Virus record (IMG/VR): IMGVR_UViG_3300005527_000109
Location: 1 to 41,131 of that record
Direction: 5' to 3' (one strand)
DNA: 41,131 bases
Origin: a virus
Below are positions 1-41,131 of the stretch, piece after piece. Both the position numbers and the translations under genes were made by a program. Under the pieces are notes generated by a model. It was not told the DNA's origin and ran no database searches. It was given only the letters and a program-made list of their open reading frames with translations. The stretch's first letter is position 1. The number at the start of each line of letters is the position of its first letter.

Positions 1-163
1 CTTCACCTTCTCCTTCACCTTCTCCCTCGCCTTCTCCTTCGCCTTCTCCTTCGCCTTCTCCTTCGCCTTCTCCTTCGCCTTCTCCCTCGCCTTCTCCTTC
101 GCCTTCTCCCTCGCCTTCTCCCTCGCCTTCTCCCTCGCCTTCTCCCTCTCCTTCACCTTCTCC
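1..163 (-). repeat. (Gly-Glu)n hexanucleotide repeat
   Basis: Imperfect 6-base repeats made of GGA/GGC/GGT and GAA/GAG codons on the minus strand encode an unbroken Gly-Glu run of about 54 residues from codon 215 to the window edge. The synonymous mix suggests selection for the peptide and not recent slippage alone. It is a long acidic, flexible linker. Confidence 0.9.
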
Positions 164-805
164 CGGTTGGTTATCATCAATTTCGGGGGTTTCCTCTTGG
201 GGTTCTTCCGCATCCTTAGTGATTGAATCTTTCTCCCCAAGAACAGTTTCAGTAACTTGATCATGATCTATAGCTCCCGGCTCAAAAACGTCACAATATG
301 ATTTAAAGAAAGGGTCTATTTTTAATCTACCAGATTTTATCTGGTCATAGATTTCTTCAGCAGAGAGATCCTGGAATTTTGAAGATTGCATGGTAGTAGG
401 AAGCTTTGATTTTCCAATACCATCTAAAAAAGCTTCAGCTGCCATGTCACATGCTGCGTTCCAGATATTAGTATCTTTACTTCCGATCCTATCATAGTGA
501 TCTAAAGCAAGATGAGAAATTCCTTGGCTAATAGCCCAGATTATTTCGTCTTCAGAAAGATCTATAACATTTTTAGGATTAAATATGAATATGGTGCCAT
601 CAGTTGAAAAATATTCGCATTCATCAGAAACTCCTACTGGGATTTCAGCAAGAACCCTCCCGAATAATCCCTCTTTCATTAAGATTTTTGAAACCGATCT
701 TCTAACTCGCATGACTGCTCTTTCATAGTCCTGCTCACTAATTCCGTAACTTGATGAATTTTCTAACAGAATACCATATTCTGCAAAGTTTCTAATTTTT
801 CTCAT
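1..805 (-). CDS. DUF2201-type metallopeptidase-like protein, C-terminus beyond left edge
   Basis: At least 268 codons are visible, starting at an ATG at 805-803 and running off the window. Residues about 88-130 resemble the N-terminal putative metallopeptidase domain of DUF2201/VWA proteins: a helix ending H98-L-A-L-D-H103, then W-N-A-A-C-D, as in family members where HExxH is followed by an N/A/D-rich helix. The first His and Glu of HExxH are replaced (Q94, G95), so catalysis is doubtful. From residue 215 the protein is a pure Gly-Glu alternation to the edge. Such proteins usually work with a MoxR ATPase, and one is encoded just upstream with a 1-base gap (807-2375). The first 16 residues resemble a T4 capsid-targeting sequence with a possible cleavage after L-L-E15. 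A VWA domain may lie past the edge; this is an inference. Confidence 0.55.
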   Translation of the reverse strand, partial: MRKIRNFAEYGILLENSSSYGISEQDYERAVMRVRRSVSKILMKEGLFGRVLAEIPVGVSDECEYFSTDGTIFIFNPKNVIDLSEDEIIWAISQGISHLALDHYDRIGSKDTNIWNAACDMAAEAFLDGIGKSKLPTTMQSSKFQDLSAEEIYDQIKSGRLKIDPFFKSYCDVFEPGAIDHDQVTETVLGEKDSITKDAEEPQEETPEIDDNQPGEGEGEGEGEGEGEGEGEGEGEGEGEGEGEGEGEGEGEGEGEGEGEGEGEGEGE

Positions 806-806
806 T

Positions 807-2375
807 CTAGATTTCTTTCATTAAAGATCTATATCTGTTCACAAATGGTGTTACATATTGTTCTAGAGAGGTATCACCCAAATAGTTTTTGATTTCCGGA
901 TGAGTTCTTTTTGCCATGTTTAATGCACTCATAGCTAATTCTCCTGTGTTTAAATCTGTTAGATATGTTATAAAATTAGTGAATTCATCTTTTGTTAACT
1001 GTTGTCCGTTTTTGTATTTGGATGCTAAGTACATGATGCTATAGCCTTTTCTCAGATCAACTCTTCCAGTATTAGAACTCATTGGAAGTTTTACTGTTTC
1101 ATCGCTAGGATCCGTAAATATCTTTTCTATTCTATTAACTGGCCAAACCTTCATCGTTTCAAGGAAATCTGTAATAATTGATGATACTTTTTTACCAATG
1201 TGTTTATCGAAGATAAGTCTGGTAGTTTCTGCTGAGATATCCCCTCCTTTTTCTTTTTGTGCGTCTCTCCTTTCTTTATATTCTCTAGCAGCATATTCCC
1301 ATGCTCTTGGTGTAACACCCATTGTAGTTTCAATATCTCCTCCAACTAATCCGCTAGGTAAAACATAGAAATAATCCTGCATAAGTTCTACAAATGCTAT
1401 AACCTCGTCGCTTAGATCTGCTTCTTTTCTTCCCCTTGCCCATTTTGTCCAAGATACAGGATCGGAAATAAAATTGACTTGAGCAAATCTATTGGCTAGT
1501 GCGAAGCTCATTGGTTTAATCATAGATCCTGGTTCATCCTCCGGTCTATTTGCTGCAGCTAGAATTAGCCATTTGCTAGGAATTTTATAATTAGCACTTG
1601 TGATTTCTCTGTCCAAAACAACTTTGAGCATTGCCGCTTGAACCGATGGGTGTGCTCTGTTAATCTCGTCTAAGAATATAATTCCACCCTTCCCCTCGAT
1701 TTTTTCTATAGTGCCATCTTCCCTCTTGATTTCTCGGTCTCCGTTATCTAAAGGCCAAATCATTGGTAAATAATTTACTGATCTTTTTACGTCGTAATCT
1801 ACATCCTTTTCAGCACCAGGTAATCCGGCAACATCCGTCGGTTCCATTAAACTTAGAATTACCTCGATAACAGGAACACCCATTCCCTTAGTCCCAAAAG
1901 ATTTTACCACGGAGGTTTTACCAATTCCTGGTGCTCCCCAAATTAATAATGGTCTACCAGTTTCTGGTTTCTGGAAGTGATATGATAGTTCCCCCGTTAA
2001 CTGATCAGCATCAACGTCAGTTATTTGAGAGTCTTGGGTCTTTTGAGCAGTTTTCCAAGATGGATCATCAGATTCTTTAATTGAAGAAATCGATCCGGAT
2101 CTAAAGTTATACGAACTGCCAGCATCACCCTCTGGAAGGTAAACCTTTACAACACTCCGTGCTTTTGCTATATTACCATTTGCGTCTTTGAATTGTTCGA
2201 ACCTTCCAGTCTCCGGATTGTATTTTTTGTCTCTAACTGGAATTTCCCCTTCCTTTTCTGCACGGATTAAATTCATTAGCCAGTTTCCTGCTTTTTTTAG
2301 TAATTCTGCTCCCCTGGAAAATATCCCAGCTTCATTAAGTCTATTAAACTCTTGAAATCCTTTGATTCTTTTCAT
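807..2375 (-). CDS. MoxR-type AAA+ ATPase with T4-like capsid-targeting N-terminus
   Basis: This 522-residue AAA+ ATPase has a Walker A GAPGIGKT at 147-154, Walker B IIFLDE at 232-237 followed by INRAHPSVQ, and a sensor-1 Asn in AAANRPED near 277. This is the MoxR/CbbQ arrangement, whose members remodel or activate partner proteins, often VWA or metallopeptidase-like ones. The partner is likely the next gene downstream on the same strand. About 140 residues precede the ATPase core; the first 16 (MKRIKGFQEF, then NRLNEA) resemble the T4 capsid-targeting peptide, with an L-N-E15|A16 site fitting the (L/I)-x-E rule of the T4 prohead protease. The start has an A/T-rich leader and no Shine-Dalgarno. 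The ATPase call is firm; packaging into the head is inference. Confidence 0.85.
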   Translation of the reverse strand: MKRIKGFQEFNRLNEAGIFSRGAELLKKAGNWLMNLIRAEKEGEIPVRDKKYNPETGRFEQFKDANGNIAKARSVVKVYLPEGDAGSSYNFRSGSISSIKESDDPSWKTAQKTQDSQITDVDADQLTGELSYHFQKPETGRPLLIWGAPGIGKTSVVKSFGTKGMGVPVIEVILSLMEPTDVAGLPGAEKDVDYDVKRSVNYLPMIWPLDNGDREIKREDGTIEKIEGKGGIIFLDEINRAHPSVQAAMLKVVLDREITSANYKIPSKWLILAAANRPEDEPGSMIKPMSFALANRFAQVNFISDPVSWTKWARGRKEADLSDEVIAFVELMQDYFYVLPSGLVGGDIETTMGVTPRAWEYAAREYKERRDAQKEKGGDISAETTRLIFDKHIGKKVSSIITDFLETMKVWPVNRIEKIFTDPSDETVKLPMSSNTGRVDLRKGYSIMYLASKYKNGQQLTKDEFTNFITYLTDLNTGELAMSALNMAKRTHPEIKNYLGDTSLEQYVTPFVNRYRSLMKEI

Positions 2376-2389
2376 TTTTTTATTTTTTT

Positions 2390-3211
2390 TTAATCCTCGA
2401 AAAATCCTGCTGATTTGAGATCGCCAAGATTGTCTATAGTTTGTGCTACGTTTTCTGTTCCTTTTTCTTTTGCAAGATTTGAAATCATATCAAAAACACC
2501 TTCTGAGAAATTTAATGCAACAAAGTCTCCGGGCTTTTGATTAAAGAGATCTAATAATTCCTGAGTTACATCAAATTCCGGTTCCTGCATCTCTTTGGGA
2601 TTTGCAAATTTTAAACCGATGTCCTCGGAAGATGCCGCAAAAAGTTTTTTAATTGTTTCTATCTGGAAATCCATTCCTCCATAAAATGAGAATTGTAAAG
2701 CCTTGTTAGTTTCGAATCCGTTTGCAATTTTTTTTCTGATGTTCTTTACTACTTCTTCGTCCCATCCTTGTTTTTTCATTAGAATTTCAAGTATCAATGC
2801 GTTACCAGATTTAAAATAAAAAGCAACATTTTGACCAAATCCAGGGATCTCAGAAAAAATTGAAGCCTTTCCTGTTAGTGATCCCGACACCATATCAGCT
2901 GGAGAATTCATTACCGTATATCCATCCTGATTTGCGCTTCTACTATATGAAATACCTCCCTTAACTTCTGGAGTTTCTGATTTAAAATGCGGGCTATTAA
3001 TAAATTGGGAGGTTTCCACAGTACATGGAACCAATACATATCCAGCTACCCCGCCAGTTCCTAAAAGTTCCGAAGGAAATTTGGTATCGGAGGTTGATAG
3101 ATTTTTATCCACTGATTTGAAGTTTTTATCAACAGGAACAAATATAAAAGCGGAATGCGTTCCTATAAATCCTTCGTTGATAAACCCAGTAAAGTCTAAG
3201 ATTCTTTTCAT
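2390..3211 (-). CDS. Unknown protein with capsid-targeting-like N-terminus
   Basis: I do not recognise the family of this 273-residue protein. The start at 3211 (MKRILDFTGF, then INEG) is preferred over an ATG ten codons upstream because it matches the N-termini of the next two genes and lies 5 bases after a GATATATA box. Residues 11-13 (I-N-E) followed by Gly fit the T4 prohead-protease rule. The rest is soluble-looking, mixed alpha/beta, with no membrane segment or obvious catalytic motif. It is the first gene of a minus-strand operon with the MoxR ATPase (14-base gap) and the metallopeptidase-like gene, so it may be a substrate or adaptor of that pair, or simply another internal head protein. 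Confidence 0.7.
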   Translation of the reverse strand: MKRILDFTGFINEGFIGTHSAFIFVPVDKNFKSVDKNLSTSDTKFPSELLGTGGVAGYVLVPCTVETSQFINSPHFKSETPEVKGGISYSRSANQDGYTVMNSPADMVSGSLTGKASIFSEIPGFGQNVAFYFKSGNALILEILMKKQGWDEEVVKNIRKKIANGFETNKALQFSFYGGMDFQIETIKKLFAASSEDIGLKFANPKEMQEPEFDVTQELLDLFNQKPGDFVALNFSEGVFDMISNLAKEKGTENVAQTIDNLGDLKSAGFFED

Positions 3212-3216
3212 TTTTT

Positions 3217-3224
3217 TATATATC
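3217..3224 (-). promoter_or_regulatory. GATATATA box, candidate late promoter
   Basis: Minus-strand GATATATA ends 5 bases before the ATG at 3211. If it is a -10 element, transcription would begin at or near the start codon, giving a leaderless message for the three-gene minus-strand operon. Confidence 0.45.
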
Positions 3225-3249
3225 AAAAAAATAAAGCCCACATCTGAAA

Positions 3250-3257
3250 TATTTTTG
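3250..3257 (+). promoter_or_regulatory. TAnnTTTG box, candidate host-type promoter
   Basis: TATTTTTG matches the Bacteroidota -7 consensus TAnnTTTG and lies 35 bases before the thymidylate-synthase-family gene. No clear -33 TTTG is seen upstream, so the call is tentative. Confidence 0.35.
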
Positions 3258-3292
3258 GAAATTTCTCATAAAATGATCATATAAACACGATA

Positions 3293-4069
3293 ATGAAGAC
3301 TTTCGGGAAATTTAGCGCTGCAATTGATTGGACAAAATCTAAAATGTCTGATTATTGCTATGAGGTTCACACAGAAAAGTGGCAAGGCAAGAGAATTAAG
3401 GAGGACCTAAGATTCACTATGATTGAAATTCTCAATCATTCTTTCTCCTGCACAATGGTGGAGGATTTAGATGAATTGGTTAGCCAAATAAAGCCAAATC
3501 TCCCTTGGGCTGATGATCATTTTCTAGAAAGAGTCGGGGGTAAACCCTTAAATCCTCCTCCTTCTCATAACTGGTGGCCTTTCGCACAGAAGAACAATCA
3601 AGAATTCGGGGGAACCACTAAATTTTCCCATACATATCCTGAAAGAATATGGCCTAGATACGCTAAGGATGATCCCAATCATTTAATGGAGGGAATTAGA
3701 TTCGAGTATGGTGATTTTAATATGGTAGTGGATCTTTTAGAAAAGGAGCCATCAACTAGACAGGCCTTTCTTCCAATTTGGTTCCCAGAGGATACTGGGG
3801 GTGCAAACGGAGAAAGAGTTCCTTGTACTATTGGATATCACTTTATCATGAGGCATGGATACATGCATGTTGTTTACTATATAAGATCCTGTGATTTCTT
3901 CAGACACTTTAGAGATGACATTTATCTGTGTTGCAGAAAAGTACTTTGGCTTCTTGAAAGACTAAGGGAAAGGGATTCTTTCTGGAAAGATGTTAAACCT
4001 GGTATGTTTACCATGCATATCACCTCCTTGCACGCATTCAAAAGTGAAAAATACCTACTTTCCAAGTAG
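3293..4069 (+). CDS. Thymidylate synthase-superfamily enzyme, probably dCMP hydroxymethylase or methylase
   Basis: This 258-residue protein keeps the core of the ThyA fold: the nucleophile Cys178 in V-P-C, then R198-S-C-D201 exactly as in E. coli ThyA, and a late F-T-M-H-I-T-S-L-H segment matching the substrate-binding His/Tyr region. Overall it is divergent. Where dUMP-specific ThyA has F-N-I, with Asn177 reading the uracil ring, this protein has D-D209-I. In T4 dCMP hydroxymethylase an Asp at this place (Asp179) gives dCMP specificity. The protein therefore probably acts on dCMP, making 5-hydroxymethyl- or 5-methyl-dCMP. It is the first gene of a plus-strand run, 85 bases before a HAD nucleotidase. 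It could instead be a divergent dUMP enzyme. Confidence 0.65.
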   Translation: MKTFGKFSAAIDWTKSKMSDYCYEVHTEKWQGKRIKEDLRFTMIEILNHSFSCTMVEDLDELVSQIKPNLPWADDHFLERVGGKPLNPPPSHNWWPFAQKNNQEFGGTTKFSHTYPERIWPRYAKDDPNHLMEGIRFEYGDFNMVVDLLEKEPSTRQAFLPIWFPEDTGGANGERVPCTIGYHFIMRHGYMHVVYYIRSCDFFRHFRDDIYLCCRKVLWLLERLRERDSFWKDVKPGMFTMHITSLHAFKSEKYLLSK

Positions 4070-4070
4070 G
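4054..4070 (+). terminator. Weak hairpin at gene end
   Basis: CCTACTT and AAGTAGG form a perfect 7-bp stem with a 3-base loop, overlapping the stop codon of the upstream gene. The T-rich run begins about 9 bases later, so termination is possible but weak. Confidence 0.35.
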
Positions 4071-4154
4071 AATTGCATTTTTATTTCCTGAAATTTCCTG
4101 TTAGATTTACACTAATAATTAGACAACTTTTATTTTTTACTAAAAAATCAGGAA

Positions 4155-4652
4155 ATGACAGAGGAAAATAATAAAAAACCCCCTAGCTATCTAAGGGCTT
4201 CTTTAAAAACAGGAAAGCCTGTTCTTTATATTGATATGGACGGGGTTCTCTGTGATTTCGATAAAAGACAGGAAGAGCTATCAGCCAGAGGAATCAAGCA
4301 ATATCAAGCTTTCAACCATACCCTTGCTTTTAAAGATTTGGATCCAATCCCTGGGGCAATAGAAGCATGGCACGCTTTGCAAGAAAAATATGATGCATAC
4401 ATTCTTTCTACTGCTATGTGGTCAAATGTGGAAGCCTGGACAGATAAAAGGGTTTGGGTTCAGAAATATCTAGGAAAAAGTGCCAATAAAAAATTAATAC
4501 TTTCTCATAATAAGGGATTGCTAAGAGGTGAATATTTGATAGATGACCGTGTAGCTAATGGTGTTGCAGATTTTGAAGGAGAGCATATCCACTTTAGAAC
4601 CGAAAAATTCCCAACGTGGAATGAAGTTTTACAATACTTGCTAACCAAATAA
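4155..4652 (+). CDS. HAD-superfamily 5'(3')-deoxyribonucleotidase-like phosphatase
   Basis: This 165-residue protein has the HAD motif I signature D27-M-D29-G-V, motif II in I-L-S-T (about 83-86) followed by A-M-W-S-N, a Lys/His segment near 113-120 and acidic motif IV L-I-D-D131-R. Spacing and length fit the 5'(3')-deoxyribonucleotidase family, which removes phosphate from deoxynucleoside monophosphates. Next to the thymidylate-synthase-family gene it likely trims or balances phage pyrimidine pools. A role in recycling modified nucleotides is possible but unproven. It ends 3 bases before the next gene. Confidence 0.75.
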   Translation: MTEENNKKPPSYLRASLKTGKPVLYIDMDGVLCDFDKRQEELSARGIKQYQAFNHTLAFKDLDPIPGAIEAWHALQEKYDAYILSTAMWSNVEAWTDKRVWVQKYLGKSANKKLILSHNKGLLRGEYLIDDRVANGVADFEGEHIHFRTEKFPTWNEVLQYLLTK

Positions 4653-4655
4653 AAC

Positions 4656-5078
4656 ATGTTTACCAAATTGAAAGGCAGGATCTGGTTCAAGATCAAAAGA
4701 TATATTTCTAAAAGAAGAAGTAAGGACCTCAAATCTGCTTTTAAAACTCTTTATAGCAATCAATCTAAAATAATTGAGATTGCAAATTATATAATGTCAC
4801 ACCCAGACACAAAATTTATTTATTCTGCTCTTTCACATTCCATGTACATGGAATTGCGAGATGTTACATGTAAAATAGAAAAAGAAAGCATCGTGATAAC
4901 AAATGGGCTTTATTCTTATAACATCAGTGTTAACGAAGTCATACTTTTTGACTTTTCTAAAAAATATTTAAACCATCTTGAGTCTAGAAAAAGATCTGCT
5001 GACAAAAAAATGGTAGATAAGCTAACATCTTCTCTCGGAAAGGTTCACGAGCAATTGATACAAAAGGATAAGCTCTAG
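4656..5078 (+). CDS. Unknown basic protein
   Basis: This 140-residue protein is not recognised. It begins with a strongly basic stretch (about residues 5-27, rich in Lys/Arg with Ile/Phe/Tyr) that could be amphipathic or bind nucleic acid, followed by helices and a short strand-rich middle, and a Lys-rich C-terminal helix. It starts 3 bases after the nucleotidase stop and is probably co-transcribed with it. Confidence 0.65.
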   Translation: MFTKLKGRIWFKIKRYISKRRSKDLKSAFKTLYSNQSKIIEIANYIMSHPDTKFIYSALSHSMYMELRDVTCKIEKESIVITNGLYSYNISVNEVILFDFSKKYLNHLESRKRSADKKMVDKLTSSLGKVHEQLIQKDKL

Positions 5079-5104
5079 AAACTTCCTTAATTTACTTTCA
5101 TATA

Positions 5105-5112
5105 TACATTTG
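5105..5112 (+). promoter_or_regulatory. TAnnTTTG box overlapping an ATATATA run
   Basis: TACATTTG fits the Bacteroidota -7 consensus, and an ATATATA run (5100-5106) overlaps it. It would start a transcript of about 90 bases before the ATG at 5211, whose leader contains the fold described at 5136-5187. Confidence 0.4.
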
Positions 5113-5135
5113 ATTTAGAGACTTAACTCTAAGTT

Positions 5136-5187
5136 GCTTCCGGGTCTACCAGCCTTGGAGTGTCTTCACGAGGGACACAAAGGAAGT
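5136..5187 (+). promoter_or_regulatory. Structured leader RNA, three-way junction candidate
   Basis: An outer stem GCTTCC/GGAAGT (5136-5141 with 5182-5187, one G-U pair) encloses a small hairpin CCA/TGG (5149-5158) and a clear hairpin GTGTC/GACAC (5160-5178, 9-base loop). It lies between a likely promoter and the ATG at 5211. I cannot match it to a named riboswitch; it could be a leader control element or a small RNA. Confidence 0.35.
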
Positions 5188-5210
5188 TGCTAAATATAAG
5201 TGAACAAATC

Positions 5211-6002
5211 ATGTATATCACTTCAACAAGTGGGTACTGCGCTATTAAGCCGTGTGTTGCCCAAATTACAAAAAAGAAAAACCGACTAAAGGTTTATCCA
5301 TCTTCAAAAGATCAAGTTTATCTGAATGATGGCGAAGAATTCGAGATTGAACTTTTCAATCCGAAAACAAATCCAGTTTTAGCTAAGATTAGTATCAACG
5401 GAAAAAGAATCTCGGAAAGAGGTATTATTCTTAATCCAGGACAAAGGGTCTTCCTAGAGAGATTCTTAGATTCCCCAGAGAAATTCAAATTCTCAACTTA
5501 CAAGGTAAATAATTCTCAAGAGGTTAAAGAAGCCATTGCCAATAATGGCTTAATTAAAATTGAGTTTTATGATGAATACACCACGTTCTCTACCTCTGGT
5601 GGAAATACATGGATAACAAATCCACGTTTTAATGGAACCGGAACAACTACAGGAGGGTGGGTAAATACCACAACCAGCACTTTTTATAATGCAAACGTTT
5701 CCTACACCTCAAGTGTTGCTGGAAGCTTAAATATACCAACCAATGAGGTTTTTAGAAATGTTAATAAAAGGGCAGATTCCATAGAAACAGGGAGGGTGGA
5801 AGCTGGATCTAAATCGGATCAGGACTTTAAAGATGCCAACGGTAGTTTTAATTCTTGGACGTGCAACGTTGTAGAATATCAAATTCTTCCAACTGCACAA
5901 AAGAATATAGAGGCTAAAGAGATTCGAACCTACTGCACAGAATGTGGAACAAGAAACAGACAGGACTGGAAATTTTGTCCAACCTGTGGTAATAAATTTT
6001 AA
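5211..6002 (+). CDS. Unknown beta-rich protein with C-terminal zinc ribbon
   Basis: This 263-residue protein begins at ATG 5211. A GTG at 5160 in the same frame is rejected because it would place the leader hairpins inside the coding region. The first 120 or so residues are strand-rich with an N-D-G-E-E-F-E-I-E-L segment, suggesting a beta-sandwich. The middle is rich in Gly, Thr, Ser and Asn. The last 23 residues are a zinc ribbon with two CxxC pairs (C-T-E-C and C-P-T-C), typical of binding or scaffold zinc ribbons. A terminator follows 25 bases after the stop, so this is probably a single-gene unit. Function unknown. Confidence 0.7.
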   Translation: MYITSTSGYCAIKPCVAQITKKKNRLKVYPSSKDQVYLNDGEEFEIELFNPKTNPVLAKISINGKRISERGIILNPGQRVFLERFLDSPEKFKFSTYKVNNSQEVKEAIANNGLIKIEFYDEYTTFSTSGGNTWITNPRFNGTGTTTGGWVNTTTSTFYNANVSYTSSVAGSLNIPTNEVFRNVNKRADSIETGRVEAGSKSDQDFKDANGSFNSWTCNVVEYQILPTAQKNIEAKEIRTYCTECGTRNRQDWKFCPTCGNKF

Positions 6003-6027
6003 TTAATGATTTAACTCGTGATAGAAG

Positions 6028-6050
6028 ATCCGCTGAAAGGCGGATTTTTT
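6028..6050 (+). terminator. Intrinsic terminator
   Basis: ATCCGC/GCGGAT stem with loop TGAAAG, followed by six T. It ends the 5211-6002 transcript and lies at the convergent end of the minus-strand gene at 6049-6723, for which the A-rich flank could act in the other direction. Confidence 0.85.
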
Positions 6051-6723
6051 ATGATGTCTGGATTGGAACCGCCTTTATAAACTGCTCCCAGTTTTCTTCT
6101 GCGGTAGAAGCTATTCTCGGATCTGTACCGGAAACTGCTTCAGATCCCTTTCCTCCGGGTACTAGCCACTGACCCCATTTGGTTAAAGCTTTACCCTCAG
6201 TTCTTGCGGTAAATATCTTCCCCATCATACCGACCTTTTTACCTGCAGAAAGATCCTTCAAAGCTAGTATCATGTTATCAGTGTACTTTCCTATTCCCTT
6301 AAACTTAGATGTAAATTCTGCGCTCTTAAGAAACCTAGTAATCTTAGGGAAAAATTTGGAAACTAACGAGGCTACAGGAGCAAGCATTTTTGATCCTATT
6401 TTTCCTGTTCCCCTTAAGGTTTTTATTAGGAGTGAACCCCCTGCCCCGATATATTGTCCAAAAATTGGAATTAATCCTATCGCGCAAAGTCCAGCTAAAA
6501 GATATTCCCCCTGCTTAGCATAAGATACTAAATTTATCCCCTCGAAAAAAGATCCAATTCCTGGTATCAGTGCCGCAAAGTCAAACACTGTATTATACCA
6601 ATATTCAAAAAGCTCATCACTAGATTCTAGCATAATAAGGCTTTCTGTTATTTGATCCTCAGTAAAAACAAACTCTTTTACTAGAGAACTGCGATAATCA
6701 CTATATCTGGCCAAAAATTCCAT
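6049..6723 (-). CDS. Hydrophobic protein resembling pre-toxin membrane hairpin
   Basis: This 224-residue protein starts at 6723 (MEFLARYSDY), 5 bases after a GATATATA box; an in-frame ATG five codons upstream overlaps the box and is less likely. Residues about 45-100 form two hydrophobic helices with L-I-P-G-I-G and later L-I-P-I-F-G, separated by G-E-Y-L-L-A-G. This layout is seen in the pre-toxin hydrophobic region of bacterial polymorphic toxins (LIPGxG, then GDYxxA, then IPxxG). The rest is basic and helical. No nuclease or other toxin motif is visible. It may be an internal or tail-associated protein that inserts in membrane; function unknown. It stands alone on this strand between plus-strand genes. 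Confidence 0.65.
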   Translation of the reverse strand: MEFLARYSDYRSSLVKEFVFTEDQITESLIMLESSDELFEYWYNTVFDFAALIPGIGSFFEGINLVSYAKQGEYLLAGLCAIGLIPIFGQYIGAGGSLLIKTLRGTGKIGSKMLAPVASLVSKFFPKITRFLKSAEFTSKFKGIGKYTDNMILALKDLSAGKKVGMMGKIFTARTEGKALTKWGQWLVPGGKGSEAVSGTDPRIASTAEENWEQFIKAVPIQTS

Positions 6724-6728
6724 ACCTT

Positions 6729-6736
6729 TATATATC
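6729..6736 (-). promoter_or_regulatory. GATATATA box, candidate late promoter
   Basis: Minus-strand GATATATA, 5 bases before the ATG at 6723. The spacing matches the box at 3217-3224 and predicts a leaderless or nearly leaderless transcript. Confidence 0.45.
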
Positions 6737-6793
6737 AAAAGTTACATTTTTATCTTCGGGGAAAAACTCTTATTTTTACAACAAATTTAAAAG

Positions 6794-7024
6794 ATGGAAA
6801 ATTTTGAAAAAATCCTGGGTGAAGAACAATTTGAGGTCGAGATCGATTCTCAAATAAATGTTGCATATAACAATATGTATAGCTGTTTTATGCTGGGGGA
6901 TCCAGTTAGAATTGCTAGAAAGATAGGTACTAAAAGCGAGATAGGAGAAATGCTAGACTATTTTTCTTCTCGTGAAGAATATGAAAAGTGCCATTTTCTT
7001 TCTAAGATCCTGGAAAAAATTTAA
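6794..7024 (+). CDS. Small acidic helical protein, unknown
   Basis: This 76-residue protein is not recognised. It looks fully helical and rich in Glu, with a Tyr/Asn/Met segment (Y-N-N-M-Y) in the middle, no membrane span and no motif. It is preceded by A/T-rich DNA diverging from the minus-strand gene at 6723. Confidence 0.6.
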   Translation: MENFEKILGEEQFEVEIDSQINVAYNNMYSCFMLGDPVRIARKIGTKSEIGEMLDYFSSREEYEKCHFLSKILEKI

Positions 7025-7063
7025 AAATAGCCTCTTTTTTAGAGGAAATTTACCATGGGAAGA

Positions 7064-7070
7064 ATATATA
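7064..7070 (+). promoter_or_regulatory. ATATATA box, candidate late promoter
   Basis: AATATATAA lies 24 bases before the ATG at 7095, a spacing compatible with a short leader. Confidence 0.4.
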
Positions 7071-7094
7071 AAGACAGAAATATAACATATTACT

Positions 7095-7460
7095 ATGCAG
7101 AACCTAAAACAAATGGAAGATTATAAAAAGGAAAGAATGTCTAAATCCCCTGTTGATGAAGCTCCTGTTGCTGATGATAATCTAGGCATGGAAGACACTG
7201 AGGACGGAGAAGATATGGATATGGACTTTGCGGAAGAGCCAACTTTCTCACAAGAGGTTCCTGGACAAATAGAAATAGAGCCGAGTGAAGCTAAGCCCTA
7301 TATGGTATTAGCAAATTTGAAGAAAATATGCGACCAGGCTAATCAACTAGTTTCTATGGTTCAAAGTTCTGGTAAAGTTGAGCAATGGGCAGTTGACCAC
7401 ATTACTACTTCGGCAGACGATATTGAGGAGGTTTATAACTATTACAAATACAGAGATTAA
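7095..7460 (+). CDS. Acidic protein, possible head-associated
   Basis: This 121-residue protein is highly acidic and disordered from about residue 15 to 65 (Asp/Glu/Met-rich), then helical. Its last 40 residues (S-S-G-K-V-E-Q-W-A-V-D-H, then D-D-I-E-E-V-Y-N-Y-Y) resemble a short helical motif common at the C-termini of small phage virion or core proteins, recalled only from general pattern. It has its own candidate promoter and terminator. Function unknown. Confidence 0.6.
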   Translation: MQNLKQMEDYKKERMSKSPVDEAPVADDNLGMEDTEDGEDMDMDFAEEPTFSQEVPGQIEIEPSEAKPYMVLANLKKICDQANQLVSMVQSSGKVEQWAVDHITTSADDIEEVYNYYKYRD

Positions 7461-7482
7461 AAATATCTTACCTAATAATTAG

Positions 7483-7509
7483 AAGCCTCGGAAACCCCGG
7501 GGCTTTTTT
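7483..7509 (+). terminator. Intrinsic terminator
   Basis: AAGCCTCGG pairs with CCGGGGCTT (9 bp, one G-T) around loop AAACC, followed by a run of T. It closes the 7095-7460 unit. Confidence 0.9.
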
Positions 7510-7535
7510 ATTGTATAATAAATTAAAAATAAACC

Positions 7536-7805
7536 ATGGCTGACAAGAATTTTAGGAGAGTTAAGGACATTAGCCCAGATCTAGAAATTTACTACAGAAA
7601 GTATTTTGAAAGAAACGCTACCAAGTTTATCTGGAAATGGAATCTTAAGATGGCTGATCTCGAAGATACCTGGATTAGCGAGGATATTGAATACTCAATA
7701 ATCGGACAGGTCAGCGAGCACACATTCATATTAAAAAGACTAGATGAAAATTCTAGATGGTTCGTTTCAGGAGAAAAGTTCGTAAGGGATTTCTCTAAAA
7801 AATAA
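7536..7805 (+). CDS. Small unknown protein
   Basis: This 89-residue protein is not recognised. It has a Lys/Trp-rich first half (F-I-W-K-W-N) and a strand-rich second half ending W-F-V-S-G-E, suggesting a small beta-barrel. It lies 8 bases upstream of the RNase H-like gene and probably shares its transcript. Confidence 0.6.
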   Translation: MADKNFRRVKDISPDLEIYYRKYFERNATKFIWKWNLKMADLEDTWISEDIEYSIIGQVSEHTFILKRLDENSRWFVSGEKFVRDFSKK

Positions 7806-7813
7806 AGGGGAAT

Positions 7814-8272
7814 ATGACAAGAGAATTTAAAAAGATCGGTGGGGAAAATGTAGCTGATCTATTATTATATGCAAAGGAAATTCTGGCAAAAAACCCAGAT
7901 TCTAAAATACATGTGGGTTGTGATAGCCAGTCATATGCAACAAAAACAGTTTATGTTACAACAGTTGTCTTTAGGTACGAAAACAGAGGAGCTCATGTAA
8001 TTTATCAAAGAGAGGTAATCCCAAGGGTAAAGGATCTTTGGTCTAAACTCTGGGGCGAACTTAACAGAGCTATTGATGTTGCGGGATATTTGAAATTCGA
8101 GGGAAAAATTGATATTCACCAGATAGATCTGGATTATAACACAAGCCCGAAATATAAGTCTAACATCGTTTTAAAAGCTGCAGTCGGATATGTTGAAAGC
8201 ATGGGATATAATTACGCTGTAAAACCCGAAACCCTTATCGCAATCAGTGCAGCAAACGAGCTTTGCCGCTGA
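7814..8272 (+). CDS. RNase H-like protein of the YkuK/DUF458 type
   Basis: This 152-residue protein has H-V-G-C-D36-S-Q followed by a strand V-Y-V-T-T-V-V-F-R-Y, then an amphipathic helix, a strand with H-Q-I-D-L-D, and a final helix. This order matches the YkuK-like RNase H-fold family, in which the first Asp lies in a G-x-D-S-Q strand. Members are presumed nucleases, but their substrate is not established. The start has an AAAGGGG sequence upstream, one of the few purine-rich ribosome-binding-like sites here. It could be a degraded or non-catalytic RNase H fold. Confidence 0.55.
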   Translation: MTREFKKIGGENVADLLLYAKEILAKNPDSKIHVGCDSQSYATKTVYVTTVVFRYENRGAHVIYQREVIPRVKDLWSKLWGELNRAIDVAGYLKFEGKIDIHQIDLDYNTSPKYKSNIVLKAAVGYVESMGYNYAVKPETLIAISAANELCR

Positions 8273-8289
8273 AACCAAAGAACATTTTA

Positions 8290-8297
8290 GATATATA
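8290..8297 (+). promoter_or_regulatory. GATATATA box, candidate promoter
   Basis: GATATATAA lies 21 bases before the lipoprotein ATG at 8319 and just after the preceding stop codon. Confidence 0.4.
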
Positions 8298-8318
8298 AGA
8301 CTTAAATTAATCAAAAAC

Positions 8319-8513
8319 ATGAAAAAAATCTTAGGAATTTTCGCATTATCTTTTGCTTTAGTTTCTTGTGGTTCTGGATCTTCTAATTCAGAATCTACAG
8401 TAGATTCTACCGCAGTGCAAGTTGATTCTTTAGCAGTAACTGCAAATGACTCAACAACGGCTCAAATCCCAACTGAAGAAGCACCAGCTGAACCAGTAGA
8501 ACAAGTGAAATAA
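8319..8513 (+). CDS. Small phage lipoprotein
   Basis: This 64-residue protein starts at ATG 8319; an in-frame start 24 codons upstream overlaps the previous gene and would bury the signal peptide. It has a classic lipoprotein signal: M-K-K, a hydrophobic core and lipobox L-V-S-C18. The mature part is Ser/Thr/Asp/Glu-rich, disordered and without cysteines. Just after the Cys there is no acidic surface-export signal of the Bacteroidota type, so a periplasm-facing anchor is more likely. Phage lipoproteins of this size may act in superinfection exclusion or lysis; neither is shown. A strong terminator follows at 8536. Confidence 0.8.
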   Translation: MKKILGIFALSFALVSCGSGSSNSESTVDSTAVQVDSLAVTANDSTTAQIPTEEAPAEPVEQVK

Positions 8514-8535
8514 CTTGAAAGAATTTGAATAGAAG

Positions 8536-8560
8536 AAGCAGACGAGAGTCTGCTTTTTTT
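8536..8560 (+). terminator. Intrinsic terminator
   Basis: AAGCAGAC/GTCTGCTT, 8-bp perfect stem with GAGA tetraloop and T tail, closing the lipoprotein transcript. Confidence 0.92.
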
Positions 8561-8583
8561 ATTGTCCATCAAAAAATATCAAA

Positions 8584-8889
8584 ATGAAAGACGTTTTTTA
8601 TTCAAAAGGTTTTATTCCGGGGAGGATGATCAGCGGATCAAAATCCAGATACAGAGACTTGTATCCTGACAACGAGGTTTATTTTAATGCGAACGTGTTT
8701 GTTTTAGGAGAGGGGAAGATTTGGCACGGGGATTTAGACTTAACAAGGGATAAGGATTCTCTTAGGGAAATAGCTAGGGAAATCGGGAAAAATCTTTTTA
8801 TTCTTAGTGAAATGGACGGGAGATTCGAAAATGAGAACAGAACAGATTCCGATATCATAAAATTTGCAGTCCATAAGGTGGAAATCTAA
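8584..8889 (+). CDS. Unknown small protein
   Basis: This 101-residue protein is not recognised. A strand-rich first half contains W-H-G-D-L-D-L; it is followed by a helix with R-E-I-A-R-E-I-G-K-N-L-F-I-L-S-E and a final strand. The compact alpha/beta pattern with no membrane segment suggests a small cytosolic domain. It lies between a terminator and the recombination operon. Confidence 0.6.
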   Translation: MKDVFYSKGFIPGRMISGSKSRYRDLYPDNEVYFNANVFVLGEGKIWHGDLDLTRDKDSLREIAREIGKNLFILSEMDGRFENENRTDSDIIKFAVHKVEI

Positions 8890-8928
8890 TATGGTTTCAG
8901 GTCTATAATATTAAATTAATTAGAAAAT

Positions 8929-10110
8929 ATGGCTAAAGAAAAATCAACATCCAAGAAAGAATTTTCATTCCTAGAACTCGATAAACAACTTTCAAAAATA
9001 GAAGGGTTTGAAGCTGGTTCAATTTTAGAAGAAAATGAATTTTCCGAAGTTACTGAGTGGATAGGAACGGGAAATTACGTTTTAAATGCACAGCTTTCCG
9101 GAAGTCTTTTTGGCGGAGTAGCTAATAACAGATCGATGGGAATAGCAGGCGATCCACAAACTGGAAAAAGCTTTCTTTGTATGAATATAGTAAGAGAATC
9201 ACAAAAGCAAGGATATAATGTAATCTATTGTGATACAGAGGGAGCCATCGATAGATCAATGGCAAAGAAATTTGGAATTGACACCAACACTGTAAGATAT
9301 CAGCCAATTAAATCAATTTCAGATTTTAAAGTATTTGTTGCCAATCTGGTAGATCAGATTAAAAAACTTAGAAAAGATGGAGCAGATCCTAAAATTTTAT
9401 TGGTTTTGGATTCTCTGGGGATGCTTACAACAATGAAAGAATCAGCAGATGCTTTAAAAGGTAAAACTGCAATGGATATGGGTATCAGATCCAAAGAAAT
9501 GAGAGGGCTATTCAGAGAGATCACATTAGATCTAACCGGAGTTAGAATTCCTTTAATTTGTACCAACCACACAACAACTGCTGGTATTGGAAGTTTTATG
9601 ACGACCAAAGAAGCTTCCGGAGGTGACGGACCGATTTTCTCTATGAGTAATGTTATCATGCTATCGAAAGCACAGCTTAAGGATAGCAACGATAAGAAAA
9701 CCGGTATCATCGTTACATCGACTCCCAAGAAAACAAGATTTACAAGACCATATCCAACAAAATTCCACATTTCTTTTATCAATGGTATGAATCCGTATGT
9801 TGGTTTGGAAGAGTTTGTTTCTTGGGACATTTGTGGAATCGAAAGAGGAAAATTGGAGGTAGATAAAAAAACAGGCGAATTAGAATTCACCGCTAGTGCA
9901 TCTTCCACAAAATGGGCAATTGCTCATTTGGGTAAATCTATATTCTCTTCACAATTATTCACGCCTGAAGTCTTTACAGAAGAGGTTTTAAGAAAAATAG
10001 ACGAAAAAGCAATTAAACCTCATTTCTTGTTGCCTGATTTATTCGACATGAATGAACTGGATGCTATAGTTAACGGTGAAGAATCAGACGAAGAAGATGG
10101 ACAAGAATAA
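8929..10110 (+). CDS. uvsX: UvsX-like RecA-family recombinase
   Basis: This 393-residue protein is almost the length of T4 UvsX (391). Walker A is G74-D-P-Q-T-G-K-S81, Walker B L-L-V-L-D161-S, and a T-N-H-T-T-T segment fits the DNA-binding L2 region start. UvsX forms filaments on single-stranded DNA and drives strand exchange for recombination-dependent replication. The gene leads a packed operon with the gp41-like helicase and the gp47/gp46 nuclease pair, the functional partners expected in T4. The C-terminal tail is acidic, as in many recombinases. Confidence 0.92.
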   Translation: MAKEKSTSKKEFSFLELDKQLSKIEGFEAGSILEENEFSEVTEWIGTGNYVLNAQLSGSLFGGVANNRSMGIAGDPQTGKSFLCMNIVRESQKQGYNVIYCDTEGAIDRSMAKKFGIDTNTVRYQPIKSISDFKVFVANLVDQIKKLRKDGADPKILLVLDSLGMLTTMKESADALKGKTAMDMGIRSKEMRGLFREITLDLTGVRIPLICTNHTTTAGIGSFMTTKEASGGDGPIFSMSNVIMLSKAQLKDSNDKKTGIIVTSTPKKTRFTRPYPTKFHISFINGMNPYVGLEEFVSWDICGIERGKLEVDKKTGELEFTASASSTKWAIAHLGKSIFSSQLFTPEVFTEEVLRKIDEKAIKPHFLLPDLFDMNELDAIVNGEESDEEDGQE

Positions 10111-10117
10111 ATTAAAG

Positions 10118-10387
10118 ATGAAATATCACATGGGTATCTGGAAAGAACTTCCAGATTATCCACGTGAGGAAGATGTGATTTTTGAATTAAATTCTTATCT
10201 AGTTAGAGATGGTCGACCACAGGGAGAATTTTCAGAACAGACCTTCAATTCTTTTTTACCCAATGATTGGGAATCTAAAAAACACGGAGAAATAATAAAA
10301 TCTTTGATCGAAAAGGGAATTTTTGAGCGACAGAAGTCTAAAGGAAATAAGACCGTTTATAAGATTAAAGATAACCCTCACTATTAA
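10118..10387 (+). CDS. Winged-helix-like small protein between uvsX and helicase
   Basis: A start at 10118 gives 89 residues; ATG 10097 in the same frame would overlap uvsX by 14 bases and is possible. Helices followed by a short basic hairpin (E-R-Q-K-S-K-G-N-K-T-V-Y-K-I) suggest a winged helix. I cannot assign it to a T4 protein, though its place could suit a helicase or recombination accessory factor. It is followed 5 bases later by the helicase gene. Confidence 0.6.
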   Translation: MKYHMGIWKELPDYPREEDVIFELNSYLVRDGRPQGEFSEQTFNSFLPNDWESKKHGEIIKSLIEKGIFERQKSKGNKTVYKIKDNPHY

Positions 10388-10392
10388 TAATT

Positions 10393-11697
10393 ATGGTTAA
10401 TTCACATTTAGAGAACGTATGGTTTTGTAGCATAATTTCTGATCCAATTTACGTGGAAGCTGCTAAACCTTCTTTCTTTAAGGATGTCAGATATCAGGAA
10501 TGTTTTAAAATAGTCAAGTCATTTTGGAAAAAATATTCACAACTTCCTTCTACCCAGCAGGTTAAGGAAATTGTTAAGATGTTAAAGCTGAACGACAAAC
10601 TTCCAGAATCACAGATTGATGTTATCTTCGACATTAAGCTTAATGACTATGATTCCGAATGGCTAAAAGAAAACACAGAAGCCTGGATAGAATGGAAGAA
10701 TCTAGAGCAAAGTGCGATGGATTCTATTTCATACATTAAATCAACTGAGGTTTCCCCCGAAAATATCAAGGATGTAGTTAACACTTTTAAAACCATTATT
10801 AACGAAAGAAACAGCCTTGACTTTTCTTTTGATCTTGGATTGGATTTCACTGATCCCGAAAATCACAAACAACCCAAATCTAATACATTCTCTTCCGGGT
10901 ATGATTTTATTGATATTTGTCTTGGCGGTGGATTTTCTGCCAAAAACCTTTATGTTTTTCTAGGTCAACCTAAGGTAGGAAAAACTCTATGGCTAGGAAA
11001 TATAGCAGCACAAGCAATCAGGGCTTCAAATAATGTTGCGATTATAACATTGGAACTTAACGATCGCAAGTATATGAAAAGGGTAGGAGCTAATCTTCTT
11101 GGCATCAAAATGTCAGAATATAATAATGCGACAGAGGACGGGGAACTGATCAAGAAGAAAATTAGAAATCTAACTTTTGATAACCTGTCAGTTCCAGGCC
11201 AGCTTTACGTAAAGGAATTTGGTACTAGCCAGGCATCAGTTCTAGATGTTGAAAAATGGCTCAGAAAGGTTGAAGAAGTCAAAGGTATTAAGTTTAAGAT
11301 AGTAGTCATAGACTACATTAATATCATGAAGAACTGGAGAAATCCAAACACAGAGAACACCTACATGAAGATTAAGCAAATAGCGGAGGATCTAAGAGCG
11401 ATGGCACAGAGAAATAATTGGTCCGTTATTACAGCAACACAAACCAAGCAATCTGAATTCGATGCTACAGATCTTTCCATGAATTCGGCTTCAGAATCAT
11501 CTGGACTTGTTGCAACAGTCGATGGTATGTTTGGTATTATTCAAGATCCACTGATGTACTCCAATAATGAATATAAATTAAAGGTACTAGCTAATAGAGA
11601 TGAAGGATATAAAAATTCTTATAAAAAATTCCTCGTTGATTATAGCTTTATGAGGATCTCCGAAGATCCCAACTCCCAAATAATGAATGAGTCTTAA
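10393..11697 (+). CDS. 41: gp41-like replicative DNA helicase (DnaB family)
   Basis: This 434-residue RecA-fold helicase has Walker A G191-Q-P-K-V-G-K-T198, a conserved Glu segment (I-I-T-L-E-L, about 218-222), Walker B V-V-I-D307-Y and the motif near 350 (V-I-T-A-T-Q-T-K-Q) typical of DnaB/gp41 C-terminal domains. The N-terminal 150 residues form the helical part. It unwinds the lagging-strand template 5' to 3' at the fork and normally works with a primase and a loader. Its stop overlaps the next start (TAATGA). Confidence 0.9.
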   Translation: MVNSHLENVWFCSIISDPIYVEAAKPSFFKDVRYQECFKIVKSFWKKYSQLPSTQQVKEIVKMLKLNDKLPESQIDVIFDIKLNDYDSEWLKENTEAWIEWKNLEQSAMDSISYIKSTEVSPENIKDVVNTFKTIINERNSLDFSFDLGLDFTDPENHKQPKSNTFSSGYDFIDICLGGGFSAKNLYVFLGQPKVGKTLWLGNIAAQAIRASNNVAIITLELNDRKYMKRVGANLLGIKMSEYNNATEDGELIKKKIRNLTFDNLSVPGQLYVKEFGTSQASVLDVEKWLRKVEEVKGIKFKIVVIDYINIMKNWRNPNTENTYMKIKQIAEDLRAMAQRNNWSVITATQTKQSEFDATDLSMNSASESSGLVATVDGMFGIIQDPLMYSNNEYKLKVLANRDEGYKNSYKKFLVDYSFMRISEDPNSQIMNES

Positions 11698-12155
11698 TGA
11701 AACAGAAAAAACTAATTGAAGAGGAAGAGAAGAAAGAAATAGAATTACCCGCTCAGGATTCAACGTTTGAAGAATACCTACATATAGATGATGGAAGTAG
11801 AGATTATCATTCATTTAAAACTAGCAAGGATAATGACGATGAAAATTACAGGCATCTATCAGCATTAAACACTTTAGTTTATGAAATTTTTCACAGATCT
11901 AGATGGTGTGCTTTGGGACCGAATAAAAAAATACCTAAGGACTTGATCCCATTTTTATTTCAAGATCTATTAGAAGAAATGGAAGGTACCGAATTTAGTA
12001 TGGTAGAAAAATTTGTTACTATATGTGATTTCATGAACGTGGGATATCAGAAAGCTTACGAGCTAATACACATGAAATACAAAGAAATTATTGTTAACGA
12101 AATGGATCAAAAATTTGGAATTGTTTCCAAAAAGAAGATCAAGAAAATATTCTAA
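11697..12155 (+). CDS. Unknown, replication-operon accessory protein
   Basis: This 152-residue protein overlaps the helicase stop by one base (translational coupling likely). It has a Glu/Lys-rich first 40 residues and a helical domain about 60-140 ending in a very basic tail (S-K-K-K-I-K-K-I-F). It sits between helicase and gp47 and might be a loader or processivity factor, but no T4 gp59 similarity can be claimed by eye. Confidence 0.6.
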   Translation: MKQKKLIEEEEKKEIELPAQDSTFEEYLHIDDGSRDYHSFKTSKDNDDENYRHLSALNTLVYEIFHRSRWCALGPNKKIPKDLIPFLFQDLLEEMEGTEFSMVEKFVTICDFMNVGYQKAYELIHMKYKEIIVNEMDQKFGIVSKKKIKKIF

Positions 12156-13250
12156 ATGGATTCATCAAAGATTAAAAGGGTTTGGATGATAACAGATACC
12201 CATCTGGGTGTCAGAAATAGCTCGGAAGAGTGGATCCAAATCATGAGAAAATATTTTTTTGAATGGTTTATACCTTTGGTTAAAAAAGAATATAAGCCTG
12301 GTGATGCTTTAGTTCACTTGGGTGATGTTTACGACTCCAGACAAAGTATTAATCTCAAGGTATTAAACTTGTGTGTTGAGATCTTTAGTGAACTCTCTAA
12401 GATTTTTCCCGATGGAGTATATGTAATTTTAGGAAATCATGACTGCTACTCCAAAGAATCTAATGACATTAATTCTCTTAGTTCTCTAAAATGGATTCCT
12501 AATGTGAAAATATACGAGGAGCCTGAAAGTATTAAATTGGGGACTAGAAAAGTTCTCATGATGCCGTGGAGAACTAGCGAAGAATCCGCGGTTGAGCTAC
12601 TTTCTGAAGCGGAAGAACACGATTATCTTTTCTGCCACAGCGATATTAAAGGACTTAGCTTTAATAAATACACAAAAATAGAGGAAGGAATTGGCTATAA
12701 TAAGCTGGAAAATTTCAATCGAGTTTATTCTGGGCACATCCATTACTCTCAAAATTTTGGTAAGGTTAGAATGCTAGGATCACCCTATCAACTAACTAGA
12801 TCCGATATGGATAACAAAAAGGCAATACTTTTACTTGATCTGTCAACAGAGGAAGAAAAGCTATTCGAAAACGATTTTTCTCCTAAATTTATCCGAATGG
12901 GGTTTGATCGGGTTCTGGAAAAAACTCCTTCAGAACTTAGTGAGATTTTTAGAAACAATTTCGTTGATATTTTAATAGACCCAAAACTAGCAGTAAAGGC
13001 TTCTCTTGGGATTTTAACTGAAATGGTGTCAACACAGTTAAAAACAAACTTCACACCAATAACAGAAAATCAGGCAGAACAAAATGTAGAGGAAACATTG
13101 TTCAACCTAGATGGTAAGAATTTTTCCATTATAGATTTTGCTGATCAATATATCGGTGCTTTGGATGAACCAGACGAAGTTAAGGAGAGAATGAAAAAAA
13201 CAATAAAAGTTCTCTATAATAGAATAGCTCACAAAGAGGAAAAAGAATGA
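12156..13250 (+). CDS. 47: gp47-like recombination nuclease subunit (SbcD/Mre11 family)
   Basis: This 364-residue calcineurin-like phosphoesterase has all the expected metal motifs: D14-T-H16, G-D57-V-Y-D, G-N94-H-D, H161 and G-H194-I-H. It is the nuclease half of the Mre11/Rad50-type complex with gp46, which resects double-strand ends so that UvsX can load. It starts immediately after the previous stop and overlaps gp46 by 4 bases. T4 gp47 has a similar length (339 residues). Confidence 0.92.
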   Translation: MDSSKIKRVWMITDTHLGVRNSSEEWIQIMRKYFFEWFIPLVKKEYKPGDALVHLGDVYDSRQSINLKVLNLCVEIFSELSKIFPDGVYVILGNHDCYSKESNDINSLSSLKWIPNVKIYEEPESIKLGTRKVLMMPWRTSEESAVELLSEAEEHDYLFCHSDIKGLSFNKYTKIEEGIGYNKLENFNRVYSGHIHYSQNFGKVRMLGSPYQLTRSDMDNKKAILLLDLSTEEEKLFENDFSPKFIRMGFDRVLEKTPSELSEIFRNNFVDILIDPKLAVKASLGILTEMVSTQLKTNFTPITENQAEQNVEETLFNLDGKNFSIIDFADQYIGALDEPDEVKERMKKTIKVLYNRIAHKEEKE

Positions 13251-14911
13251 GATTATCAAAAATAGAATGGAGAAATTTTGCTTCCTATGGAAATAAAATA
13301 CAATCTCTAACTTTCGGGGATAACCCTGGATTATATTTAGTAGTAGGAGAAAACGGAGCAGGTAAATCCACAATATCCGACGTTATAACTTTCGGTCTTT
13401 ATGGTAAACTCGACGGGAAAAAACTAAAGGATATTCCTAATAGAATTAACGGAAATGCTTGGGTGAAAATAACTTTCTTAGTAAATGGGGAGGAATATTC
13501 AGTTGAGAGAGGTTTAGATCCCTCAATTTTTAACCTATATGTTAATGGATCATTATATGATAAGGCTGGTTCTAGGTCAGTACAGGACTATTTAACCGAT
13601 GATATAATCCAAATTCCTAACTACGTTTTTAACAATACAATTTCTTTATCAATTAATGATTTTAAGAGCTTCCTTAAAATGTCTCCGTCGGATAAAAAAT
13701 CCATCATTGATAAAATATTCGGATTTTATGTGATCAACGAAATGAGGGATCTTCTGAAGGAAGAAACTAAATCCATTCGAGAAAATTTGATCAGGATTTC
13801 GGGGGAAGTTGATTCTCTTTCTAAAACACTTAGCAGAACACAGGAAGAAATGGATGTTCTTTCTAAAAAGATTCTAGAGGTTTCTAAGGATAAGATAAGT
13901 GATTTGGAGGATAAAATTTCCAAATACAACCAGCTATTAGAAATACACAAAACAAAAACCTCTGAATTTTCGAGATTAGAATCAGATCTCCAGGGGGAAA
14001 CCAGAAAAGCATACAAGATATTAACAGAGTCTAAGGGATCGTTAAGAGGAGTGGAAGAAAAGATGAGACTTTATAATAACGATAAATGCCCGACATGCGC
14101 TTCAGATCTTTCTAGTATTTTTCATCAGGGAATAAAAGATGGACTACTTAAACAGATCGATGATTTTAAAAAAGAAATTCTAGATGCTCAAAAAAATTAT
14201 GATGATTGCTCTTCCAAAGAAGCAAATCTAAGAAAGGAAAGAGAGGAAATAAACACCAAAGGTAACAAGATTATAGTCAACATAAACTCTGCAAAAGAAG
14301 AACTAAAAAAACTAAAATCCGGTGCTTCCTCGGATGGAATAGATTCTCTTAAAAAAATAGCAGAGGAGACAAGAAACAATATCCAGGGATTTACCGAAGA
14401 AAAATCTAAGGAGGATAAAAAAAGTGAGTGGCTTAAGAAGATAGAGGAAATCCTAGGGGAAAAAGGAATCAAGCAACTAGCGCTTAAAACCATTCTTCCT
14501 TCTTTAAATAACCATATAGCGGAATTAATGCAATCCCTGCATCTTTCATATACAGTTACCTTTGACGAGGATTTTAATGCTTCTATCATCCATATGGGTG
14601 AGGATATATCAATTTCAACTTTAAGCACCGGAGAAATGAAGAAAGTTGATTTTGCTGTACTTCTTTCCGTTATAAAGCTGATGAAAATAAGATTCAGTAG
14701 CATAAATCTTCTATTTTTGGATGAAATTTTTAGTTCTGTAGATCCGGACGGGGTTTACACGATTCTAAACACCCTCAGAAAAGTTTGTGATGACCACGGA
14801 CTTAATGTTTTTGTGATCAATCACGCTCCAATGCCTACCGAAATTTTCGATTACAAGATAGAAATTCAGAAAAGAAACAACTTCTCTGATCTTTTAATAG
14901 AGAAGGTATAG
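13247..14911 (+). CDS. 46: gp46-like recombination ATPase (SbcC/Rad50 family)
   Basis: This 554-residue protein has Walker A G34-E-N-G-A-G-K-S41, a long coiled coil from about 170 to 410 split by a zinc-hook C281-P-T-C284, a signature L-S-T-G-E (459-463) and Walker B L-L-F-L-D-E (488-493). This is the full Rad50/SbcC layout at phage size. It partners with gp47. The start overlaps the gp47 stop (ATGA), which suggests coupled translation. Confidence 0.93.
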   Translation: MRLSKIEWRNFASYGNKIQSLTFGDNPGLYLVVGENGAGKSTISDVITFGLYGKLDGKKLKDIPNRINGNAWVKITFLVNGEEYSVERGLDPSIFNLYVNGSLYDKAGSRSVQDYLTDDIIQIPNYVFNNTISLSINDFKSFLKMSPSDKKSIIDKIFGFYVINEMRDLLKEETKSIRENLIRISGEVDSLSKTLSRTQEEMDVLSKKILEVSKDKISDLEDKISKYNQLLEIHKTKTSEFSRLESDLQGETRKAYKILTESKGSLRGVEEKMRLYNNDKCPTCASDLSSIFHQGIKDGLLKQIDDFKKEILDAQKNYDDCSSKEANLRKEREEINTKGNKIIVNINSAKEELKKLKSGASSDGIDSLKKIAEETRNNIQGFTEEKSKEDKKSEWLKKIEEILGEKGIKQLALKTILPSLNNHIAELMQSLHLSYTVTFDEDFNASIIHMGEDISISTLSTGEMKKVDFAVLLSVIKLMKIRFSSINLLFLDEIFSSVDPDGVYTILNTLRKVCDDHGLNVFVINHAPMPTEIFDYKIEIQKRNNFSDLLIEKV

Positions 14912-14919
14912 TCCTTTCA

Positions 14920-14927
14920 AATATATA
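14920..14927 (+). promoter_or_regulatory. AATATATA box, candidate late promoter
   Basis: It lies 5 bases before the ATG at 14933, at the switch from the replication operon to virion genes, and predicts a leaderless message. Confidence 0.5.
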
Positions 14928-14932
14928 GGAAC

Positions 14933-15259
14933 ATGGCTATCACATCAAGAAATGACCTTGAGAGGTTCACGTATTTCTTCGTTTCTAAAAGTGTCAAGAA
15001 ATACCTATCTCCACTACCGATTATAGAGTTTCATGTCTATAAATTCGAAAATCCAGTTTCTGCTGAGAGAGGTAAAAAATATTTAAGAGACGAATTTACT
15101 TTAGACGTTTATCAAATAACGGATGAAGTATACAAAACAGAGTCTTTTGAACATCCCAAGTATAGAAACCAGAAAAACCAGTATATAAAGTTCAAATACA
15201 TAGATATACCACTTAAAACTGTTCCTGTGGAGACCAGTAGAAATATAGAATTAGCATGA
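14933..15259 (+). CDS. Unknown, first gene of neck/terminase block
   Basis: This 108-residue protein is not recognised. It is strand-rich with aromatic residues and a basic middle (E-R-G-K-K-Y-L-R-D-E). Its stop overlaps the gp15-like gene (ATGA), so it is co-translated with that tail-completion protein and is probably a virion part of the neck. Confidence 0.6.
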   Translation: MAITSRNDLERFTYFFVSKSVKKYLSPLPIIEFHVYKFENPVSAERGKKYLRDEFTLDVYQITDEVYKTESFEHPKYRNQKNQYIKFKYIDIPLKTVPVETSRNIELA

Positions 15260-16053
15260 ATTTTTTAGATAAATTTAATAGCGATGACGTTTTTTTCAGA
15301 GGATTAATTATTGGGATGCTAAAATCCCTAAATGAAAAAATTACGTTTTATCAGACAACTAGTTCCGGAAAAATCCAAGAGATCTATATCCCCTTCTTTT
15401 ATTCTTTAGCAGGAGATGAATCATTTTTACAAGATTTTTATTTGAATTATGGTGACTGTGACGGAAATCCTCTATTTGCAGAGGGTAACTATGATGTTAT
15501 TCCAAGGGGAATTTTAGAATATCAAAGTTCTAGGATCACAACATCATCATCAACAAATAAGTATGTGAGGGGTACATATGAGAAAGAAATCGTTCAGGAA
15601 TCTGGAGGATCTGAGATAAAAGCTTATTCTGCTTATCTGTCACCAATACCAATTGATGCAACATTTTCACTTAAAATTAAGGTTGATACTACGACGGATG
15701 CTCTAAAAATTCAGGCTAGAACTATAGAGGTTCTATTCAAAAACTTTATTTATTATTTTGAATATAACGGATTTAGAGTTCCAGTTCAAGCATCATTGGC
15801 TGATCAATTGCCAGATAAAGCTCCAAACGTTTTTAATTTTAGCTATGGAAGTACTGGAGGAGAAGGAATTACCTTATCGATCAACGTTAATGCTGAGACA
15901 TATTTACCACAACTAGATCTCTCGACAGAAAGGTTTAGAGGAAATCTAATGCAGGGAGGGATCAAATTAAAAACCGAATTAGGAGTAGTCCCACCTGATA
16001 ATTCAGCCATTCTAAAAGGGTTTACAACTCTTTCCCAAACCACAATTAAATAA
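15256..16053 (+). CDS. 15: gp15-like tail completion / sheath terminator protein
   Basis: This 265-residue protein has the layout of T4 gp15-type tail terminators: I-P-R-G-I-L-E-Y-Q-S-S-R-I (like the family's P-R-x-x-x-E-x-x-x-x-Y-D-x-x-R), followed by a segment about 130-175 (Y-L-S-P-I-P-I-D-A-T-F-S-L-K-I, then Q-A-R-T-I-E-V-L-F) like the family's pre-dimer strand and helix. Length is near T4 gp15 (272). It would cap the finished sheath and join the tail to the head. The match is by pattern only and could be another neck protein. Confidence 0.55.
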   Translation: MNFLDKFNSDDVFFRGLIIGMLKSLNEKITFYQTTSSGKIQEIYIPFFYSLAGDESFLQDFYLNYGDCDGNPLFAEGNYDVIPRGILEYQSSRITTSSSTNKYVRGTYEKEIVQESGGSEIKAYSAYLSPIPIDATFSLKIKVDTTTDALKIQARTIEVLFKNFIYYFEYNGFRVPVQASLADQLPDKAPNVFNFSYGSTGGEGITLSINVNAETYLPQLDLSTERFRGNLMQGGIKLKTELGVVPPDNSAILKGFTTLSQTTIK

Positions 16054-16341
16054 TTAGGAATTTAGAGGCTGATCCTGTACAATATCTGTGATCTCTGTTC
16101 CTTTGGATGGATCCTGAGACTTTCTATATCCAAGAAGTCCTGCACCAATTCCAGTAAAAACAACAGACTGAAGTAAAATGTCAGTGTCCTTTATTAATGA
16201 ACCATAAAGGAAAGATATGCTACCGATGGTACATATTAGCACACCCATAGTCCCGCTAGCAGAAGTTTTCCCGTTCGAATTAGAGGTCATCTGAGCAAAA
16301 CTGAATTTATTAATCATTTCTTTAAGATCTTTTAATCCCAT
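16054..16341 (-). CDS. Small two-span membrane protein, holin candidate
   Basis: This 95-residue protein has two hydrophobic segments, about 32-50 (V-L-I-C-T-I-G-S-I-S-F-L-Y-G) and 57-74 (L-L-Q-S-V-V-F-T-G-I-G-A-G-L-L-G), a basic N-terminal helix and a short polar tail, as in class II holins. It is the only minus-strand gene in the virion block: its stop abuts the gp15-like gene and its start is 32 bases from the next plus-strand gene. A holin role is inference; it may instead be a membrane anchor. Confidence 0.6.
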   Translation of the reverse strand: MGLKDLKEMINKFSFAQMTSNSNGKTSASGTMGVLICTIGSISFLYGSLIKDTDILLQSVVFTGIGAGLLGYRKSQDPSKGTEITDIVQDQPLNS

Positions 16342-16359
16342 ACCTAGATTTTATTCACC

Positions 16360-16367
16360 GATATATA
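16360..16367 (+). promoter_or_regulatory. GATATATA box, candidate late promoter, possibly bidirectional
   Basis: It lies 6 bases before the ATG at 16374. TATATA is its own reverse complement and sits 19 bases from the divergent ATG at 16341, so one box could serve both genes in the 32-base gap. Confidence 0.5.
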
Positions 16368-16373
16368 TGAGAA

Positions 16374-18545
16374 ATGACAGACCCGATTATTTTTTCCAGC
16401 ATTGGAAACTACAGAATTATTAACTACAGCGAAGCATTTAGCGACGTTAAAAAGTTTAAGGGATGGATTATAGAGGCCACCGGGGAATCGGGCGCTTCTA
16501 GGTATCTTAAAAAAGAATTTAGATGGAGCTTAAATAATAGCAATTGGTCTCTATGGATAGAATTAACCGAAGAAAATACCAATGCTTTGGATTTAAACCC
16601 AGATAATAAATTATATTTAGAATTCAAGTTTACCGCATTTTCTGACGAAGATGCAAGCCCACACCTTTCGGAAGGATCCCAATTAAATCCTGTAATTGAA
16701 ATAGAAAATTTTGATCTGGATTTAGAGTATTTTGTACCTGATTATAGAGATCTAATAGTAAAACCTGCAGTTCTCTGTTCCAAGGAAATGTACACAAGAT
16801 CTATCATTTTTAATGATGATTGCGATCCAGATAAAGTATTTAAGCCTTATGATGTAAATCGTGGAATAAATGTTTATCAGGATTTAAGTAAAACAGTAAA
16901 TGTTCTTTTTGGGCACGAGGTAAATTATTACTCAGTACAACCAAACGGAAGGGGAAAGGATGTAGTTCTCCGAGAATACAGTCTCTTCGATGTTGTTGAT
17001 GAAAAGTGTGTTAAAGTAATGGTTCCGGGTAACAATTTTCCGGACAATAAACCAATTTATGACACTTTTGGAATTCAATTTGTACAGCCTTTAGAAGTTC
17101 ATATTGACAGAAAATATTTTGAGGGGATTTTTGGAAAGGGTGCACAGCCAAGAAAAAGGGATATTATATTTTTCCCATTAACAAACAGAATCTATCAAAT
17201 TGAGTCAACTTATTTGCACAGGGATTTTAATTTATATCCAGTTTTCTTCAAATGCCAATTGATGAAATATGAGGTAAAGAAAAATACCCAATTTATTAAC
17301 AAGGAAGCAGAAAAAGAGCTCCTAGATTACACCGTAAACACACAGGATCTTTTTGGGGAGGAAACTCAGGAGGAAATAGAAAAAACAGTAAAACCCCAAC
17401 AATATTTTGTTTCGTCACAAAGAAGAAACGAAGACCCAACTAGAGCATACATAGATCAGTATCTTCCAATTATAGAATATGATCTAAATAATAACTGGAC
17501 AATAGTATTCAATAGTTATTACGATCTAGAAAGATTTTTATACGAAGATCCAACATCTACAGCTAAAACTGATGAGCAAAGACAAGCTATTAGATATAAA
17601 TCATTACCTGTTTTGGAAGAGAATGAAGAAATATCATTCACCTGCTGGTTTAAAATGAAAAACTATATAGATAAAACAAAACTTGTTAATAAACCCGCTT
17701 CCAAAATATCTATAACTTCATACACACAGGAAGATGGATTAATCACATATTCAACATATCCTATAGCACACAAATTGAGTATGGGGAGTAATCCAGAAGG
17801 ATATGTTTCTGTGATTGCGGATGGATCTAGAAGCGGAGGGTTCAAAATAGTAGGTATTCCAGATGTATACAGATTTACAGTAAAAGATAATGGAGCTGCT
17901 ATAACTTCGTCAATTTCCACATGGAAAATGCAAAAAGCACAAGCCAGAACATTGATTCATGGAAGGAAGAACAATCAAGGAATTTGGATACAAATGATCT
18001 GGTCTGGATCCAATGAAACAGAAACAAGCACTAGTTACATACAAACAGGTTCTTTTAGAATTCTGATTAATGATTTAGAGATACTTTCACCTTTTGGTGC
18101 TGGAACAACATCTTCATTAGGACAATTAATACCATCGCTCGAAGATTGGTATGGATTTGTATTTAACTTTTCGAATATATTTAAACAATACTCCATAAAC
18201 GTTTGGAAAATGCTTTATGACCCAGAAAATCCAGAAGCTCAAACTTCTGATCTTGGATTAATTCATAATAAAGAGGGTGTAATCACTGAAAAATACACTT
18301 ATAATATACCTTCAGATATTGAATTAGATAACCAGAAAGAAACTTGGAAAACTGATAATAATGCATACAAAGTATTAGGGAGTCCGCTTTTATTAACCAA
18401 TTTGAGAATTTTCCAAAACATGATCGAAAAAGAAAAGCAATCTGCAATCTTGAATCAGAATGTTGTAGGGGATTCTCAGTTAGCAGTTATTATAGATAAT
18501 GCTAAACCGGTATTGAAGCTACCTAAAATTGCTAAAAACAGATAA
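16374..18545 (+). CDS. 14: gp14-like neck protein with large C-terminal extension
   Basis: The N-terminal 300 or so residues resemble T4 gp14 neck proteins: around 249-300 the segment F-E-G-I-F, R-K-R-D-I-I-F-F-P-L-T, then I-Y-Q-I and a strand ending C-Q-L-M-K-Y-E fits the gp14 pattern (x-E-G-D-I-I-Y-F-P-L, then F-E-I, then C-x-L-F-x-Y). T4 gp14 is 256 residues, but this is 723. The added part (about 360-720) is beta-rich and lectin-like (I-S-F-T-C-W-F-K-M; G-I-W-I-Q-M-I-W), suggesting a concanavalin-type collar or whisker domain. The gene lies 2 bases before the gp16-like gene. The homology claim is moderate. Confidence 0.55.
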   Translation: MTDPIIFSSIGNYRIINYSEAFSDVKKFKGWIIEATGESGASRYLKKEFRWSLNNSNWSLWIELTEENTNALDLNPDNKLYLEFKFTAFSDEDASPHLSEGSQLNPVIEIENFDLDLEYFVPDYRDLIVKPAVLCSKEMYTRSIIFNDDCDPDKVFKPYDVNRGINVYQDLSKTVNVLFGHEVNYYSVQPNGRGKDVVLREYSLFDVVDEKCVKVMVPGNNFPDNKPIYDTFGIQFVQPLEVHIDRKYFEGIFGKGAQPRKRDIIFFPLTNRIYQIESTYLHRDFNLYPVFFKCQLMKYEVKKNTQFINKEAEKELLDYTVNTQDLFGEETQEEIEKTVKPQQYFVSSQRRNEDPTRAYIDQYLPIIEYDLNNNWTIVFNSYYDLERFLYEDPTSTAKTDEQRQAIRYKSLPVLEENEEISFTCWFKMKNYIDKTKLVNKPASKISITSYTQEDGLITYSTYPIAHKLSMGSNPEGYVSVIADGSRSGGFKIVGIPDVYRFTVKDNGAAITSSISTWKMQKAQARTLIHGRKNNQGIWIQMIWSGSNETETSTSYIQTGSFRILINDLEILSPFGAGTTSSLGQLIPSLEDWYGFVFNFSNIFKQYSINVWKMLYDPENPEAQTSDLGLIHNKEGVITEKYTYNIPSDIELDNQKETWKTDNNAYKVLGSPLLLTNLRIFQNMIEKEKQSAILNQNVVGDSQLAVIIDNAKPVLKLPKIAKNR

Positions 18546-18547
18546 CT

Positions 18548-19345
18548 ATGCCAAGAAGACCGCCTAAAAACAAGGAAGGATCACCTATTACCAAGGAACA
18601 AGCTCTCAAGAAAAAGCAGGAATTAGAGGATCTAATCTTTAACAACGAAACCCTTGATGGTTTAACTGCTCCTGATATTCCACCAATGAAGCCATCAAGA
18701 GTTATGAATTTTGACTCTTTGAAAACTGAGGTTGAAACTGAAGCAAAAAGTATTCTAAACTCGTTAATTAAATTTTATATGGATAGCGATATAATCGATG
18801 AGAAAGATTATATTTCATTCAGAGCAAAAGTTGATGCACTGAGTATTTCCACTATGGCTTTTCAGATCAGAACCGCTCAACATGCAGTGACTAAAATGTT
18901 AGACGAGATAGACGCAGGGGGTCAATATCAAGCAAGAAACTTTGAGGTGTTAGCTCAAATGCAAAACCAATTGATGCAAATGCCTGCAAAATTTCAGGCT
19001 TATCTGGCAGACATGGAAAAAACATATAAGAATTTGAACAATGAAGCTAAGCTTCAGGATAACACCAAACAACCTGTCATGTTTGATGGTGATGGGAATG
19101 AAGTAATCATTCCTGGATTGGGGGGTGAAGGAGGAACAGTAAAGGTTAGGGGTAATAAAGGATTTATGGAAGGACTTCAAAGCGTGATTAAAACCGAGGT
19201 AATAGTTAAAAAAGCTCAGGTTGTGGAAGAAGTTGAAAGCAATTTGATAGACCCGAAGATGAAGGATTTAATTACCCCAGAAAACGAATTAAAGAAACAG
19301 ATCGAAGATGAAACTAAAATAGAATTAGATGAAGATCTATTTTAA
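18548..19345 (+). CDS. 16: gp16-like small terminase subunit candidate
   Basis: This 265-residue protein sits immediately before the large terminase gene (2-base gap), as gp16 does in T4. The middle, about 85-160, is two long helices (S-T-M-A-F-Q-I-R-T-A-Q-H-A-V-T-K-M-L and Q-A-R-N-F-E-V-L-A-Q-M-Q-N-Q-L), the coiled-coil pattern of T4-type small terminases. There is a short Gly-rich loop (about 194-200) and an acidic tail. Length exceeds T4 gp16 (164). The role would be DNA recognition and stimulation of the gp17 ATPase. Confidence 0.55.
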   Translation: MPRRPPKNKEGSPITKEQALKKKQELEDLIFNNETLDGLTAPDIPPMKPSRVMNFDSLKTEVETEAKSILNSLIKFYMDSDIIDEKDYISFRAKVDALSISTMAFQIRTAQHAVTKMLDEIDAGGQYQARNFEVLAQMQNQLMQMPAKFQAYLADMEKTYKNLNNEAKLQDNTKQPVMFDGDGNEVIIPGLGGEGGTVKVRGNKGFMEGLQSVIKTEVIVKKAQVVEEVESNLIDPKMKDLITPENELKKQIEDETKIELDEDLF

Positions 19346-19347
19346 TT

Positions 19348-21159
19348 ATGGCAGCTGAAGAAAAAATACAAAGTAATTATTGGACGTCTGCAAGAGTTGA
19401 AGAAATTATCAAAAACGCAGACGAAAAGGGCATAGATTTTAAAGACGTTGATAATCCATTCCATGAAAATGACCCGGAGCTCAGAAGAGGAGGGGTTCTT
19501 TATGAATATACTGAATGGGAGGTAGCAGAAATGAAGAGGTGTGCTTCTGATGTTATTTATTTTGCTAACACTTATTGTAACGCGATGACGGACGAGGGTA
19601 TTCGAAAGATAACACTTCGTGATTATCAAGAACAAATTCTTAGTCAATATCAAAAACACAGATTTAATATCTTCCTAAGCCCCAGACAAAGCGGTAAAAC
19701 TGTTACGTCATCTATATTCTTGCTGTGGTATTTGCTTTTTAATTATGACAAAAACGCCATGATTTTGGCAAACATTGGAGACACTGCAACAGAATTGATG
19801 GATAAGATTAAGATCATTATGAAGGGTCTCCCGTTCTTTTTAAAGCCTGGAATTTTAGTTTATAACGTTATGACCATGAAATTTGATAATGGTTGTAGGA
19901 TTATGGCAAAAACAACAACCAAGCAATCATCTATCGGTTTTACGGTTCACTTTTTATATATGGACGAGTTTGCCCATATCAATCCTAATTTCATAGGTCA
20001 GTTCTTTAAATCTGTATATCCTACCATATCTTCTTCAAAGATTTCCAGAATTATTATCACTTCCACCCCTAACGGAATGAACAAATTTTATGAAATCTAT
20101 AAGTCTGCTATTGACGGGGAGAATGAATTCAATCCTATAAGAGTTGATTGGTGGCAGGTTCCTGGAAGGGACGAAGAGTGGAGAAAGAAAGAAATTGCTA
20201 ACCTCGGATCGGAAGAAGATTTTAACCAGGAGTATGGAAATCAATTTCTAAGCTCTTCTAAGTTGCTTTTAGATTCATACACATTGAAAAAGCTCAAAAA
20301 AACAGAGGTTAAATTTGTGCACAAGGAGCTGTTGCCGTTTCAAAATTCAATTATAGATTATCAAAATTTAACTTGGCATCCAAATTTTGACCCAACAAAT
20401 CTTTGGGAAGAGGGAGAAAATAAGAGATTTGTAATTTCTGTAGACACCGCAGCGGGAGGTGGTGGGGATTACAGTGTTGTTAATATTCTTAAGGTTTCTC
20501 CTAAACCTCTTGTCTTAATAGAGGAAAAGAAATTTTTTGAAGACGAATCTGACTTTTTTTCGTTGCTACAGGTCGGGATATTCAGATCAAATACTATTCA
20601 AATAGAGGAACTTAAGGTTTTTTTAGAAATATTATGCGCTGATGTTTTTAATCCGGAACAAATAAAATTGGTTGTTGAAGTTGACTACAGGGGAGAATAT
20701 TTAATTGAAAAATTGCTTACGGGAGAGAAGCTTTTTTCTGAAATGTTTGTCTATACCAAGCATACAGAAAGCTCCAAGCAACTTAAAACCGGAGTTAAAG
20801 TAACACCTAAAACCAAAGAAAAATACTGTGAGGACTTAAAAATTAATACAAGAAACTCAAAAATTATCCCCACAGAGATCACTACAATTCTAGAATTAAG
20901 CAATTTTGGGGAAACTAGCAAGGGAATTTATCAGAGTCAAATTGGAAATGATGATATAGCCATGACATTGGTAAATGCCAATTCTGTATTTGAATATCAA
21001 GATTTTATGTATTTAGTAATGGATGTTTTCGATTCAATTTCGGAAAAATACAAAATTGCGATAAATAAAAAACTAGCAGAAACCGGAGAAACTGGAATTC
21101 AAGGTGACGCTGCTAGTAGAGAAATGGAAACATACAATGTTTTCAAGGACTTCTTTTAG
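19348..21159 (+). CDS. 17: gp17-like terminase large subunit
   Basis: This 603-residue protein (T4 gp17: 610) has Walker A S111-P-R-Q-S-G-K-T118, Walker B F-L-Y-M-D206-E207-F, coupling motif T-S-T-P-N-G (about 238-243) and a C-terminal RNase H-like nuclease with acidic residues in V-I-S-V-D366, V-V-E-V-D446 and G-N-D-D536-I-A. It is the ATP-driven packaging motor and headful nuclease, with no intein or insertion. The N-terminal portion includes the adenine-binding Q-motif-like R-D-Y-Q-E-Q. Confidence 0.95.
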   Translation: MAAEEKIQSNYWTSARVEEIIKNADEKGIDFKDVDNPFHENDPELRRGGVLYEYTEWEVAEMKRCASDVIYFANTYCNAMTDEGIRKITLRDYQEQILSQYQKHRFNIFLSPRQSGKTVTSSIFLLWYLLFNYDKNAMILANIGDTATELMDKIKIIMKGLPFFLKPGILVYNVMTMKFDNGCRIMAKTTTKQSSIGFTVHFLYMDEFAHINPNFIGQFFKSVYPTISSSKISRIIITSTPNGMNKFYEIYKSAIDGENEFNPIRVDWWQVPGRDEEWRKKEIANLGSEEDFNQEYGNQFLSSSKLLLDSYTLKKLKKTEVKFVHKELLPFQNSIIDYQNLTWHPNFDPTNLWEEGENKRFVISVDTAAGGGGDYSVVNILKVSPKPLVLIEEKKFFEDESDFFSLLQVGIFRSNTIQIEELKVFLEILCADVFNPEQIKLVVEVDYRGEYLIEKLLTGEKLFSEMFVYTKHTESSKQLKTGVKVTPKTKEKYCEDLKINTRNSKIIPTEITTILELSNFGETSKGIYQSQIGNDDIAMTLVNANSVFEYQDFMYLVMDVFDSISEKYKIAINKKLAETGETGIQGDAASREMETYNVFKDFF

Positions 21160-21169
21160 GTATTTTTTT

Positions 21170-21223
21170 GATATATAGATTAAGAGCAGGACTCCCGAAG
21201 TTCTCACCTCGAAAAGATATATA
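21170..21223 (+). promoter_or_regulatory. Double GATATATA boxes around a hairpin, sheath leader
   Basis: Two GATATATA boxes (21170-21177 and 21216-21223) flank a hairpin: GAG/CTC (21184-21186 with 21108-21110 numbering as 21208-21210) and GGACT/AGTTC (21189-21193 with 21199-21203, loop CCCGA). The second box is 17 bases before the sheath ATG. Two promoters or one promoter with a structured leader would suit high expression of a major tail protein. Confidence 0.5.
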
Positions 21224-21240
21224 CAAGTAAAAAATACAAA

Positions 21241-24200
21241 ATGGCAAAGAAGTTAACTCTGGATCTATCCGTTTTTAAAAGTTCTGGTGTCTATACCTTA
21301 GAATTTGATGCTTCTGAAAATATTGTAGTAAATCCACAGACAGTAAGATTAGTGGTTGGATTTTCAAACAAGGGCCCATTCAACACTCCAGTTTATGTGC
21401 CAGACGTTCAGACAGCTATTAAAGTTTTCGGTGATATCGATAGAGCTTTAGAAAAAAAGGGATCGTTCTTCCATCGATCAATATTCACATGCTTAAACAG
21501 CGGACCTGTTTTTGCCCTTAATCTTTTAAAGTTGAACAATTCAGTCACAACAAGTGACGATCCAGATGTTGCTAACGGAGCTGATGTAGCTAGATATAGA
21601 ACTTTTTCTGTTGACACTGCAGAATCTAACGGAACTAACTCAACTGATGAGTACACGAAGGTAAATGCAAATCTTCCTAAGCAGGATAAATTGGTTTCTT
21701 CTTATTATAACAAAGAAAAGTTTTGGTTCCCAGATCCAAACATGCTTCTTGCCACAATAGATGTAACTGAGCAATCTAAATTGTTCAGTCTGGTTAACTT
21801 AAGCCAAAACCCAGTAAGTGTTATTGTAAAGAAATCTTTGGATGCTAGACTTCCTATTAAAGGATTTGATATCACAGCTCAAGAATATTTTGGAGCTAGC
21901 AATGTTCCAAACTTCATGAATCCTTATGATTACATTTCAGATTACTTTGTAGATGTTATCGTAGTAAGCGGAAATTGGACTAAATATCAAGAACTTTCTT
22001 TAGATCCTATTTACTCCTCATATTTCACATCAAAGGGATTCGTAAAAGCTCAGATTGACAATTTCTTGGCTCTGAAAGAAGTAAACGTGGTTCTAACTGT
22101 AACTGGATGCTTGATTCCAGATTTTGTTGATCAAAACGGAATCACACAATACATTAAGACATTAATTAACAATCAAGTAGGACAAACAGGAGTACTTTGT
22201 GCAGTAAATGAAGAGGCTTTAGATGATTTATCATCAGGAGATTACTCTTATATAGATTTAGTTGGCCATCACCTAACGGGTGCTTTAAATCCAGCTAATC
22301 CTGAAATCAACGAAATAGATTTCTTAAGTTATAGTTCTCCGCTAACTGCAGATTTTACATACACTCAAAATTCTAACACCATAACAGATCTTGATAGCCC
22401 TTATTCAGATCTTATTGAAATCGGAACAACATTTGTTGATGCCTTCGGCTCACCTAGTGTTGATGGAGTATTTGAAGAAGATTTTGCAGCATATAGCTCT
22501 ACAAATCTTGATTCTGGATTACCATATTTGCAAACAAATTTCTTAGGTGCAGATGCAACTAGCAGAAAAAACGCACTAAAAAATTTCTTGGCAGTTACTG
22601 CAACATCTCCAGCATCTAAATTCATTATTGGTAAAGTTACTGGAAATATTTCAGGGAATGTTGAAGCTAAAAAAGCTTTCTCTGCCAATGACATAGTTAA
22701 ATTAAAGGTTGAGGAAGTAAAAGAGGTAACAGTTTCTCCTGGAAACGTACAACTTAGAATTAAATGGTCACATCCTTTATTTAAAGCTGCTTCTCCTTTA
22801 GTTTCTCCTTATTATAGAACAAACATAGGAGGAAGCCACTATCAATTCTGTAAAGCAGATTACTTTGATAGATTTGATCCAATTGAAACAAGTCCTGGAC
22901 CTCTTGGAAGTCCAACTCCTATTAATCCACAGACATTAGGAAACTACACATACTTCGGTTATGCTGAATCTAAACTTTTCTTAGATCATAAAAATGGATT
23001 AATTAGCGACGGAGACGTAATTTACAAAGCATATGACGGATCATCAGTTCAATATCTTAAATTTGAAAACTCTGTAGACAGAGACGGATTTGAAACAGTT
23101 GAAATGAAATCCTACGTTGATGCTGATTTCACAACAGAAGAAGCAGCGGTTTCATTGGGTGTAAGTTATAAAACTTCCTCAACAGGATCATCAGATACTG
23201 TAGACTCTGATGAAGTAAACATCGTATCAATTGCAGGAAACCTAAATCAATTTGTTAATGTAATCTCGGTTATTTCAACAAACCAGGTGGAAGTATCAGT
23301 TACTGAAGTAGCTGCAACATCTCTTAAAGTAGGTGATCTCCTAGTATCACAGGACGTTGATCAATTTGAAAACGCAGTTGGTAATAAACTTAACAGATTA
23401 ACAAGAATTATAGAATCTAAGAAAGTAGCAGTTCCTGGATCACCTGGAAACTACACAATTTACGTGAAAACGGATAGACCTATTCTTCTTTACTCCGGAG
23501 CTAACGCAAGAGTGAATAAGTTTAGACCGATACATCAATTCGTGGAAACCTACAAGATTTCATATCTTCCCGGCTTCCAGCTTAAAACCTCTCACAAGCC
23601 TAACGGATCTGATGACAGATTAGACGAAATCTTGGACGTTTTAACCACAACCAATATTTCTAAAACACTTGCTGATAGAAATATTATCACTTTCAGATAT
23701 GTTGTTGATACGTTTGATGGACAAATTCAAACTAACTCCAAACATCAACTAGCTAAATTAGCTAAAGATAGACAGAAATGTCTTGCAATTATTAATGCTC
23801 CTTCAATGGAGAAATTTAAGGATTCAATAGATCCAAGATTTACTGACGCACCTTCAGCAACAGAACCAGCTCCTTTACTAAGAGCAAAGTATATTGCAGA
23901 GGGCGGAAACTTAGAACTAAATCCTTCATTCAGATTCACTTTACCTGATGAAGATAGTGGAGCTAAATTCTGCGGTGTGTTTGGACCTTTCTTAACTATA
24001 AGAGAAAATGGTAAAAACTTTAATATTCCTCCAGCTGCACACGTAAGTAATAATTTCATTAGAAAATTTGTTACTGGAGAACCTTATTCTATCGTAGCTG
24101 GTCAAAAAAGAGGGGTACTTTCAGGATCTAACTTAGTTGGACTTGAATATGATTTCTCTCAGGATGATAGAGATTTCTTAGAACCCTTTGGATTCAACCC

Positions 24201-24612
24201 AATCATCAGAAAGAGAAATATTGGATTGGTAATATTTGGTAACCAAACAGGATATCAAAGAACTAACTCAGCATTTAATAACTTGCACGTTAGAGATCTT
24301 CTAATTACTCTTGAAGAAAGTGTTGAGGATATTCTTTCGAATTACGTATTTGATTTTAACGAAGATTCAATCAGACTTGAAATTAAAACTATCGTAGACA
24401 ATTACTTAAGCGGCGTTAAAAACGTTGGAGGTATCTATAACTACTTAACTATTATGGATTCTTCTAATAATACTCCTGCTATCATAGATCAAAACTTAGG
24501 AATTATCGATATCATTCTCGAACCTGCTAGAGGTATTCATAAGTTTATCAACAGAGTAACTGTTACAAGAACTGGTGGTATTGCTTCTGGAGGTTTCATC
24601 CAATTCAGTTAA
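21241..24612 (+). CDS. 18: gp18-like tail sheath protein
   Basis: This 1123-residue protein has a conserved C-terminal region in which L-E-P-A-R-G-I-H-K-F-I-N lies about 30 residues from the end, where strands of neighbouring subunits are woven together, and an N-terminal V-R-L-V-V-G-F-S-N-K-G-P-F-N as in T4 sheath proteins. It is much longer than T4 gp18 (659). The extra length appears to lie in the middle, about 350-780, which is rich in Ser, Thr, Asp and Pro and likely forms surface-exposed domains. It forms the contractile outer tube and is followed 40 bases later by the tail tube genes. Confidence 0.93.
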   Translation: MAKKLTLDLSVFKSSGVYTLEFDASENIVVNPQTVRLVVGFSNKGPFNTPVYVPDVQTAIKVFGDIDRALEKKGSFFHRSIFTCLNSGPVFALNLLKLNNSVTTSDDPDVANGADVARYRTFSVDTAESNGTNSTDEYTKVNANLPKQDKLVSSYYNKEKFWFPDPNMLLATIDVTEQSKLFSLVNLSQNPVSVIVKKSLDARLPIKGFDITAQEYFGASNVPNFMNPYDYISDYFVDVIVVSGNWTKYQELSLDPIYSSYFTSKGFVKAQIDNFLALKEVNVVLTVTGCLIPDFVDQNGITQYIKTLINNQVGQTGVLCAVNEEALDDLSSGDYSYIDLVGHHLTGALNPANPEINEIDFLSYSSPLTADFTYTQNSNTITDLDSPYSDLIEIGTTFVDAFGSPSVDGVFEEDFAAYSSTNLDSGLPYLQTNFLGADATSRKNALKNFLAVTATSPASKFIIGKVTGNISGNVEAKKAFSANDIVKLKVEEVKEVTVSPGNVQLRIKWSHPLFKAASPLVSPYYRTNIGGSHYQFCKADYFDRFDPIETSPGPLGSPTPINPQTLGNYTYFGYAESKLFLDHKNGLISDGDVIYKAYDGSSVQYLKFENSVDRDGFETVEMKSYVDADFTTEEAAVSLGVSYKTSSTGSSDTVDSDEVNIVSIAGNLNQFVNVISVISTNQVEVSVTEVAATSLKVGDLLVSQDVDQFENAVGNKLNRLTRIIESKKVAVPGSPGNYTIYVKTDRPILLYSGANARVNKFRPIHQFVETYKISYLPGFQLKTSHKPNGSDDRLDEILDVLTTTNISKTLADRNIITFRYVVDTFDGQIQTNSKHQLAKLAKDRQKCLAIINAPSMEKFKDSIDPRFTDAPSATEPAPLLRAKYIAEGGNLELNPSFRFTLPDEDSGAKFCGVFGPFLTIRENGKNFNIPPAAHVSNNFIRKFVTGEPYSIVAGQKRGVLSGSNLVGLEYDFSQDDRDFLEPFGFNPIIRKRNIGLVIFGNQTGYQRTNSAFNNLHVRDLLITLEESVEDILSNYVFDFNEDSIRLEIKTIVDNYLSGVKNVGGIYNYLTIMDSSNNTPAIIDQNLGIIDIILEPARGIHKFINRVTVTRTGGIASGGFIQFS

Positions 24613-24636
24613 TTTGATGAATACAGAAAAGAGGAA

Positions 24637-24643
24637 ATATATA
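24637..24643 (+). promoter_or_regulatory. ATATATA box, candidate late promoter
   Basis: AATATATAA lies 9 bases before the first tail tube ATG (24653). Confidence 0.45.
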
Positions 24644-24652
24644 AAATAAAAA

Positions 24653-25225
24653 ATGGCAGGATTACCACATTATACGTCTTCGAAAGCAGCAGTAAACAAA
24701 TTTGAACCGATCTATACGAATCAGTTTGAAGTTGTTATTACTCCACCTGCTTCCGTAGTTCCCCCTCAGGGAAATCCTAATAATGGCAACATTCTTTTAG
24801 AGCACGTAAAAAGTGTAGAAGGATTGGGTGTTGATCAGAATCCAGGAGAAATAGCTCAGCAATATAAAAATGCTAAGAGATATTACTCCGGGGCAAAACC
24901 TAGCCAAACTGGATTTGATCTAACGATCAACTTTGAGGTAAACCTAGACGAAAATAATTCAATGTACGTTTTTAAAACAATGAGACAGTGGGCGGATTTA
25001 ATTTACAATCCACTTACGGGAGCTCAGGGTTTGAAAAGAGATTATACTGGTACCATAGTAATTAGTGCATTTAATAAGGCAGGTGACGTTTTTAGAAGAA
25101 TCACATGTAAAGACTGCTTTCTTATGGCAAGTTTAACACCTATGGATCTTAACTACACTAACACTCAGATATTTAGTTTGAGAGCTCAGTGGGCAGTAGA
25201 TTACTTTGATGACGTATTTTTATAA
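24653..25225 (+). CDS. 19: gp19-like tail tube protein, copy 1
   Basis: This 190-residue protein has the T4-type tube layout: an N-terminal F-E-V-V-I-T-P-P strand, central Y-V-F-K-T-M-R-Q-W-x-D-L-I-Y-N-P-L-T-G, and a late A-G-D-V-F-R-R-I-T-C-K-D-C-F segment. It polymerises into the inner tube through which DNA passes. A clear paralogue follows 14 bases later. T4 gp19 is 163 residues. Confidence 0.9.
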   Translation: MAGLPHYTSSKAAVNKFEPIYTNQFEVVITPPASVVPPQGNPNNGNILLEHVKSVEGLGVDQNPGEIAQQYKNAKRYYSGAKPSQTGFDLTINFEVNLDENNSMYVFKTMRQWADLIYNPLTGAQGLKRDYTGTIVISAFNKAGDVFRRITCKDCFLMASLTPMDLNYTNTQIFSLRAQWAVDYFDDVFL

Positions 25226-25239
25226 TAATTAAATAAAAA

Positions 25240-25821
25240 ATGGCAGGACTACCACATTTTACGAGTTCAAAAGCAGCAGTAAGCCTATATGAACCGGTTT
25301 ATTTAAACCAGTTTGAGGTTATAATCCAACCCCCTGCAGCAGTTTCAAACCCTGTGGGAAATGCAGGTAGATCACTTTTGGTTGAAAATATCATCTCTAT
25401 CACAGGATTGGAGGTAGATAAAACACCAAGACCTGTAGAACAAAACTACAAATTTGCAAGAAGAAGATATGCAGGTGGAGCAGTAGAGGATACTGGTGCT
25501 AGAATTAGATTACAATTCCACACAAATCTAGATGACAATAATTCTAACTATGTTCACAAGACATTGAGAGAATGGTCAGATTTAGTTTATAATCCTCTAA
25601 CAGGTGCTATGGGAATTAAAAGTACTTATGCAGCTAACACATACGTTTTAGTAAGTATGTTCAATAAACAAGGAGATGTTTTTAGAAGAGTTAAATTTTT
25701 AAATTGCTTCCCGATAGAAGCGATTACAGCTATTCCTCTACAATATGAGGGAGGTGGAAATAGACTTTATGATATAAACATATCATTCAGAGCTGACTAC
25801 TTCGAAGACACATTCAATTAA
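25240..25821 (+). CDS. gp19-like tail tube protein, copy 2
   Basis: This 193-residue paralogue of the preceding gene shares M-A-G-L-P-H-x-T-S-S-K-A-A-V at the start, the L-x-E-W-x-D-L-V-Y-N-P-L-T-G block and G-D-V-F-R-R-V, but differs in the region after residue 30 and in the C-terminal third. Two tube paralogues may give a mixed tube, or copy 2 may be a special ring at the baseplate or neck (gp54/gp3-like). It ends before a strong terminator. Confidence 0.85.
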   Translation: MAGLPHFTSSKAAVSLYEPVYLNQFEVIIQPPAAVSNPVGNAGRSLLVENIISITGLEVDKTPRPVEQNYKFARRRYAGGAVEDTGARIRLQFHTNLDDNNSNYVHKTLREWSDLVYNPLTGAMGIKSTYAANTYVLVSMFNKQGDVFRRVKFLNCFPIEAITAIPLQYEGGGNRLYDINISFRADYFEDTFN

Positions 25822-25836
25822 AAACTTTACGTTCGA

Positions 25837-25843
25837 ATATATA
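25837..25843 (+). promoter_or_regulatory. ATATATA run before a terminator, weak site
   Basis: AATATATAAA directly precedes the terminator stem at 25843. As a promoter its product would end at once, so this copy may be incidental or act in the reverse direction. Confidence 0.2.
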
Positions 25844-25872
25844 AAAGGCTTATCTACCAATAAGCCTTTTTT
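25843..25872 (+). terminator. Strong intrinsic terminator after tail tube genes
   Basis: AAAAGGCTTAT/ATAAGCCTTTT, 11-bp perfect stem with loop CTACCA and a T run. It ends the sheath/tube transcript. Confidence 0.92.
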
Positions 25873-25919
25873 ATTGATTTTTTGTAAAGAAGGAGAACAT
25901 TATCCAAGCATGGACGAAG

Positions 25920-26159
25920 GTGATAAAGAATCTAGAGAAATACAAGAAGAAGGAGAAAAGGATGATCCTTTTCAGAGATACGTCTCTAATGTTAGCGATG
26001 TTCTTTCTCCCATTTGGTTACGACGCTTTATTCAAGTTAATCATGGATTTAACTGGTTCATATTGGGTTGCAGATATCGTTTTTTATTCAATTTCAGGAT
26101 GTTTTTGGTTATCATATATCTTACTTACGAGACATTTAAATAAAGCCAAAAAATCTTAG
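25920..26159 (+). CDS. Small two-span membrane protein, possibly frameshift-expressed
   Basis: The frame at 25920-26159 (GTG start; ATG 25962 is an alternative) gives two hydrophobic helices, about 24-44 and 47-67, with a basic end, and looks protein-like. A second frame, ATG 25910 (M-D-E-G-D-K-E-S-R), has a GGAGAA-like site upstream and a sensible acidic start, but after about 23 residues it loses the membrane helices. Joining them by a +1 shift at CCT-TTT-C would give one acidic-head membrane protein. Holin, antiholin or anchor are possible roles; none is shown. Confidence 0.5.
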   Translation: MIKNLEKYKKKEKRMILFRDTSLMLAMFFLPFGYDALFKLIMDLTGSYWVADIVFYSISGCFWLSYILLTRHLNKAKKS

Positions 26160-26227
26160 ACTCTCACCCCGAATTTTATTTTAAACCTCCTACTACAAGT
26201 AAGGATAGATAAAATAGAATTGTTTTT

Positions 26228-27211
26228 ATGGAAAATACTTTTGAAAACGAAATGCTTTCAAAGCTCTCTGAAAGAGAGAAAGAAAGCGGATTAAACTATG
26301 AGGAATTAACCCCTCCCCAACAGGAAATTCCAAAATCACTAGGAAAGGCGTCCTTTGTCGAAGAGAGTCTTTCTGAACTGGCCATGGAATCCCCCTGGAA
26401 AAAATTACCTCTAGAAAATTTACCCTCTCAGGGTTTTGGATATCCGGAAGAAACAGAGCTTTCTATTAGATCAGCGGAGGTTTCAGAAATTCGTCATTTC
26501 TCAACAATAGATGAAAATGATCCCATAGATATAGACGATAAAATAAATCATATAATTTCTAAATGCTCTTCTTTTAGATGGAAAGGAGGGGTCTTGAATT
26601 TCCAAGATATTTATCAGGAAGATAGATTTTATATTTTTATGGCAATTCGTGATTTGACTTTTGTTAAAGGGGAAAACAGAATATTTATTCCTATTCAAAA
26701 TAAATGCACTAAAGAAGATTGCCCGATTCCTTCAGAGATTGAATTGACGTCAGGAGTTCTTTCTAATTTTTCATTAGATCCAAAACTTAAAACATATTAT
26801 GACCATGAAAATGGTTATTTTCAATTAACACCTAAAAATGGTGATCCTGCAATTCAACTTTTCATTCCTACTATTGGGGTATCTCAAAAAATCAGGAAAA
26901 TTCTAAGAGATAAAACTAGGGCAGGTAAAAAATACGACTCATCATTTGCCACGGTATCTCCTTTCCTAATACCTAACTGGAGAGATCTTGACGAAAAATC
27001 TTACGACTCTTATGAAATGAACTCCAAAAACTGGACATATACCCAGTTTGTTTTATCTGATAATATTTCTAAACAGATAACATTTGCTACAAAAAATAAT
27101 TTGTCTGTAATTTGTAATAAATGCGGTGCCGAGGTCACTGCTCCTATCCGATTTCGCGGGGGAATCAGATCCCTTTTCATTGTTTCAGATATCTTTGGAC
27201 AACTACTTTGA
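26228..27211 (+). CDS. 26: gp26-like tail assembly chaperone (T4_baseplate family)
   Basis: This 327-residue protein resembles the T4 gp26 family: L-P-S-Q-G-F-G-Y-P with strand I-R-S-A-E-V-S-E-I near 68-88, then I-I-S-K-C and a helix, D-I-Y-Q-E-D-R-F-Y-I-F-M-A-I-R-D-L-T-F, and a zinc-finger pair N-K-C-T-K-E-D-C (middle) with C296-N-K-C299 near the end. T4 gp26 lies just before gp51 on the tail gene map, as here. The family is thought to assist tail or baseplate-hub assembly. The last 28 codons overlap the next gene in another frame. Confidence 0.75.
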   Translation: MENTFENEMLSKLSEREKESGLNYEELTPPQQEIPKSLGKASFVEESLSELAMESPWKKLPLENLPSQGFGYPEETELSIRSAEVSEIRHFSTIDENDPIDIDDKINHIISKCSSFRWKGGVLNFQDIYQEDRFYIFMAIRDLTFVKGENRIFIPIQNKCTKEDCPIPSEIELTSGVLSNFSLDPKLKTYYDHENGYFQLTPKNGDPAIQLFIPTIGVSQKIRKILRDKTRAGKKYDSSFATVSPFLIPNWRDLDEKSYDSYEMNSKNWTYTQFVLSDNISKQITFATKNNLSVICNKCGAEVTAPIRFRGGIRSLFIVSDIFGQLL

Positions 27212-27389
27212 AATCAAAAGAAAGCTAGCAAAAGATCATAATATTTCTTTTTCAGAGCTGGAAAAACTTCCATATTTTGAATTTCAAATCATCCTTGAAA
27301 AAATAAACAGGGAAATAGAAGAGAGAAACAAGAAAATTATCAAAGAGAAAGACGGATTGGTACCCATTTTTAATTTAACCAAGCAATAA
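27126..27389 (+). CDS. 51: gp51-like chaperone segment, overlapping frame
   Basis: This frame overlaps the gp26-like gene by 86 bases in the +1 frame. Its best part (about 24-70) is I-S-F-S-E-L-E-K-L-P-Y-F-E-F-Q-I-I-L-E-K-I-N, a pattern seen in tail assembly chaperone T-domains (gpGT-type), where S-x-x-E-L-x-x-L-P-x-x-E is common. The annotated start is a GTG within the upstream gene and is doubtful; it may be made as a fusion by +1 frameshift at a G5 run (about 27158-27162). T4 gp51 is longer, so the name is by position. Confidence 0.55.
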   Translation: MPRSLLLSDFAGESDPFSLFQISLDNYFEIKRKLAKDHNISFSELEKLPYFEFQIILEKINREIEERNKKIIKEKDGLVPIFNLTKQ

Positions 27390-27396
27390 ACCTTTA

Positions 27397-27403
27397 ATAT
27401 ATA
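27397..27403 (+). promoter_or_regulatory. ATATATA box, candidate late promoter
   Basis: AATATATAG lies 16 bases before the TTG start at 27420 in a 30-base gap after the chaperone frame. Confidence 0.45.
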
Positions 27404-27419
27404 GAGGAAAAGGTAGAAT

Positions 27420-28910
27420 TTGGCAATAATTAATTCCGAACAGGTAGATGTTTTTAACAAACAGCTCTCAGATAAAAAATCTGCAGATCCCTTATTGGGT
27501 AATGCTTCACAAGAAGCTCTTGATATTGCTATAGGGCAGGCAAGGGGTGAAGTTCTTCCTGAGAGTTTTGGAGCTGCTATGTTTGAAATTCCGGAAGGGA
27601 AGGATCCGAGTCAATATATTAATTCTATCACGGATAATATCGTTAGTACAGCAGTTGAAAACTTCAAGGGTCTTTCATATCAAAATCCAAAATATTTAAG
27701 CGGGTGGGTCCAAAATAGACCTTCATTTAAGGATTCTAACGCGTATAACGAACTTAGAACAATAACTAAAACTGAATTCAATACCATAGAAAACGGAATT
27801 GATGATCTGGAAATGGGGGAAAGTCCGGACTTCAATAACAAAGAGCTGAACAAAATTTCAAGTAATAATTTACAGCACATTTTAGATTCTACTGTTCTTA
27901 ATTTTCTAAAAGAGATTGGGATACAAAGACAATCCGGGGCTGCTCCTAGCGATGAATATGTCATGAATAGCGCTAAAGAGGTTTTCGATTTTCTGGCTAA
28001 ATCGTTAATTCCTCCTGCTCCTAAACCTGAACCGATACTCCCGCCTCCTCCCCCAGCTCCTACAGAACCAGCTCAATCCCCAGCAGCAGAAATCCCTGCC
28101 TCTGTTATCACCACACAACAAGAGATAGCCAAACCTGCTGAACCCACACAGGAAATAACCCCCGCTACTGCAAATCCGCCGGTAACACAGACCCCTCCTG
28201 CTGCAAATCCCCCAGCGGAACCAACATCCACGGTAGTTCAACAAACACAGACGAATGTTACTAATGTTACAAATCAGGCTGCTGTGGAAGGTCCTAAAAC
28301 ATTTGATGCTGCTACTACCAAAGAATTCACTAAGGAAGAATCCCCTCTACTTAGTATGTTAGGGGATCAATTAGGAATGAGTGCAGGAGAGATTGCTAAC
28401 ATGTTTGCCGGAGCAGATATTGCAACATTTGATCAAGCAATTGCTCAGAGCTTTGGAGGTGAATCCGATGCTATAAATCAAGCGACAGGAGAAATCCTTC
28501 AAAACCCCGATTTAGCAGCTAAAGCAAGTACCGTGGTTCAAAATTTAACACAAAATGAATCCGTTCCAACAGAAGCAAAAGAGCAAGTTGCAAATGTAGT
28601 GTCCCAGGCAACCCCAATGGTGGAACAAACCCCTGTTCCTCCAGTTGAACAACAACCTGCCACCCCTCCCCCACCATCTCCACAAACACCTGCACCCTCC
28701 CCACAGGAAGAACCTGAAAAAACCTCAGAAACTAAAGCTCAAGAGGAAAAACAAAAATCTGCCGCTGAAGCTGAAACAAAAGCTGCAGATGAATCTAGGA
28801 AAGATGAAGACCAAAGAATCAATGGAGAATTACTCAAGACAATGAGAGAAATTTTAAAGGTTCTTCAAGGTCCACTAATCGTTACAGACAACACTCACAA
28901 ATTTTCATAA
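27420..28910 (+). CDS. Proline-rich putative virion protein
   Basis: This 496-residue protein probably starts with TTG at 27420 (M-A-I-I-N). Residues about 1-195 are folded and helical. From about 200 to 275 it is a Pro/Ala/Thr/Gln-rich flexible linker (P-P-P-P-P-A-P-T-E-P), followed by a helical domain about 300-390 (L-S-M-L-G-D-Q-L-G-M-S-A-G-E-I), a second Pro-rich linker and a charged coiled coil to the end. It follows a chaperone pair, where phages usually place a tape measure. It lacks the usual long helical tape form, so it may be a tail or baseplate protein instead. Confidence 0.6.
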   Translation: MAIINSEQVDVFNKQLSDKKSADPLLGNASQEALDIAIGQARGEVLPESFGAAMFEIPEGKDPSQYINSITDNIVSTAVENFKGLSYQNPKYLSGWVQNRPSFKDSNAYNELRTITKTEFNTIENGIDDLEMGESPDFNNKELNKISSNNLQHILDSTVLNFLKEIGIQRQSGAAPSDEYVMNSAKEVFDFLAKSLIPPAPKPEPILPPPPPAPTEPAQSPAAEIPASVITTQQEIAKPAEPTQEITPATANPPVTQTPPAANPPAEPTSTVVQQTQTNVTNVTNQAAVEGPKTFDAATTKEFTKEESPLLSMLGDQLGMSAGEIANMFAGADIATFDQAIAQSFGGESDAINQATGEILQNPDLAAKASTVVQNLTQNESVPTEAKEQVANVVSQATPMVEQTPVPPVEQQPATPPPPSPQTPAPSPQEEPEKTSETKAQEEKQKSAAEAETKAADESRKDEDQRINGELLKTMREILKVLQGPLIVTDNTHKFS

Positions 28911-28940
28911 GGTTCAGTTTTTTTTGTGAAACTTTCTTTC

Positions 28941-28948
28941 TATATTTG
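28941..28948 (+). promoter_or_regulatory. TAnnTTTG promoter for the deaminase/sigma operon
   Basis: TATATTTG (28941-28948) matches the Bacteroidota -7 consensus exactly. A TTTG at 28923-28926 is near the expected -33 place but closer than usual (14 bases). It precedes the ATG at 28968 by 19 bases. It is a host-type, likely early or middle promoter. Confidence 0.5.
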
Positions 28949-28967
28949 TATAGGATAATAAAAAGCT

Positions 28968-29210
28968 ATGTCGGTTACTGAAAAAAAATATATTATGGAG
29001 GAAAATTTAAGAGAATCCCTAGCGGATTTTCTAAAAAATCCCTTCGATAACTATCAGGAATTGATTGGTTTGATTGAAAGCAAAAGCTCCTTCACAGAAT
29101 CTGAAATCAACAAGATAGTTTCTCTGCTCGGTAAGTTTCCTGCTTATTCTGTTTATCCAGTAATAGATTTATTTAAAGGAAACTTAAAAGAGGAAAATAT
29201 TGGAGAATAA
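28968..29210 (+). CDS. Small unknown helical protein
   Basis: This 80-residue protein is not recognised. It is helical and acidic, with hydrophobic periodicity (L-A-D-F-L, Y-Q-E-L-I-G-L-I, I-V-S-L-L-G-K-F). Its end overlaps the deaminase start by 11 bases. It is the first gene after a host-type promoter. Confidence 0.6.
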   Translation: MSVTEKKYIMEENLRESLADFLKNPFDNYQELIGLIESKSSFTESEINKIVSLLGKFPAYSVYPVIDLFKGNLKEENIGE

Positions 29211-29712
29211 TTTTTTTACTGAGCAAGATTCAAATAACTGTTTAGATAAAAAGCAGTTTAAGTTAGATCTTGTTTATCTCAGAATGGCAAAAGAATGGTC
29301 AACTAATTCTCATTGCAAAAGAAGTCAGGTTGGATGTTTAGTAGTCAAAGACAAAACCATAATTTCAGACGGATATAACGGAACTCCAACAGGATTTCCA
29401 AACATTTGCGAAAATGAAATAAATGAAACCTTGCCTTATGTTTTGCACGCAGAAGCAAATGCTATAACAAAGCTTGCAAAAAATACGGTGAGTTCACACG
29501 GGAGCACGATGTATGTAACGCTTTCCCCGTGTTATGATTGCTCAAAATTAATTATTCAATCCGGGATTAAAAGAATCGTTTTCTGTGAGATTTACAGAAA
29601 GACTGATTCTCTCCAACTGCTAAACCAAGCTGGGATTGAAATTGTTTATATTAACTTACATAACCCTTTAAACCAAGAACCAGATGGCAAAGAGCATTCA
29701 AGAATTAGCTGA
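29200..29712 (+). CDS. dCMP deaminase
   Basis: This 170-residue zinc deaminase has H83-A-E85 (proton shuttle Glu) and P-C111-Y-D-C114 as zinc ligands, plus the usual R-S-Q-V-G-C and G-Y-N-G-T-P-x-G-F motifs of dCMP deaminases. A TTG start keeps the helix before the first motif; ATG 29284 would cut into the domain. It converts dCMP to dUMP, so it competes with any dCMP hydroxymethylase for substrate and helps feed dTMP. Its end overlaps the sigma gene by 29 bases. Confidence 0.9.
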   Translation: MENNFFTEQDSNNCLDKKQFKLDLVYLRMAKEWSTNSHCKRSQVGCLVVKDKTIISDGYNGTPTGFPNICENEINETLPYVLHAEANAITKLAKNTVSSHGSTMYVTLSPCYDCSKLIIQSGIKRIVFCEIYRKTDSLQLLNQAGIEIVYINLHNPLNQEPDGKEHSRIS

Positions 29713-30307
29713 AAAATTTTTAATGACATCCCAAGAGAAAGATTTTAAGTCTCTCTATGATAGGATTAAACCAGGTTTACTTAATCACTGTAAATCAATC
29801 CTAATTGATGAAGAGGTTGCGCAAGATGCAGTGTCAAAAACTTTTGAAAAGATCTGGGTAAAAGTTGCCCAATATGATCCTTCTAGGGGAAATTTTTCCA
29901 CATGGGCATATAACATAGCAAGAAACGAATCTCTGCTAATCAAAAAAAATTCGAAGAAATTTACTCCATTAGTTTATGAATCGATAGAATTAGATGGTAG
30001 AGATCATGATGAATTCATTCCTCTCTCTGATATAACCCCAGAGGATATTTTTGCTGAACCAGAATGGGAAATAAATAATCAGGAAGGAGGCTTTGATGAT
30101 CTATATGATACAGTCTTAGAAAAGATGAAACAGCTTCCTGCGATTTATAAGGATATTCTTATGGATCGGGAACTACATAAGATGAAGTATCAAGATATTG
30201 CTGATAAATACGGAATGAAAAAGAGAGCAGTTGCAACACGTATTAGAAGAGCTAGAATAAAGATCAGGGAGATGTTTCCTGGAATAAAATTAAATTTTAT
30301 CGATTGA
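29684..30307 (+). CDS. ECF-like sigma-70 family factor
   Basis: This 207-residue protein has region 2 at about 24-85 (D-E-E-V-A-Q-D-A, F-E-K-I-W, Y-D-P-S-R-G-N-F-S-T-W-A-Y-N-I-A-R-N) and region 4 at about 145-195 (L-P-A-I-Y-K-D-I-L, Y-Q-D-I-A-D-K-Y-G-M, V-A-T-R-I-R-R-A-R). This is the two-domain ECF layout, full-length. It likely redirects host RNA polymerase to phage promoters. A second, single-domain gp55-like factor is encoded at 40409, so the two may act at different times. Confidence 0.85.
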   Translation: MAKSIQELAEKFLMTSQEKDFKSLYDRIKPGLLNHCKSILIDEEVAQDAVSKTFEKIWVKVAQYDPSRGNFSTWAYNIARNESLLIKKNSKKFTPLVYESIELDGRDHDEFIPLSDITPEDIFAEPEWEINNQEGGFDDLYDTVLEKMKQLPAIYKDILMDRELHKMKYQDIADKYGMKKRAVATRIRRARIKIREMFPGIKLNFID

Positions 30308-30308
30308 T

Positions 30309-30779
30309 ATGATAGATTTTTTAAAGGGATTAATCAGAATTTTTGGAGTTATTAGAGACATTAGAAATTATCTATTTCTCCGTAGGGTAATTAAAAAGGA
30401 GCTGATGAATTCTCCGATATGGTCAAAAAACAATTTGAGGGTAGACTGGATTGGCAGAATTTACACAGTTATGAATTTACCACCCGAAGTGACAATGTCC
30501 CCAGATTTACCACGGGAGCTTTGGCCAGCTTATTTAATAGAACAATCGAAGGGATTAAATGAATATCTCACTTCTCTTAATCTTCATGAGATAATCATTC
30601 CTGAATATAAGGAGATTCCAGAAAGCAATTCATATCTTTTAGTTTATTATCCTTATTTCAGAGATCTAACAACCTGGTGGATTGCAAGTAGAACTATTTT
30701 TTGGACCACTGCTATCATCATTGAAAGCAAAACACAGTGGCTATCCCAAGCTTGGACTTGGACAATATCATTATTTTAA
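30309..30779 (+). CDS. Unknown protein with hydrophobic tail
   Basis: This 156-residue protein starts with a hydrophobic amphipathic helix (I-D-F-L-K-G-L-I-R-I-F-G-V-I-R) and a basic segment, followed by a conserved-looking V-D-W-I-G-R-I-Y-T-V-M-N-L-P-P-E-V (about 45-60), and an aromatic tail with repeated Trp. I recall similar I-Y-T-V-x-N-L-P-P-E segments from phage virion genes but cannot name the family. It follows the sigma gene by 1 base and precedes the nuclease by 3 bases. Confidence 0.6.
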   Translation: MIDFLKGLIRIFGVIRDIRNYLFLRRVIKKELMNSPIWSKNNLRVDWIGRIYTVMNLPPEVTMSPDLPRELWPAYLIEQSKGLNEYLTSLNLHEIIIPEYKEIPESNSYLLVYYPYFRDLTTWWIASRTIFWTTAIIIESKTQWLSQAWTWTISLF

Positions 30780-30782
30780 AAA

Positions 30783-31529
30783 TTGACAAATCCTAATATT
30801 CAGAGAAAAAGCTATCCCTGGGGAAGAGCTTATGAGGTTATCACGGATCACCAGACTAAGCTGGTTCTTCCTTCCGTTACAACAGTTTTAAAGCTCCTTA
30901 CTGAGCCTAAATTCCAACACTTGAGAGAAAAGTTCGGTAACGAGAAATGGCAGCAGATACTGGATAAAGCATCATTCAGAGGAACAGTTATGCACTCGAT
31001 GCTTGAACATTTCCTATTGGAGTATGCAGAATCAAAATCAGTGGATAAGAGTCTTCTATCAGCTCAAAATATTGCTAAGGAAGAAGAAAAAAATTCACCA
31101 GACAAGTTGGATTTGATTGTGAGAGGTAGAGATCTTTTTTGGAATTTTTATCATGAAAAATTTTGGTCAGATATTAAATGTGTTCTTCATAACGAACTTT
31201 TTCTGTGGACAGATTTTAGAGGCGGATGGGCAGGAGCAACAGATTTTATTTTTCAAGACTTTAATGACGAGCACGTGGTAATAGATTTCAAGTCTGCTAG
31301 CTCACCTAAAGATGAAGACGATATTGATTCCTATAAATGCCAAATTTCCGCATATATGTTTGCTTATGCTGAGAGGTATGGAGTAATTCCTCACCGTGGG
31401 GAAATTTGGATTTCTAACGAAAAAAACTCTTCAATCCAAAGATTCATCGTTACAAGAGACGAGTTTAAAGAACATCTAAGAAAATTTCTGGATCTCTTGA
31501 AACAATTCAGGGAAATCCACTCTATTTGA
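30783..31529 (+). CDS. PD-(D/E)XK family nuclease (RecB/Cas4-like)
   Basis: This 248-residue protein has R-G-T-V-M-H71 (N-terminal G-x-x-x-H), E138, G151-A-T-D154, V-I-D168-F-K170 and Q187-I-S-A-Y191. This full PD-(D/E)XK order of RecB/lambda-exonuclease-like enzymes predicts a metal-dependent exonuclease. It probably acts in recombination or host DNA degradation. The TTG start at 30783 keeps the conserved N-terminal P-S-V-T-T-V-L-K; the first ATG lies well inside the domain. Confidence 0.85.
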   Translation: MTNPNIQRKSYPWGRAYEVITDHQTKLVLPSVTTVLKLLTEPKFQHLREKFGNEKWQQILDKASFRGTVMHSMLEHFLLEYAESKSVDKSLLSAQNIAKEEEKNSPDKLDLIVRGRDLFWNFYHEKFWSDIKCVLHNELFLWTDFRGGWAGATDFIFQDFNDEHVVIDFKSASSPKDEDDIDSYKCQISAYMFAYAERYGVIPHRGEIWISNEKNSSIQRFIVTRDEFKEHLRKFLDLLKQFREIHSI

Positions 31530-31578
31530 TGAAACATTAGGTTTAAGAGGATCTAAAAATGAATATAAAAAATAAAAA

Positions 31579-32031
31579 ATGGCAGAAGAATTAATCACCG
31601 AAGTGGAAGTAGATCAAAAAAGAGTCGAAGAGCTACAATCAGCTCTTGACAAAAAACAAAAAGAACTGAGTAATAAGGTCTATGGAGTATCTATGAATTC
31701 AAAAGATCTAGAGGTGTATAATGATATTGTTTCCTCTCTAGAATGGAGGGGAAAGGAAGCTTTAGGAATTTTAGAGATCACAAAAAAGCTCGACCAAATC
31801 AAAGAAGAAGGCATAAAAAGTGGAGTGATCTATATGAATGCTCTAGAAATCGAAGCATCACATTATTTTCTAAATAAATTTTCAGGGAAGGGAAAAAGCC
31901 TAGCAAATGATTTTATCCGCATTTTTAAGGCATTCGAACAATCTTTGACCAATATTAGCCTAGATAATAAAGAGTTTGACGATCTAAAAAAGGATCTAGC
32001 AGCAGCTCAACAGGGCTTAGAATCTGAATAA
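31579..32031 (+). CDS. Coiled-coil protein, unknown
   Basis: This 150-residue protein is all-helical with coiled-coil heptads at both ends (K-R-V-E-E-L-Q-S-A-L-D-K-K-Q-K-E-L; D-D-L-K-K-D-L-A-A-A). No motif is visible. It has its own A-rich leader and ends before a strong terminator, so it may be an abundant small structural or regulatory protein. Confidence 0.65.
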   Translation: MAEELITEVEVDQKRVEELQSALDKKQKELSNKVYGVSMNSKDLEVYNDIVSSLEWRGKEALGILEITKKLDQIKEEGIKSGVIYMNALEIEASHYFLNKFSGKGKSLANDFIRIFKAFEQSLTNISLDNKEFDDLKKDLAAAQQGLESE

Positions 32032-32052
32032 ATTCCGGGTTTTTAATCTTTT

Positions 32053-32082
32053 AGGGCTCACTTTATCAAGTGGGCCTTTTTT
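32053..32082 (+). terminator. Intrinsic terminator
   Basis: AGGGCTCACTT/AAGTGGGCCTT, 11-bp stem with two G-T pairs, loop TATC and a T run. Confidence 0.9.
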
Positions 32083-32087
32083 CTGTG

Positions 32088-32095
32088 GATATATA
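32088..32095 (+). promoter_or_regulatory. GATATATA box, candidate late promoter
   Basis: It lies 21 bases before the ATG at 32117 and 6 bases after a terminator T run, a clean start of a new transcript covering the fibre cluster. Confidence 0.55.
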
Positions 32096-32116
32096 ATACT
32101 TAAAGAAATAACTTAG

Positions 32117-33487
32117 ATGAAAGAAAACAAGTATTTCCCATATATTGTAGCTATTTCTGCAATCAGCATCTCGTTTTCTGCTGCATTTTATTCGATCTTT
32201 GGTATCGGTAAAATGTTTGCAGGTGCTTCTACCAACGTGATGGTGATGGCAGCTAGTTTAGAATTTGCTAAACTAGTCATAGCTTCTCTGTTGTACAGAT
32301 TCTGGGACGAAATAAACAAGGCACTTAAGGTTTACCTCACTATAGCATGTTTTGTACTAATAGTAATAACCTCGGCGGGGATCTATGGGTTCTTGTCCTC
32401 AGCTTATCAGGAAACCGCAAATAAGGTAGAAAACGTAGATAAAAATACTGCTGTCATTGAGAAAAGAAAGCAAATGATTCAAAGGCAGCTGGATCAGGCA
32501 GAAAAACAGTTGGAGCTTAAAAGTACCAGACAGAACACACTCTCTGATATGAGAAATAGACAGCAGAGCAATGCTGATAATCTCATAGCTCAAAACAAAT
32601 CAACTTCCTCTGTTAGATCACAGATGAACCAATTGAGTAAAGAGAGCAAATCTTTGGATGATGATATAAAAGTTTTACAGGACACGATAGCTTCAAAAAC
32701 TCAGCAAATCAACGATTTAGATCTGGAGATTCTAAACGTCTCTTCCAATAATGATATAGCTAACGAAATCGGACCTTTAAAATTTATCGCTAAGATCACT
32801 GGTAAATCTTTAGATCAAGTTGTAAACTGGTTTATTATAGCTTTAATGCTGGTATTTGACCCACTTGCGATTGCACTAGTTGTTGCCGCTAACTTCGTAT
32901 TCTCCTATGTCAGCGAGAAGAAAAAAACAGAAGAATCCCCAAAAAATCCAGAACCGGAAAAAATTGAGGAAAAAATTATAGAGACTATAGAGCCAGAAAA
33001 GGAAGAAGAAATCAAATTGCCGGATCTAAAAATCGTAGATGAATACAAAACAGAGATAGAGGGAATTCCACTTACCTTAAAAGGATTTATTGTAGGAGAT
33101 ACCCCGATAGCAGAGATCAATAATGATATAATAAATGAAAATGAGCAGGAAGACATTTCCGAGAAAATCGAAGAAACAATTGAAAAAGAAGAAAGAGAAA
33201 TCATTCTTCCAGAAGATGCGGGAGATAATGAGAAGAGCAAAGAAGATGATGATGTAGTTTATTCTCCAGATCTCTCCAGTATCGACCCAGATTTAACCCC
33301 TGATGAGGATTCAGAAATAATAGAAGAACACGAGGATCTGCCAGAAAATACGGAAGACGGTGAATTTGGTGGATACAGGCTAGGTAACGTTTACGGAAAA
33401 GAGAGAAGGAGTATCAAAGATTACAAGAATAAAAAGGAAATTCCGATCGACTTATTAGTCAGAAAGGAAGATCCTACCAGATTATAA
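32117..33487 (+). CDS. Four-span membrane protein with periplasmic or cytoplasmic coiled coil
   Basis: This 456-residue protein has hydrophobic spans at about 8-30, 38-60, 73-95 and 234-265. Residues 100-210 are a Gln/Lys/Ser-rich coiled coil between span 3 and span 4, and the C-terminal 180 residues are acidic and disordered (Glu/Asp-Pro), ending in a basic tail. Similar long coiled-coil membrane proteins are known in large phages, with no agreed role. It starts the transcript of the fibre cluster and is followed 1 base later by 33489. A lysis or host-membrane role is possible. Confidence 0.7.
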   Translation: MKENKYFPYIVAISAISISFSAAFYSIFGIGKMFAGASTNVMVMAASLEFAKLVIASLLYRFWDEINKALKVYLTIACFVLIVITSAGIYGFLSSAYQETANKVENVDKNTAVIEKRKQMIQRQLDQAEKQLELKSTRQNTLSDMRNRQQSNADNLIAQNKSTSSVRSQMNQLSKESKSLDDDIKVLQDTIASKTQQINDLDLEILNVSSNNDIANEIGPLKFIAKITGKSLDQVVNWFIIALMLVFDPLAIALVVAANFVFSYVSEKKKTEESPKNPEPEKIEEKIIETIEPEKEEEIKLPDLKIVDEYKTEIEGIPLTLKGFIVGDTPIAEINNDIINENEQEDISEKIEETIEKEEREIILPEDAGDNEKSKEDDDVVYSPDLSSIDPDLTPDEDSEIIEEHEDLPENTEDGEFGGYRLGNVYGKERRSIKDYKNKKEIPIDLLVRKEDPTRL

Positions 33488-33488
33488 G

Positions 33489-34073
33489 ATGCCAAACGTA
33501 TTAAAAACAGATTCAAGATATGTCAAGTACATTGATTGTAATCCAGAAAAACAGAAAAAAATAGTTTTTGAAGGATCCATTCTTAAAATCATAGAGGGAT
33601 CTAAAGTTTTGCATTCTGTGGATATGTCTGGATTTTTTCACCCTGCATCAATTACCGGGGGAAGCTTCAAAAAGAGAATCTTTATAGATCCCGAAACGTC
33701 TTGGAATTTATACGGAGGAAACATAGCTCAAGATCAGGGAGAGGTTTCTTTAATCATAGTTAAAGTGAAATATGATAAATCTTTAACAGAAGATGAGAAG
33801 TTAATTTTCTGGGAATATAAAGGAAGGACGTTTCCTCTAAAAAACGTCTTATTCCTAACAGGGAAAACTTTAGATCATGTTAAACATCACGGATGGGATT
33901 TAGAGCCATATAATGTGTATGGTGATCCCACTAATGTTTCTCCTGTGGTAGATCCAGAATTTAGTCCGGTTTTAAGTCCTCAACCAACCTCGCCAGATTT
34001 TAGTTTGGGTGGAATTAAAATTATGAATACAACCCGGAAAGAGGTTGAGGTAGAAATATTAGTTATGAATTAA
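33489..34073 (+). CDS. Paralogous virion-like protein, copy 1
   Basis: This 194-residue protein shares with the next gene a beta-rich core: G-E-V-S-L-I-I-V-K-V-K-Y, then T-E-D-E-K-L-I-F-W-E-Y-K, P-L-K-N-V, and a C-terminal G-G-I-K-I-M-N-T-T-R-K-E-V-E-V-E-I-L-V. No Gly-Ser repeat tail. The shared domain may be a sugar-binding or fibre-attachment beta-sandwich. It overlaps its partner by one base. Confidence 0.65.
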   Translation: MPNVLKTDSRYVKYIDCNPEKQKKIVFEGSILKIIEGSKVLHSVDMSGFFHPASITGGSFKKRIFIDPETSWNLYGGNIAQDQGEVSLIIVKVKYDKSLTEDEKLIFWEYKGRTFPLKNVLFLTGKTLDHVKHHGWDLEPYNVYGDPTNVSPVVDPEFSPVLSPQPTSPDFSLGGIKIMNTTRKEVEVEILVMN

Positions 34074-34717
34074 TGGCAACAGCACCCCTTATATGTAAAG
34101 CAGATTTAGCTAATACCTTAATTGAAGGAGGTCAATTTAATCGTTGCACCTTTCAAGTAACCAAAGATTCGTCTGTTCTAAATTCTTTTGATTTATGTGA
34201 TTTCTCCCTCGATATAGACGATTTTTTTGCACAAACACTAAAGTTAAAGGGTGGCAGTGCATTTCTTTTGGATGATTCCGGTTTATCTAATACATTCGGG
34301 GAGGTAAAAGCACTTATAGTTAGCGTAAAATATCCAGCATCATTTACAACAGATTCGAGTAAATATATTAACCTTATTTACGAAGAGAAAATCTATCCAA
34401 TTGGAGGTTTCCATATCTGGACTGGAGAACCAGGAGCTGATCCCGGAAGAGGGATTTCAATATATCCGAGCAATTTTCTATCTAGTCCTCTTTATAATGA
34501 GGGAGGGATAGTGATACACAATCCACATTCTAATGATGTTGAGATCACTATTATAGTTGCTTCTGGTGGTGCTCTAGGAACAGGCATCAGCGGAACAAGC
34601 GGAACGAGTGCTAGCCCAACTACCAGCGGAAGCAGTGGAACTAGTGGATCTTCTGGAAGTTCCGGATCAACATCAACTTATTTTGGAATAAGTACAACAT
34701 CAATAACCCTACCATAA
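34073..34717 (+). CDS. Paralogous virion-like protein, copy 2, with Gly-Thr-Ser tail
   Basis: This 214-residue paralogue of the previous gene shares G-E-V-K-A-L-I-V-S-V-K-Y and G-G-I-V-I-H-N, then V-E-I-T-I-I-V. After about residue 165 it gains a G-T-S-G/G-S-S-G repeat tail like that of the next gene, then a short end (F-G-I-S-T-T-S-I-T-L-P). The tail suggests that it assembles with the fibre protein encoded by 34717-36489, whose start overlaps its stop. Confidence 0.65.
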   Translation: MATAPLICKADLANTLIEGGQFNRCTFQVTKDSSVLNSFDLCDFSLDIDDFFAQTLKLKGGSAFLLDDSGLSNTFGEVKALIVSVKYPASFTTDSSKYINLIYEEKIYPIGGFHIWTGEPGADPGRGISIYPSNFLSSPLYNEGGIVIHNPHSNDVEITIIVASGGALGTGISGTSGTSASPTTSGSSGTSGSSGSSGSTSTYFGISTTSITLP

Positions 34718-36489
34718 TGCCATACTCAAATATAACTATAACGACAAATTCGGGGCTTTCATTCAGACAGTATGACTTTATACAAGTAACCCATGATTCC
34801 GATAATTACATCATCGGTAGAGTTGTTAGCTATAATTCTTCAACAGGCCAATTAACTTTTACCCCATTAGTAGTTAGGGGGTCGGGGAGTTTTAGCACCT
34901 GGGAAGTAACATTAACAGGTGATCCCGGGGATGATGGAAGTAGCGGAAGTAGTGGAACTGCAGGATCTGCAACATCAGGAACTTCAGGAGGATCGGGAAC
35001 TGCAGGAACTTCGGGTACTACCCCCTCGGTATTAGATTCAGGTAATCCATATTCAGTTCTCAGATATAACGGGTCGGGTACTGGAGTTACTGGTGATGCC
35101 AATCTTACTTTTGATGGAGCAACACTCTCGATAGATCCATTAGAATATAGCTCTGGGGGAGATCCAATCTATCGGATAATTTATCACAATGACGGAACTG
35201 CGGGAACCGCGGGCATAGTGGTTCGAGGTCCAATTTTTGGACAACCTTATACTGGGATAATTGAGAATAGGATACCACACGATTATCAGCAACAATTTGT
35301 CATCGGGGGTAACAATATAGCTCATATAGATTCTCAAGGATTCCACGTCCAGCAAGCTTTAATAGCAGATAATGGTGTCTATTTAGAAAGTCTAGAATTA
35401 GACCCATCACAAACAAGATTTTTAGTATGGGATCCTTCAACTAGTGGGGGTCTTCAGGGAAAAATTAAATGGAGAACTTCGGGTGCAGAAGGTGCTCAGG
35501 GACCAGCGGGAGCACCAGGTTCCTCAGGAAGTTCTGGAACATCAGGAACATCCGGTACATCTGGAGAAACCGGAGCATCTGGTTCTTCTGGGACATCAGG
35601 AACATCCGGTACATCTGGAGAAACCGGAGAATCTGGTTCTTCTGGGACATCTGGAGAAAATGGAACATCCGGTTCTTCTGGATCAACTGGTACTTCTGGT
35701 ACTTCCGGTACATCCGGAAATGGAACATCCGGTACTTCAGGAGCTGGATTTGTTTGGAGAGGGGAGTGGCAACCAATTCCAACAGTTTATGTAGGTGGCC
35801 AAGACGTAGTTTCATATACCGGAGGTTCATACATAAAAATCGGGGACGGTAACTCTGGCAGTGCTCCTCCAGACGATCCAGTAAGATGGGGTTTAGTTGC
35901 TGACAAAGGCTCATCAGGAACTTCTGGGTTAGCTGGAACATCAGGACAATCTGGTACTTCAGGTACATCCGGAAATGGAACATCAGGAACATCAGGTGAA
36001 ACTGGAACATCTGGATCAACCGGTACTTCAGGAAGCTCTGGATCTACAGGAACATCAGGATCTTCGGGGCAATCTGGTGCTGCGGGGACATCAGGGACTT
36101 CAAGCAACGGAACATCTGGTACTTCTTTCAGCTCACCATATTCAGGTAACTTAAATGTAACATCTGGACAAGCTTGGGTTAGCGCAGATGCTAATGGTAA
36201 TACTACTTCATCAACCACGGTAAACTGGAACGATAGTAATGTTCAAACTTTTACTCTAAATGCAGCAACAACTACATTTACATTTAGTAACGGTCAAGCA
36301 GGTGCTACATATATTTTAATAATAAGACAAAATGCATCAGGTTCTCAAGTTATAACATGGCCTGGAACAGTTGCATGGACAGGCGCAGCTACTCCAACGA
36401 TGACCTCGACTGCTAGCCGATATGATGTTTTCACTTTCATTTTTGATGGTAGCAAGTATTTTGGTTCCTATATACAAAACTTCATATAA
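34717..36489 (+). CDS. Tail fibre protein with Gly-x-Ser/Thr repeats
   Basis: This 590-residue protein has an N-terminal beta domain (about 1-70), a first repeat block (about 70-105), a middle folded domain (about 110-250), two long G-T-S-G/G-S-S-G/G-E-T-G collagen-like triplet blocks (about 255-345 and 395-470) split by a W-R-G-E-W-x-P domain with G-x-Y-V-G-G-Q-D-V-V, and a C-terminal beta domain (about 475-590) ending in S-K-Y-F-G-S-Y. Gly-x-y triplets probably form a trimeric rod. It is a long receptor-binding or side fibre. The fibre repeats recur at DNA level. Confidence 0.8.
   Translation: MPYSNITITTNSGLSFRQYDFIQVTHDSDNYIIGRVVSYNSSTGQLTFTPLVVRGSGSFSTWEVTLTGDPGDDGSSGSSGTAGSATSGTSGGSGTAGTSGTTPSVLDSGNPYSVLRYNGSGTGVTGDANLTFDGATLSIDPLEYSSGGDPIYRIIYHNDGTAGTAGIVVRGPIFGQPYTGIIENRIPHDYQQQFVIGGNNIAHIDSQGFHVQQALIADNGVYLESLELDPSQTRFLVWDPSTSGGLQGKIKWRTSGAEGAQGPAGAPGSSGSSGTSGTSGTSGETGASGSSGTSGTSGTSGETGESGSSGTSGENGTSGSSGSTGTSGTSGTSGNGTSGTSGAGFVWRGEWQPIPTVYVGGQDVVSYTGGSYIKIGDGNSGSAPPDDPVRWGLVADKGSSGTSGLAGTSGQSGTSGTSGNGTSGTSGETGTSGSTGTSGSSGSTGTSGSSGQSGAAGTSGTSSNGTSGTSFSSPYSGNLNVTSGQAWVSADANGNTTSSTTVNWNDSNVQTFTLNAATTTFTFSNGQAGATYILIIRQNASGSQVITWPGTVAWTGAATPTMTSTASRYDVFTFIFDGSKYFGSYIQNFI
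35539..35629 (+). repeat. 37-bp perfect direct repeat in fibre gene
   Basis: Positions 35539-35575 and 35593-35629 are identical for 37 bases, period 54 bases (18 residues, six Gly triplets). This is recent unit duplication in the fibre rod, so rod length can change by recombination. Confidence 0.85.
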
Positions 36490-37619
36490 TGATAGTATTT
36501 CCGTTTTCTTTTAAGAAAATGCCAGCATCAGCATCTTTTCTTGAGATTTTTACTACAGTTGGCACTACCACATGGACTGCACCGGCTAACGTTAATTCTG
36601 TCGAATATTTAGTAGTCGGCGGTGGTGGAGGTGGCGGTAACGGCTATGATAATGCTGGGGGTGGAGGAGGTGGCGGAGGTATGGTATTAACAGGAACCCT
36701 ATCGGTAGTACCTGGAGCTTCATATGTGGTAACAGTAGGCGACGGCGGTCTTGGTGGAGCTAATGCTAGAGCCAATAATGCAGGCCTTCCGGGAGATAAT
36801 AGCGTATTTAGCTCAATAACAGCCCTTGGCGGGGGTAATGGCTTAGGATCAAGAACTGGAGGTGTAGCCGGGGTTGCGCAGATCAGTAATACTTCTTCCG
36901 CTACAGGTGGTAGTGGTTCAGGTGGAGGTAACGGTGGAAAGGGAGGTGGAGGAGCAGGGGGAGCTGGTTCTGCCAACTCAGTAGCAACAGGTGGAGCGGG
37001 TGGTTCAGGAATCAGTTCTTCTCTCAGTGGTTCAGAGGTTATTTATGGTGTAGGTGGTGCAGGAGGAAATGCTGGCACTCAAAATGGTGGTGCATCCGGA
37101 TCGACCAACACAGGTAATGGTGGGCAAGCTGGTGGCGCTGCATCTAGTAACTCAGTAGGTGGTGGTAAAGGAGGATCTGGAATAGTTGTTATTAAACTTA
37201 TATCTGTAACATTTTCTCAAGCATTCGTACAAGGAGTAGCCCCCACGACAACAGTAGAAACTGCATGGAATACCTTTAGGGCTTCTTTAACCGGATCATA
37301 TACAACATTTACTATGTCTAGCACGAGCGGTGCTTCGATTACAGTTACAGATCCTACTAAAGTACAAACACTTGCAAATAATCTAAGAACTGGAACAGCG
37401 GGGAGCGTTACCATCGGATCTACCTTATGGTTAGTCGGAGTAGGATGTGGCACACCTAAGATAGGCGGTACAGCTGTTGAATTTTCTAATATAGGAAGTT
37501 GTTCAGGCTCTAGTACAGTTGCACTTAGACCGATGATCAATAACTTAAACTGGGGTGGTATAGGAACAGGATCTACTGTCAATCAAGCTTCACAAACTAT
37601 AACACTAATATTCTTTTAA
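36489..37619 (+). CDS. Glycine-rich adhesin / tip protein
   Basis: This 376-residue protein has a domain about 15-245 with F-T-T-V-G-T-T-T-W-T-A-P and many polyglycine runs (G-G-G-G-G-G-G-N-G; G-N-G-G-K-G-G-G-G-A-G). Polyglycine loops resemble the glycine-rich motifs of T-even gp38-type adhesins, in which variable loops contact the receptor. A beta-rich C-terminal domain follows (about 245-376), with two Cys pairs possible (C-G and C-S-G). It overlaps the fibre stop by one base, so it is probably the tip of that fibre. Confidence 0.7.
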   Translation: MIVFPFSFKKMPASASFLEIFTTVGTTTWTAPANVNSVEYLVVGGGGGGGNGYDNAGGGGGGGGMVLTGTLSVVPGASYVVTVGDGGLGGANARANNAGLPGDNSVFSSITALGGGNGLGSRTGGVAGVAQISNTSSATGGSGSGGGNGGKGGGGAGGAGSANSVATGGAGGSGISSSLSGSEVIYGVGGAGGNAGTQNGGASGSTNTGNGGQAGGAASSNSVGGGKGGSGIVVIKLISVTFSQAFVQGVAPTTTVETAWNTFRASLTGSYTTFTMSSTSGASITVTDPTKVQTLANNLRTGTAGSVTIGSTLWLVGVGCGTPKIGGTAVEFSNIGSCSGSSTVALRPMINNLNWGGIGTGSTVNQASQTITLIFF

Positions 37620-37620
37620 T

Positions 37621-37758
37621 ATGTACTATATAGCTTACGTAACTGATTTAAAATCACCAGTTTCTCCTGAACTTGATAATTTAACACAGGAAGAAGCTAT
37701 GTCATGGATGATAAATTTTGGTAATATCGTCGATTATACTATTGTCCAGAAAATGTAA
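37621..37758 (+). CDS. Small 45-residue protein after adhesin
   Basis: An ATG one base after the adhesin stop (M-Y-Y-I-A-Y-V-T-D-L) opens a 45-codon frame ending at 37758, with helix L-T-Q-E-E-A-M-S-W-M-I-N-F-G and strand V-D-Y-T-I-V. Position and composition suggest a real small fibre-assembly or accessory protein, possibly a chaperone, but nothing identifies it. Confidence 0.5.
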   Translation: MYYIAYVTDLKSPVSPELDNLTQEEAMSWMINFGNIVDYTIVQKM

Positions 37759-37802
37759 ATTAGGAAGTATCAATAATTGATTGAATACCTTCTAAAATTT
37801 TC

Positions 37803-37871
37803 GATATATAATGAATATGCTGACTTTAAAGACTAAAAGCTTAAAGAATGGTTTTAAATCGTAGATATATA
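37803..37871 (+). promoter_or_regulatory. Two GATATATA boxes before 37894
   Basis: GATATATA occurs at 37803-37810 and 37864-37871 in a 135-base gap. The second lies 22 bases before the ATG at 37894. Tandem boxes recall those before the sheath gene. Confidence 0.5.
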
Positions 37872-37893
37872 GAATAAAAATAAATCCCTCAAA

Positions 37894-40170
37894 ATGGATA
37901 GAATTAACTTTGACAATAATCTAGACCAAATTAAAATGGAAAAGGCTAAGGCTGCTGCAAACAGTTTAAATGAAAGTTGGGCAGGAACCAAGGCATTTGG
38001 ACCAGGCACAGCTGGATCCTACGTTGATGGTCTACAAAAAGAGATTGCTCAAGCATCTGCTCAAGGAACTAAGATATCTAAACCAACTTTCTCTGTTGGT
38101 GTTTTAGAAACTGCAATGGCTTTGAATAATACATCTTTCGTTGAATTACATGAAGCTAAGATTTTGGTTGAAAAATACATTCATCATGCATCAATTAAAG
38201 GAGTTTCTGAAGCTTTCTTAATTGAATCTATGATTTCAGAATTGGAAAATTTTAGCTGGGAAAAACACGCTAAAAGCTCTTTAGTTAATCTAAAGAAGAT
38301 TTACGAAAAAAACAGAAAAGAAATCGAAGTTGCTAAGGCAATCGAAGATATTAATAGATCAGGAGGCAGAGACCTTTTCTCTTCTATTGTTGAATCAATG
38401 AGAACTTGGTTAGACACAGAGAACAGGGTTTCTGAGAAACTGGTTAATGACCTTAAAAAATGGTCCTTCAATCCAACAGTTAGAAGCTTGGTTGAGAAGT
38501 TTACACAGCTTGAGGGAAGCAATGGTAAATTCTCTATCAATGTTAATTCTGAAAATTGCGAGGTAAAATCTATCATAGCGCCAAGTTTAGTTTTTGAGAA
38601 CCATTCGGTTTTTGTTACTTCAGATAGATTCTTCAAGGCAACTCAAAGAGGCGTATCTGTTATGGAAAGAGCAGAAGCTTCTAAACTCCCTGGAAAATTC
38701 TTAAAAGCAGCTTTATCACTTAGCAATCCTGCTGTAAGAATTAACGAGAATGGTTTAGATATGTTCATCGGGAAAAATAAGCTTTCTGTAGTTTTTGAAA
38801 GTGACACCGAAACAAAGGCAGTATTCCTTAACGGAAAAAGAATTCCAGAAGACAGATTAGGATTTATCCTTTCTATGGAATTGAGAAATTCGTTCCAATC
38901 TTCTGCAAGTATAGTAGAACAAGCTACTGAAGTAGTAAAAGCTGCTAATTTCCTTTCTGAAATTGATTTTGGTAAAAAAATCGTTTCTAAAATATACGAA
39001 GGGGTAGAAGCTAACGTATTTAGATTCGGACAAAAAGTTTATGTTCACAAAGTTAACCCAGCTATGAAGAAGAATGATTTATTCGAGGGTAACGGAACAC
39101 AGGCAGTTAATATAGTTAAAGAATTTTTAGGATTTGATATTTCTGAATCAATGTCAGATATTCTAGAAAACGAAGATAGAGCTTTAGCTATCATGAGAAA
39201 CGATAAGCAAGCTATTAAGAACAACATGTCTATTGTTGAAAGTGAAATGGCAAAAATTGCAAAAGCAATTCAGGATAATCCATCTCTTACTGGATCTCAA
39301 GAGATTAAAGAAGCTCAAGCAATGCTTCAAAAAGAATCTGAATCTCTAAAAGATAAATGGAACCAAATCAATGTTGAAATCGAGAGATTTGAAAAGTATG
39401 CTAAAAAGGTTTCTTCAGTTAACGAAAGTGACGGATATCAAATAAACACAGACGTTAAGATCAGAAGAAACGGAGAAAAAGGTAAGGTTGTAGGGGTTAA
39501 CGGTAATTCTAAAACATACACTGTTATGTTTGAAAACGGTAGAACGGGAGAATACTTCTTTAATGATGTAGTTGATATTTCAGACGAAATTGAAAATATT
39601 GAACTTAAACCAGTAAATGATCTAGGCGAAGAATCAATCGAAAACATAGAAATAGAAGGATCAGAAGCAAACGAAGGCCTAGATGCTGATATGAATTTAG
39701 CTGAGGCACCTTCTAAATCTGCTGGGGGATCTGCTAAAGATATTGATAATTTAGGAAATCATAACCTATCTGAAGCCCCTAATAAGCAAGCTAAATCTGC
39801 TAAAGATCCTAGAGGAGTAACTGGAAATCATGAATTAGCTTCCGCTCCAGAGGGAAAATCTGGAAAAGATAAAAAATTCATCGATAAAGAAGGTAATATG
39901 AACCTGGCAGAAGCTCCTGGCACAAGTGCAGGCGCAGCTCCTAAATTTATTGACAATTTGAAAAATCACAAACTTTCTGAATCACAAAAGAATTCGCATG
40001 TTGAAAAAGCACCTAAAGGAAAATCTGAAAAACCTAAAAAATTCGTAGAAGATTTAGATGATGCTGAATTAGCAGAAGCACCAGGTAATCACAAGAAAAA
40101 TGGCAAGAAAGATCATGAACCTCTTAACAGAGCAACCCTTGCAAAAGCACCTGCTTCAAAAAAAAAGTAA
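37894..40170 (+). CDS. Large putative prohead core / scaffold-like protein with L-x-E-A-P repeats
   Basis: This 758-residue protein is mostly helical, with a small KOW/SH3-like segment about 530-565 (I-R-R-N-G-E-K-G-K-V-V-G-V). From about 600 to 755 it holds eight copies of a repeat centred on L-x-(E/S/K)-A-P, at residues 604, 627, 650, 673, 696, then 705, 728 and 751. Period is 23 within each run, with a 9-residue phase jump. Copies at 604, 627, 673, 696 and 728 keep L-x-E, matching the T4 prohead-protease rule; 650, 705 and 751 do not. An N-terminal S-L-N-E27|S is also present. It may be a cleaved scaffold or core protein. The stop directly follows an A9G slippery run. Confidence 0.7.
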   Translation: MDRINFDNNLDQIKMEKAKAAANSLNESWAGTKAFGPGTAGSYVDGLQKEIAQASAQGTKISKPTFSVGVLETAMALNNTSFVELHEAKILVEKYIHHASIKGVSEAFLIESMISELENFSWEKHAKSSLVNLKKIYEKNRKEIEVAKAIEDINRSGGRDLFSSIVESMRTWLDTENRVSEKLVNDLKKWSFNPTVRSLVEKFTQLEGSNGKFSINVNSENCEVKSIIAPSLVFENHSVFVTSDRFFKATQRGVSVMERAEASKLPGKFLKAALSLSNPAVRINENGLDMFIGKNKLSVVFESDTETKAVFLNGKRIPEDRLGFILSMELRNSFQSSASIVEQATEVVKAANFLSEIDFGKKIVSKIYEGVEANVFRFGQKVYVHKVNPAMKKNDLFEGNGTQAVNIVKEFLGFDISESMSDILENEDRALAIMRNDKQAIKNNMSIVESEMAKIAKAIQDNPSLTGSQEIKEAQAMLQKESESLKDKWNQINVEIERFEKYAKKVSSVNESDGYQINTDVKIRRNGEKGKVVGVNGNSKTYTVMFENGRTGEYFFNDVVDISDEIENIELKPVNDLGEESIENIEIEGSEANEGLDADMNLAEAPSKSAGGSAKDIDNLGNHNLSEAPNKQAKSAKDPRGVTGNHELASAPEGKSGKDKKFIDKEGNMNLAEAPGTSAGAAPKFIDNLKNHKLSESQKNSHVEKAPKGKSEKPKKFVEDLDDAELAEAPGNHKKNGKKDHEPLNRATLAKAPASKKK
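39700..40150 (+). repeat. 23-residue (69-bp) tandem protein repeat
   Basis: Eight divergent units around L-x-(E/S/K)-A-P in the C-terminal part of the 37894-40170 protein, in two runs (five units, then three), separated by a shorter phase step. Bases differ between copies, so the repeat is old and maintained as protein. Confidence 0.8.
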
Positions 40171-40409
40171 ATAGTATTTCTGAAAATTACGAAAAGTTCG
40201 TTTCTGAGGGTATCGGAAACGAACTTTTTCTTTTCCAGGAAGACCTACAAGACATTTTAGGTAAATTAAAAGAATTGGAAACAACTAGTCATGCTAGTAG
40301 TAAGATAGGATTGAGTACTATTGAAGACTCAATAAAAAACCTAGAAGCCCTAAAAAAAGATGTTGAAGGCCAGATAGGCAAACTAGAAAATAATTTCCCA
40401 CAAAACTAA
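40167..40409 (+). CDS. 80-codon extension frame, possible -1 frameshift product
   Basis: This frame is open from the slippery run to TAA 40407-40409, 80 codons (V-N-S-I-S-E-N-Y-E-K-F-V-S-E-G at the start), with no ATG or GTG to begin it. It is helical and coiled-coil-like and ends overlapping the next ATG (TAATG). The upstream gene ends TCA-AAA-AAA-AAG-TAA, and a -1 slip at A-AAA-AAG enters exactly this frame, giving an 838-residue fusion. An ATT start at 40176 or an A-run length error are alternatives. Confidence 0.55.
   Translation, partial: VNSISENYEKFVSEGIGNELFLFQEDLQDILGKLKELETTSHASSKIGLSTIEDSIKNLEALKKDVEGQIGKLENNFPQN
40192..40228 (+). terminator. 13-bp perfect hairpin with T-rich tail, dual role
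   Basis: AAAAGTTCGTTTC (40192-40204) pairs perfectly with GAAACGAACTTTT (40216-40228), with an 11-base loop and TTTTTCTTTT after it. By form it is an intrinsic terminator, yet it lies inside an open frame 24 bases after the slippery run and could stimulate frameshifting or attenuate the gp55-like gene. Confidence 0.5.
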
Positions 40410-40765
40410 TGGAGTATGTTAAAAACAAAGAGCTTAAAAGGGCATTGCTAGAATCCAAAGAAAAAGGAAGATTGACAGCAGAAACGGTAAAGATGTTTAC
40501 ACTTATTGTTAATGGTCTTTCTAAAACTAAATCTTATCGAGATATCGAAGATAAAGAGGATTGTATTGCTTTCGGAATGGAGGATCTAATTAAATATTGG
40601 GACAGATTCGATCCCAATAAATCAGACAACCCGTTCGCATTTATCTCACAGATAGCTAAAAATGGTATGCAAAAAGGATGGAAAAAAATACATTCTACAA
40701 GATCTATAAAAACAATATCTTTTTCTAGGTTAACTAGAGATGATAATCAGAACTTCAATGTCTAA
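40409..40765 (+). CDS. 55: gp55-like late sigma factor
   Basis: This 118-residue protein has a single sigma-70 region-2-like domain: about 52-94, with A-F-G-M-E-D-L-I-K-Y-W-D-R-F-D-P-N-K-S-D-N-P-F-A-F-I-S-Q-I-A-K-N. This FDP-x-K-S-x-N-P-F-A-(F/Y) pattern is characteristic of T4-type gp55. T4 gp55 (185 residues) gives RNA polymerase recognition of TATAAATA late promoters; this one is shorter. It overlaps both neighbours by a few bases. It is the likely reader of the ATATATA boxes. Confidence 0.8.
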   Translation: MEYVKNKELKRALLESKEKGRLTAETVKMFTLIVNGLSKTKSYRDIEDKEDCIAFGMEDLIKYWDRFDPNKSDNPFAFISQIAKNGMQKGWKKIHSTRSIKTISFSRLTRDDNQNFNV

Positions 40766-41131
40766 AATTAATATCAAAAATATTAAGCCCAATGGTAAAT
40801 TTAAATCAGGAAAGTTTGTACCAACTAATCCGGAAAAGTATATTGGGGATATTCATGATATAATTTATAGATCCTCTTGGGAAGGAAGATTTTGTCAATA
40901 CTGTGACCAAAATCCAAATATTTTAAAATGGGCATCAGAAGCTGTTCAAATAGAATATTGGAATCCCATCGATAAAAAAACACACACATATCATCCCGAT
41001 TATTATATAAAGGTAAAAAAAGCTGACGGATCAACAGAGGACTGGATTCTTGAAATTAAGCCATCTGCTCAGTACAAATTGGAAAAAAAACCAACAATCT
41101 CCGGAAACTTAACTGAGAAGAAGGTTAGATC
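40758..41131 (+). CDS. 4: gp4-like head completion protein, partial
   Basis: The start ATG 40758 overlaps the sigma stop by 8 bases. 124 codons are seen before the right edge. Motifs Y-R-S-S-W-E-G-R-F-C-Q-Y-C-D-x-N-P, I-E-Y-W-N-P-I, Y-H-P-D-Y-Y-I and I-L-E-I-K-P match the T4 gp4 (head completion) family, which has a PD-(D/E)XK-like D...E-x-K core. It is needed late in T4 head maturation. Confidence 0.85.
   Translation, partial: MSKINIKNIKPNGKFKSGKFVPTNPEKYIGDIHDIIYRSSWEGRFCQYCDQNPNILKWASEAVQIEYWNPIDKKTHTYHPDYYIKVKKADGSTEDWILEIKPSAQYKLEKKPTISGNLTEKKVR

Follow-up and report, generated by a model that had tools for sequence, protein, structure and literature searches.

Predicted T4-style capsid-targeting tags on a MoxR-type ATPase and two neighbouring proteins of an uncultured phage

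Three adjacent minus-strand genes of a phage genome fragment were found to encode proteins whose N-termini resemble the capsid-targeting sequences of T4 internal head proteins, and one of them, protein B, is a MoxR-type AAA+ ATPase. The fragment (IMG/VR record IMGVR_UViG_3300005527_000109, 41,131 nt) was analysed over its whole length and is called the window below; the phage is known from metagenome records only, and a host among the Bacteroidota is suspected solely from the appearance of the genes. Capsid targeting of proteins A, B and C is likely, and we infer their delivery into the host. As judged from sequence, the case for the tags rests on relatives of the phage rather than on the window fragment.

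Gene layout and predicted tags

Gene A (2..805, minus strand; PF13203, E = 1e-13; phrog_1314, 1.3e-20) is represented by its 5' part and runs off the window end. Next to it lie gene B (807..2375, minus strand; 522 aa; AAA_5, 1.8e-10; phrog_1297, 2.2e-51) and gene C (2390..3211, minus strand; 273 aa), the latter having no convincing family match and being found only in near relatives. The start of C was set at the ATG at 3211 and not at that of a longer GTG ORF; the homologues agree with this start. A nucleotide search of phage records (near mode, 50,697 records, query window positions 1-25000) gave no match, and a PADLOC scan of nine proteins revealed no convincing defence family, the best weak match (1.7e-5) being to AAA parts.

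The N-termini read MRKIRNFAEYGILLE15|N in A, MKRIKGFQEFNRLNE15|A in B and MKRILDFTGFINE13|G in C, with the common pattern M-(K/R)-x-I-x-x-F...(L/I)-x-E|(A/G/N). The prohead protease of T4 cuts after (L/I)-x-E. The capsid-targeting motif with this ending is present in A, B and C and in their homologues, and the predicted propeptides comprise residues 1-15 of A (761..805, cut after LLE15), residues 1-15 of B (2331..2375, cut after LNE15) and residues 1-13 of C (3173..3211, cut after INE13), all on the minus strand. The three tag-like N-termini had been pointed out in the first-pass annotation, whose sites and letters proved correct; the start MKTYQEFIAE|A that it ascribed to T4 internal proteins is true of IPII and IPIII according to a scan of T4. 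No window ORF besides A, B and C matches the pattern, and none of those recognised through families or by eye as replication, recombination or tail genes carries it.

Frequency of the tag pattern

With a generalised pattern, two of 46 non-overlapping window ORFs match (B and C), and the open-ended A, tested directly, also matches. When residues 2-36 were shuffled, 1.1 matches were expected in the 46 ORFs and at least three arose in 9% of 2000 shuffles, so that the tag case is weak from the window alone. In two longer relatives the stricter pattern was clearly enriched: G004 has 17 matches among 301 ORFs, where 300 shuffles gave 2.3 on average and never more than 7, and G002 has 16 among 259 (shuffled mean 2.5, maximum 9). 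A few of these matches seem spurious when inspected by eye, such as the one at G004 50288, which resembles a signal peptide.

The looser pattern matched 18 of 275 ORFs in G004 (shuffled mean 5.8, maximum 15), 16 of 236 in G002 (mean 5.2, maximum 12) and 7 of 153 in G027 (mean 3.0, maximum 8), the last value being within the shuffling range. In the T4 control it matched 9 of 254 ORFs (mean 4.8, maximum 12), recovering IPI, IPII and IPIII together with six other ORFs and missing Alt. Because of this background, a single match says little, and the argument has to rest on conservation. The patterns were built after A, B and C had been seen, and these three are among the counted rows. The counts err both ways, and by eye some non-matching proteins are tag-like (DUF2201 of L053 and L084).

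The MoxR-type ATPase and its clade

The assignment of B to the MoxR type in the first-pass annotation agrees with family, phrog and fold matches: the protein contains an AAA_5/AAA_3 domain with Walker motifs and has a MoxR-like fold. Its ATPase body (residues 139-503; 867..1961, minus strand; phrog_1297 match) includes the Walker A motif GAPGIGKT (1914-1937, minus strand) and is preceded by an N-terminal extension of about 100 residues. A Foldseek search with the model of B gave NorQ alone or NorQ with NorD at ranks 1-12, with a TM-score (query length) of about 0.3. Residues 1-31 of the model have a pLDDT below 50 and most of the ATPase body is above 85, the tag thus lying outside the confidently folded body. 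A short helix (residues 7-13) and a longer one (22-41) were modelled, both at low confidence.

In this analysis the clade of B consisted of uncultured phages only, and most members have a long N-terminal extension. The tag pattern was found in 34 of 43 extended MoxR proteins versus none of 20 short ones. Nine extended proteins lack the strict pattern; in several of them a triplet resembling LNE or VDE, with a helix-like stretch behind it, can still be seen by eye. The tag is conserved among distant MoxR sequences, 25 of the 28 aligned with B being 24-30% identical to it. In most matches the Glu is followed by S, A, G, N, D or a similar residue, although the pattern itself demands such residues. 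MoxR hits with E > 1e-10, identical-sequence duplicates, 5'-open rows and rows with no Walker match were left out of the counts, as was DUF2201 more than 6.5 kb away. The 78 loci go back to the 80 best among 247 relatives, which leaves distant ones under-sampled; near-copies stay in the locus counts, and the rows are not independent.

Three MoxR queries and a DUF2201-vWA query, run against annotated phage records, gave 529, 448, 655 and 102 matching records, of which the best 40, 40, 25 and 30 were listed. None of the matches covers more than 80% of the query, and the uncultured LR756500.1 is first in all four lists. Av-05 and S-TIM5 are among the matches listed. Only LR756500, Munch and MarsHill were translated; the MoxR-vWA pairs of Munch and MarsHill, the isolates read, have neither the tag nor the long extension.

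The partner protein and gene C

Protein A is one half of a split DUF2201-vWA co-factor, the metallopeptidase-like DUF2201_N half, followed by a Gly-Glu repeat linker (2..166, minus strand; end coordinate approximate) within which A leaves the window. The ORF length varies among near-identical records (355 aa in L040, 323 aa in L041 and 411 aa in L042). In these three loci the vWA half is a separate, untagged gene adjoining the DUF2201 half, outside the window, and an adjacent vWA partner of the MoxR protein is thus present, its DUF2201_N half lying in the window and its vWA half being seen in L040-L042. The first-pass annotation had counted A among the partner proteins of the ATPase; its tag was upheld, but A is only the DUF2201 half of a split partner. 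Among split vWA halves, 3 of 33 match the tag pattern versus 1.7 expected.

The HExxH zinc site was not found in A. Compared with the homologues, residues 94-98 (512..526, minus strand) form a degenerate site, QGISH; the motif is degenerate at all eight loci L040-L047 and is kept in DUF2201 of all other loci wherever the segment was readable. With the conserved core masked and E additionally permitted after the cut site, both the MoxR protein and its DUF2201 partner were tagged at 27 of 35 extended loci versus none of 11 short ones; with the core left unmasked, 5 of the 11 short-locus DUF2201 proteins had matched, the match lying within that core. The tag of A reads LLKE|N in L043-L045 and LLKE|S in L046.

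Gene C was found in 3 of 32 records searched, and F7, F10, N12 and E13 of its tag are invariant in all five aligned sequences. The AlphaFold model of C (pLDDT 42) was unusable. We also suspected that C is related to G002 61255 and G004 10119, both of them tagged, but hhalign gave no support (probability 0.1).

Head protease genes and untagged cassettes in relatives

Both G002, whose copies of B and C are 100% identical to those of the window, and G004 encode an S77/phrog_207 head protease together with a Gp23 capsid protein in which SLNE|S is a likely site; the window fragment itself contains neither gene. The same protease and Gp23 were found in G017, G020, G023, G031 and G035, records with tagged MoxR. 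Of 11 loci read by eye, 7 have LNE|S or LNE|N in Gp23. The scaffold fused to the protease contains YLAE repeats, with 25 [LI]xE sites in the tail of the G004 protein versus 10.2 expected. In addition, tag-like N-termini occur on the G004 proteins 158557, 165829 and 166941, encoded beside the protease and Gp23. No S77, phrog_207 or Gp23 match was found in four records with tagged MoxR, namely G010 (348 kb), G045 (235 kb), G033 (207 kb) and G039 (154 kb), which may be fragments or diverged.

In the close relative L047, both tags and gene C are jointly absent and the enzymes are intact; its record holds another, tagged cassette. L064/L067, nested in the tagged clade, have an untagged pair, yet the same protease type and an LNE|S capsid protein. 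G002 has a second cassette whose MoxR and DUF2201 proteins have tag-like starts, and so does LR756500.

Comparison with known systems

T4 IPI-III begin, like A, B and C, with a short tag that contains aromatic residues and ends in (L/I)-x-E, and the S77-type protease and Gp23 of the near relatives are further points of likeness to T4. The T4 internal proteins are small and single (ORFs of 95, 100 and 193 aa), whereas here the tag is found on a 522-aa AAA+ ATPase and its partner. The fold likeness of the B model is to the MoxR-vWA system NorQ-NorD, which serves in the maturation of cellular nitric oxide reductase.

For the MoxR-vWA-metallopeptidase of jumbo phage group 2.2, a role in virion assembly was proposed (Iyer et al. 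2021, PMC7824862). That pair (N4 gp24/gp25-like) consists of the same ATPase and DUF2201-vWA families in adjacent genes as here, but the available text of the paper describes the assembly role and mentions no tag. MoxR protein p618 of the Acidianus two-tailed virus (ATV) is a major virion component, and p618 and the vWA protein p892 were assigned a role in tail development or growth (PMC4124505); the system resembles ours in its MoxR and vWA partners and differs in belonging to an archaeal virus, with no targeting tag mentioned in the text available. From virions of Staphylococcus phage DC4, a single peptide of a MoxR-like ATPase has been reported (PMC10638138). A MoxR ATPase in a virion thus has precedents in p618 and the DC4 peptide. 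The MoxR-vWA pairs of jumbo phages and the capsid-targeting sequences of T4 are each known, and the literature search returned no paper that links them. In SPN3US and phiKZ, the head protease cuts N-terminal propeptides, which that study infers to be targeting signals, from ejection proteins (PMC5694885). Their giant heads likewise carry a multi-protein load, but several of the propeptides exceed 100 residues, the motifs are AxE or SxE and the proteins are different ones (PMC5694885).

Proposed function and alternatives

On balance, A, B and C would appear to be internal head proteins that are loaded through their tags, trimmed by the protease and carried into the host with the DNA. Each T4-style tag of 13-15 residues very probably directs its protein into the prohead, drawing it into the core. 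The S77 head protease would remove the tag after (L/I/V)-x-E while trimming Gp23 and shredding the scaffold, and with a site type shared by these proteins a cut after the Glu is quite probable. Mature B, the A/vWA co-factor and C would remain in the head, where their presence in mature virions is fairly probable, and then enter the host with the DNA, the untagged vWA half perhaps being carried in by binding. A hexameric AAA+ ring exceeds the tail tube in size, so that delivery would need monomers, probably unfolded. Action in the new host is a distinct possibility, though short of probable: the pair might assemble at once, powered by host ATP, and act on some host target by remodelling it. If we may speculate, this would most likely be an early step in counter-defence or take-over, as for T4 internal proteins. 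We tentatively suggest that a clade of giant T4-like phages loads its heads in advance with a MoxR-vWA remodelling machine by way of tags on both partners, often from two paralogous cassettes, and injects it with the genome, with tags gained or lost as a set and enzymes persisting.

Alternatively, the tags could bring the machine into the prohead and the machine, there or on the prohead, could remodel or clear core proteins with no delivery at all. This would extend the assembly role proposed by Iyer et al. 2021 (PMC7824862) and agree with the assignment of ATV p618/p892 to tail development (PMC4124505). The HExxH kept by DUF2201 outside the window's own group also fits, but the window's DUF2201 lacks it and gene C has no family match. 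L047 and L064/L067 keep the enzymes untagged, hence the pair can act outside the head; moreover, a closed prohead lacks its own source of ATP. We regard this explanation as rather unlikely.

A conserved helix for docking or membrane anchoring, which might for instance bind the scaffold or a shared adaptor from outside, is a quite improbable role for the N-terminal peptide; the Glu would then lie within the helix and not at a cut site. The two low-confidence helices of the B model and the LNE- or VDE-like triplets with helix-like stretches in several of the nine non-matching extended proteins are consistent with such a helix, but the L-x-E triplet recurs in Gp23 and the scaffold repeats, and S, A, G, N, D and similar residues mostly follow the Glu, as the pattern admittedly demands. 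A likeness due to chance or shared ancestry with no function, that is, a common lysine-hydrophobic N-terminus picked by eye, would account for the shuffling result of the window and the six additional T4 matches. Conservation already makes it unlikely: the enrichment in G002 and G004, the tag retained by MoxR proteins only 24-30% identical to B and the joint presence or absence of tags on two unrelated proteins all argue against it, and we consider it very improbable.

If the proteins are indeed tagged internal head proteins, their mature N-termini in virions are predicted to be residue 16 in both A and B and residue 14 in C. Capsid-targeting tags together with their conservation would then be sequence-readable labels of the cargo that uncultured giant phages inject. 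One such cargo would be an entire AAA+ remodelling system, an energy-dependent machine rather than a simple inhibitor. The phage MoxR-vWA pair would shift from a proposed assembly chaperone to a possible first-minute effector.

A further candidate protease substrate

A 758-aa protein with no convincing family match is encoded at 37894..40170 on the plus strand of the window. It contains eight LxE(A/S) sites versus 0.9 expected (maximum 5 in 2000 shuffles) and is likely to belong to the prohead core or scaffold and to be cut by the same protease.

Genes A, B and C and their N-terminal tags

Three adjacent minus-strand genes, A, B and C, lie at the left end of the window, and their N-termini, read from the window DNA, are exactly those given in the first-pass annotation. 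Gene A (2–805) is cut by the window end and encodes a DUF2201_N protein (PF13203, 1e-13) that runs on into a Gly-Glu repeat. Gene B (807–2375) encodes the MoxR-type AAA+ ATPase that the annotation had placed among the three (PF07728, 1.8e-10; phrog_1297, 2.2e-51), and gene C (2390–3211) was assigned to no convincing family (best PHROG E 0.087; no match in the Pfam search). The predicted cut sites (marked by a slash) are LLE/N in A, LNE/A in B and INE/G in C. These N-terminal tags exist and are conserved, and sequence comparison gives good support to their interpretation as capsid-targeting sequences. It had also been suggested, as an inference, that the ATPase and its partner proteins are packaged and ejected into the host; an injected MoxR machine would be the most likely explanation among those considered, but this step rests on analogy with phage T4.

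As published, T4 capsid targeting involves about ten N-terminal residues that are conserved in the internal head proteins IPII and IPIII and suffice to bring GFP into the core, and gp21 removes small N-terminal peptides from IPI–III and Alt (PMC9958956). The T4 internal proteins are described as injected, IPI countering a restriction system (PMC9391042). The literature also contains a proposed virion-assembly role for the MoxR-vWA-metallopeptidase of group 2.2 jumbo phages (PMC7824862), ATV p618, found in virions and binding the vWA protein p892 (PMC4124505), and one MoxR-like ATPase peptide in DC4 virions, for which the authors call for confirmation (PMC10638138). A search of open-access journal articles found no paper containing both "capsid targeting sequence" and "MoxR".

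AlphaFold modelled B from 29 sequences with a mean pLDDT of 77.6 and a confident ATPase body. In a Foldseek search, ranks 1–12 all went to NorQ, either by itself or together with the vWA domain of NorD (best E 7.8e-9; TM-score about 0.3 when normalised by query length). The pLDDT was below 50 for residues 1–31, 43–63 and 69–102, and helices were drawn at 7–13 and 22–41. Because residues 1–31 are of low confidence and the ATPase body is confident, the tag of B is predicted not to be part of the folded machine, which is what a propeptide should show; an alignment that is diverse in that region gives low pLDDT as well.

The HExxH site of gene A is degraded (512–526, minus strand), so no peptidase activity is expected. 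Among the readable loci, the change to QGxxH was found only in the L040–L047 group of relatives, whose A-type DUF2201 proteins would be pseudo-peptidases, beside an intact paralogue in the related record G002. The 41,131-base window record is probably a fragment, and the Gly-Glu repeat at its end is perhaps an assembly break. The ORF of the repeat gene (2–166, minus strand) is 355, 323 and 411 aa long in the near-identical records of L040, L041 and L042, respectively.

Comparison of the tag pattern with chance

In the window, A, B and C were the sole matches to a loose tag pattern (1.1 of 46 ORFs expected by shuffling; three or more in 9% of shuffles), which, for the window taken alone, is barely more than chance. 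Matches exceeded the shuffled maxima in two long related records, G002 (219 kb; B 100% identical) and G004 (245 kb; B 67% identical). With a stricter pattern, which requires an L-x-E-like site after the N-terminal motif, 16/259 ORFs matched in G002 (2.5 expected, maximum 9) and 17/301 in G004 (2.3 expected, maximum 7; 300 shuffles each), a few of the matches looking spurious by eye. The excess was smaller with the looser pattern (16/236 versus 5.2 expected, shuffled maximum 12, and 18/275 versus 5.8, maximum 15, respectively), which in T4 matched 9 of 254 ORFs against 4.8 expected, namely IPI, IPII, IPIII and six others, and did not recover Alt. A third, broad pattern was applied to 162 pairs, each made of a G002 protein and its best G004 match (one-way, not reciprocal). 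In 12 of these pairs both proteins were marked, in 16 a single one, and in 134 none. The T4 background and these pair counts indicate that the pattern is a label only when combined with conservation. Counting against the reading, 7/153 ORFs were tag-like in the record G027, which has an untagged pair, and this is within shuffling (mean 3.0, maximum 8).

Tags across MoxR and DUF2201 relatives

The best 80 of 247 relatives from an alignment search of viral contigs gave 78 loci. With the 462-kb phage LR756500 added, there were 63 distinct MoxR proteins: 43 extended ones, in which 90 or more residues precede Walker A, and 20 short ones. The tag pattern was present in 34/43 extended and 0/20 short proteins, and a second pattern gave the same counts (8.1 and 0.9 expected by shuffling). 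In the DUF2201 partners, the unmasked second pattern matched at 29/35 extended loci (7.2 expected) and at 5 of 11 short loci, each of the five matches lying within the conserved domain core. With the core masked, both partners were tagged at 27 of the 35 extended loci, one only at 4 and none at 4; neither was tagged at any of the 11 short loci. Typical N-termini are MKKIYNFKEFVNE/S and MGKRIYNFDEFVNE/S, and MKRILSFSDFAIFE/Y on DUF2201. Since many rows are near-copies, these counts are not independent events. In the ATPase-body tree (54 rows), a branch with SH-aLRT 100 set apart a group made up of all 34 extended proteins and four short ones (L047, L064, L067 and L117). By a quick method, the tag label changed 6 times on this tree, and well-supported branches required 4 or more of these changes.

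That the N-termini share a single meaning is best supported here by their joint absence, in two or three events. At L047, the MoxR protein (64% identical to B) starts just ahead of the ATPase body. The start of its DUF2201-vWA partner lies past the tag position and is immediately preceded by a stop codon; apart from this, the two enzymes are intact in frame. Gene C is absent there, with about 50 bases between the preceding gene and the MoxR start. At L064 and L067, which are nested among tagged proteins, both tags are absent as well. The tags thus behave as a separable addressing label common to the partners, and the three loci are evidence that the pair can work without tags. About 5 kb from L047, the same record (G008) carries a further cassette with tag-like starts on MoxR (hmmsearch 2.8e-77) and DUF2201 (7e-38). 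Counting against the reading, the pair is also untagged in MarsHill, and in Munch although that phage has the S77 head protease.

A further result against the reading is that, at loci with split DUF2201 and vWA genes, the vWA halves were untagged (3/33 matches versus 1.7 expected), so vWA would have to ride on a partner if the machine is packaged whole. The second G002 system (208080–211516) consists of DUF2201 (HEIMH intact), vWA and MoxR in that order, with tag-like starts on DUF2201 and MoxR, the former missed by the masked pattern. In each of five more records, two MoxR loci encode different proteins (L066/L075, L065/L088, L073/L081, L074/L078 and L087/L091). In LR756500, MoxR and a fused DUF2201-vWA are both tagged; beside them (L037, 7541–8314) is a protein that, by eye, has leucine-rich repeats and is tagged too, with the N-terminus MKYIQTYKDFLLE/A. 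A tandem of two extended MoxR genes precedes a single DUF2201-vWA gene at L084, L085, L086, L092, L093 and L097. Almost the whole of the family phrog_1314 matches DUF2201-vWA proteins, and its HNH endonuclease label looks wrong; several phage records carry this name on genes of the same type.

Head protease, capsid protein and scaffold

Both G002 (phrog_207) and G004 (phrog_207 and PF03420) encode an S77 protease, which continues into a fused, scaffold-like tail that contains YLAE repeats. In G004, the 513 residues of this tail hold 25 [LI]xE sites, where 10.2 were expected and 2000 shuffles gave at most 20, and the G002 piece, cut by an N run, has 10 in 233 (5.0 expected), within the shuffled maximum of 12. 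The capsid protein Gp23 of both records (PF07068) contains SLNE/S with E at residue 43, in G004 fifty residues ahead of the Pfam match start; this is inferred to be the maturation site. Of 17 Gp23 loci fetched, 11 were read by eye: in this region, seven have LNE/S or LNE/N, three have LYE/N, IFE/G or VYE/A, and L134 has no site of any of these kinds in register. The predicted cut sites of A, B and C are of the same type, and this head machinery fits the capsid-targeting reading of the tags. The G004 proteins at 158557, 165829 and 166941 have tag-like N-termini, and their genes adjoin those of the protease and Gp23.

Also against the reading, S77 was found in 11/50 and 4/25 records searched, phrog_207 in 13/36 and Gp23 in 14/36; none of the three was found in tagged-MoxR records of 348, 235, 207 and 154 kb. 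In the window, a 758-aa protein (37894–40170, plus strand) without a convincing family match has C-terminal LAEAP/LSEAP repeats and eight LxE(A/S) sites versus 0.9 expected; because of these candidate protease sites it is likely a prohead core protein.

The tagged G004 protein at 158557–159303, upstream of the head protease, is nucleotidyltransferase-like (weak NTP_transf_2 match, below cut-off). Two adjoining portal-family genes, both phrog_213, are located at 145351–148680 in G004, and portal doubling also occurs in G002, judged by the N-terminus.

Other proteins

A possible further tag variant is the start MEFLARYSDYRSSLVKE (MNFLSTYSEYRSGLIES in G004) of a protein with a hydrophobic glycine-rich middle (window 6049–6723, minus strand); the pattern matched its G002 counterpart and not that of G004. 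A CHAP-domain protein of G002 (62492–63286; L027:8492–9286; PF05257, 3.1e-10) with the tag-like start MRKIQSFSQFVSE/A may be a packaged cell-wall hydrolase. Two adjacent paralogous window genes (24653–25225 and 25240–25821, plus strand; MAGLPHYTSSKAAV and MAGLPHFTSSKAAV) probably encode, by eye, tail tube proteins.
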